A stretch of DNA of 42,595 bases, taken from NCBI GenBank assembly GCA_028282645.1, contig JANQHM010000064.1, positions 1 through 42,595 of the forward strand, written 5' to 3'. The notes below the pieces were generated by a model, which made no database searches, was not told where the DNA came from, and saw only the letters and a program-made list of their open reading frames with translations. This DNA is from Candidatus Gastranaerophilales bacterium (GTDB lineage: Bacteria > Cyanobacteriota > Vampirovibrionia > Gastranaerophilales > JANQFW01). Shown piece after piece: positions 1-42,595 of this stretch. The number at the start of each line of letters is the position of its first letter. Positions within the stretch are counted from its first letter, which is position 1. The position numbers were made by a program, and so were the translations under genes.

Positions 1-111
1 AAAACGACGCAGTATGACAATTTCGTTGCGCAGTCTGTAATACAGGAATGCTGCGTATTTGTCATTATCCTTTTGGGAATTATCTTCGGTTTTTGCTGCC
101 TGGTTTTCCAA
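1..111 (-). CDS. 5' end of an unidentified protein (partial, runs off left edge)
   Basis: A 37-codon open frame on the minus strand starts at a TTG at 111 and is still open at base 1. An AGG lies nine bases upstream of the TTG, a plausible ribosome site, and an in-frame TGA further upstream closes the frame. The peptide begins MENQAAKTEDNSQKDNDKY, hydrophilic and rich in Asn/Asp/Lys, then turns into an amphipathic Tyr/Leu/Arg-rich stretch. That looks like real protein rather than shadow sequence. No family can be named from this fragment. TTG starts are used by several neighbours, which makes this start reasonable. Confidence 0.45.
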   Translation of the reverse strand, partial: MENQAAKTEDNSQKDNDKYAAFLYYRLRNEIVILRRF

Positions 112-285
112 TTCAAAACACCTTAAATTTTTGTGACAAAGTTTAATTCAACATAATTATTATCTATTTAATACATATTATAGCAGTTCAAAAATTTTAT
201 TTCACGATTCATTTCGGATTTTAAGAAAAAAGGGCTACTTTGTTAAATTATTGTTACATTTATTTTTTTTTATTAATTGATTTTT
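112..285. other. AT-rich intergenic stretch
   Basis: Very AT-rich spacer between the minus-strand gene start at 111 and the dispersed element at 286. It probably carries the promoter of the minus-strand gene, but I could not pick a convincing -35/-10 pair. No gene or strong hairpin is seen. Confidence 0.5.
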
Positions 286-414
286 ATTCCGATACAAAAT
301 TAAATTCCAAATTACTCTTTAGTTTGAATGAGCTTATAAAAAGTAATCTGAATAGTTTATTTTATTAATTTTTACCTGATTAAAGAATCTGAAAAGTATT
401 TTTGAAGGAGTATA
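286..414 (+). repeat. Dispersed MITE-like element, copy 1 (about 129 bp, worn left end)
   Basis: Shares with the other copies an ATTACTCTTT left block, GAGCTTATAAAAAGT, a TTTTTACCTGATTAAAGAA block and the right end AATCTGAAAAGTATTTT followed by a terminal GTATA. The extreme left end is degenerate (GATACAAAA in place of TATACAGG), so the left boundary is approximate. The right end stops at the ATG at 414 and contributes an AAGGAG just before it. Confidence 0.75.
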
Positions 415-674
415 TGAGGTTAAATAAAATTGAAAGAGAAATAAAGCCGACAAAACAAGGCCAAAAAGAATTTGCCCCTGATTTAATTTATGTTATAATT
501 AAACTTAGTATACTAGGATCTTTTAATCATCTCCCGAAAGAAATGTTGAAAAGAGGGGTGGTTAACGCCCCGAAGAATTTGGCGGAGCCACTTTTAAGAA
601 AAAGTATGACTTACAGTACTTTTTGCAAGAAAAATTATGACAATCACCAAGTGATATTTAAGGAGATATATTGA
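414..674 (+). CDS. Doubtful small ORF upstream of the DtxR-type regulator
   Basis: An 86-codon frame begins with ATG at 414, only three bases after an AAGGAG supplied by the right end of the repeat element; an in-frame TTG at 402 lies inside the element. It ends with a TGA overlapping the TTG start of the downstream regulator. The product resembles no family I know. It is not FeoA, which often precedes DtxR-type genes. A good internal promoter (472-499), a dyad and a potentially structured stretch (549-595) lie within it, so the region may instead be an untranslated leader that is open by chance. I lean towards non-coding. Confidence 0.2.
   Translation: MRLNKIEREIKPTKQGQKEFAPDLIYVIIKLSILGSFNHLPKEMLKRGVVNAPKNLAEPLLRKSMTYSTFCKKNYDNHQVIFKEIY
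472..515 (+). promoter_or_regulatory. Promoter with downstream dyad for the DtxR-type regulator
   Basis: TTGCCC (472-477), a 16-base spacer and TATAAT (494-499) preceded by TG, i.e. an extended -10. A perfect 10-bp palindrome TAGTATACTA (506-515) sits at the expected transcription start. Its position directly before a metal-dependent DtxR-family gene suggests an autoregulatory operator; that role is inferred from position only. Confidence 0.55.
545..600 (+). ncRNA. Possible structured leader RNA before the DtxR-type gene
   Basis: This is a GC-rich island in an AT-rich leader. AAAAG (549-553) can pair with CTTTT (591-595) and GTGG (558-561) with CCAC (588-591). Alternatively GGGG (555-558) pairs with CCCC (568-571), and GGC (581-583) with GCC (587-589). 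The two folds compete for G558, which would suit a switching leader. It does not match the yybP-ykoY manganese riboswitch or any other class I can recall, and no U-tract terminator follows. Confidence 0.25.
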
Positions 675-1105
675 AAAAGCAAAAAATCACAGCGAGCTTG
701 GAAGACTATTTAGAAACAATATTTCATCTTGTTGAAAAACATAATGCAGCAAGGCCCATTGATATAGCAAAAGAAATGAATGTCGGCAAATCGTCCGTAA
801 CAGAAGCTTTAAAGTCTCTTGCTGAAAAAAAGCTTATTAATTATGAGCCATACAGTAAAGTGACTTTAACTTATCAAGGGCAAAAGCTTGCGCAAGAGAT
901 AGTTTTAAAGCACAAAATTCTCTATGGTTTTTTGCACGAAATCCTTGGAGTGGATAAACAGGAGGCAAAAAAAAATGCCTGCGACATTGAACATGTTATA
1001 TCTGAGCAGGTGCTGGAAAAATTAGTTGAATTTATTGAATTTAGCAAGGAGATGTACGGCAAAAATCAAAATATAGCTGAAGAATTTAAAAAATTTAGAA
1101 AGTAA
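671..1105 (+). CDS. DtxR/MntR-family metal-dependent transcriptional regulator
   Basis: The 144-residue product fits the short MntR-like branch of the DtxR family, which senses Mn(II) or Fe(II) and represses metal uptake genes. The N-terminal third (about 5-65) is a winged helix-turn-helix: SLEDYLETIFHL is the family's typical first helix, and IAKEMNVGKSSVTEALKSL is the recognition-helix region. The rest is the helical dimerisation and metal-binding domain; ACDIEHVISEQVLEKL holds the conserved Cys, Glu and His metal ligands. No C-terminal SH3-like domain is present. The TTG start at 671 is chosen because AAGGAG lies five bases upstream. The promoter and dyad at 472-515 probably drive it. No metal transporter gene adjoins it, so the sensed metal is not settled. 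Confidence 0.88.
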   Translation: MKKQKITASLEDYLETIFHLVEKHNAARPIDIAKEMNVGKSSVTEALKSLAEKKLINYEPYSKVTLTYQGQKLAQEIVLKHKILYGFLHEILGVDKQEAKKNACDIEHVISEQVLEKLVEFIEFSKEMYGKNQNIAEEFKKFRK

Positions 1106-1113
1106 TAAGAAAT

Positions 1114-1148
1114 AGAGTAATCTGAAATTTAATCTTGTTCCGGAATAA
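1114..1148 (-). repeat. Relic of one end of the dispersed element
   Basis: AGAGTAATCTGAAATTTAAT matches the reverse complement of the element's left terminus over 20 bases and then diverges before the expected TGTATA end. No partner end is seen nearby, so this looks like a solo or decayed copy. Confidence 0.55.
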
Positions 1149-1247
1149 ATAGTAAAAAAATCGATTTTTAAAATTCATTTTATTTATGTATTAATTAATT
1201 TTGTGTATCATTGTAAAGTTAATTAATAGAGTGGATTAAATTGAATT

Positions 1248-3038
1248 ATGTTAAAAAAATTAATTTTTCAAAAAATAATAAACGCTATTGAAAAAGCAGT
1301 AAGCAGTGGCAATCTTGGTCAAATGAGCGACACGAGTACTGTTAATATAGTTGTGGAAAAAACAAAAAATCCTGAATTTGGAGACTATGCAGTAAACGTA
1401 TCACCCCTTGCAAGATACGCTAAATTATCGCCTGACAGAATAGCCGGGGCAATTATTGCAAGCATTGAACTTGAAGATGCAAAAATTGACAATTCAGGCG
1501 GATTTATTAACTTTAAGCTGGGGAAAAGCTGGTTAAATAAAAGTATTAAACTAATAAACGATAAAAAAGAAGATTTTGGTAAATTTGAACCGGAAACACC
1601 GGAAAAAATTTTACTGGAATATGTTAGTGCTAATCCTACAGGGCCTCTACATATAGGGCACGGAAGGTGGGCTGTTGTGGGCAGTTGTCTGGCTAATCTA
1701 TTAAAGTTTGCAGGGAATAAAGTCTCTGAAGAATTTTATATAAATGATGCGGGCAATCAGATTAATAACCTCTCACGTTCTTTATGGCTGCGAGTTCTTC
1801 AGGAGATGGGCAAAGATGTCAAGTTTCCGCAGACTGAAGAGGAAGGCGTAAAAAATTATTATCCGGGCGAATATTTAATTGATATGGCTAGACAATATCT
1901 TGCAAATAACAAAGTAACAGCAGAAAAACTGTTTGAAAAATATCCTGATGCTTTTGCACCGGGTGAAGAAATAATGAAAGAAATGGCTGATTTTGCAAAA
2001 GCAATTATTTTAGAGCAACAAAAACAGTTGCTTAATAGATTTAGAGTACATTTTAATACCTGGTACAGCGAGCTTTCCTTACATGATAAGGGAGAAGTTG
2101 AAAAAGCCGTTGAAACCCTTAAAATCAAAGATCAAATCTATGAACAAGAAAGAGCGCTATGGTTTAAATCGTCCGAATACGGTGATGATCAAGATAGAGT
2201 TATTATTAAATCAGATGGTTCTTATACCTATTTAACAGCTGATATTGCCTATCATTATGATAAGTTAAAAAGAAGGTTTGACAGGTTAATAAATATATGG
2301 GGTGCTGATCATCACGGTTACGTTGCCAGAATGAAAGCTGCCATTGCCGCTCTTGGATATGACAGCAACAAGCTTGAAGTTCTTTTAGGCCAGCTTGTAA
2401 ACCTAATAATTGGCGGTGAGCAAGTTAGGATGGGCAAAAGAAGAAAAATGCTCACGCTTGAAGAGCTTGTTGATGAAGTTGGCATTGATGCTACCAGATT
2501 CTGGATGATAATGAGAAGTATTGACACAACTTTGGATTTTGACGTGGATCTTGCTAAATCCTGCTCTGATGAAAATCCGGTTTATTATGTTCAATACGCA
2601 CATGCCAGAGCTTGCAGCATTTTAAGAAACTCTACCCGGGATAGGATTGACCAGGAATCAGGTTCGACATTACCGCCGTTTTTGGTGCAAGGTGAATTTG
2701 ATTCATTATATAAAACCGAAAATTTTGATATAAGTATATTAGATAGTTTATGGAATACTGATGACAAAAAAGAACTTGAGTCTACAAGGGCTCTGGTCCT
2801 TAAGCTAGAATCTTTTGAGGAGTTGATTATATCCAGCGTAAAAAACAGAGCGCCTTATATGATAGCAAGGTATTTGCAGGAACTGGCAAGTACTTTCCAT
2901 CAATTTTATACATTTACAAGAGTTCTTAATGTCGAAGAATCTATAATGAAAGCACGATTAGGACTTGTTTATTCGACAAGGCAAGTACTTTTTAACGGTC
3001 TGAACCTTTTATCGGTTTCTGCACCCAAGTCAATGTAA
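1248..3038 (+). CDS. argS: Arginyl-tRNA synthetase
   Basis: Class I aminoacyl-tRNA synthetase charging tRNA-Arg in the cytosol; 596 residues, within the usual 550-600 range. The N-terminal Add-1 domain (about 1-115) is followed by the catalytic core, with YVSANPTGPLHIGHGR containing HIGH at about 135-138 and the NDAGNQ motif soon after. WGADHHGYVARM is also family-typical. The KMSKS equivalent is the degenerate MGKRRKM, as often in ArgS. The C-terminal DALR anticodon-binding domain starts near YVQYAHARACSI. The ATG start has only a weak purine-rich ribosome site. The 57-residue gene follows 18 bases downstream and may be co-transcribed. Confidence 0.97.
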   Translation: MLKKLIFQKIINAIEKAVSSGNLGQMSDTSTVNIVVEKTKNPEFGDYAVNVSPLARYAKLSPDRIAGAIIASIELEDAKIDNSGGFINFKLGKSWLNKSIKLINDKKEDFGKFEPETPEKILLEYVSANPTGPLHIGHGRWAVVGSCLANLLKFAGNKVSEEFYINDAGNQINNLSRSLWLRVLQEMGKDVKFPQTEEEGVKNYYPGEYLIDMARQYLANNKVTAEKLFEKYPDAFAPGEEIMKEMADFAKAIILEQQKQLLNRFRVHFNTWYSELSLHDKGEVEKAVETLKIKDQIYEQERALWFKSSEYGDDQDRVIIKSDGSYTYLTADIAYHYDKLKRRFDRLINIWGADHHGYVARMKAAIAALGYDSNKLEVLLGQLVNLIIGGEQVRMGKRRKMLTLEELVDEVGIDATRFWMIMRSIDTTLDFDVDLAKSCSDENPVYYVQYAHARACSILRNSTRDRIDQESGSTLPPFLVQGEFDSLYKTENFDISILDSLWNTDDKKELESTRALVLKLESFEELIISSVKNRAPYMIARYLQELASTFHQFYTFTRVLNVEESIMKARLGLVYSTRQVLFNGLNLLSVSAPKSM

Positions 3039-3056
3039 ATTATAGGAGTTTTATCT

Positions 3057-3230
3057 ATGTCTGAAATACCGGTTTGTCCAATTATGAGCGCAGGAAATGA
3101 TATCGCGCAAATATGCGAGCAGGAAAATTGCGCATGGTATTTAAAAAATTATAAAACTTGCAGTGTGTACGTTTTAGCTCATAATGCCGCATTGGATATT
3201 AAGAAGAAACAAAGCGGGCAACAGCAATAA
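3057..3230 (+). CDS. Small four-cysteine protein, possible zinc binder (57 aa)
   Basis: A 57-codon gene with AGGAG eight bases before its ATG. The product starts MSEIPVCPIMS and has cysteines at 7, 20, 25 and 35, the middle pair in CEQENCAWYL. It ends in a helical, Lys/Gln-rich tail. Four Cys spaced this way suggest a structural metal site or disulfides in a tiny domain. It lacks a signal peptide, so a cytosolic metal site is more likely. It sits 18 bases after argS and 3 bases before the M23 peptidase start, implying co-transcription and perhaps translational coupling. I have seen similar small CP...CxxxxC proteins left unassigned in genomes of low-GC bacteria, but know of no function. Confidence 0.75.
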   Translation: MSEIPVCPIMSAGNDIAQICEQENCAWYLKNYKTCSVYVLAHNAALDIKKKQSGQQQ

Positions 3231-3233
3231 TAA

Positions 3234-4250
3234 ATGAATAACAAATCTTATATTTCGTTTTTTCTTGTTTTAATAGTTTTTTTCTGTGCCGGCCAAACTG
3301 ATAAAATAGTAAGGACTCCTGATATACTGCTGGATTTTCCGCTTAAATGCACTATAGATAAAGACTGTTGGATATTGGTATATCCCGACATGGATGGCAG
3401 TGAAAAGTGGAAAGACTATAAAGGGGGCACCAGAACTTATAATACCCACGGCGGTACTGATTTTGTGATTAAAAATCAGAAAAAAATGTACTCTCGTGTG
3501 CCGGTAGTGGCCGCAGCCAATGGAAAAGTAATTGGCACAAGAAATGGTGTTAGAGATATAAATGTAAAAAAAATCGGTAAAAGTGCTGTTGATAAAATAG
3601 AATGCGGTAACAGAGTTGCTATTTATCACGGACGCGGTTTACTAACCGATTATTGCCACATGTTAAACGGCAGTATTGCAGTAAAAAAAGGTGACTATGT
3701 TAAAGCCGGTGAAGTATTGGGTTATGTAGGCATGTCCGGGCTTACGGAGACTCCTCATCTACACTTTGGTGTGCAATATAAAAATAAAAAAATAGATCCT
3801 TTTACGGGTAAGTTTATTAAAAATTGGCCAATTCAGGCATTAAACAGATCTTTATGGAAACCTGGAGTTAAAAACAAGTTAAAGTACCATCCGGCCTTTA
3901 TTTATAATATTGGGGTGACTTCTCAAAGTCCTGACAGAACTGAAATTCAGGAAGGAAATTTTGAACAGCAGAATATTAAAAATAACTCTGAGTTTATATA
4001 TATTTGGGCTGATACCTTATCAATTAAAAGGGGCGATGTTTTAAGCTTTATTTTAAAAGACCCCCTTGGCAGAGTCATAATAAATAAAAAATCTGTTATA
4101 GACAGGCCTAATGTCCGACGATTCTTTTATTTAACTCATAAAAGCAGAAGAAAACCAGTGCCCGGCAAGTATAATGTTAAAGTTAAGATATACAGGCCTA
4201 TAAAACATTTCAGTTATGAGAAATTTATTGATTTTTATGTTGTCGAATAA
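3234..4250 (+). CDS. Exported M23-family (lysostaphin-like) metallopeptidase
   Basis: A 338-residue protein with an N-terminal hydrophobic signal segment (about 5-20), so it acts in the periplasm or at the surface, probably on peptidoglycan or another envelope peptide. The M23 fold runs from about 75 to 190. HGGTDF supplies the first zinc His and Asp, and the later HLHF motif (in ETPHLHFGVQ) the remaining His residues. YCHMLNGSIAVKKGDYVKAG is the usual strand segment of this family. The C-terminal 140 residues form a beta-rich domain of unknown role. An ATG follows the upstream stop by three bases with no clear ribosome site of its own, suggesting coupling to the small gene. It could be a zinc endopeptidase or a degenerate scaffold, but the ligands look intact. 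Confidence 0.85.
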   Translation: MNNKSYISFFLVLIVFFCAGQTDKIVRTPDILLDFPLKCTIDKDCWILVYPDMDGSEKWKDYKGGTRTYNTHGGTDFVIKNQKKMYSRVPVVAAANGKVIGTRNGVRDINVKKIGKSAVDKIECGNRVAIYHGRGLLTDYCHMLNGSIAVKKGDYVKAGEVLGYVGMSGLTETPHLHFGVQYKNKKIDPFTGKFIKNWPIQALNRSLWKPGVKNKLKYHPAFIYNIGVTSQSPDRTEIQEGNFEQQNIKNNSEFIYIWADTLSIKRGDVLSFILKDPLGRVIINKKSVIDRPNVRRFFYLTHKSRRKPVPGKYNVKVKIYRPIKHFSYEKFIDFYVVE

Positions 4251-4312
4251 GAAAAAGAGCTTACTAAACGGGGCAGCCTTATTTTTTATAATATTTTTCG
4301 CTTTAAAGGAAT

Positions 4313-4342
4313 AAAAGGTGAAAACTTTTTACCACCTACTTT
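4313..4342. terminator. Weak bidirectional hairpin between convergent genes
   Basis: AGGTG (4316-4320) pairs with CACCT (4333-4337) around an A/T-rich loop, flanked by A and T runs, in the gap between the convergent peptidase and nrdJ genes. The stem is short, so terminator function is tentative. Confidence 0.35.
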
Positions 4343-4347
4343 AAATA

Positions 4348-6813
4348 TTAATTACATCTTGAGTATCCGCAACTTTTGCATAATATGCAGCCCTCAGAAA
4401 ATTCTATCATTTCTCCGCATTCCGGACATTCCGGACATAGGCCTAGATCTGCAATTGATGTGGTTATTTCTTTGTCAGAATATTCTCCACAGCATTCTAC
4501 ATATTCAAAGCTTTCTCCATAAATCATTTTCTGCGCTTTTTCTGCGTTTCTTTCTAATACCTTACTTATAGCATCAGAACAGGAAAGCGTTATATCACCT
4601 TTAATTATTGACGGTGCCGGGCAACGAATACCTTTTAATTGGTTAATGATTGAATGTATATTTACTCCTGCCCTTAATGCAAGTGATATCATTCTTCCGG
4701 TGGCCTCCGCCTGACTGGTCGCACAGCCACCTGACTTGCCCATCCTTGCAAATACTTCGCATAAGCCTTCTTCATCAGAATTTATCGTTATGTATAATGG
4801 CCCGCATCCGGTTTGTATTTTATCTGTTATACCGAAAGTTACATTTGGTCTTTCTCTTGGTGTAACAATTTTTGAATTTTTTTCTAAACAGCATACAACT
4901 GTTTTATTTTTATCATTATTTTCAGCTTTATTCTCTGCATTATTATCCGATTTTGACTCTTTAGATTTATTTTCTTCCTCTTTTTTTGAATCTTTTGAAG
5001 TATCAAGATTCATTGGTTGAATTCTGCTATTGTTTCTGTATACTGTTATGCCTTTTAAGTTTTTTTCGTAGGCCAAATAATAAGTTTCTTTTATGGCCTC
5101 TCTTGTCGCGTCCTCTTCAAAGTTGACTGTCTTTGATACTGCATTATCTGTATGAAGTTGAAACGCTGCTTGCATTTTTACATGCCATTCCGGTGAAATA
5201 TCATGAGCGGTTACAAAAACTTTTTTAATATCATCCGGCAAGTTTTTAATATTTTGAACAGTACCTTCTCTTGCAATGATTTTCATTAATTCTTCAGAGT
5301 ATAAATCTTCTTCTTTTACTTTATTTTCAAAGATAGGATTAACTTCCATTAACTCGGTATTGTCCATTATTTTTCTTATAAAGACAAGTGAAAACAACGG
5401 CTCAATGCCGCCTGAAGCCCCTGCTATCATACTTATTGTACCTGTTGGAGCTATACAGGTTGTTGTAGCATTTCTAATTCCGTTTGTTTGAATTTTTATA
5501 TCAAGATTATGCCAGTCTTCGTCTGTTATAGTTCCCGCTGATCTACCTTTATATTTATTAAATAAAAACATATTGTTATCATAAACACTACCGTTAAAAT
5601 TCTCGAATTTACCTCTAACTTGAGCTAATTCAACGGATTTCACTTTTGAATGATAATCAATAAATTCCATAATCTGAGAAGCAAGTGTTAACCCTTCCTC
5701 AGAGTTATAAGGAATGTTTAAAGTCATTAGCATATCAGCCCAGCCCATTATACCCAGACCAATTTTTCTATTCTTTCGAGCCATTTCCTCTATCTTAGGA
5801 AGCGGAAATTTATTTAATGCAATAACATTATCAAGGAAATGAATTGATAATTTGGTAACATATTCAAGCTTATCCCAGTCAACCTCAGGCTTGTCTTCGT
5901 CGTATTTAATCATTTGAGCCAAGTTCACAGAACCCAGATTGCAGGCTTCGTATGGTAGTAATGGTACTTCACCGCAAGGATTTGTTGATTCTATTTCCCC
6001 AATTTTAGGAGTTGGATTGTATTTATTAATTTCATCAATAAATACTATTCCGGGTTCACCGTTTCTCCAGGCATGGTCAACTATAAGGTCAAATATTTCT
6101 TTTGCATTAACTGTTTTAGCAGTTTCTTTAGTACGAGGGTGGACTAAGTTAAATTCACTATCGCTTTTTACAGCTTCCATAAATTCATCGGTAATACCAA
6201 CTGAAATATTAAAATTAGTTAGCTTATCAGTATCAAATTTAGCATTTATAAAATCTATGATGTCAGGGTGATCTACGCGAAGAATCGCCATATTGGCACC
6301 TCTTCTTGTACCGCCTTGCTTAACAGCTTCTGTAGCTGCATTAAATACTTCAATGAATGATACAGGGCCGGAAGAAACGCCCATTGTTGATCTTACAATA
6401 TCGTTTTTGGGTCTTAATCTTGAAAATGAAAATCCTGTACCGCCACCGCTTTTGTGTATTAGAGCAGTATTTTTTATTGTTTCAAAGATATCTTCTAAAG
6501 AGTCATCTACCGGCAATACAAAACAGGCTGACAATTGCCCGAGCTCCCTGCCTGCATTCATCAATGTAGGGCTATTGGGCATAAATGATTTATCTGCAAA
6601 TAGTTTATAAAACTCTTGCGATAGCCATTTTATGTGCTGATTATCCTTACGCTCATTATGATCCGCTTGTGCAATTGTACTGGCCACCCTCCAGAACATT
6701 TCTTCCGGTGTTTCCGATACATTACCATTCTGGTCTTTTTTTAGATATCTTCTTTCTAGGACAACTTTTGCATTATTAGTTAAATTTAATTTATCTGATA
6801 AAAATGAGGTCAC
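4348..6813 (-). CDS. nrdJ: Adenosylcobalamin-dependent (class II) ribonucleotide reductase
   Basis: Reduces ribonucleotides to deoxyribonucleotides using coenzyme B12, with or without oxygen. The 821 residues lack an obvious ATP cone. The catalytic barrel holds LSACFVLPVDDSLEDIF, KSGGGTGFSFSRLRP, and NPCGEVPLLPYEACNLGS with the active-site cysteine and glutamate, then the TTCIAPTGTISMIAGASGG block. A Lys/Glu/Asn-rich linker of about 40 residues leads to a TSCPD domain (GLCEVFARMGKSGGCATSQAE). The C-terminus is a cysteine-rich tail (CPECGEMIEF ... CKSCGYSRCN) that would recycle the active-site disulfide. The start is GTG at 6813 with GGGAGGA nearby. No cobalamin-riboswitch B12 box was found upstream. 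This enzyme makes the cell depend on B12 made or scavenged elsewhere. Confidence 0.95.
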   Translation of the reverse strand: MTSFLSDKLNLTNNAKVVLERRYLKKDQNGNVSETPEEMFWRVASTIAQADHNERKDNQHIKWLSQEFYKLFADKSFMPNSPTLMNAGRELGQLSACFVLPVDDSLEDIFETIKNTALIHKSGGGTGFSFSRLRPKNDIVRSTMGVSSGPVSFIEVFNAATEAVKQGGTRRGANMAILRVDHPDIIDFINAKFDTDKLTNFNISVGITDEFMEAVKSDSEFNLVHPRTKETAKTVNAKEIFDLIVDHAWRNGEPGIVFIDEINKYNPTPKIGEIESTNPCGEVPLLPYEACNLGSVNLAQMIKYDEDKPEVDWDKLEYVTKLSIHFLDNVIALNKFPLPKIEEMARKNRKIGLGIMGWADMLMTLNIPYNSEEGLTLASQIMEFIDYHSKVKSVELAQVRGKFENFNGSVYDNNMFLFNKYKGRSAGTITDEDWHNLDIKIQTNGIRNATTTCIAPTGTISMIAGASGGIEPLFSLVFIRKIMDNTELMEVNPIFENKVKEEDLYSEELMKIIAREGTVQNIKNLPDDIKKVFVTAHDISPEWHVKMQAAFQLHTDNAVSKTVNFEEDATREAIKETYYLAYEKNLKGITVYRNNSRIQPMNLDTSKDSKKEEENKSKESKSDNNAENKAENNDKNKTVVCCLEKNSKIVTPRERPNVTFGITDKIQTGCGPLYITINSDEEGLCEVFARMGKSGGCATSQAEATGRMISLALRAGVNIHSIINQLKGIRCPAPSIIKGDITLSCSDAISKVLERNAEKAQKMIYGESFEYVECCGEYSDKEITTSIADLGLCPECPECGEMIEFSEGCILCKSCGYSRCN

Positions 6814-7369
6814 GTTTAGTCCTCCCTTTTTGACTCCCCATCTGTATAGTTTTTATATTATACAACAAATAATATAATAATTTAAATATTTATTATTTTT
6901 TAACAATAATTTATTAAAAAAATTCTTTAAAAATTTAATAATAATATAGTATCTTTATACTATTTTTCAATAAAATTTTGGATATCCTCCTTTTAATGTA
7001 TAGACTGTTTTATTGATTATAACAGGATTAGATAGCCTGGGTAGCATTTTAGACTTAATATAGCTTTGATTACAGTTTTTATAATACAACACAAATAAAA
7101 ATTTTTTATAAAGTTTAGTAAATAAATTTTTGTTTTTTTTATTAAATATTGAACATAATTTTAATTAAAAGAACTTTATCTAAAGAAAAACAGCTTAGTA
7201 TTTTTTAATAAATTGTAAGATATTTTAATAATTGGGGATATTTATTTTAATCTGTAAAAACCATGTCGGGATTGAGTTTTACATGATTTGACCTGCTTTA
7301 ACATTTATAACATTTAAGAATATTTTACAAAAACTTTAGCTGGTAATAATCCATGACAAGAACAGGATA
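6814..7369. other. Long AT-rich divergent intergenic region
   Basis: 556 bases between the nrdJ start and the TPR gene. It holds a candidate nrdJ promoter (7016-7024), an isolated Shine-Dalgarno-like AAAAGGAGG on the minus strand (6986-6994) with no ORF at proper spacing, a perfect hairpin ATAGTAT/ATACTAT (6946-6963) and otherwise featureless AT-rich sequence. A short frame MTRTGY (7352-7372) overlaps the TTG start of the TPR gene. No B12 box or clear NrdR box was seen. Confidence 0.5.
7016..7024 (-). promoter_or_regulatory. Candidate extended -10 promoter for nrdJ
   Basis: On the minus strand TGTTATAAT, an extended -10 element, lies about 200 bases before the nrdJ start. The -35 region is poor, as is common for extended -10 promoters. 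It implies a leader of about 195 bases. Confidence 0.4.
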
Positions 7370-8143
7370 TTGACGATTAAAAACTTTGAACATGAGATTA
7401 TTTCTAAAAAACTAAATTATGAGCATGCTTTATCGTTGTTGTCCTGCATGAAAGTCATGATTCAAATTGAACTTGCGCCAAACAAGGTTTTTAGTATCAT
7501 TAAGTTATCGGATTTCTTTTGGTTGGGGAAAACGGAGCAAATGAGGAATATAGTTAATCATACGAAAAAAAGTTATAGAGAAAGCAGGAAAGTCTATAAC
7601 CTGAGAGTGGAAAAGATAGTAAGAGAGGCCAGTGATAATTTTATTTATCACAGAGACTACGACACTGTACTTGAACAGGTCAACGAAGCGTTAACCACTG
7701 AGCCTGACAATGTTAAAGCGTTAGTCTTAAAAGGAGATGTTTTATTTAGTATAGAACAAAAAGATGAATCTCTCGGTTATTTTAATAAAGCATTGGAAAT
7801 TGATCCTTATTCAGTTGAAGCTTATGGAGCCAAGGCAAGTGCGCTAGATATTCTAGGTATGCAAAAAGAAGCCTTGGAATGTTGCGAGAGAGCTTTCTCT
7901 AACATAAGCGACAATCAGAAGTATTTATTGCCTTCACTTTATGATCAAAAAATAGCAATTTTGATAAAATTAAAAAGGTTTGAAGAAGCAAAAAAATTTT
8001 TGAATGCAAGTTTAATAAACTTGTCAGAGGAGGATGGGACGTATCTTTTCACACGCTATCAAGGGGCAATTGAATCAATTTGTATGCAAAGGAAAAAGAA
8101 ACGTGAAAAGCTTGCAAAAATAGCTTTAAGGCTTATAAATTAA
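7370..8143 (+). CDS. TPR-repeat protein of unknown function
   Basis: 257 residues without a signal peptide, presumably cytosolic. The N-terminal 80 residues are helical and unfamiliar (EHALSLLSCMKVMIQIELAP). From about 85 to 215 there are three or more tetratricopeptide repeats, clearest in VKALVLKGDVLFSIEQKDES and VEAYGAKASALDILGMQKEA. The C-terminus is Lys/Arg-rich and basic. TPRs form a superhelix that binds peptides or proteins, and no partner is suggested by the neighbours. The start is TTG at 7370 with AGGA just upstream; the preceding 7-codon frame overlaps it. A strong terminator follows at 8175, so it is probably a single-gene transcript. Confidence 0.7.
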   Translation: MTIKNFEHEIISKKLNYEHALSLLSCMKVMIQIELAPNKVFSIIKLSDFFWLGKTEQMRNIVNHTKKSYRESRKVYNLRVEKIVREASDNFIYHRDYDTVLEQVNEALTTEPDNVKALVLKGDVLFSIEQKDESLGYFNKALEIDPYSVEAYGAKASALDILGMQKEALECCERAFSNISDNQKYLLPSLYDQKIAILIKLKRFEEAKKFLNASLINLSEEDGTYLFTRYQGAIESICMQRKKKREKLAKIALRLIN

Positions 8144-8174
8144 TTGTTGTTTCATTTATGTGCCCTGTAGAGAT

Positions 8175-8200
8175 AAGTGCTGAAGACAGCACTTTTTTAT
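8175..8200 (+). terminator. Rho-independent terminator after the TPR gene
   Basis: Perfect 8-bp stem AAGTGCTG / CAGCACTT with an AAGA loop, followed by a T run. It ends the plus-strand TPR transcript. Confidence 0.92.
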
Positions 8201-8238
8201 TTTATTATAAATTTTTTAATAATAATCTGGAATAATAA

Positions 8239-10800
<2,562 letters not shown>

Positions 10801-10968
10801 TATACAGGTTCCAAATTAAATTTCAGATTACTCTTTGGAGTGAGCTTAATAAAAGTTAAAATTGACCATTTCACCTTTTAACGCTCCCGCTTCGCAATTC
10901 AGAGTTTAGTTTGTTTTATCAGCTTTTACCTGATTAAAAAATCTGAAAAGTATTTTAGAAGTAGTATA
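10801..10968 (+). repeat. Dispersed MITE-like element, copy 2 (full length, 168 bp)
   Basis: Begins TATACAGGTTCC and ends GAAGTAGTATA. The left end, TTTCAGATT at positions 20-28 of the element, is mirrored by AATCTGAAAA at the right, giving an imperfect terminal inverted repeat of about 29 bases. The interior carries a GACCATTTCA ... CGCTTCGCAATTCAG block shared with the copy at 15954. Ends in TA on both sides, consistent with TA target duplication. Confidence 0.85.
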
Positions 10969-11004
10969 TATACGATACAGACAAGGGGAGAAAAGGAAAA
11001 ACAA

Positions 11005-13878
11005 ATGAGTGAAGAACAAAAATTTGAATATAAAAACACTCTAAATTTACCTAAAACTAATTTTAAAATGCGTGCAAACGCTGCAGTAAAAGAGATTGAA
11101 ATTCAAAAATTCTGGAGCGAAAATAAAATTTATGAAAAAAGCGTGGAGCAAAGAGAAGATTCTCCCAAGTTCTTATTGCATGACGGTCCACCTTACCTTA
11201 GCTCCAACAAGATACATATTGGAACAGCCTTAAATAAAATTTTAAAGGATATAGTTATAAAATATAAAACACAAGCAGGTTTTTACAGTCCATATGTGCC
11301 CGGTTATGACGGACATGGCCTGCCAATAGAAAATGCTGTGGTAAAGTCAATCAAAGGCGGTAGAGAATCAGTCAGCCCACACGTTTTAAGAAAAAAATGC
11401 AGAGAATTTGCTCTTAAAAATTTAAAAGGCCAGGAAAAAGATTTTAGAAGACTGGGAGTCTGCGGAGATTGGGAGCACCCTTATATAACAATAAATCCTG
11501 AATTTGAAGCAACACAAATTAGAGTTTTTGGTCAAATGCACAAAAACGGCTATATTTATAAAGGTTTAAAACCTGTATACTGGTGTGCAGACTGTGAAAC
11601 AGCACTTGCTGAAGCAGAAGTTGAATATGCAGATCATACGTCTCATAGTATTTACGTGCGTTTCCAGCTGGAAGGCAAAAATGCTCTTAAAGCTTATGAA
11701 ATAGCAGAGCTAAATATGGATAATCCTCTATATATGGTTATCTGGACTACAACCCCATGGACATTACCTGCAAACCTTGCTATTGCAGTACATCCCAAAC
11801 TAGAATATGTTTTTGTACAAAAAATAGAGGAAAAAGAAGTTTATATAATTGCTAAGGATTTATTAGAAAGCTTTGCACAAGGTGTGAAATGGGAAGAAGA
11901 TTCTTATAAAATATTATATACAATGACAGGTGATAAGCTTGAATATCTAAAAGCAAAACACCCTTTATACGATAGAGATAGTTTAGTAATATTAGGGGAA
12001 CATGTAACCACAGAAGCAGGTACAGGAGCAGTTCATACAGCACCGGGTCACGGTCTTGAAGATTATGAAGTTGGAAATAAATATAAAATAGGTATTTTAT
12101 CTCCACTTACTGATAAAGGTATATTTACAGCTGAGGCCGGTAAGTTTGAAGGATTAGGATACAATAAAGCTAACAAAGTTATTGTAGAAGAATTAAAAGG
12201 ACTTGAAGCCTTATTGGGACACAGTGAAATACAGCACAGCTACCCTCACTGCTGGAGGTGCAAACATCCTGTTATTTACAGAGCAACAGAACAATGGTTT
12301 GTTGATGTAGAAGCCTTTAGGGATAAAGCCTTAAAAGCAATTGATGGTGTGCAATGGATACCTGCTAATAATCATCAAAGAATTTACAACATGGTAGAAT
12401 CCCGCTCTGATTGGTGTATAAGCAGACAAAGAGCGTGGGGAGTACCTATCCCGGTATTCTACTGTAAAGAATGTAAAGAAAGTATTATTACAGATGAAAC
12501 AATAAAAACAGTTGCTGATTTATTCGATAAAGAGTCGTCTGATGCGTGGACTAAATACTCGGCAGCGGAAATTTTTCCGAAAGGATTTAGCTGCCCTAAA
12601 TGCTTAAGCTCTGATATTAAGAAAGAAACAGACATAATGGATGTTTGGTTTGATAGTGGCATTACTCACGCAGCTGTTTTAGATGCAAGAAAAGATGAAT
12701 TAAAAGGCAGTCCCGCAGAAATGTATCTGGAAGGCTCTGACCAGCACAGAGGCTGGTTTCAGTCTTCGTTGCTTACAAGTATTTCCACAAAAGGAGAAGC
12801 TCCTTATAAGTCTGTATTAACACACGGCTTTGTACTTGACGGAAGCGGCCGTAAAATGAGCAAGAGTGTTGGAAATGTTGTTGATCCTCAAAATATTGTA
12901 AGTAAATACGGTGCAGATGTTTTAAGGCTATGGGTAGCCAGTGTTGACTACACTCATGACGTAAAGATCAGTGAAAATATAATTCAACAATTAGTGGAAA
13001 TTTATAAAAAAGTTAGAAATACCAGCAGATTCTTGCTGGGTAATCTTTTTGATTTTGATCCAGCTAGGGACAGCGTTGAATATTCGGACCTTTACGAGAT
13101 TGACAGATATGCTCTTCATAAATTGCAGATTCTTGTTCAAAAAGTAACAGAAGCATTTAATAATTATGAATTTTATAAATATTATCAGCTTTTACAAAAT
13201 TTTGCGGCTGTTGACTTAAGTTCTTTCTACCTGGATATTGTAAAAGACAGATTATATACAGCAGGTAAAAAATCTGTAAACAGAAGGGCATGTCAGACTG
13301 TACTTCACGAGATATTGCAGGTATTAACCAGGTTATTGGTTCCTGTAACTCCGCACCTTGCTGAGGATATTTGGATATACATACCGGAAGCCCAAAAAGG
13401 TAATGTGAAAAGTATTTTACTTACTGACTGGCCAAAAGTAAATGAAAAATATATTGATGGGTCTATTAATTCCAAGTGGAATGAGATTCTTAAATTAAGA
13501 GAAATAGTAACGAAAGCTATTGAACCTATCAGGGCTGATAAAAAAATCGGAAGCTCTCTTGAAACAGGTGTTTATATAGATGTAAAAAACAATATAACGT
13601 TAAAAGATACTTTAATATCCTCAAAACAAGACCTTGCAATGATATTTATTACATCTCAGGCCAATATTCTTGAAGATGGGCAAAGCATTGATAATGCACT
13701 TAATATATATGAAGAAGACAGTTATATCATATATGTGGTTGATTCTAAAGGTTATAAGTGTGAACGTTGCTGGAAGTTTTCTGAGACTATAGGCTCAAGC
13801 AAAAAGTACTCTACAATTTGTAATGATTGTATCGCTGCTATTCAAGGATTAGAAAACTTATATCTGTATAAAATATAA
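11005..13878 (+). CDS. ileS: Isoleucyl-tRNA synthetase
   Basis: Class I synthetase charging tRNA-Ile; 957 residues, normal for bacterial IleS. HIGH appears as HIGT at about 71-74 (PPYLSSNKIHIGTALNKIL) and KMSKS at about 617-621 (DGSGRKMSKSVGN). The editing (CP1) domain lies between, with TTTPWTLPANLAIAV and the GTGAVHTAPGHG block. WFQSSLLTS and DVWFDSG are typical core motifs. The C-terminal zinc-binding tail has CERC at about 919-922 and CNDC soon after. The ATG follows a purine-rich GGGGAGAAAAGGAA ribosome site. The element at 10801-10968 ends 36 bases before the ATG, so the transcription start lies in or beside it. Confidence 0.97.
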   Translation: MSEEQKFEYKNTLNLPKTNFKMRANAAVKEIEIQKFWSENKIYEKSVEQREDSPKFLLHDGPPYLSSNKIHIGTALNKILKDIVIKYKTQAGFYSPYVPGYDGHGLPIENAVVKSIKGGRESVSPHVLRKKCREFALKNLKGQEKDFRRLGVCGDWEHPYITINPEFEATQIRVFGQMHKNGYIYKGLKPVYWCADCETALAEAEVEYADHTSHSIYVRFQLEGKNALKAYEIAELNMDNPLYMVIWTTTPWTLPANLAIAVHPKLEYVFVQKIEEKEVYIIAKDLLESFAQGVKWEEDSYKILYTMTGDKLEYLKAKHPLYDRDSLVILGEHVTTEAGTGAVHTAPGHGLEDYEVGNKYKIGILSPLTDKGIFTAEAGKFEGLGYNKANKVIVEELKGLEALLGHSEIQHSYPHCWRCKHPVIYRATEQWFVDVEAFRDKALKAIDGVQWIPANNHQRIYNMVESRSDWCISRQRAWGVPIPVFYCKECKESIITDETIKTVADLFDKESSDAWTKYSAAEIFPKGFSCPKCLSSDIKKETDIMDVWFDSGITHAAVLDARKDELKGSPAEMYLEGSDQHRGWFQSSLLTSISTKGEAPYKSVLTHGFVLDGSGRKMSKSVGNVVDPQNIVSKYGADVLRLWVASVDYTHDVKISENIIQQLVEIYKKVRNTSRFLLGNLFDFDPARDSVEYSDLYEIDRYALHKLQILVQKVTEAFNNYEFYKYYQLLQNFAAVDLSSFYLDIVKDRLYTAGKKSVNRRACQTVLHEILQVLTRLLVPVTPHLAEDIWIYIPEAQKGNVKSILLTDWPKVNEKYIDGSINSKWNEILKLREIVTKAIEPIRADKKIGSSLETGVYIDVKNNITLKDTLISSKQDLAMIFITSQANILEDGQSIDNALNIYEEDSYIIYVVDSKGYKCERCWKFSETIGSSKKYSTICNDCIAAIQGLENLYLYKI

Positions 13879-13918
13879 CCATCAATAGTGATACGCAAAA
13901 ATTCATATATAAATAATT

Positions 13919-13956
13919 AAAAGGAATTGCCTAATGTAAGCAGTTCCTTTTATAAT
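13919..13956 (+). terminator. Rho-independent terminator after ileS
   Basis: AAAAGGAATTGC (13919-13930) pairs with GCAGTTCCTTTT (13940-13951) with one wobble, followed by a T-rich tail. Confidence 0.8.
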
Positions 13957-14038
13957 TATATTGATTTTATTATATTTTTATAAAAATAATTTAATTATAA
14001 AATAAAAAGATATATAGGAATTTATACTGGAGTAAATT

Positions 14039-15568
14039 ATGGAAGAGTTACAAACAAATATTTCTGAAGAAATTAAAGAATTTAACTTTAAACAAAAGAT
14101 TTTCAGAAAAAAAACACCTGAGCAACTTGTAGAAAAAGCAGACCAAACAGGTCTAAAAAGAAATTTATCAGCTATAGACTTAATTATACTTGGCGTTGGG
14201 GCTGTAATAGGAGCTGGAATATTTACGCTTTCGGGTACTGCCGCAGCCGGTAGTGCCGGCCACCTGGGAGCAGGACCGGGGCTGGTGGTATCCTTTTTAA
14301 TCGCAGCTATAGCATGCTCACTTGCAGCATTAAGCTACTCTGAGCTGGCATCAATGATACCGGTAGCAGGCAGTGCTTATGCATATACATTTGCTACTAT
14401 AGGAGAATTATTTGCCTGGCTTATGGGCTGGATTCTAATACTTGAATATATAGTAGGAAGTATTGTTGTAGCTTGCGGATGGTCAGGATACTTTATACAA
14501 ACACTAAAAGGTATGAGCGGTATATTGCCGGCATGGCTGGTAGATCCTCCTTTATGGCTTATCTATGATTATTGGACAGCAGCAGCCAAATATCAGGAAC
14601 AAGGTCTTAATCCTGCAGAGCATATACCTAATATAGGAGGATTAAGTATTTGTTTAAACTTGCCCGCAATGATCATAGTGGTTATAATGACTACTATCCT
14701 TTATATTGGTATAAAAGAAAGTACCAGGTTTGCTACAGCAATGGTAATAACTAAACTAGCAGTTATTTTAGCCTTTATAGGGGTTGGCGCGTTTTATGTT
14801 AAACCCGAAAACTGGACTCCATTCTTTCCTAATGGTTGGCAAGGTGTAGCAGCAGGTGCTTTTTTGGTATTTGTTGCATATATAGGATTTGATGCAGTAT
14901 CTACAGCAGCAGAAGAAACTAAAAATCCTCAAAAAAATTTGCCAATAGGACTTATAGGGACATTAATCATTTGTTCTCTTCTATATATATCAGTATCTGC
15001 AGTGCTTACAGGCATGGTACCCTGGAATAGCATAGATACACATGCCCCTGTTGCGGTTGCACTCACAAATGTTAATCAAAATATGATAGCAGGCTTAATA
15101 TCTACAGGAGCGGTTGCAGGCTTGACATCAGTGCTGCTTGTAATGCAAATGGGCGGGTCAAGAGTTTTATTTGCGATGTCCCGAGATAAATTGCTACCTC
15201 CCAGCCTTGCAAAAGTACATAAAAAATTTAAAACTCCTCATGTTATTACTCTGGCAACAGGTATACTTATAGCCTTAGGTACAATAGTTCTTGATATTAA
15301 TAGGGCGGCTGAACTTTGTAATATAGGTACATTAACAGCATTTATGATGGTATGCATTGCAGTATTAGTTTTAAGAATAAAAGAGCCCAACAGAAAACGA
15401 GCATTTAAAGTGCCTTATGCATATGTAACATGTCCTTTAGGCGCACTGATATGCTTTTCTCTAATTTACATGGGCATGCCTGTGCTTACCTTAATTGTAT
15501 TTGGCATATGGGTAACACTTGGAATAATTTTATATTTTAGTTATGGTTTTTTAAAGGCTCACGACTAA
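14039..15568 (+). CDS. APC-superfamily amino acid permease (cationic amino acid transporter type)
   Basis: A 509-residue inner-membrane transporter with about twelve hydrophobic segments. The first helix carries the APC signature GAVIGAGIFTLSG (unwound TM1 that binds the amino-acid backbone). SYSELASMIPVAGSAYAY and FVAYIGFDAVSTAAEETKNP are classic TM3 and TM6-loop motifs, and NIGTLTAFMMVCIAVLVLR is near the C-terminal helices. The N-terminal 45 residues are hydrophilic. The long TM3-4 loop and overall length fit the CAT/YfnA-like group, which moves Lys, Arg or other amino acids by proton symport. The substrate cannot be read from sequence. ATG with GGAG seven bases upstream. It is alone between a terminator and a palindromic element. 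Confidence 0.9.
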   Translation: MEELQTNISEEIKEFNFKQKIFRKKTPEQLVEKADQTGLKRNLSAIDLIILGVGAVIGAGIFTLSGTAAAGSAGHLGAGPGLVVSFLIAAIACSLAALSYSELASMIPVAGSAYAYTFATIGELFAWLMGWILILEYIVGSIVVACGWSGYFIQTLKGMSGILPAWLVDPPLWLIYDYWTAAAKYQEQGLNPAEHIPNIGGLSICLNLPAMIIVVIMTTILYIGIKESTRFATAMVITKLAVILAFIGVGAFYVKPENWTPFFPNGWQGVAAGAFLVFVAYIGFDAVSTAAEETKNPQKNLPIGLIGTLIICSLLYISVSAVLTGMVPWNSIDTHAPVAVALTNVNQNMIAGLISTGAVAGLTSVLLVMQMGGSRVLFAMSRDKLLPPSLAKVHKKFKTPHVITLATGILIALGTIVLDINRAAELCNIGTLTAFMMVCIAVLVLRIKEPNRKRAFKVPYAYVTCPLGALICFSLIYMGMPVLTLIVFGIWVTLGIILYFSYGFLKAHD

Positions 15569-15593
15569 CTCGAATTATTTATTCAGGTTCGTT

Positions 15594-15696
15594 TATACTA
15601 ACTCAAAAATACTTTTCAGATTATTTAATCAGGTAAAAACTAATAAAATAAGCTTATTCAAAAGAGAAATCTGAAATTCAATTTGGAACCTGTATA
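15594..15696 (-). repeat. Dispersed MITE-like element, copy 3 (103 bp, inverted)
   Basis: Reads TATACTAACTC at its left edge and GGAACCTGTATA at its right edge, i.e. the family in reverse orientation with the central block deleted. The ends keep the TATAC/GTATA termini and the TTTCAGATT core. It lies just downstream of the permease and faces the copy at 15954. Confidence 0.82.
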
Positions 15697-15720
15697 AAAT
15701 TAAAATTTTAGATTTCTCTT
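15661..15720. terminator. Large near-perfect palindrome at the end of copy 3
   Basis: AAAGAGAAATCTGAAATT (15661-15678) is mirrored by AATTTTAGATTTCTCTTT (15703-15720), 17 of 18 bases matching. It is built from one element end plus an extra back-to-back copy of that end. Sitting between the convergent permease and the 68-residue gene, with A and T runs on the two sides, it may terminate both transcripts. That function is inferred. Confidence 0.5.
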
Positions 15721-15724
15721 TATT

Positions 15725-15931
15725 TTATGCTGGATTTGCATCTTTAAAGTTTTTCTTTGCTTTAATTATGTTGACTTTATTAATACCCATAAGATTCATA
15801 GCGTTCCAAACAGCATCAACTGTCATAGATAGTTCCTGTATGTCTCTTTCTACGTCATTACCATTCATATCGCTGTATTTATCAACTAATGCGACATCGA
15901 TATAGTCAAATGCCCCAATTTTTTTGTCCAT
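15725..15931 (-). CDS. Small unassigned protein (68 aa) between two inverted elements
   Basis: 68 codons from the ATG at 15931; a GTG at 15940 would add three residues but has no ribosome site. The product begins MDKKIGAFDYIDVALVDKY, is acidic in its first half and ends with a Lys/Asn-rich helix. There is no signal peptide, membrane segment or recognisable motif. The codon pattern and composition are compatible with a real gene, but I know no family. It is bracketed by two members of the dispersed element family in opposite orientation (15594-15696 and 15954-16120), so it could be a passenger of a mobile unit, and its promoter may lie within the right-hand copy. Confidence 0.5.
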   Translation of the reverse strand: MDKKIGAFDYIDVALVDKYSDMNGNDVERDIQELSMTVDAVWNAMNLMGINKVNIIKAKKNFKDANPA

Positions 15932-15953
15932 AGCTTTCACTCTATTAATTGTT

Positions 15954-16120
15954 TATACTGCTTCAATAATAAATTTTAGATTACTCTTTTGAATGAGCTT
16001 ATAAAAAGTAAAATTGACCATTTCATTTTTTAACGTTTCCGCTTTGCAATTCAGAAAATAGCTTATTTTATAAGCTTTAACACGATTAAATAATCTGAAA
16101 AGTATTTTTGAGTTAGTATA
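15954..16120 (+). repeat. Dispersed MITE-like element, copy 4 (full length, 167 bp)
   Basis: Begins TATACTGCTTCAA, ends GAGTTAGTATA, and carries the same central block as copy 2 with scattered substitutions (GACCATTTCA, then CGCTTTGCAATTCAG). Lies between the 68-residue gene and mgtE, both on the minus strand. Confidence 0.85.
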
Positions 16121-16202
16121 GTAAAGTATCTTGTATATATATAAAGTTAAAAAAAATAAATAAATTGCTATGAAATGTTGGTATTTCTATGTAAGAGAAT
16201 GT

Positions 16203-17567
16203 TTAAGACAAATATCCCAGTGATATCGTTACTAATGAAAAGTAAATAGCCAATCCTAAAACATCGATAGTAGTTGCTATAAAAGGTCCACTAGCTACAG
16301 CAGGATCAATATTAAACCGTTTAAGTGCAAAAGGTGTAACAGTACCTAGTAATGCAGCTAGTGTCATATTTATAATCATTGCAAGCCCTACAACAATTCC
16401 CAGTACATAATTACCTTTCCATAAGTAAGTTGTTAAAGCAACAATAACACCGAAAAACAATCCGATCAATAAACCTATTCTTAATTCCCTAAACACATGA
16501 TAGATAGAAGAACCCAGTGATATTTGGCCTGTTGAAAGGCCTCTTACAATGATTGTTATACTTTGGGTACCTATATTACCTCCCAGCCCGGCAAGTAAAG
16601 GCATAAAAATGGCTATAACGGGAAGTGCTTCAAGCGTGTAGTTAAAGTGATTTGCGACATTAACAGCAACAAATTCTCCAATGAGTGTTATAAATAACCA
16701 GGGCGTACGTGCTTTAACCGATTGACTTATCTTTCCTACGAGGATTTCATCTTCGTCAATATCTGTAGAAATACCTGATGATGCATAAATATCTTCCGTT
16801 GTCTCTTCTTCTGATACTTCCTGGGCATCATCCCAAGTAATAATACCCTTTAATTTATTGTAGTCATCTACTACGGGAATTGCCAGGAATCCGTACTTTA
16901 TTAGTGTATCCGCTACAGTTTCCTGATCATCTCCAACATTTACCTTTATTACATCTGTTGCCATTATTTCTTCCACTTTTATGCGAGGTAAAGAGGTGAT
17001 TAGTTTTCTTAAGCTTAAAACACCTCTTAAGTGATTAGTTTTGTCCACAACATAAATATAATAAAAATCAACACGGTCACTTTCTGCCATTTTACGTACA
17101 TAGTCAAGTGTGTCCTCTACAGTCATTGCCTCATTGACCCTTAAGACTTCGGAGTTCATTAATCCGCCCGCGGATTCTTCGTTGTAGCTTAAAAGTTCTC
17201 TGATTTGTGAAGATACGCGACTTGGCAATTTGGCAAGGTATGATTCTGACTCTGTATCCGATAAATCTGCCAGAAAATCTGCCACTGAATCGTGCGGCAT
17301 GTGTAGAATAATTCTTGCGGCTTTATCATGGGGAATTGAGTCTAATAATTCGACTTGTATTTGAGGATTGAGTTCCTCCAATAAGTCTGCGGCTTTATCT
17401 TCCTGTAGCAGCTCAAAATACTCCGGCCTTTCCTCGGAAGATAAAAGCGGAAAAAGCTCTGATAAATCGGCATAGTGAATATTATTCAGTTCTTTAACAA
17501 GTTCTTGTTTGTCACCGGATTTTGCTGCATTTTTTAACTTTTCTAATATTATTGATGTATCAATCAA
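16203..17567 (-). CDS. mgtE: Magnesium transporter MgtE
   Basis: A Mg(II)-gated magnesium channel in the inner membrane; 454 residues, the family norm. The N-terminal superhelical MgtE_N domain (about 15-135) contains EERPEYFELLQEDKAADLLEE-like repeats. Two CBS domains follow (about 140-260), where Mg(II) sensing occurs. A helical plug then leads to five membrane helices (about 290-454), with PLLAGLGGNIGTQS as the conserved pore-lining segment. The start is TTG at 17567 behind a G-rich AAAGGGCGGGG. It is the last gene of a probable operon with the GHL10 protein 84 bases upstream and the monophosphatase. No M-box Mg riboswitch fits in that 84-base gap. Confidence 0.95.
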   Translation of the reverse strand: MIDTSIILEKLKNAAKSGDKQELVKELNNIHYADLSELFPLLSSEERPEYFELLQEDKAADLLEELNPQIQVELLDSIPHDKAARIILHMPHDSVADFLADLSDTESESYLAKLPSRVSSQIRELLSYNEESAGGLMNSEVLRVNEAMTVEDTLDYVRKMAESDRVDFYYIYVVDKTNHLRGVLSLRKLITSLPRIKVEEIMATDVIKVNVGDDQETVADTLIKYGFLAIPVVDDYNKLKGIITWDDAQEVSEEETTEDIYASSGISTDIDEDEILVGKISQSVKARTPWLFITLIGEFVAVNVANHFNYTLEALPVIAIFMPLLAGLGGNIGTQSITIIVRGLSTGQISLGSSIYHVFRELRIGLLIGLFFGVIVALTTYLWKGNYVLGIVVGLAMIINMTLAALLGTVTPFALKRFNIDPAVASGPFIATTIDVLGLAIYFSLVTISLGYLS

Positions 17568-17651
17568 AACCCCGCCCTTTATAAAGAGGTAATATAAATA
17601 TATAAAGTAATTTTAGCCAAATCATAATTTAAAAGCAAAATAAAACTAAAC

Positions 17652-19493
17652 TCAATTATTTGTAAAAATTCGAGCTTTTAATGATTCTATATATTCATTT
17701 TTTAGATGAGCATTGTCAAATAATACAATCCCCTGCCCCCCTGCTTCTCTTATTGCTTCAATTTGTTTTAACATATCAATGGGAGAAGAAGACGTAAAAG
17801 GCTCAAATAAGCCCGGGTAAATATTAACAGGCCTGTTAAACTGTTGTTTTATTTCTTTAACGTATTTATATGCTATTTTTTCATTATTATTCATAATTAA
17901 AGGTGTAAATGCATCAACAAATCCGTAATCACCCCAGGTTTTCCAGTTTTGCATCTTAATATGAGAGCTTTTTATTAAATTTGGGAAAATAACTGTGGAG
18001 ATCATTATATTTTTATTATTGGTAATTAATTTTAGGTTAAAAACAAAGTTATTTATTTTATTTTGTCTGTAAAGCATCCAATAAGTCCATAACAGATGGC
18101 TATGATCGATATTCATCGGGTCTATGCCATACATGTTCTCAAATTCTTTTCGTGCATATCTGGTATAACCCCAGGTAGAATTAAGAAAATTTGGAAAATT
18201 CATGGCTAAACTCGAAGGATATCTTATATAATCTACGTTTAGACCGTCTATATTATAATTATTAGTAATTTCTTGTATTAAAGTGCATAAAAATCTTTGT
18301 ACCTGAGGGTTAGCCGGATCAAGAAAATAACCGGAATGTTCGGCCAAAGAAGGCATTGGCTGAACTGAACCTATGTTTTTTCTTTGAACATTTGCCCAGT
18401 TGGGATAAAGAGATAAAATATGCTTAGGATTTTTTGACGGATTTTGGTTGCCTACATAAAAAGTTTGAAACCACGTATGAACTTTCATGTTTCTTTTATG
18501 GGCTTCTTCTATCCATACTTTTAAAGGATCCCAGCCCATAAATTCTTTTCTTTGAGTTGTCAGGTTATAGTGAGCCATTGTTGTGCTTGGAAAAATTGTG
18601 GTTCCTTGATAATAAGTTTCCAGAAAAATATTTTCTATGCCCATATCTTTTAGCTTTTCAAGCGTTAAGATTATGTCTTGGCTTGTTTTTTCAACAGGTC
18701 TGATCCATACACCATGAAACTCATCAGGTTTAGCAGGTATTGAGTAATAAATAGCTTGATTTGCATAGCTTGAAGCTATAGAGCTTAATTGTCGGGCTTT
18801 TTTATAATGTTTTTTTCTTAAATTACTTTTTGCTCTTTTTAAATTTTTCTGCGCTGTTATTAATCTTTCTTTTGCTATTGTTGATTTTTCTGACTTATTA
18901 GATCGATAATATTTATCATAAGATGTTTTTGCTATATTTACCAGTTGTTGAGCCTTAAATAAATAGCTCTCCGGAATTATTGATACCTCAAGCGTCTTTG
19001 TATTTTTATTTATATTTACTATAGCTCCTTCTATTATGTTCTGATTAATCCATTTTTTTGCCTTGCCGTGAGCACTTATTACAAAACCGTTTTGTGGAAT
19101 AAAAGAATCGGAACTGCTTGTTTTAACTGCTGTATTATTTTCTACAATAACTTCTATACCGTATTCATTGGTTAAAGTAGATTGTCCAAAGTCTTTTGTA
19201 TATATAATAAGCTGATTTGCTCCGCGATAGCCGGGATAATGACTGCCTGAAGGGTTATTATCCTTATTGGGATTGATTGCGCTTATGCGATATTTTGAAT
19301 TGGAAAGGTAGCTTGTTTTTTTTGCAACCTGAACAGTATTAGTATTATCAAGTGTTTTTGGCGGGTTTAATTTTAGTTTAAAAGGCTTGTCTGACAGATT
19401 ATTTAAATCTATAGCATTATTAGACTCAGCAAATGATTGATTAGTTAGAAAAATAAATAATATTAATAATGCTGTTAAAAGTTTATTTATCAT
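17652..19493 (-). CDS. Exported glycosyl-hydrolase-like protein (GHL10/DUF187 family)
   Basis: 613 residues with a clear signal peptide (LLTALLILFIFLTNQSFA, cleavage near residue 22), so it is periplasmic or surface-exposed. The N-terminal part (about 25-165) is a beta-rich domain of unknown role. A Lys/Arg-rich helical segment (about 170-240) looks like coiled coil. The rest is the GHL10 TIM barrel: FHGVWIRPVEKTSQDIILTL opens the barrel, then MKVHTWFQTFYVG, YNIDGLNVDYIRYPSS with the probable catalytic Asp region, and GGQGIVLFDNAH at the end. Relatives in cyanobacteria and Bacteroidetes are thought to act on envelope or extracellular glycans; the substrate is unknown. The ATG has GGAGT upstream, and it starts 17 bases after the monophosphatase gene. 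Confidence 0.85.
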   Translation of the reverse strand: MINKLLTALLILFIFLTNQSFAESNNAIDLNNLSDKPFKLKLNPPKTLDNTNTVQVAKKTSYLSNSKYRISAINPNKDNNPSGSHYPGYRGANQLIIYTKDFGQSTLTNEYGIEVIVENNTAVKTSSSDSFIPQNGFVISAHGKAKKWINQNIIEGAIVNINKNTKTLEVSIIPESYLFKAQQLVNIAKTSYDKYYRSNKSEKSTIAKERLITAQKNLKRAKSNLRKKHYKKARQLSSIASSYANQAIYYSIPAKPDEFHGVWIRPVEKTSQDIILTLEKLKDMGIENIFLETYYQGTTIFPSTTMAHYNLTTQRKEFMGWDPLKVWIEEAHKRNMKVHTWFQTFYVGNQNPSKNPKHILSLYPNWANVQRKNIGSVQPMPSLAEHSGYFLDPANPQVQRFLCTLIQEITNNYNIDGLNVDYIRYPSSLAMNFPNFLNSTWGYTRYARKEFENMYGIDPMNIDHSHLLWTYWMLYRQNKINNFVFNLKLITNNKNIMISTVIFPNLIKSSHIKMQNWKTWGDYGFVDAFTPLIMNNNEKIAYKYVKEIKQQFNRPVNIYPGLFEPFTSSSPIDMLKQIEAIREAGGQGIVLFDNAHLKNEYIESLKARIFTNN

Positions 19494-19510
19494 AGTTTTT
19501 ACTCCGAAGT

Positions 19511-20302
19511 TTACTGACAGGACTTTATTATATTCATCATTTTATCTTGAATTTTGCCATTAGAGGCTAGTACAGTTTTATTGTACATATCAAAATCTTC
19601 AGAGTCAAAATTTGTAACTTTTCCGCCGGCTTCTCGAATAATACAAATGCCTGCTGCTGTATCCCAGGGAGATAAGCCCAGTTCCCAAAATCCGTCTAAT
19701 CTTCCGCAGGCTATGTAGCATAAATCAAGTGCGGCTGCGCCGGGTCTTCTTATGGCCTGAGCCTCGAAAAGAAATTTTGTAAAGTATTTTAAATTTTCCT
19801 GGCCCAGTCCTGTTTTTATATAAGGAAATCCTGTGGCCAGCAAGCTTTGTCTAAGATTATCCGTTGAGCTTACTTGTATTGGCTTATCGTTTAAAAATGA
19901 GCCGTTTCCCTTTGTTGCACCGAACAGCTCATCTTTGAAGGAGTCGTATACTACGCCCAGATAGTATTCATTTTTGTAAACAAGCCCGATTGATACTGCA
20001 AAGTGCGGAAAATTATGGGTGTAATTTGTTGTTCCGTCAATTGGGTCAATTACCCATACATAATCTGAGTCCCGGGTTTGATGTTTACCGCTTTCTTCAC
20101 ATAAAATAGAGTGGTCCGGAAAGTTTTTCGATAATATGGAAATTATTTTTTCTTCAGACATTTTGTCTACATTTGTGACAAGATCGAATTCATTGCTTTT
20201 TTGAGAGATATCTTTTTCTTTTTCGTAATGTTTTAAATGAATTTTGCCTGCTTCGTAGGCGGCAAGTTTTGCTATATCTAGTAACTTTTGTGTTTCTTGC
20301 AT
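19511..20302 (-). CDS. suhB: Inositol monophosphatase family protein
   Basis: 263 residues with the full Li-sensitive phosphatase signature: ILCEESGKH carries the metal-binding Glu, WVIDPIDGTTNYTHNFPHF the DPIDGT motif, and LSPWDTAAGICIIREAGG the C-terminal WDxAA motif. It should hydrolyse inositol-1-phosphate or a related sugar or nucleotide phosphate with Mg(II). It is the first gene of a minus-strand operon with the GHL10 protein and mgtE. GGGAG precedes the ATG. Substrate specificity within this family (SuhB, CysQ-like, histidinol-phosphatase-like) cannot be fixed from sequence, but motif spacing is closest to SuhB. Confidence 0.92.
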   Translation of the reverse strand: MQETQKLLDIAKLAAYEAGKIHLKHYEKEKDISQKSNEFDLVTNVDKMSEEKIISILSKNFPDHSILCEESGKHQTRDSDYVWVIDPIDGTTNYTHNFPHFAVSIGLVYKNEYYLGVVYDSFKDELFGATKGNGSFLNDKPIQVSSTDNLRQSLLATGFPYIKTGLGQENLKYFTKFLFEAQAIRRPGAAALDLCYIACGRLDGFWELGLSPWDTAAGICIIREAGGKVTNFDSEDFDMYNKTVLASNGKIQDKMMNIIKSCQ

Positions 20303-20468
20303 TTTATTACTCCCAAATTATGTCTAATTTTACTCTTTTTTTAAATTTTAATTTTAAAATAAAAATAATAAAAATAAAATAAAAAACAATAAAACAACAG
20401 AAAGCACTTAATAAAATTTTGTGAAATAATAAGAGATAGTATATTGTAGGTGATAAAAAATTTTCACC

Positions 20469-20536
20469 TTACTTAACTCCAAAATATTTTTTAGATTATT
20501 CAAGAGTAATCAGAAATTTAGTTGAAGACCTGTATA
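20469..20536 (-). repeat. Dispersed MITE-like element, copy 5 (68 bp, interior deleted)
   Basis: Consists almost only of the two ends: TTAACTCCAAAATATTTTTT then AGATT on the left and AGTAATCAGAAATTTAG to CCTGTATA on the right. It ends 12 bases before the queD ATG, so it can place a hairpin in the queD leader or promoter. Confidence 0.7.
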
Positions 20537-20548
20537 AAAGAGGCGAAA

Positions 20549-20905
20549 ATGTTTGAAGTAAAAGTAGAAGGCCATTTTTCCGCGGCACATCATTTATTAA
20601 ACTACGAAGGTAACTGCGAAAATCAGCACGGCCACAACTGGAAAGTTGAAATTTATGCGCAAGGCGAGCAATTAAACGAGTCTAATATTCTTATTGATTT
20701 TAAAATTTTAAAAAGAGAATTAAATAAAATACTTGACAGGCTGGATCACAAAGATATAAACGAGTTACCGGAGTTTAAAAACGTTAGTCCAAGCAGTGAA
20801 ATAATTGCAAAGTATATTTATCAACAACTAAAAAAAGAAATACCTCAGTTATCAAAAGTCTGTGTGTGGGAAACAGAAAAAGCACGCGCCGGTTACTGGG
20901 AATAA
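20549..20905 (+). CDS. queD: 6-carboxy-5,6,7,8-tetrahydropterin synthase (QueD)
   Basis: Converts dihydroneopterin triphosphate to 6-carboxytetrahydropterin, the first committed step of queuosine/7-deazapurine synthesis. The 118 residues match family size. Zinc ligands are His in FSAAHHLL and the two His of QHGHNW; the catalytic Cys is in GNCENQHGH. LDHKDIN supplies the catalytic Asp/His pair, and the Glu of VWETEKARAGYW binds the pterin. The ATG at 20549 is chosen because AGAGGCG precedes it and the protein then starts MFEVKVEGHFSAAHH like its relatives; the longer frame from 20522 would begin inside the repeat element. No preQ1 riboswitch was recognised upstream. The other queuosine genes are not nearby. 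Confidence 0.93.
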   Translation: MFEVKVEGHFSAAHHLLNYEGNCENQHGHNWKVEIYAQGEQLNESNILIDFKILKRELNKILDRLDHKDINELPEFKNVSPSSEIIAKYIYQQLKKEIPQLSKVCVWETEKARAGYWE

Positions 20906-21051
20906 AAGTATTTTCGCAATTAGTATATTAAATTTTTCTTAATAAAAGCACTAAAAGTTTAGTTTTTATGGTTTAATATACATGGGTGTTTACATATTTT
21001 AAAGAAAATATTATAATAACCCGGAGTAGGAAGAAATGTTGGAGAAGCAAG

Positions 21052-21321
21052 ATGTCATTAGTAGGATTAGTAATGTTCAGAAACTGGGCTATGAATACCA
21101 GACTCAATTCAGCTGCTAATATTATGAACGCAAATCAAGCATTAACAAATGCAGCTGGTAACTCCAATTTGAGCTTTGGTTCAGCTCATGCACTTGATAA
21201 AAAATTAATGGCGGACAAAGCAACAAACGGCTTGCTATACAAAGCCTCCTGTGCAATGGAAGAGTCTGCAAAGAAGCAATTGGACAAAGAGATCAAAAGG
21301 TCTTTTAGTATTTTTGCATAA
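21052..21321 (+). CDS. Small Ala/Asn-rich helical protein of unknown function (89 aa)
   Basis: 89 codons from ATG 21052, with GGAGAAGC well placed upstream; an in-frame GTG at 20986 is rejected because it lacks a site. The product starts MSLVGLVMFRNWAMNTRLN and continues with Ala/Asn/Ser-rich helix-forming sequence (ANIMNANQALTNAAGN), a Lys-rich helix and a C-terminal RSFSIFA. There is no cleavable signal peptide. The composition recalls small helical exported or axial proteins, but there is no motif that proves it. It has good codon structure and its own ribosome site and is followed by a large hairpin and a terminator, so it is probably a real monocistronic gene. Confidence 0.6.
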   Translation: MSLVGLVMFRNWAMNTRLNSAANIMNANQALTNAAGNSNLSFGSAHALDKKLMADKATNGLLYKASCAMEESAKKQLDKEIKRSFSIFA

Positions 21322-21327
21322 ATGAAC

Positions 21328-21417
21328 CTCCTCGACCCAAGGGTCAAGGTATCAGCTCCATAACTTTAAACGCAAAGCAAAGCTTTGCATAAGTTAGTGC
21401 CCCAAGGGTCGGAGTAT
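21328..21417 (+). repeat. Compound inverted-repeat element with CCCAAGGGTC boxes
   Basis: Outer arms CTCCTCGACCC and GGGTCGGAG pair with a small bulge. Inner arms TAACTT...GCAAAGC (21361-21378) pair with GCTTTGCATAAGTTA (21382-21396) around an AAA loop. The box CCCAAGGGTC occurs twice as a direct repeat. It lies right after the stop of the 89-residue gene. Confidence 0.55.
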
Positions 21418-21450
21418 TTTATTGAATAAAAAACTTAAAATCTTTTATAC

Positions 21451-21488
21451 AAAATGAGTGGGTAGTTTAATATCTGCTCATTTTTTGT
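21451..21488 (+). terminator. Probable terminator after the 89-residue gene
   Basis: AAATGAG (21452-21458) pairs with CTCATTT (21477-21483), immediately followed by a run of T. The loop of 18 bases is long, so efficiency is uncertain. Confidence 0.55.
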
Positions 21489-21515
21489 GGTTCTTTATTT
21501 TTTTTAAGTTAATAA

Positions 21516-21727
21516 ATTAGGGTTGCCGTACTTATCTTTAAAATATTAAATTGTTAATATTTAAATTAGTTTGGTAGTAATATATTTTTATCCAAGCTTG
21601 GGAATCAAGTATTCTATTGAAATACAGCTTGTCTTTTATTTTTTTTCTTTCATAATATTTTTTATTTAAATTAAAAAAATCTAAAAAAATATTGACAAAA
21701 AATTAGGCTTGCCGTACTCTTGTCTTT
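21516..21727 (+). repeat. Pair of direct repeats upstream of the opine-dehydrogenase-like gene
   Basis: ATTAGGGTTGCCGTACTTAT with CTTTA (21516-21540) and ATTAGGCTTGCCGTACTCTT with GTCTTTA (21702-21728) share most positions. The second overlaps the promoter at 21692-21720. They could be binding sites for the same regulator or a partial duplication of the promoter region. The rest of the 450-base gap is AT-rich, with nothing else recognisable. Confidence 0.5.
21692..21720 (+). promoter_or_regulatory. Sigma70-type promoter of the opine-dehydrogenase-like gene
   Basis: TTGACA (21692-21697), a 17-base spacer and TACTCT (21715-21720), about 50 bases before the ATG. The -35 is perfect and the -10 keeps TA..T. 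The spacer and -10 are part of the second direct repeat. Confidence 0.65.
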
Positions 21728-21771
21728 AACAAACAAATACATAAGCTTAAAAAAAGAGAGAAATAAAAAAA

Positions 21772-23427
21772 ATGAACTTAACAAATCCGCAAATATTCCC
21801 TCAAAAGGGGAGCAATTTTAATATTGAAAAAAAATTTTTTTGCAATGAAAATAAATATTATATGCCTAAAATAAAAGTTCTAAAAAGAGATGTTGTATCA
21901 TTCAAAGGTAAAAGTTTTTCTATTGATCCTAAATTTGATGATCTTGTTAAAAAAGCAAAGATAAGTCCTGAAATGTCTAGTTATATAAAAAATATAAAGA
22001 ATAAGTCATCATTAAAAAATAATCCAAACAGTAAAGAAAAGATTCTTGTTATGGGGTCAGGCCATTTGGGCTTTGGAGTTATGCTTGACTCAATGCTTCA
22101 AAATATAAAATTGAACAAACCTATTGATATTAAAATGGTCCTTCCTAGAAGAGACAGCGAAAATACTGCTTCACGGCTGGCACCAATATATAAATTTAAT
22201 GGAACCGTAGTAAAAAATACTTTTACCAAAGAAGAAAATTTTATAGAACTTTCTGCAAGTAATTTTATACCTCAATGGGATAAACAGAAATTCAATGAAA
22301 GTATAAACAATTCTGACACTATTATTGTAACTTTACCTGATGAGCCAAGTGCAAGAAAAGAAATATTTGATAAAATCGGGTCCAATAGTCTTGATGGTAA
22401 AACTGTTATATTAATGCCCGGCGGCGAAGGTGGTGTAATTGAGACAGCAAAAAAAATTTCAGAGTCAACAAATAGCAATGTAACTGTAGGCCTGGTGGAA
22501 ACAGCTCCATATGGTTGTAGAATGAATGGTATACTTGATGCTAAACGAAAATCCCAGATAGATATAGCAGTTATTCCCAAGTCAAAAATTGGCAATGTTC
22601 TTCAAACGCTAGATAAAGTATTTCCTTTAAAAAAGGAAAAAGAAAATGTAATGAAATTTAATCCAGTATCTGCGCTTGATATTATTCTGGGTGGAGAAAA
22701 TTATATTTACCACTGCGCAGTTGTTTTGAATTCTGACAATCTTTTAAAAAGTATTAAGAAAGTAGATAGTAAGGCAGAATATCCAAAGCGATTAAAGGGT
22801 GAAAGTAATGAAGCTTTTAAAGAGAAAATGAATAGTTCTTATAATCATTATATTGAAGGCATTACTCCTGAAGTTGCCAGGATTATGGAAGGCATGGATA
22901 AAGAAAGAATGGCTATAGCAAAAGCTTTTAATCTTAAAACTGAGTCAATAAGTGAGGCTTTAAATCGACATTATGGAATAGGAAAGTATAAAACATATTA
23001 TGATGCTTTTCAAGCTTGCAAAAATGTTTATAGCTCCAGGCCACCTACTGCTGATAAGCTTGCAAATCACAGATATATAACTGAAGATTTAGCTAATACA
23101 AAAGTCATAATGAGGTTAGGCGAGATAGCAGGCATAGAAACCCCTATAACAAATAAAGCTTTTGAAGTATTCTGCTGGAATGCAAAGGAGATAAAAACTC
23201 CAAAGGATAAGCTTGTTGGATATGAGAATGCAATAAAAGAACTTCCTGATAACAAAGAAGATATTATCAGATATTTAAAGGATCCGGCGAATTTTAAAAA
23301 GGCTGAAAGTAATAAAAGATCTGACAATTCTCTTTTTAATGCGGGTAATATTTTTAAACGTAATACTAAGCCCGTTGGGCTTTTACTTAAAATGGTTCCT
23401 TATCGAAAATTAGCCCAAAATGATTAA
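21772..23427 (+). CDS. Opine/octopine-dehydrogenase-like NAD(P)-dependent enzyme with extended ends
   Basis: 551 residues, well above the 360-430 usual for opine dehydrogenases. The first 85 residues are an extra, Lys/Asn-rich segment containing VVSFKGKSFS. A Rossmann fold starts near 90 (KILVMGSGHLGFGV, dinucleotide-binding glycines), with DTIIVTLPDEPSARKE and ILMPGGEGGVIE later in it. The helical substrate domain (PF02317-like) runs from about 300 (PVSALDIILGGENYIYHCAV) and holds the conserved His of YIYHCAVVL. The last 60 residues are another unassigned tail. Enzymes of this class condense an amino acid with a 2-oxo acid reductively. Purine-rich AGAGAG precedes the ATG. An Orn/Lys/Arg decarboxylase-like gene lies downstream, beyond a terminator. 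Confidence 0.75.
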   Translation: MNLTNPQIFPQKGSNFNIEKKFFCNENKYYMPKIKVLKRDVVSFKGKSFSIDPKFDDLVKKAKISPEMSSYIKNIKNKSSLKNNPNSKEKILVMGSGHLGFGVMLDSMLQNIKLNKPIDIKMVLPRRDSENTASRLAPIYKFNGTVVKNTFTKEENFIELSASNFIPQWDKQKFNESINNSDTIIVTLPDEPSARKEIFDKIGSNSLDGKTVILMPGGEGGVIETAKKISESTNSNVTVGLVETAPYGCRMNGILDAKRKSQIDIAVIPKSKIGNVLQTLDKVFPLKKEKENVMKFNPVSALDIILGGENYIYHCAVVLNSDNLLKSIKKVDSKAEYPKRLKGESNEAFKEKMNSSYNHYIEGITPEVARIMEGMDKERMAIAKAFNLKTESISEALNRHYGIGKYKTYYDAFQACKNVYSSRPPTADKLANHRYITEDLANTKVIMRLGEIAGIETPITNKAFEVFCWNAKEIKTPKDKLVGYENAIKELPDNKEDIIRYLKDPANFKKAESNKRSDNSLFNAGNIFKRNTKPVGLLLKMVPYRKLAQND

Positions 23428-23480
23428 CTGAACAAAAAGCCCTGAAAATTTTTTATAAAAAGGAATTTCTAACTATTCAG

Positions 23481-23530
23481 GATGCCTGACTTTTATTATG
23501 CTTACAATAGTAGTGTTCAGGCATCTTTTT
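23481..23530 (+). terminator. Rho-independent terminator after the opine-dehydrogenase-like gene
   Basis: GATGCCTGAC (23481-23490) pairs with GTTCAGGCATC (23515-23525) with one bulged base, followed by TTTTT. The loop is 24 bases long. Confidence 0.8.
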
Positions 23531-23670
23531 GATTGTTAATTTTTTTAAAATAATCCACTATTATAATAGTTTTTTTCTTATTTAAAAAATTATTTATTGT
23601 TAAAATTATCTTATAATTAAATCTTATTAATATGGCTTAACCAGGCATAATTTTAACAGAGGGGCATTAA

Positions 23671-25041
23671 ATGCATTTAATCAATAAATTAAAAGAAATA
23701 ACAGAAAATAATCCGACATTATTTACCACTCCCGGACATTCTCAGGGAAAAATAATATTTCCTCCATTAAAAAAAGTAATAGGCAAGAAAGTTTTTAAAT
23801 ATGATTACTCAGAAGTTTTAGGACTGGATAACCTGCAAGATCCATCTGATACCTTGTTAAAGTCACAGCTAAGATCAGGTGTAATATACGATAGCAAAGC
23901 ATCTTTCTATTTAACAAACGGATCATCTTCAGGCATAACAGCATTAATGTTAGCCACCGCTAAAAAAGGAGAAAAAATCCTGATTGCAAGAAATGCTCAT
24001 AAATCTGTAATAAATGCATTAATTTTAACAGGAGCTGTACCTGTATGGTTAGATGTTGACTGGATAAGTGACTGGAATATATCAAATAATGTTTGCACTG
24101 CTAAAATAAAAGATCATCTGGATAATAATCCTGATATAACTTCAGTGTGGATTACAAATCCGACTTATGAAGGCATCATTGCCGATGTAGCAGAAATATC
24201 CAGAGTATGTAAAGAAAAAAATGTCAAGTTAATAGTTGACGAAGCCCATGGTGCATTATGGAATTTTCATAACGATCTGCCCGAGCCGGCTATCAAGCTG
24301 GGTGCAGACGCATCAGTTCAATCATTACATAAGAGTGCATCCTGCTTAACTCAAGGAGCAATATTGCATATAAGTAAAAATACCTCTATAACACCTGCCA
24401 AAATGCAAGAATGTTTAAACATAACAAATACAACATCACCTTCTTATATACTGCTAGCAAGTATAGAAGGAGCGATTGAGCACATAAATTCACTACAAGG
24501 AGAAAAGAATTTAAATAAGCTCTTGGAAAACATAGAAAAATTTAAGCAAAAATTACAAAAATACCCTGAAATTACTTTTTATGACGTAAACCATGACCCA
24601 ACAAAGCTATTGTTTAAGCTAAAAGATATTTCAGGCAATTTAGTAGCTGAACATCTTGAAAATAAAAGAAATATAGAAGTAGAGCTTAATAGCGATATCT
24701 CCTTAATGGCTCACACCGGCATAGGTACCACCAAGAAACAACTTGACAAGTTGATGTCTTCTCTGATTCTTGCAATAAATACATTGCCTAAAAGAAGCTC
24801 CGCCCCTGAATCTGGCAATTATTTTACCTCTGCATATGTAATATTCTCTCCGGCAGAAGCTTTTTATAAAAAATCAAAAATACTGCCAATACAAGAATGC
24901 CAAGGGCTTGTTTCAAAAGAAACCATTGTACCTTATCCGCCCGGCATTCCTATTTTAATATGCGGTGAGCTTATTAAGCAAAATCATATTGAATACCTGA
25001 TAAAAACAGGAAAAAAATCATTGGAAATAATTACTGATTAA
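23671..25041 (+). CDS. Orn/Lys/Arg decarboxylase-family PLP enzyme (short form)
   Basis: 456 residues of PLP-dependent fold type I, group III, lacking the N-terminal wing domain of the large inducible decarboxylases. Motifs in order are TTPGHSQGK (family opening), FYLTNGSSSGITALML (PLP phosphate loop), ILIARNAHKSV, VDEAHGALWNFH (Asp that contacts the pyridine nitrogen), and SVQSLHKSASCLTQGA with the Schiff-base Lys. The C-terminal domain has FTSAYVIFSPAEAFY and IVPYPPGIPILICGE. Such short enzymes decarboxylate arginine, lysine or ornithine for polyamine synthesis; which one cannot be told. An in-place GAGGGGC ribosome site precedes the ATG. Its stop overlaps the stop of the convergent Skp-like gene. 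Confidence 0.88.
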   Translation: MHLINKLKEITENNPTLFTTPGHSQGKIIFPPLKKVIGKKVFKYDYSEVLGLDNLQDPSDTLLKSQLRSGVIYDSKASFYLTNGSSSGITALMLATAKKGEKILIARNAHKSVINALILTGAVPVWLDVDWISDWNISNNVCTAKIKDHLDNNPDITSVWITNPTYEGIIADVAEISRVCKEKNVKLIVDEAHGALWNFHNDLPEPAIKLGADASVQSLHKSASCLTQGAILHISKNTSITPAKMQECLNITNTTSPSYILLASIEGAIEHINSLQGEKNLNKLLENIEKFKQKLQKYPEITFYDVNHDPTKLLFKLKDISGNLVAEHLENKRNIEVELNSDISLMAHTGIGTTKKQLDKLMSSLILAINTLPKRSSAPESGNYFTSAYVIFSPAEAFYKKSKILPIQECQGLVSKETIVPYPPGIPILICGELIKQNHIEYLIKTGKKSLEIITD

Positions 25042-25496
25042 TTTTTCTTATTTTTTTGCGAGGTTAATTTTTTAATAACATCTTCAGTTATATCTTCAGC
25101 ACCATACAAAGTGCTTTCTTTTCTTACTACTGTTTTTATTTTCTTTTTCTTGCTCACATTCTCTATAACTGCATAAATTTGTTTTTGGAGTTTATTCCAC
25201 TCTTGCATTTTACTTTTCAGCTCTGCTCTTTTTTTAGCTAAAGCTTTATTGTATTTTTCTTCTTTTTGTTTTTTATCTACATCATTTTTAGCATTTTTAA
25301 TATCTTTTGATGCTTCTATTATAAATTTATGCAACTCTCTTTCCTGTTTTTTAATTATTGCAGCAGACTCTTTAGCTTGCGGGTAACTGTTAATTACTTT
25401 ATAAGTGTCTATGACAGCAGTATCATTAGCAAAAGATTCTACTGCACTATAATTTAAAAACATCATCATTGCCAAAGTAATAACTATTTTATTCAT
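25038..25496 (-). CDS. OmpH/Skp-family periplasmic chaperone-like protein
   Basis: 152 residues with a signal peptide (IVITLAMMMFLNYSAVESFA, cleavage near 24). The mature part starts with the family's short strand (TAVIDTYKVINSYPQAKESA), followed by a long Lys/Glu-rich coiled coil (about 48-120), the tentacle of Skp. The tail has ESTLYGAEDITEDVIKKL, matching the usual OmpH C-terminal strand and ending. Skp escorts outer-membrane beta-barrels, so this supports a diderm envelope. The ATG has AAGGAG five bases upstream. The gene lies downstream of the DUF6941 gene with a big hairpin in between, which may limit read-through. Confidence 0.82.
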   Translation of the reverse strand: MNKIVITLAMMMFLNYSAVESFANDTAVIDTYKVINSYPQAKESAAIIKKQERELHKFIIEASKDIKNAKNDVDKKQKEEKYNKALAKKRAELKSKMQEWNKLQKQIYAVIENVSKKKKIKTVVRKESTLYGAEDITEDVIKKLTSQKNKKN

Positions 25497-25511
25497 AAGA
25501 TCTCCTTGATT

Positions 25512-25623
25512 AAAAATAAAAGAAGCTACCTGGTTTTTGTAACCTTTTAAAATATAACTCGCTCCAATATAATTTCGATTAGTCAGCCAGTTAATACCAA
25601 AAGGTAAAATACAGGTAGCCTCT
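25512..25623 (-). terminator. Long structured hairpin with U-tract (terminator or attenuator)
   Basis: On the minus strand AGAGGCTACCTG pairs with CAGGTAGCTTCT over 12 positions with one mismatch, and is followed by TTTTATTTTT. Inside, TACCTTTT pairs with AAAAGGTTA, and a further inner TAACT/AGTTA stem continues the fold. The 112-base structure lies between the DUF6941 stop and the Skp-like start, too elaborate for a simple terminator. Confidence 0.6.
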
Positions 25624-25648
25624 TTAACTATTAAAAAAGTTGTTTAAA

Positions 25649-26080
25649 TTATTGAGCTTCAGCCCCTACTGTAACTTCAACTTCTTCTTCTTCTTTTTTC
25701 TTTAATTCAAGCAGATAAGAAATAGGATATTCTCTTTCCAATATCTTTTTACCATCTACTTCTATTTCAAAAGTAATGCTTTCAGATCCTTTTTCTGCCA
25801 AAAAGTTTAAATTATTAGCAATGGCATTAAATACAGATTGTCTGTTTTTTATTTCTGCTTTTACTGTTCCAAGCTCAACACTTTCGTTTTTGCCTGATCT
25901 TACTTTAAACTTAAGCTCATACTCGCCTTCATCCCAATTAGGTCCACAAATAAAAGCCAAGTCAAAATTAAATTTTGCAGGTAAATGAAGTGCTGAAAAT
26001 TGATCCCATACATTGATTACAGATAGCCTGTTATTTCTAAAAGAAATTTGCTCTGCAACGATTAAATATTGTTGTTTCAT
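25649..26080 (-). CDS. DUF6941-family protein of unknown function
   Basis: 143 residues, cytosolic, no signal peptide. The opening QYLIVAEQISFRNNRLSVIN followed by INVWDQFSALHLPAKFNF and LAFICGPNWDEGEYELKFK fits the DUF6941 pattern: a small beta-sandwich seen in many bacteria without known role. The C-terminal half has SITFEIEVDGKKILEREYPI and an acidic Glu/Val-rich tail. GGGGGA lies seven bases before the ATG. It is followed by the long hairpin at 25512-25623 and then the Skp-like gene. Confidence 0.75.
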   Translation of the reverse strand: MKQQYLIVAEQISFRNNRLSVINVWDQFSALHLPAKFNFDLAFICGPNWDEGEYELKFKVRSGKNESVELGTVKAEIKNRQSVFNAIANNLNFLAEKGSESITFEIEVDGKKILEREYPISYLLELKKKEEEEVEVTVGAEAQ

Positions 26081-26254
26081 TATTTCCCCCTTGTTTTAAA
26101 ATAAATACTCAAAACTTCAAAATCAATTGTACAATATAAATAAAAAACTAACAAATGAATAATAAATTCTTTTTATAAACACCGGCTGTTCTTTTATTTA
26201 TTAAAGGATTTCATAAAACATCTTCTTAATTTTTATACTAGTACCCAGTTAAAC

Positions 26255-26294
26255 TTTAAATAGGTGCAAATCGCAAGTCTCACCTTAATTTAAA
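26255..26294 (+). promoter_or_regulatory. Hairpin in the flagellin upstream region
   Basis: TTTAAATAGGTG (26255-26266) pairs with CACCTTAATTTAAA (26281-26294), with bulges, around a 14-base loop. It is about 180 bases before the flagellin start and has no T tail. The rest of the 389-base gap (26081-26469) is AT-rich. Role unknown. Confidence 0.4.
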
Positions 26295-26347
26295 GGCAAA
26301 ATATCCAACCTTGATTCATACCAAAGTTTTAGAATTTTTGGACTTAA

Positions 26348-26411
26348 ATATAATGTTAAGTATTGTAAGCATAAGTTAATATAATGTTACAAAGTTTGGA
26401 AAGCGCTTCCC
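26348..26411 (+). promoter_or_regulatory. Flagellin promoter region with direct repeats and a palindromic operator-like site
   Basis: ATATAATGTTA occurs twice (26348-26358 and 26379-26389), 31 bases apart. TTAAGT (26356-26361) and TATAAT (26380-26385) make a possible promoter with an 18-base spacer. GGAAAGCGCTTCCC (26398-26411) has a perfect AAGCGCTT core, resembling LacI-family operators, and lies around the expected transcription start. No convincing sigma28 or sigma54 promoter was seen. Confidence 0.45.
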
Positions 26412-26469
26412 ACATTTAATTTGAGATTAGTACAAGGATGTATTAAACTGGATTAAGGAGAATCTAACT

Positions 26470-27333
26470 ATGGGTGTTATTATAAATACTAATGTTAGTG
26501 CGAATATCGTACAACGTAATATGGGTTATGCTACGGATCGCATAAGTAAATCGATTGAAAAATTGTCAACCGGTTATAAAATAAACAGGGCCTCTGACGA
26601 TGCAGCAGGATTGACAATTTCAGAAGGATTAAGATCTCAGGCTCAAGGTTCAAAAGTAGCAATGTCAAATGCTCAAACCGGTATTAATATGCTACAAGTC
26701 GCGGAAGGTGACCTTACAATTATTCAAGAAAACCTTCAAAGAATAAGAGATCTTACGGTTCAAGCCGCAAACGGGACATACGGCTCCGGAGAAAGAGACG
26801 CTATTAAAGCAGAGGTTAATCAACGTTTACAAGAAATTACAAGATTGGCAGACTCATCTGCATTCAATAAGCTGAAATTATTAGATGGAAGTGTATCCAG
26901 TCTTTCTTTACAACTTGGGCCAAACCACGTTGCTAATGCAATTAGCTTAAATTCACTGGATGTCAGTGCTCCATTTAAGTCGGCAAATTCTGTGGATCTG
27001 GGAATTTTCGATACTGATGACCCGGCATATTTAGACGTATTCTTCTCTACTACTGCAGCTGCAGGTAGCTATATATCAAAGATTGACGTTGCAATTAATG
27101 ATATATCAACAAGGCGTTCTTCAATAGGTGCTTACCAAAACAGATTAGAGTCATCTGTAAGAAGTTTACAAGTTAAGGTAGAAAATCTCGTGGCATCTGA
27201 TTCCAGAATTAGAGATGCGGATGTAGCAGTAGAGGCAGCTGAGCTTACACGTAATCAAATTTTACAGCAGGCTGCAACTTCCTTATTAGCACAAGCTAAC
27301 CAAGCTCCAAGTGTTGCATTAAGTTTAATATAA
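26470..27333 (+). CDS. fliC: Flagellin (compact form)
   Basis: Subunit of the flagellar filament, exported through the flagellar type III system. 287 residues, a compact flagellin: conserved D0/D1 N-terminus (NTNVSANIVQRNMGYATDRI, then KLSTGYKINRASDDAAGLTI) and C-terminus (RIRDADVAVEAAELTRNQIL, ending LAQANQAPSVALSLI), with only about 60 residues between them in place of large D2/D3 domains. The N-terminal half also carries AQTGINMLQVAEGDL and IQENLQRIRDLTVQAANGTY. AAGGAG lies before the ATG. It stands alone with its own upstream control region and a strong terminator. No fliD, fliS or csrA adjoins it. Confidence 0.97.
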   Translation: MGVIINTNVSANIVQRNMGYATDRISKSIEKLSTGYKINRASDDAAGLTISEGLRSQAQGSKVAMSNAQTGINMLQVAEGDLTIIQENLQRIRDLTVQAANGTYGSGERDAIKAEVNQRLQEITRLADSSAFNKLKLLDGSVSSLSLQLGPNHVANAISLNSLDVSAPFKSANSVDLGIFDTDDPAYLDVFFSTTAAAGSYISKIDVAINDISTRRSSIGAYQNRLESSVRSLQVKVENLVASDSRIRDADVAVEAAELTRNQILQQAATSLLAQANQAPSVALSLI

Positions 27334-27520
27334 ATAATCGCTTAGCTAAAATTTTTAATAAGGGTGTGTTTATAACTGCCTTAATATTAAGTGATTTTTA
27401 TAATTCTTTGAAATATAGAAAATAAATTTTTAAAAGAATTAAATTTTTGGATAAATCTGACTAAAAGAAAAAAATGAAGCTGAAAATAGTTTATAAAATT
27501 TAACCCATAGTGAAAGAACT

Positions 27521-27552
27521 AGAGGTTACCTTTTGAGGTAACCTCTCTTTTA
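27521..27552 (+). terminator. Rho-independent terminator after flagellin
   Basis: Perfect 10-bp stem AGAGGTTACC / GGTAACCTCT with a TTTTGA loop, then CTTTT. It lies about 190 bases after the flagellin stop, giving a long 3' untranslated region. Confidence 0.9.
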
Positions 27553-27573
27553 TAATAGCCCGATTGGGTAATA

Positions 27574-27625
27574 AAAATTTTTTGTTTATTTAATAAATCC
27601 GTGCTATTTAAATAAACAAAAATTT
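27574..27625. repeat. Long AT-rich inverted repeat
   Basis: AAATTTTTTGTTTATTTAA (27576-27594) is mirrored by TTTAAATAAACAAAAATTT (27607-27625), about 18 base pairs, with a 12-base centre containing CCGTGC. It follows the flagellin terminator and precedes TATACT (27628), which could be a -10 element for the downstream kinase gene. Confidence 0.6.
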
Positions 27626-27627
27626 GT

Positions 27628-27680
27628 TATACTGGACTTTGAAAAAAGAGTAATCCGAAAAATAAATTTTGAATCGAAAC
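27628..27680 (-). repeat. Degenerate relic of the dispersed element
   Basis: Begins TATACT. AAAGAGTAATCCGAAAAATA (27645-27664), continuing into AATTTTGAATCG, follows the reverse complement of the family's left end with several substitutions. The terminal GTATA is lost. Confidence 0.4.
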
Positions 27681-27765
27681 AAATAGTTAAATGTGGTAAA
27701 ATTTTTAAGTTTTCATGTTTTATATTAAATAAGTTGAATTTTTAAAAAAAGTAAGAGAAGGAATA

Positions 27766-28659
27766 ATGGCAGCTACAGATTACGCACAATTAAACAAAAT
27801 TGATTCTACTGATTCATTAACATTTATTTCTAAAAATAAAAAAAGTAAAACTATTGAAAAAAATAGCACTTTAACTAATTTTTTTAGGAATTATATTTTA
27901 TATATTTTAGAAAAAGACAGGAAAAATCAAAATCCTGTTTTTCTTTATTTTGACGAAAATATAATTGACAAGTTTGTATTCGGTGTCATCGCCAGACCGG
28001 TTTCAATCGGTCTGGCAGGCGAAAGTGCAAGCGGAAAATCAACGTTTGTTCACGACATTATAACCTCTATAATTAATTATCAAACAGAAAATAATCTGTC
28101 TCATCTTGTAACAAGGCTTAATGCTGATGATTATTATTACGACAGGTCTGAAGACGTTAAAAAAGCCGGTGGATTTGAAAATTTTGCACAAAGCTACGAC
28201 TTTGATGTACCGGATGCTATAGAATTAAGCCTTCTAAAAGAACATATAGAAAAGCTGATGCTGGGACAAAGCGTTTTTTTGCCTAAATATTCAATGGACG
28301 ATAAAGCTGTAAGAACAGAGAATCACAAGTTGGTAAATCCTTGCAAATTCATCATATCAGAAGGATTATTTAATTTAAATGAAGATATTAATTATATATT
28401 TGATTTAAAGATATATGTTGATATAAGCAACTCAAAGCAAAAAATGCGCTGGTTTAAAAGGGCATCTGAGCGTTACCTGACAGGTGAGGCCGCCGTAAAA
28501 ACTTATAATAATGTTATAAAAAACGCACAAACTCATGTTAAGCCAACAATGCGGTTTGCTGATATTATTATAAACGGTAATGCAGACAGAGAAAGCTATA
28601 TAAATATAATTAACAAATTTATCGAATTGTCTGAACTGGCAAATTTATGTATATATTAA
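27766..28659 (+). CDS. Uridine kinase / phosphoribulokinase-family P-loop kinase
   Basis: 297 residues. About 80 residues of hydrophilic, helical leader precede the P-loop GESASGKST (about 85-93 in VSIGLAGESASGKSTF). RLNADDYYYDRSEDVKKAGG follows, with the DDYY acceptor-binding motif of uridine kinases, then YDFDVPDAIELSLLKEHIEK and FIISEGLFNL (Walker B-like). The Arg-rich RWFKRASERYLTGE is the lid. The enzyme should phosphorylate uridine/cytidine or a related nucleoside or sugar phosphate. The N-terminal extension is unusual for Udk, so the substrate is open. GAAGGA precedes the ATG. nadD starts 36 bases downstream, and together with yqeK these may form one transcript. Confidence 0.82.
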   Translation: MAATDYAQLNKIDSTDSLTFISKNKKSKTIEKNSTLTNFFRNYILYILEKDRKNQNPVFLYFDENIIDKFVFGVIARPVSIGLAGESASGKSTFVHDIITSIINYQTENNLSHLVTRLNADDYYYDRSEDVKKAGGFENFAQSYDFDVPDAIELSLLKEHIEKLMLGQSVFLPKYSMDDKAVRTENHKLVNPCKFIISEGLFNLNEDINYIFDLKIYVDISNSKQKMRWFKRASERYLTGEAAVKTYNNVIKNAQTHVKPTMRFADIIINGNADRESYINIINKFIELSELANLCIY

Positions 28660-28695
28660 TTAAATAAATAACAAATTTTTTAAAACTTAAGTATT

Positions 28696-29283
28696 ATGAA
28701 TATAACACTATTTACAGGAACATTTAATCCCGTTCATATCTCGCATTTGATTATTGCAGAAACAGTAAGAGAAGTATTAAATACCGATAAGTTTATTATT
28801 GTTCCGTCTTACCTTCCACCGCATCGCAATAAGGGTATTTTATGTGCTAAACATAGATTTAATATGGTAAAGTTAGCAATTAAAGACAATCCAAATATAG
28901 AAATAAGTGATGTTGAGCATCAAAGAGGCGGCAAGTCATACTCGGTTCGTACAGTAAAAGAAATACTGGACTTATATAAAACTGATAATTTAAACTTTAT
29001 TATAGGAGCTGATGCTTTTCATCTGATTGAGACCTGGTATAAAGCAGATGAACTGGCAAGCCTCGTAAAGTTTATAATAGTGACAAGACCTGATTCTGAA
29101 TCAATAGAGAATATTATAAATTCCGTAAGATTGCAAAATTTTAAATATCAAGAAGTTAAAACTCCCCTAATGGATATATCTTCTACTTTTATAAGAAATA
29201 AAATAAAAGATGGAAAATCAATAAAGTATTTGGTTCATCCTGAAGTTGAAAAGTATATAGAAAAAAACGGATTATATAAATGA
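28696..29283 (+). CDS. nadD: Nicotinate-nucleotide adenylyltransferase
   Basis: Joins ATP and nicotinate mononucleotide to make deamido-NAD. 195 residues, the usual size. The nucleotidyltransferase signature GTFNPVHISHLIIAE (about 8-22) carries the HxxH-type motif. YLPPHRNKGILCAKHRFNMV and GADAFHLIETWYKADEL are NadD-typical. The C-terminal ISSTFIRNKIKDGKSIKYLV holds the SSTxIR motif that binds ATP phosphates. The stop overlaps the yqeK ATG (ATGA), a classic nadD-yqeK coupling. The ribosome site of nadD is weak. Confidence 0.95.
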   Translation: MNITLFTGTFNPVHISHLIIAETVREVLNTDKFIIVPSYLPPHRNKGILCAKHRFNMVKLAIKDNPNIEISDVEHQRGGKSYSVRTVKEILDLYKTDNLNFIIGADAFHLIETWYKADELASLVKFIIVTRPDSESIENIINSVRLQNFKYQEVKTPLMDISSTFIRNKIKDGKSIKYLVHPEVEKYIEKNGLYK

Positions 29284-29879
29284 AAGCTAAATCATTAAGT
29301 ACGTTATCTGCAGAACTAAAAGAATACATAAAAAAAGAACTGTCAGAAGAAAAATATCTGCATTCCATAGGATCAGAAGAAACTGCAAAAGAACTTGCTG
29401 AATATTTTAATGCAGATGTAGAAAAAGCTTGTTTTGCAGCTTTAATTCATGACATAGCTAAAAGCAAAAGTAACGAAGAGTTGCTAAAACTAATAAGAGA
29501 AAATAATATAAAAGTTTCAGCCTCTGAATTGGCAGCATTCAAGACACTTCACGCCCCGGTAGGAGCTTTTATTGCAAAAAAAGATTTTGATATAAATGAT
29601 AAAGAAGTTTTAGATGCAATAAGGTGGCATACAATAGGCCATAAAAACATGTCTGATATTGAAAAAATAGTATTTTTAGCTGATAAAACAGAAGTTAATA
29701 CAAGAGATTTAAACTTTAGAAATCAAGTTTTAAAAGCCATATATGATACAAATAACTTGGACTATGGGCTGATCATTTGTTACAAAGCTACAATACAAAG
29801 CTTATTGGAAAGAAAACTTTATATAAGCATAGATACAATAAATGTTTGGAATTATTTAACAGAATGTTTGTTAAAATAA
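29280..29879 (+). CDS. yqeK: HD-domain symmetrical dinucleoside tetraphosphatase YqeK
   Basis: 199 residues with an HD hydrolase fold. EEKYLHSIGSEETAKELAEY provides the first His, ACFAALIHDIAKSKS the HD pair, and LDAIRWHTIGHKNMSDIEKI with LADKTEVNTRD the remaining ligands. YqeK-type enzymes hydrolyse Ap4A and are almost always coupled to nadD, as here (ATGA overlap). The usual third partner rsfS does not follow; a 258-base gap leads to the che operon instead. Confidence 0.92.
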   Translation: MKAKSLSTLSAELKEYIKKELSEEKYLHSIGSEETAKELAEYFNADVEKACFAALIHDIAKSKSNEELLKLIRENNIKVSASELAAFKTLHAPVGAFIAKKDFDINDKEVLDAIRWHTIGHKNMSDIEKIVFLADKTEVNTRDLNFRNQVLKAIYDTNNLDYGLIICYKATIQSLLERKLYISIDTINVWNYLTECLLK

Positions 29880-30049
29880 TTTAACAAAAAATTGATAAAA
29901 AAAATCCGCTATTTAAACTAAAAATAAAGCTTTTCAAATTTATAAGCTATTAGATTTAGTGTAAAAATTTACTGGAATTTTTTTTAAATAAATGATATTG
30001 TTAGATAAATGTTAATATAACTCGTTTTAATATTTTATTGTTGTTAGTA

Positions 30050-30077
30050 TTGAGAAAGTAGCTAAATAGTTTATAAT
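30050..30077 (+). promoter_or_regulatory. Sigma70-type promoter of the chemotaxis operon
   Basis: TTGAGA (30050-30055), a 16-base spacer and a perfect TATAAT (30072-30077), about 60 bases before the cheA GTG. The rest of the 258-base gap is AT-rich and unremarkable. Confidence 0.72.
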
Positions 30078-30137
30078 TTTAATTAGTTTAGTTAATAATT
30101 TTTAATGTTTAAAAATATTTAAACTAAGGAGCTGGAA

Positions 30138-32423
30138 GTGGAACTAGATCAATATCTTGGTTTGTTTATAGATGAATCCAAAGAAAACCTTCAAAAGTTA
30201 AATGACAGTCTTTTAGCATTAGAATCAGACTCCGGGAATTTAGAAATATTAAATGACATATTTCGTGTTGCCCATACTTTAAAAGGTATGTCCAAAACAA
30301 TGGGCTTTAATAATGTTGCAGACTTGACTCATCACATGGAAAATTTGTTAGAGCCTCTGAGAAATGGGACTTTAAGTACTGATACCAGGATTATTGATAT
30401 CTTATTTAAATGTTTGGACATGTTGGATTCTTTAATAAATAATATTGCAGACGGTGTGTACGAAGATAATGATAATAAAGAAAACATTGAAAAGCTTGTC
30501 CGCGATCTGGAAGGTTTTTTAAGCCCAAATGCAGGTCAAAAAAATAATGGGATTGGACCCCATAATGAAGAAACATCAAAAGAATCTACGTCAAAAAATG
30601 CGATTCATCTTGAAGATTTTAATGAATACGAGGTTGCAATAGTAAAAGAAGCTTATTCCAGTGGCTTTATACCAAGAGAATTAATTGTATATTTAACAAA
30701 TGACTGTGTTTTACCGGGTGTTAGAGCCTATATGGTAAGTAGAGCCGTTGAAGATCACGGTGAAATTATAAAGACAATTCCGACCGTGGAAGAGTTGGAA
30801 AACGCACAGTTTGAAGGTAAATTTAAAATATATCTGCTTAGTCAATTTACGAGTGACGGTATTTCTAATGCTATATATCAAATTTCGGAAATAGAAAAAG
30901 TTGAAATAAATGATATTACTTTTGACCAGCCGTCATCGTCGGATGAAGCCGTATCTGAACTTCCTCCTGTAGAGACAGAGGATTTATCATCATTAGTCGA
31001 GCAAGAAGATTTAGTAAAAGCTGTAGAGGCAAAACTTGCTCAACAGGCAATAAGCCAGCCAATTGAGCCTGCAAAACCGGAAATTTTGCAAGAACAAAAT
31101 TCCGAAGATATAAATTCATTTGATTCAAACGGCAATATTAAAGAAGAAAAAGAAGAATCAACTATAAATTCTAATCAAAATTTTAATAATGATAATGATA
31201 AAGAAGAAATAGAAGAAGATAGAGATAAAAATGTATTTAACAAATCGGGATCCGCGTCAAAAGTACTGTCTCAAACTGTACGAGTTAGTGCGGATCGTAT
31301 TGATAAACTAATGAATCTGGTTGGTGAGCTTGTAATAAGCAGAACCAGAATAAATCAAATCTCAGGTCAATTAAAGGATGCAGAATTGGTAAGTTCCGTT
31401 GGTCTAATGGGAAATATTACTACTGATATACAAGAAATTGTAATGAAATTAAGAATGGTTCCTATGGAGCAGGTATTTAACCGATTCCCCAGACTTGTCC
31501 GAGATCTTGCAAAAGACCTGAACAAAGAAGTTAACCTGAAAATTACGGGTAAAGATACAGAGATTGACAGAGTTGTTGTTGATGAAATCGGGGATCCTAT
31601 GGTTCATTTAATAAGAAATTCAATGGATCATGGATTAGAAAGCCCGGAAGAAAGAATTCAAAACGGCAAATTAGCTAAAGGAACCTTAGAACTATCTGCT
31701 TTTAACGAAGGTGAAAATATTATTATCAAAGTTACGGATGACGGAAAAGGCATTGATCCGGAAAAAGTAAAAGAATCCGCAATAAGCAAAGGTATTCTGA
31801 CAAGAGAAGCCGCTAAAAATTTAACTCAAAAACAATCAATAGAATTAATATTTGCACCCGGTTTTTCAACAGCTGCAGTTACTACTGACGTTTCTGGCAG
31901 AGGTGTTGGAATGGATGTTGTTAAATCAAAAATAGCATCACTGGGAGGTAACGTAACAGTTAACTCAACTATTGGCAAAGGCACAACTACTATAATTAGC
32001 CTTCCTTCATCAATGGCAATTGTTCAGGCTTTATTAATAAAAGTGGGTGAAGAAATTTACGCGGCACCATTAAACTACATTAGTGAAGTAATAAATATTG
32101 AGCCTAATCAGGTAAAAAATATACAAAATAATGAAGTTATCGTGTTAAGGGGCAAAACTCTTCCTTTGGTCAGGCTTCATGACCTGTTGGAAGTAGAAAA
32201 TTATGTTGAAGATAAATCACAGTCTTTAACTGTTGTTATAATAAAATCACAAAATAAATATTCGGGAATTATTGTTTCAGAATTAATAGGTCAACAGGAA
32301 ATTGTAATAAAACCAATAAATAAAAAACTGTGTAAAGATGATTATATTTCTGGAGCAACTACTTTAGGAAACGGTCAAGTTGCACTTATTATCAATGTAA
32401 ATTCTTTGTTCAAAAAGGTATAA
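30138..32423 (+). CDS. cheA: Chemotaxis histidine kinase CheA
   Basis: Cytosolic kinase that passes receptor signals to CheY. 761 residues with all five CheA parts. P1 Hpt holds the phospho-acceptor His46 in VAHTLKGMSKTMG. P2 (about 165-260) has LPGVRAYMVSRAVEDHGEI, the CheY-docking fold. A long acidic Glu/Asn-rich linker runs from about 270 to 370. P3, the dimerisation domain, starts RVSADRIDKLMNLVGELVIS. P4, the ATPase, contains HLIRNSMDHGLESPEER, VTDDGKGID and GRGVGMDVVKSKI. P5, the CheW-like domain, is at the C-terminus (AIVQALLIKVGEEIYAAPLN). GTG start with AAGGAG seven bases upstream. First gene of the operon. Confidence 0.97.
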   Translation: MELDQYLGLFIDESKENLQKLNDSLLALESDSGNLEILNDIFRVAHTLKGMSKTMGFNNVADLTHHMENLLEPLRNGTLSTDTRIIDILFKCLDMLDSLINNIADGVYEDNDNKENIEKLVRDLEGFLSPNAGQKNNGIGPHNEETSKESTSKNAIHLEDFNEYEVAIVKEAYSSGFIPRELIVYLTNDCVLPGVRAYMVSRAVEDHGEIIKTIPTVEELENAQFEGKFKIYLLSQFTSDGISNAIYQISEIEKVEINDITFDQPSSSDEAVSELPPVETEDLSSLVEQEDLVKAVEAKLAQQAISQPIEPAKPEILQEQNSEDINSFDSNGNIKEEKEESTINSNQNFNNDNDKEEIEEDRDKNVFNKSGSASKVLSQTVRVSADRIDKLMNLVGELVISRTRINQISGQLKDAELVSSVGLMGNITTDIQEIVMKLRMVPMEQVFNRFPRLVRDLAKDLNKEVNLKITGKDTEIDRVVVDEIGDPMVHLIRNSMDHGLESPEERIQNGKLAKGTLELSAFNEGENIIIKVTDDGKGIDPEKVKESAISKGILTREAAKNLTQKQSIELIFAPGFSTAAVTTDVSGRGVGMDVVKSKIASLGGNVTVNSTIGKGTTTIISLPSSMAIVQALLIKVGEEIYAAPLNYISEVINIEPNQVKNIQNNEVIVLRGKTLPLVRLHDLLEVENYVEDKSQSLTVVIIKSQNKYSGIIVSELIGQQEIVIKPINKKLCKDDYISGATTLGNGQVALIINVNSLFKKV

Positions 32424-32435
32424 GAGGTTTTTTAG

Positions 32436-32963
32436 ATGTTAGACAAGTTATTAAAAGACGGACAAACTGATTTTCAGCTGGTAGTGTTTACCATAGGCAG
32501 TGAAGAATATGCTCTGCCTATCACATATATTCAAGAAATCATCACTTATCAGCCTTTAACCAAAATCCCTCATTCAGCAGCTACAATAGAGGGTGTTATT
32601 AACCTTAGAGGTGTCGTCATTCCTATAATAGACGGAAGAAAAATGGTTGACTGCTCAGTAGGTGAAGAAAGTAGCAAAAGAAATAAAGATGATTTAAGAA
32701 TAATAGTTATAGAAAATGAAGAAAATCGCTACGGCCTTATAGTAGATAATGTATCAGAGGTAACTCATATGAATTCCGCAGATGTTGAACAGCCCCCAAA
32801 AGAAATTGGTGATAATGAAAGTAGTGTATGGGGGGTTGGTAAATATAACGGAAATTTAATAGTACTCCTGGATCCTTCCAGGATAGCAAGTTTTAATCAT
32901 CAAAATTTTTCCTTTAATGAAGCCGAAAATAAAATTGAAAAAGAAGTAAAAGTAGAAAATTAA
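32436..32963 (+). CDS. cheW: Chemotaxis coupling protein CheW
   Basis: Links receptors to CheA. 175 residues with a complete CheW beta-barrel: FQLVVFTIGSEEYALPITYI, then HSAATIEGVINLRGVVIPII with the conserved NLRG, and EENRYGLIVDNVSEVTHM. A charged C-terminal tail of about 20 residues extends beyond the fold. It starts 12 bases after cheA with AGAGG upstream. Since no receptor gene lies in the window, its partners are encoded elsewhere. Confidence 0.96.
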   Translation: MLDKLLKDGQTDFQLVVFTIGSEEYALPITYIQEIITYQPLTKIPHSAATIEGVINLRGVVIPIIDGRKMVDCSVGEESSKRNKDDLRIIVIENEENRYGLIVDNVSEVTHMNSADVEQPPKEIGDNESSVWGVGKYNGNLIVLLDPSRIASFNHQNFSFNEAENKIEKEVKVEN

Positions 32964-32976
32964 TCAAAGGTTATTT

Positions 32977-33861
32977 ATGAAACCAGATATTTCAAAAGTA
33001 GTAGAAAAAGTAGATAAACTGCCGGAGCTGAATGCTGTAGTTTTACAAGTTGCAAAAATGTTGGATAAACCTGATATAACGGTTAATGAGTTATCCAAGG
33101 TTATTTCATCTGATGCATCGTTAACTTCGCAGCTTTTAAAACTATGTAATTCTGCACATTATGGATTTTCTCGAAAAGTTACCAGCATAAATGATGCAAT
33201 TTCAAAATTAGGCTTTAAAACATTAAAAAATCTAATTTTTGTGGCAATCTCACACGGCCTGTTAAAAACAGATCTTAAAGGATACGATTTAGAAGAAGGT
33301 CAATTATGGCATAATGCTATAAGCTGTGCGGTTTATTGTAAATATCTTGCCGTTACATCACACTATCAAGATCCTGATTTGGCATTTACGGCAGGTTTAT
33401 TAAGAGATATAGGAAAAATCATTATCCATGAATATGTAAAGGAAGGATATGATGAAATTATCAGCCTGATAAATACTAATAACATATCTTTTTCTAATGC
33501 GGAATGTCAAATATTAGGATTTGACCATTGTCAAATCGGTTCAAAAATAGCAACAAAATGGAATTTTCCCGAAAAGCTTATAGAGTCAATTGAACATCAT
33601 CATAGTCCTGATCAAGCTCTAAGGGTAAATTGTTCTTCAGATGTAAAACTTGTGTCTATTGTCCATATTTGTGATTCAATAACAATGATGTTAGGTACAG
33701 GTATTGGTAGTGACGGTATGATGTATCACTTAGAATTAAAATCTTTTGAGCATTTAGATATACCACAACAATCCAAAAGTCTTGAATGTTTAATTTCCAA
33801 TATGGTAGAGTTAAATTCCGAAATTGAAGCATTGGTAGGGTTTATAAATGGAAACAAATAA
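32977..33861 (+). CDS. HDOD-domain signalling protein
   Basis: 294 residues forming an HDOD (HD-related output domain). LPELNAVVLQVAKMLDKPDI and SDASLTSQLLKLCNSAHYGF are the classic opening, then INDAISKLGFKTLKNLIF. The metal site is degenerate: LLRDIGKIIIHEY replaces the usual HD with RD, so hydrolase activity is unlikely. IESIEHHHSPDQ retains a His cluster. HDOD proteins act as phosphorylation- or c-di-GMP-linked outputs in chemotaxis and cell-cycle pathways; the exact role here is unknown. AAAGG precedes the ATG, and its 3' end overlaps the cheC start by 14 bases, so it is an integral member of the operon. Confidence 0.92.
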   Translation: MKPDISKVVEKVDKLPELNAVVLQVAKMLDKPDITVNELSKVISSDASLTSQLLKLCNSAHYGFSRKVTSINDAISKLGFKTLKNLIFVAISHGLLKTDLKGYDLEEGQLWHNAISCAVYCKYLAVTSHYQDPDLAFTAGLLRDIGKIIIHEYVKEGYDEIISLINTNNISFSNAECQILGFDHCQIGSKIATKWNFPEKLIESIEHHHSPDQALRVNCSSDVKLVSIVHICDSITMMLGTGIGSDGMMYHLELKSFEHLDIPQQSKSLECLISNMVELNSEIEALVGFINGNK

Positions 33862-34447
33862 TAAAAAAATAAATCAAATGCACCTGGATTTACTGGGTGA
33901 ACTTGGAAATATAGGCTCAGGTAATGCAGCAACCGCATTATCTCAAATATTGAACAAGACAGTTTACCTGGATGTTCCGCATGTTGAGTTATGCAACATT
34001 TCTGAGGTGGCCAGTTCTTTTGGTGACCCTGAGTTCAGGAAAACAGCAGTCTTCTTTCAAACACAACAAGACGTAAAAGGTTATGTTTTATTAGTGTTTG
34101 AAGATGAAGATGTCAAAAAAATAAGCAAAATTGCAGCAGGAGGCCTGGAAATTGATCCTGATTCAGTTATAACAGAAATAGGTAATATTGTAGCAGGTTC
34201 TTATATAGGGGCATTAGCATCTATGCTGGAAGGAAAAATAGATTTAACTCCTCCACAAATAGCTCATGATATGCTAGGTGCGTTGATTGATAATATTGTT
34301 TCATTAATTTGCGTTGTTGCTGATGAATTAGTTATAATTAAAACTAAAATGACAATAGGAAATGAAACAATACCTAGCTTTTTCATATTATTTTTAGAAG
34401 ATGAGTCTTTAAATAAATTGTTAGATTATTTTAATTTTGAGAAGTAA
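33848..34447 (+). CDS. cheC: CheY-P phosphatase CheC
   Basis: 199 residues with the two pseudo-symmetric CheC active sites, each with the Glu and Asn of the (D/S)xxxExxN pattern: LLGELGNIGSGNAATAL near 15-30, and VITEIGNIVAGSYIGAL near 115-130. CheC dephosphorylates CheY-P and binds CheD, and together they adapt the system. PPQIAHDMLGALIDNIVSL is the C-terminal helix region. The gene overlaps the HDOD gene and is followed by cheD after 8 bases. Such CheC/CheD pairs are typical of Bacillus, Thermotoga and spirochaetes rather than enterics. Confidence 0.94.
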   Translation: METNNKKINQMHLDLLGELGNIGSGNAATALSQILNKTVYLDVPHVELCNISEVASSFGDPEFRKTAVFFQTQQDVKGYVLLVFEDEDVKKISKIAAGGLEIDPDSVITEIGNIVAGSYIGALASMLEGKIDLTPPQIAHDMLGALIDNIVSLICVVADELVIIKTKMTIGNETIPSFFILFLEDESLNKLLDYFNFEK

Positions 34448-34455
34448 GAAGCAAT

Positions 34456-34944
34456 ATGACTAATATAAATGTTGGAATGGGCGAAATAAAAACGTCAAAG
34501 ACACCAAATAATATTCTAATTGCACCAGGCTTAGGCTCCTGCATTGGTATAACAATGTATGATAAAATAAAAAAAATAGCAGGAATGGCACATGTTGTCC
34601 TGCCATCTGCAAAAGAGACAACAGGAAAGGCTGCATTGCTAGGCAAGTATGCTGATACAGCTATACCGGAAATGATTGCCAAAATGAAAGATCTGGGTGC
34701 TCAAACTAAAGATCTCGAAATAAAAATAGTTGGCGGAGCACAAATGTTTAATCTTGAAAGAGGTGGAAATATTTTAAACATTGGTATGAGAAATATACTA
34801 GCAGTAAAAACAGCTATAGAAAAAGAGAAATTAAAAATTTCTGCATCTGATACAGGCGGTAATAAAGGTAGAACATTAAAGTTAAATGTCGAAACCGGTA
34901 CTGTTCTGGTTAAAATTTTAGGTCAAAAAGAAATAAAACTATAG
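34456..34944 (+). CDS. cheD: Chemoreceptor glutamine deamidase CheD (triad Thr replaced)
   Basis: 162 residues, normal size. CheD deamidates receptor glutamines and stimulates CheC. The catalytic Cys29 lies in APGLGSCIGITMYD and His46 in IAGMAHVVLP, with the expected 17-residue spacing. The third member of the triad, a Thr six residues before the Cys (Thr21 of the Thermotoga protein), is Ala23 here. KIVGGAQMFNLERGGNILNI and SASDTGGNKGRTLKLNVETG are the other conserved blocks. The ATG has AAGAAG upstream. The fold looks intact, so CheC binding is probably kept even if deamidation is impaired. Confidence 0.93.
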   Translation: MTNINVGMGEIKTSKTPNNILIAPGLGSCIGITMYDKIKKIAGMAHVVLPSAKETTGKAALLGKYADTAIPEMIAKMKDLGAQTKDLEIKIVGGAQMFNLERGGNILNIGMRNILAVKTAIEKEKLKISASDTGGNKGRTLKLNVETGTVLVKILGQKEIKL

Positions 34945-34969
34945 TATTATGATTAGGAGGAAAATATAA

Positions 34970-35329
34970 ATGCCTACTGTTTTAATAGCAGATGACGCAG
35001 CTTTTATGAGAATGATGTTAAAGGATATATTGACCAAAAATGGTTTTGATGTTGTCGGAGAAGCCGCAAACGGTCTGGAAGCTGTGGAACAATACGAAAA
35101 ACTGATACCTGATCTTGTAACAATGGATATAACCATGCCGCAATGTGACGGTATTAATGCATTAAAGAAAATAATGTCAATTAACCCCTCTGCCAAGGTT
35201 ATTATGTGCTCGGCGATGGGACAGCAAGCAATGGTTATAGAATCTATTCAGGCAGGTGCAAAAGATTTTATAGTAAAACCGTTTCAACCGCAAAGGGTAA
35301 TAGAAGCCGTGAAGAAATTACTGGGTTAA
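34970..35329 (+). CDS. cheY: Chemotaxis response regulator CheY
   Basis: A single receiver domain of 119 residues that carries the signal to the flagellar switch. The acidic pocket is Asp8/Asp9 in LIADDAAFM, the phospho-acceptor Asp53 in LVTMDITMPQCDG, the switch Ser in IMCSAMG, and Lys in DFIVKPFQ. A strong AGGAGGAAA ribosome site precedes the ATG. It sits between cheD and the fliO-like gene, fitting a motor-directed CheY. A close relative lies at 38186-38587. Confidence 0.95.
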   Translation: MPTVLIADDAAFMRMMLKDILTKNGFDVVGEAANGLEAVEQYEKLIPDLVTMDITMPQCDGINALKKIMSINPSAKVIMCSAMGQQAMVIESIQAGAKDFIVKPFQPQRVIEAVKKLLG

Positions 35330-35350
35330 TACAACTGAAAGGACGTGGTA

Positions 35351-36085
35351 TTGTTAATTAACTGCATAAAACAGTTTAAAAGGTTTATGTTGTTGGTTGT
35401 TATATTTCATGTGCTAACCAACAGCTCTTTTTCAAAACAGGCTGATAATATAAATTTAATTAAAATTAGCAAGTTAAATACGGATAATAAGTCTCAAATT
35501 AAAACCTTACACAGTGAATTATTCAAAAATATCAAAGAAAATAAAAAAAATAAGCCATTATCAGAAAAAGCAGGTAAAAATGATTTAAATATATTAGATA
35601 ATATTTCTCCTAATCAACTAAAGCAAACAAATAAAAAATTGCCGGAAAGCTTAAATACTGATAAACAAGGACCAAATTTAATTACATTGACCGGATCATT
35701 ATTTTTTGTGATATTTTTGATTTTAATATTTGGCTGGTTATATGCTAAATTTCAAAGAATAAATCTTAACAAGGTATTTGAAGGTAAATTTGAAACTACT
35801 GACACTGATTCATTAAAAATATTATCCACCGTAAGCTTGGGACAGGGTAAGACCGTTCATTTAATGGAGGTAAACGGAAAAAAATTTGTAATCGGCAGCA
35901 CTAATAACAATATTAATTTAATAGCAGACTTAACTGAAAAAAATAAATCTTTTGAAAATATAATGAACACAAGAGATATTGATATTTTAAATATAAATAA
36001 TCCAGAAGAATATAATAATGGTTATTCTGAGGAGTATAAAGAATATTTGAAAAAAGATAAAAAAGATGAAAAAGAAAATAAATAA
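35351..36085 (+). CDS. fliO: FliO-like flagellar biosynthesis membrane protein
   Basis: 244 residues from a TTG at 35351, chosen because AAAGGA lies seven bases upstream; the GTG at 35345 would be too close. There is an N-terminal hydrophobic, signal-like segment (RFMLLVVIFHVLTNSSF), a long Lys/Asn-rich region, then one membrane helix at about 110-130 (LITLTGSLFFVIFLILIFGW). After it comes the FliO hallmark ILSTVSLGQGKTVHLMEVNG KKFVIGST, split here only for length. The tail is charged. FliO helps assemble the FliPQR export gate. Its place at the end of a che operon fits; fliP, fliQ and fliR do not follow, because the next gene is on the other strand. Confidence 0.75.
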   Translation: MLINCIKQFKRFMLLVVIFHVLTNSSFSKQADNINLIKISKLNTDNKSQIKTLHSELFKNIKENKKNKPLSEKAGKNDLNILDNISPNQLKQTNKKLPESLNTDKQGPNLITLTGSLFFVIFLILIFGWLYAKFQRINLNKVFEGKFETTDTDSLKILSTVSLGQGKTVHLMEVNGKKFVIGSTNNNINLIADLTEKNKSFENIMNTRDIDILNINNPEEYNNGYSEEYKEYLKKDKKDEKENK

Positions 36086-36104
36086 TTTTTTAAAAATAAA
36101 AGAA

Positions 36105-36968
36105 TTAAGTCGTAAAGCTTGCCAATATAGAATCGCAGGCTTTTTGACCTTTTAGCATCTTGATATATTCTTTATTTAAATCCTCTGATAAAAGATGATT
36201 CCATTTTTCATGCCCGCCGGGCAGGCCTTTAGCAAGCCAATAAAGATGATTTGTAATGGGGTAGCGTTGGTATTGATTAATATAATTAATTTTAAAGTCC
36301 GCTTTGATTATAATATCTCTTAAATGATCTTCGTTAAACAAAAACAAATGACAACTCCAATAGGTAAAATCTTGAAAAGCTCTGTTTTCATAGATAGAGA
36401 TTAAAGCATCATTTGCATTTGGCACTTCAACAATTATTTTTCCATTTTTATTTAATAATTTTTTCAAAGAAGTCAATAATTCAATTGGCTTAGCAATATG
36501 CTCCAAAACATGAAACATTGTAATAACATCAAACTTGTCTTTAATCTGTTCTAAACTAGAATATACCTTTAAATTTTGTTCTTTAAAATAATTATTTAAT
36601 CCTTGATCCAACTCCAGGCCGGACACACTTTGTGCGATTTTTTTAGCTTTTAATAAAAAACCGCCGTTTCCGCAACCAAAATCAAGAATTTTTTTATCTT
36701 TAATATTATCCTTAAACTGGTTAAATCTTCTTAAATCATCTTCTGATGTATTTTTTATCCAATTTTGCAGTTCTATAGTCCCCTTGTGCATCCCGGAATT
36801 TTCATAAAATTCATTTTGAATATGTTTAAATGTTGACAAAAAAACTAAATTACAATTTTTGCACTTTAATACTTTTATATTTTTATTGTCTCGAGTGTAC
36901 GGAAAATATTCTTCAATATTTTTTTGATGACATAAATAACATTTTTGATTTTCAAATTTTTTATTCAT
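36105..36968 (-). CDS. Class I SAM-dependent methyltransferase with N-terminal zinc-binding cysteines
   Basis: 287 residues. The first 45 carry a probable zinc knuckle (CYLC and CKNC), as in the Methyltransf_12/23 proteins involved in sugar or secondary-metabolite methylation. The SAM-binding Rossmann core follows: KKILDFGCGNGGFLLKAKKI (motif I), VSGLELD (motif II acidic residue), FDVITMFHVLEHIAKPIELL (motif IV) and KNGKIIVEVPNANDAL. The C-terminal half has WSCHLFLFNEDHLRDII, usual for this group. The acceptor is unknown; nearby genes give no pathway. The ribosome site is weak. The dispersed element at 36982 begins 14 bases before the start codon, so it lies in the promoter or leader. Confidence 0.85.
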   Translation of the reverse strand: MNKKFENQKCYLCHQKNIEEYFPYTRDNKNIKVLKCKNCNLVFLSTFKHIQNEFYENSGMHKGTIELQNWIKNTSEDDLRRFNQFKDNIKDKKILDFGCGNGGFLLKAKKIAQSVSGLELDQGLNNYFKEQNLKVYSSLEQIKDKFDVITMFHVLEHIAKPIELLTSLKKLLNKNGKIIVEVPNANDALISIYENRAFQDFTYWSCHLFLFNEDHLRDIIIKADFKINYINQYQRYPITNHLYWLAKGLPGGHEKWNHLLSEDLNKEYIKMLKGQKACDSILASFTT

Positions 36969-36981
36969 GAAGTCACTTTTT

Positions 36982-37076
36982 TATAAAGGTTCCAAATTAA
37001 ATTTCAGATATCAATAGCTTATTTTATTAGTTTTTACCAGATTAAAGAATCTGAAAAGTATTTTAGAGTTAGTATA
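36982..37076 (+). repeat. Dispersed MITE-like element, copy 6 (95 bp, interior deleted)
   Basis: Starts TATAAAGGTTCCAAATTAAA, with TTTCAGAT, then AGCTTATTTTATTAG, TTTTTACCAGATTAAAGAAT and the right end CTGAAAAGTATTTTAGAG followed by TTAGTATA. It fills much of the gap between the divergent methyltransferase and TPR genes. Confidence 0.82.
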
Positions 37077-37195
37077 CTATACTACCTCTAATAAAGTATG
37101 TTAGAGAATTAGATATATTTATTTGATAGCATTGCATAATGTAAAAATATTTGATATGTTAAAATTACATAACAATTGATCAAGTGAGAATTTCT

Positions 37196-38194
37196 ATGTT
37201 AATGTCTGTTTTATATTATACATCATTATTTTTACTCTTAATAGCATTGTTTGGAATATTTTTATACCGTTTAACCTTTTATAAACAAAAAAAATTTGAA
37301 TCTTATTATAAAAAAGGTACAAACGCTTACCTTAACGGAAATCATCCGCAGGCATTAATAAGCTTTTTAGAAGCTATGAAAATAAAACCGACTGACAAAG
37401 GAGTTTTATACAATTTGGGATTAATTTGTTTTAATGGTGAAGACTATGAAAATGCGGAAAATTACTTTTTGAGTGTACTGGATATTGATCCGAAAGATGG
37501 TGATACCTATTACAATTTAGGCTTAATTTACTCTGAAACAGGTCAATTTGAGAAGGCAATAGAACATTTTAATATAGCTATAAACTATTACCCTGATGAT
37601 AGTGAAGCTTATACAGGTTTAGGGCTCTTAAATTTTAAACAAGAAAATTATGATGAAGCAATACAAAATTTTTCAAATGCTCTTGGCCTCAGCCCGGAAA
37701 AATGGGAATATAATTTATATTTAGCAAAAGCATATGATGAAAGAAGCAATCGAACAGCTTCTTTAGAAGATATTGATAAAGCAATCGAATATTTTGAACG
37801 CTACACTGAAAATGATGCAGAAAATGAGGATGCTCTTTATAAATTATCAATTTGCTATGCCAAAAAAGGTAATTGGGAAAAATCAGTTGAACTGTGCGAA
37901 AAAGTTATACAAATTAATACCGCTGCTGTTGATGCCTACAATCAACTGGGGCTGGCGTACTTCTGTCGTGGCAAAATAGAAGAAGCGGTTGATATGTACA
38001 AAAATGCCATTCTCCATGCACCAGATTTTGCCACTGCCTATACAAACCTTGGATATGCCTACGAAAAGTTAGAAAAGCTGGAAGACGCAAAAACAATGTT
38101 TGAAAAATATATAGAAATCTGCCCTGACGGTGAAAATACAAAAGACATTCAAGAACGTATAAATAGCATAAATGAAAGCTTAAATCTACAATAA
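37196..38194 (+). CDS. Membrane-anchored TPR-repeat protein
   Basis: 332 residues from the ATG at 37196; the upstream GTG at 37184 has no ribosome site. One N-terminal membrane helix (SLFLLLIALFGIFLYRL) anchors a long stretch of seven or so tetratricopeptide repeats, clearest in GVLYNLGLICFNGEDYENAE, DTYYNLGLIYSETGQFEKAI, AYTGLGLLNFKQENYDEAI and AYNQLGLAYFCRGKIEEAV. The domain probably faces the cytosol and scaffolds proteins at the membrane. Its last nine bases overlap the end of the convergent CheY-like gene. The element at 36982 lies just upstream, so the promoter is in or next to it. Confidence 0.85.
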   Translation: MLMSVLYYTSLFLLLIALFGIFLYRLTFYKQKKFESYYKKGTNAYLNGNHPQALISFLEAMKIKPTDKGVLYNLGLICFNGEDYENAENYFLSVLDIDPKDGDTYYNLGLIYSETGQFEKAIEHFNIAINYYPDDSEAYTGLGLLNFKQENYDEAIQNFSNALGLSPEKWEYNLYLAKAYDERSNRTASLEDIDKAIEYFERYTENDAENEDALYKLSICYAKKGNWEKSVELCEKVIQINTAAVDAYNQLGLAYFCRGKIEEAVDMYKNAILHAPDFATAYTNLGYAYEKLEKLEDAKTMFEKYIEICPDGENTKDIQERINSINESLNLQ

Positions 38195-38587
38195 TTTGCC
38201 ATTCATATCCCTAAAAGCTTTCTTCAAAGTCATAAGAACACTATTGGGCTTAAACGGCTTAAGTATAAAATCAGAAGCTCCCAGCTCTAAGGCCTCTTTT
38301 ATATAAGCCTTTTGACTAATTGCTGAGCACATAACAATTACAGCTTTAGGATTTAATGACTTTATCTCTTTTAAAGCTTGCAATCCGTTAAACTCCGGCA
38401 TTGTTATATCCATAGTGATAGCATCGGGCTTATATTGATAAAAGAACTCCATAGCTTCAAGGCCATTACCGGCTTCGGCTACAACATCGTAGCCCGCACC
38501 TTCAAGAATGGTTCTTAGACTTCTTCTCATAAAACTGGAATCATCTACAATTAAAATTCTTTTTTTATCCTGAACTTGACCATCCAT
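38186..38587 (-). CDS. Second CheY-like single-domain response regulator
   Basis: 133 residues, one receiver domain with a short N-terminal extension (MDGQVQDKKR). Acidic residues are in ILIVDDSSFMRRSL, the phospho-acceptor Asp60 in AITMDITMPEFNG, the switch Ser in IVMCSAISQK, and Lys in DFILKPFKP. All phosphorylation residues are present. The sequence is close to the operon CheY (shared TMDITMP, VxEAxNGLEA and MCSA), suggesting an old duplication. A good AAAGGA precedes the ATG. Standing apart from the che operon, it may serve as a phosphate sink or a second output. Confidence 0.9.
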   Translation of the reverse strand: MDGQVQDKKRILIVDDSSFMRRSLRTILEGAGYDVVAEAGNGLEAMEFFYQYKPDAITMDITMPEFNGLQALKEIKSLNPKAVIVMCSAISQKAYIKEALELGASDFILKPFKPNSVLMTLKKAFRDMNGKLL

Positions 38588-38710
38588 TAATTATTTCCTT
38601 TGAAAAGTTATCAACTTTATATGTATTAGTATAAAGGTATATAAAAAATATGTAAAGTCTAATAATTACAAATTATTTAAATCTTAATAAACCTTAAAAA
38701 TATAAAAAAT

Positions 38711-39457
38711 TTAAGAAATGACATTAAAGTACTTCATATAATATTCTTCACCTTTCAAGGTTAGCCTGTACTTGTTTACACAACTGTTTTCCCGGGGTAA
38801 TAACTCTATTAACTGTGAGTTTAAACAGTTTTTAATTACAGAATGGTCAGTAGTCTTTTTATTAAAATTAAAAATCATTGAATTCACATCTTTTAATGTA
38901 AAATTATTAAGGCCTTTATACTTTTTTAAATAATATGCCGTTACTATTAGCCAATCTTCCTGCTTATAAGGCGCAGTAATATTTGCAAAATCATTAAAAT
39001 TCATTTCTTCAACAGCATTGTTAGCATGTTCATCCTGCAAATCAAGGATTTTCAGTTTTTCATCTTCAGGAAGATTATCAAGCCATTTAAGTGCTTGCTT
39101 TATTTCATTTTCCGAAGGTTTATATTCATTTTGAGGGCTTGTCATAACCTTATTACTTTTCAAGTTGTTTGTATTTACAATAGCTGCTTTTTTTGCTTTT
39201 TGCTGAATAACTTGCGGCTCTATTTTGGGAGATTGTTTTTTTATTTTATTATTTTTTACGGATTTTCTCAATATTTTTATTTTATCCTCATTTACGGAAG
39301 ATTGTTGATTTTTATAAGTAATCATAAAAGAGCACAAGGCTTTTTCTGTTTCATTATTATATAAATCTTCAAAAAATACATCAAATATATCAGAATTGGA
39401 AAAACAACCTTTAATCTCTTTATCATTTTTTTTTATCTTAAAATTATAATAAGTCAA
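38711..39457 (-). CDS. Unknown protein with a winged-helix-like C-terminus
   Basis: 248 residues, TTG start at 39457 with AGGGAT upstream. The N-terminal 50 residues look like a small alpha/beta domain (NFKIKKNDKEIKGCFSNSD). About 50 residues rich in Lys, Gln and Asn follow, probably disordered. The C-terminal 100 residues (WLIVTAYYLKKYKGLNNFTL to the end) resemble a winged-helix fold, with a final wing-like RLTLKGEEYYMKYF. I do not recognise the family. It could bind DNA, but no known motif proves it. No signal peptide or membrane segment. Confidence 0.6.
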   Translation of the reverse strand: MTYYNFKIKKNDKEIKGCFSNSDIFDVFFEDLYNNETEKALCSFMITYKNQQSSVNEDKIKILRKSVKNNKIKKQSPKIEPQVIQQKAKKAAIVNTNNLKSNKVMTSPQNEYKPSENEIKQALKWLDNLPEDEKLKILDLQDEHANNAVEEMNFNDFANITAPYKQEDWLIVTAYYLKKYKGLNNFTLKDVNSMIFNFNKKTTDHSVIKNCLNSQLIELLPRENSCVNKYRLTLKGEEYYMKYFNVIS

Positions 39458-39790
39458 TTTTGCTATCCCTAAAAAACAACTATATAATTTAATTGATCAC
39501 TACCTAAAAAGATAGCATTTATGAATATTGATAACAATAATTTATGAATTAATTTTTAAAAATATTTTTAATATTTTTGTACTGATATAAATATATTATA
39601 AATTTTATTACAAATTTGCTACAATTTTTAACAAAATGAACAATTTTTGTGTTTTATCTGTTTTAATAATAATGGGATATCTTCTAAAATTAAACAAACA
39701 AAGGTATAATCTATACTAACTCTAAAATTTAATTAAGTACCAGTATAAATATCTCCGGTCGGTTAGATGTGTTGTAGCTAAAGAGGGAAT
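39458..39790. other. AT-rich intergenic region upstream of the GH13 gene
   Basis: 333 bases between divergent genes. A TATAAT (39705-39710) lies directly beside the minimal dispersed element at 39712-39747; a matching -35 is weak. The rest is AT-rich with no gene seen. Confidence 0.5.
39712..39747 (-). repeat. Dispersed MITE-like element, copy 7 (minimal, 36 bp)
   Basis: TATACTAACTCTAAAAT, one terminus, joins directly to TTTAATTAAGTACCAGTATA, the other terminus. Both termini keep the TATAC/GTATA ends while the interior is gone. It sits between a TATAAT and the GH13 start codon. Confidence 0.6.
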
Positions 39791-41890
39791 ATGAACAAGC
39801 AAAAGGAAATAGAACAGCTATTAACAAAGCAAAAAGAAAAGATAAATACATATTTATCAAAATTCACTCTGATTCAAAAAATGGCGCAAAATAATCATAA
39901 TAATTTTATTTATGATAATATTACTCAGTTTTGCAGAAAAAATAAATGGACAGAAACAGATAACTCATCAAATGTTCTCGTAGGCATAAATCAAAATTTA
40001 ATTTCAGCACAAGTTAAAAATGAAATAAAAAGCGCTATCAATTTGTTATATGATCAGGAATCCTGTGAAGATATATACAAGGAAATTGAAAGTTTAATCC
40101 ATAAAATAAGAAAAGAAAGAGAAAATCAGCAAGATTTAATAAAAGAAGACCTGAAAAGATCTTCCCAATGGTATAAAGACGAAATTTTATATGTATTTTA
40201 TCCTGATCAGTTTGGAGTAAATGACAACAACACGCCCGGCACCTTCAAAGAATGTGCTCAAATGTTAGATTATCTAAAAGATTTAGGAGTAACAACCATT
40301 TATATTCTTCCGTTCCTGGAATCTCCCTTTGGTGATGCAGGCTTTGACGTGAGCAACCCCAAAGGTGTTCGTAAAGATTTAGGTGGAATAGAAGAATTTA
40401 AAGCTCTGGCTAAAAAAGCAAGAAAAAAAGGCATAAAAATAAAAGCTGATTTGATTTTAAATCACTTATCCGACCAGTGCGAATGGTTCCGGCAAGCACT
40501 GCATGGTGACGAAGAAAAAATAAATTACTTTGTTTACAGGGAAAAAATGCCTGATTATGTAAAATACAAAGACCCTCAACTTGGAGTTGTTGTTGACTAT
40601 AAAGAAGATGACGGCAGCATATCATCAAGGCGCTTAATGTTTCCGGATTGCTGCAAAAATCATTTTAGGCGAGAAGTTATCAACGAAAAAGATTATTATT
40701 TTTATCATACATTTTATGATTTTCAACCTGATTTAAATTGGAAAAACCCCAAAGTCCTCTTTCATGCTCTTGATATAGTAGGATTCTGGGCAAATATAGG
40801 CATTGATATATTCAGGCTTGACGCTATACCGTTTTTAGTAGATAAAAAAGGGACAAACGGTGAAAATCTGCTGGAAACACACGCTATTGTCAGAATTATA
40901 AGTTTATTCCTTAAAACAGTTGCCCCGAGGTCGGTTTTACAGGCAGAAGCCTGCGAAATGCCAAAGGAAATTTTGCCTTACTTTGGAGAAGAGCAAATCA
41001 CCAAAAAGGTAAACAATAAATATCTAATGCGAACAAACGGAGTTCAAGTAGCTTATAATTTCCCCTACATGCCTGCAATCTGGGCAAATATATTAACAAA
41101 AGACTGTTGCCATTTTTGGGAGGCTCATAATAATACTCCTAGTATTCCCGAGTCTGCAAGTTGGGCTGTATTTTTAAGAGTTCACGATGAATTAACGCTT
41201 GAGATGGTTTCACAAGATACCAGAAAGCTGGTATACGACAAACTTATTGAAAAAGGCCAAAGCTTTAGAGACGGCCTGGGTGTAAGCGGAAGAATGGCTG
41301 ACTTTTTAGATAATGACAAAAGAAAAATATCTTTAGCATTTTCTATATTAATGTCAATGCCGGGTATGCCCATAATTTACTACGGTGATGAAATCGCGGC
41401 AAACAATAATTACTCTTACGCTCAACAGTCTGAAAACATTAGGAAAATCAAAAATCCAAATATCGAAAATGCTTACGATAGCAGAGATATAAACAGAGGG
41501 CCGATTACAAAAAAACAAGTATGCAATGTTCTTTATAACCCTAAGTGTACAGGGCATAATATTTATAAAAACCTTAAAAAATTAATAAAAGTGCGCAAGG
41601 AAACCATTTGCCTATCCAGAGGATGTATAAGCAATATAGATTCCCAAAATTCAAAGATTTTTTCTTACTTAAGAAAAGATCAAAAGCATTGCGTGTTAGT
41701 TTTAAACAATTTATCAGAATACAAAACAACTGCAACTACCAAGATTACCAATGAGTTAAAACGATTGTTAAGAAATAAATTAATCCTTATAGATTTGATA
41801 TCTAAAAAGCCTGTTAAATTTAAAATTAAAAATTCGGAGCTAAAAATAGAGCTTGAAGCATATCAAAGCTTTTGGATTGGCTTAAAATAA
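39791..41890 (+). CDS. GH13 family transglucosidase (amylosucrase/trehalose-synthase-like)
   Basis: 699 residues, no signal peptide, so cytosolic. A helical N-terminal domain of about 110 residues precedes the (beta/alpha)8 barrel, as in amylosucrase. Barrel motifs are ADLILNHLSD (region I, about 219-228), FRLDAIPF with nucleophile Asp344, VLQAEACEMP with acid Glu386, and FLRVHDELTLEMV with His465/Asp466. The last matches trehalose synthase more than amylosucrase. GTNGENLLETHAIVR and MPIIYYGDEIAANNN are shared with amylosucrases. A C-terminal beta domain (from about 610) ends YQSFWIGL. Likely roles are sucrose or maltose/trehalose conversion; substrate not decidable by eye. AGAGGGAA precedes the ATG, and a strong terminator follows. 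Confidence 0.85.
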   Translation: MNKQKEIEQLLTKQKEKINTYLSKFTLIQKMAQNNHNNFIYDNITQFCRKNKWTETDNSSNVLVGINQNLISAQVKNEIKSAINLLYDQESCEDIYKEIESLIHKIRKERENQQDLIKEDLKRSSQWYKDEILYVFYPDQFGVNDNNTPGTFKECAQMLDYLKDLGVTTIYILPFLESPFGDAGFDVSNPKGVRKDLGGIEEFKALAKKARKKGIKIKADLILNHLSDQCEWFRQALHGDEEKINYFVYREKMPDYVKYKDPQLGVVVDYKEDDGSISSRRLMFPDCCKNHFRREVINEKDYYFYHTFYDFQPDLNWKNPKVLFHALDIVGFWANIGIDIFRLDAIPFLVDKKGTNGENLLETHAIVRIISLFLKTVAPRSVLQAEACEMPKEILPYFGEEQITKKVNNKYLMRTNGVQVAYNFPYMPAIWANILTKDCCHFWEAHNNTPSIPESASWAVFLRVHDELTLEMVSQDTRKLVYDKLIEKGQSFRDGLGVSGRMADFLDNDKRKISLAFSILMSMPGMPIIYYGDEIAANNNYSYAQQSENIRKIKNPNIENAYDSRDINRGPITKKQVCNVLYNPKCTGHNIYKNLKKLIKVRKETICLSRGCISNIDSQNSKIFSYLRKDQKHCVLVLNNLSEYKTTATTKITNELKRLLRNKLILIDLISKKPVKFKIKNSELKIELEAYQSFWIGLK

Positions 41891-41914
41891 AAGGTGATGG
41901 TCATCACCTTTCTT
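41890..41914 (+). terminator. Rho-independent terminator after the GH13 gene
   Basis: AAAGGTGA (41890-41897) pairs perfectly with TCACCTTT (41904-41911) around TGGTCA, starting right at the stop codon. The downstream side is only moderately T-rich; it may serve both converging genes. Confidence 0.75.
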
Positions 41915-41974
41915 ATGTCATCGCTGTAAGCTTTTTATATAACTTAGCTCAACTGATCACTGCCAATTAATATA

Positions 41975-42595
41975 TTAATTACCGAGATATTCAATGTTTC
42001 TTTTTACTGCCAAGGTATTTGGATGACTTTCGCCTAATGAGTTTTTAAATATCTCATAAGCTTTATTGTACAGCTTGAGAGCCTCATCGTAGTTGCCTTG
42101 AGCTCTATGTACTCCCCCAATATTGCTATAAGAAGTAGCGGTATCAGGATGATTAACCCCTAATTCTCTTTCTCTAATATTAATAGCTTTCAAATAAAAC
42201 TTGAGAGCCTTATCGTAGTTGCCTTGATTATAATAAAGTAACCCAATATTGTTATAAGAAGTAGCAGTAGAAGGGTGATTAATCCCTAATACTTTTTCAT
42301 ATATATCAGTAGCTTTCAAATAGAACTTGAGAGCCTCCTCGTTGTTGCCTTGATTATTATAGACTGCTCCAATATTGTTATAAGAAGTAGCGGTATCAGG
42401 ATGATTAACCCCTAATTCTCTTTCTCTAATATTAATAGCTTTCAAATAGAACTTGAGAGCCTCATTGTAGTTGCCTTGAGCATCATAGACTCCCCCAATA
42501 CTGTTATAAGAAGTAGCGGTATCAGGATGATTAACCCCTAATTCTCTTTCTCTAATATTAATAGCTTTCAAATAGAACTTGAGAGCCTCATTGTA
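41975..42595 (-). CDS. Kinesin-light-chain-type TPR protein (5' end beyond right edge)
   Basis: At least 206 residues; the frame is open to the window edge, so the true start lies outside and the internal TTG at 42571 is not a start. The protein is a series of 42-residue TPRs with the consensus ATSYNNIGAVY, GNYDEALKFYLKAINIRERE and LGVNHPDT. It ends with a last variant repeat (LYNKAYEIFKNSLGESHPNT) and LAVKRNIEYLGN. TPR_12/kinesin-light-chain repeats bind proteins; in bacteria they often sit beside effector domains, which here would be upstream, outside the window. The repeats are nearly identical at DNA level. Confidence 0.85.
   Translation of the reverse strand, partial: YNEALKFYLKAINIRERELGVNHPDTATSYNSIGGVYDAQGNYNEALKFYLKAINIRERELGVNHPDTATSYNNIGAVYNNQGNNEEALKFYLKATDIYEKVLGINHPSTATSYNNIGLLYYNQGNYDKALKFYLKAINIRERELGVNHPDTATSYSNIGGVHRAQGNYDEALKLYNKAYEIFKNSLGESHPNTLAVKRNIEYLGN
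42015..42595. repeat. Tandem 126-bp coding repeats
   Basis: The unit starting at GTATCAGGATGATTAACCCC recurs at 42141, 42393 and 42519, exactly two and one 126-base periods apart, with near-identical sequence. The unit at about 42267 is more diverged. The array continues past the right edge. The left boundary is approximate. Confidence 0.85.

Follow-up and report, generated by a model that had tools for sequence, protein, structure and literature searches.

What does an opine dehydrogenase with long extra ends do in a bacterium of the order Gastranaerophilales, and which signal controls its gene? These questions are raised by a locus near the middle of a 42,595-nt stretch of DNA (hereafter the window), which is contig C9 of the 3.1-Mb Candidatus Gastranaerophilales genome G000. 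We analyzed the encoded protein, its ends, the genomic neighbourhood and the promoter. The features are collected in Table 1.

Table 1. Features of the opine dehydrogenase locus (positions in the window)
Feature	Position	Strand	Basis and remarks
DtxR/MntR-family repressor gene	671..1105	+	PF01325 and PF02742 above cut-off
Distal box TTAGGGTTGCCGTACT	21517..21532	+	no TTGACA ahead
Promoter-like TTGACA-17-TACTCT	21692..21720	+	spacer holds proximal box 21703-21718; same element in sister and relatives
Ribosome-site-like GAGAGAA	21756..21762	+	sequence; comparable stretch in sister
Opine dehydrogenase gene	21772..23427	+	551 aa; ORF, Pfam and PDB matches
Leader, residues 1-87	21772..22032	+	kept in sister; dN/dS 0.34
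VVSFKGKSF leader motif, residues 41-49	21892..21918	+	sequence
Rossmann-type domain	22033..22668	+	GSGHLG = residues 95-100 (GxGxxG)
Octopine-DH helical domain	22669..23163	+	His314, Arg434, Asp439; ~24-residue insertion vs Pantoea relative
Extra C-terminal tail, ~residues 501-551	23272..23424	+	sister conservation, Pantoea alignment
Intrinsic-terminator-like hairpin and U-run	23479..23532	+	-23 kcal/mol, z -5.0

The gene encodes an opine-dehydrogenase-like enzyme

ORF 21772-23427 is a complete and genuine gene, which opens with ATG and has GAGAGAA ahead of the start. Pfam assigned PF02317 to residues 300-464 (E 1.4e-25; score 90.5 bits, cut-off 30). The top PDB match and closest solved relative was N-(1-D-carboxyethyl)-L-norvaline dehydrogenase (CENDH, 1bg6; E 2e-19), matching in both domains; CENDH differs in having 359 residues and neither the leader nor the extra tail. 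A profile built from four sequences additionally matched octopine dehydrogenase (3c7a/3iqd) from residue 90 onward, so that the likeness extends over the Rossmann part and the RYxTED segment, whereas the octopine dehydrogenase chain has 404 residues. Octopine dehydrogenase is an animal enzyme acting on pyruvate and arginine.

Residues invariant among the window protein and its relatives from a Pantoea plasmid and from genome G324 include G95, G97, E243, Y247 and R250, and likewise H314, which we take to be the catalytic His of the family, R434, E438 and D439. Catalytic and nucleotide-binding residues were thus retained throughout the three-protein alignment, and not lost. With the PF02317 and PDB matches, the GxGxxG motif, His314 and the kept RYxxED, the assignment to the opine-dehydrogenase-like enzymes made earlier from the sequence alone is upheld, and the enzyme is predicted to be functional. 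The Rossmann fold was assigned from the letters only, and the AlphaFold model of the window protein, obtained with an alignment of four sequences, was poor (mean pLDDT 37). PF10100, presumably the family of staphylopine-type dehydrogenases (CntM), was absent from the Pfam matches up to E 1; judged by Pfam, the predicted enzyme falls outside the staphylopine type.

The long ends are conserved in a sister species

The sequence-only reading had described about 85 residues ahead of the fold and about 60 behind it. The former figure agrees well with the 87 residues found in front of the Rossmann fold. The latter was too high: the homologous core stops near residue 502 (the Pantoea match covers residues 89-502), and the true tail therefore comprises about 50 residues. 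Both halves of the protein were matched in the sister genome G292 (83% for residues 1-272, 81% for residues 270-551), and the start was conserved too. Between window gene and sister, dN/dS was 0.21 for the whole gene, with values of 0.14-0.18 in the core. A synonymous excess was also detected in the leader (dN/dS 0.34, p 0.002) and in residues 466-551 (dN/dS 0.38, p 0.007); for the last 52 residues alone it was not significant (dN/dS 0.49, p 0.08). Conservation in the sister, start included, together with the codon changes rules out that the ends are a start-site artefact. The long ends are real and mostly under purifying selection, as judged by conservation in one sister species.

The VVSFKGKSF motif does lie in the leader and apart from the fold, since it occupies residues 41-49 and the fold begins after residue 87. 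The leader is a lineage-specific addition, which perhaps serves as a sorting or partner-binding tag. Its VSFKGK part recalls short stretches close to the N-termini of unrelated proteins in the order, many of them without Pfam match; the proteins concerned include an AAA ATPase (L103), a 5'-nucleotidase (L065), a starch-synthase-like protein (L042), an mTERF-like protein (L078) and an ankyrin protein (L066). In the orthologue pair L045/L168, which is 32% identical, DTVSFSGK was kept exactly in a leader that had otherwise diverged. Within the first 80 residues of 1343 ORFs from six genomes of the order, a fixed form of the motif, chosen after inspection of these same ORFs, occurred 25 times, whereas shuffled sequences gave 5.3 on average and at most 12 in 300 shuffles. 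The lead was left unconfirmed by a small sample of 323 fresh ORFs, with 2 occurrences against 1.1 expected, and in other orders the motif was found in none of 275 ORFs. A description of such a tag as a sorting or docking signal was not found in a limited literature search. Altogether, a leader tag is suggestive only.

Some approaches to the tag were abandoned. A trained position matrix degenerated into noise and proved not transferable, a k-mer search carried out de novo ranked pilin-like and hydrophobic patterns first and did not place the tag on top, and an 18-base DNA pattern for VSFKGK, searched in 117 genomes of the order, was uninformative about N-termini and was set aside. L031, a protein without Pfam match that we named phosphoglucose-isomerase-like, was counted as untagged because its F-x-G belongs to a conserved native N-terminus. 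The mTERF family is mainly eukaryotic; the mTERF-like protein at L078:7804-8730 (PF02536, E 4e-9) comes from a bacterial genome of the order and carries VNFSG at its N-terminus.

A single-gene unit with few relatives in the order

Because a predicted terminator follows it, the opine dehydrogenase gene forms a one-gene unit. The neighbouring gene (23671-25041) matches OKR_DC_1 in Pfam, and the basic-amino-acid decarboxylase-like gene noted earlier is thus indeed adjacent. It was rejected as a partner: the strong hairpin terminator separates the two genes, and the gene downstream of the sister copy encodes a guanylate kinase. No gene for a biosynthetic partner, exporter or receptor adjoins the dehydrogenase gene, which counts against a metallophore, and no nicotianamine-synthase-like CntL gene was found among the 19 window proteins scanned, the dehydrogenase itself included.

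Upstream, the order of genes (IMPase, QueD-like, a small ORF, opine dehydrogenase) is the same in the sister. The small ORF directly upstream encodes a conserved protein (20986-21321 in the window; L004:1087-1359, 90 aa, in the sister) without significant Pfam match, whose LSFGS/ISFGS recalls the leader tag. The sister gene itself is split across two contig ends, with ACTTTTCAGACAGCCTC inverted at the break and TAA on both sides. Of the element, only the ends were seen (L004:1-93 and L002:1-95), and these carry 17-bp inverted ends. The break is an insertion-sequence-like interruption, and the G292 copy is probably broken.

Relatives are scarce. A protein search retrieved one from record JANQFW010000099.1, a Candidatus Gastranaerophilales MAG. 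At E <= 1e-10 the window protein was matched in 1 of 292 genomes of the phylum, its own; a search of the family matched it in both genomes (G000 and G292). PF02317 exceeded its cut-off in three of 192 genomes of the order (G000, G292 and G324), two of which hold the full-length type. The G324 protein is an ordinary enzyme of 359 aa, flanked by two genes resembling LicD on visual inspection. Genome G196 gave a weak PF02317 match, which was dropped, as the frame reads by eye like DNA polymerase I. Among plasmids 91 records matched, the best being from Pantoea (24.7% over residues 89-502), where the relative belongs to a gene cluster that also includes ATP-grasp, phytanoyl-CoA dioxygenase, MFS and LysE.

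A box in the promoter resembles an iron-repressor half-site

Both upstream features claimed for the gene, its own promoter and a duplicated box, were recovered. TTGACA starts at 21692 and TACTCT at 21715, an arrangement that is also present in the sister, and the proximal box occupies the 17-bp spacer. The box, TTAGG[G/C]TTGCCGTACT, occurs at 21517 and 21703; the copies are 186 bp apart and have TTAGGNTTGCCGTACT in common. The sister has a single box at the same position as in the window.

When the pattern TTGACAAAAANTTNGGNNTNCCGTACT was searched with up to 3 mismatches, 19 matches were found in 9 of 40 relatives, compared with 3 when the pattern was reversed as a control. With the pattern relaxed slightly, these nine genomes yielded 22 matches and the control 0; as the nine were picked for having matches, this count is no unbiased rate. 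In G000 the box drives two further genes that could be read, and neither was recognisable as an iron gene, which counts against an iron reading: at L022:2528-2900 it precedes the gene of a 434-aa orphan without Pfam match, at L027:13992-15024 that of a 303-aa protein which has a GTSYAAP segment and matches subtilase below the threshold. Between the box and the orphan gene, about 110 bp are tandemly repeated.

FeoB genes were located in the nine box-matching genomes after the box search. Seven contained a genuine FeoB (E <= 1e-45), and in four of these the box lies upstream of the FeoB_N domain on the same strand, at distances of 711 bp (G307), 553 and 588 bp (G295), 186 bp (G311) and 115 bp (G306). 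At least four such placements within 800 bp upstream, a limit chosen after the distances were seen, would be expected by chance with a probability of about 9e-13. The pattern search found no box upstream of feoB in G000, G292 and G293. In G295 (C270:3021-3081), tandem boxes 35 bp apart precede feoB, much as the box ahead of the window gene is duplicated.

PMC8464063 gives TTAGGTTAGSCTAACCTAA as the IdeR/DtxR consensus and TTAGGNNNNCCTAA as a 14-bp consensus. The window boxes agree with the half-site of the latter at 8 of 10 positions, and the best relatives at 9 of 10; the level of 8 is reached by 0.25% of random 18-mers of matched base composition. Compared with the operators described there, the window box is alike at these 8 of 10 half-site positions, in its location between -35 and -10 and in its occurrence upstream of feoB in relatives, but unlike in that the full palindrome is missing; only 13 of the 19 positions of the full IdeR consensus were matched, which counts against the iron reading. 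The DtxR/MntR-family protein encoded at the start of the window is a candidate reader of the box. The position of the box upstream of feoB in relatives and its likeness to the IdeR/DtxR half-site suggest that the opine dehydrogenase gene probably belongs to a metal-repressor (iron) regulon. This lends indirect weight to the metallophore-like product envisaged in the sequence-only reading. The interrupted sister copy counts against a functional enzyme under metal control, and the boxes could answer to some signal other than metal.

Discussion

An iron-box-like promoter on a real opine dehydrogenase gene suggests that a small metal-related product may be made under iron scarcity. We give roughly even chances to the proposal that the gene is under the control of a metal, most likely iron, and that its opine is used for metal acquisition or handling. 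The proposal starts from features that were computed, namely the enzyme class, the conserved residues and ends, the promoter with its box, the association of box and feoB in relatives and the terminator; the chemistry is deduced from the family and the metal control from the box. When the metal is plentiful, a DtxR-family repressor would presumably sit on the box between -35 and -10 and block transcription; when it is short, the single-gene transcript would be produced. With NAD(P)H, the enzyme would then couple an amino acid, through its amino group, with a 2-oxo acid, both putative substrates, and the expected product, a secondary amine with two carboxylates, may bind metal and serve in its acquisition or handling.

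The same box evidence, including its presence at feoB in relatives, is also in line with an iron-sparing redox sink, in which NADH is reoxidised through condensation of pyruvate with an amino acid once ferredoxin-dependent enzymes are limited by a lack of iron, and the product is waste rather than a ligand. Octopine dehydrogenase, which the profile matched, reoxidises NADH in muscle, and metallophore partner genes are lacking among the window proteins scanned. We consider this unlikely, as PF02317 in only three of 192 genomes would be odd for a general fermentation outlet and the long ends would be left unexplained. The enzyme might instead make a non-metal small molecule or modify the surface, sharing with feoB just promoter strength or some unrelated regulator. 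The LicD-looking neighbours of the G324 relative, the ATP-grasp, dioxygenase and exporter cluster around the Pantoea relative and the absence of iron genes among the other readable box-driven genes of G000 are consistent with such a role, which the box at four of seven FeoB genes nevertheless makes improbable. Finally, a decaying or newly acquired gene of no important role would account for the interrupted sister copy, with its inverted element ends and TAA on both sides, and for the presence of the full-length type in just two of 192 genomes. The intact window copy, the low dN/dS (0.21 overall, 0.14-0.18 in the core) and the retention of the promoter box in both species render this very unlikely.

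Under the preferred reading, an opine for metal acquisition or handling, the nearest precedents are the opine metallophores staphylopine, pseudopaline and bacillopaline, made by zinc-type CntL/CntM systems (PMC7438024). The likeness to these would be one of idea, a metal ligand produced by an opine dehydrogenase; unlike in those systems, neither PF10100 nor a CntL-like gene was found among the window proteins scanned, the gene forms a single-gene unit, and the box is of the iron rather than the zinc type. That the locus encodes a stand-alone, iron-repressed opine metallophore synthase of non-zinc type, which in addition carries an order-specific N-terminal [IV]SFxG tag acting as an undescribed sorting or docking signal, is in our view decidedly unlikely as a whole.

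If the metal reading is true, opine metal chemistry would reach another lineage, the Gastranaerophilales, non-photosynthetic relatives of cyanobacteria, and would do so with a simpler genetic layout. The tag, if confirmed, would represent a sorting or docking signal, and the box would provide a concrete entry point to the order's iron regulon.
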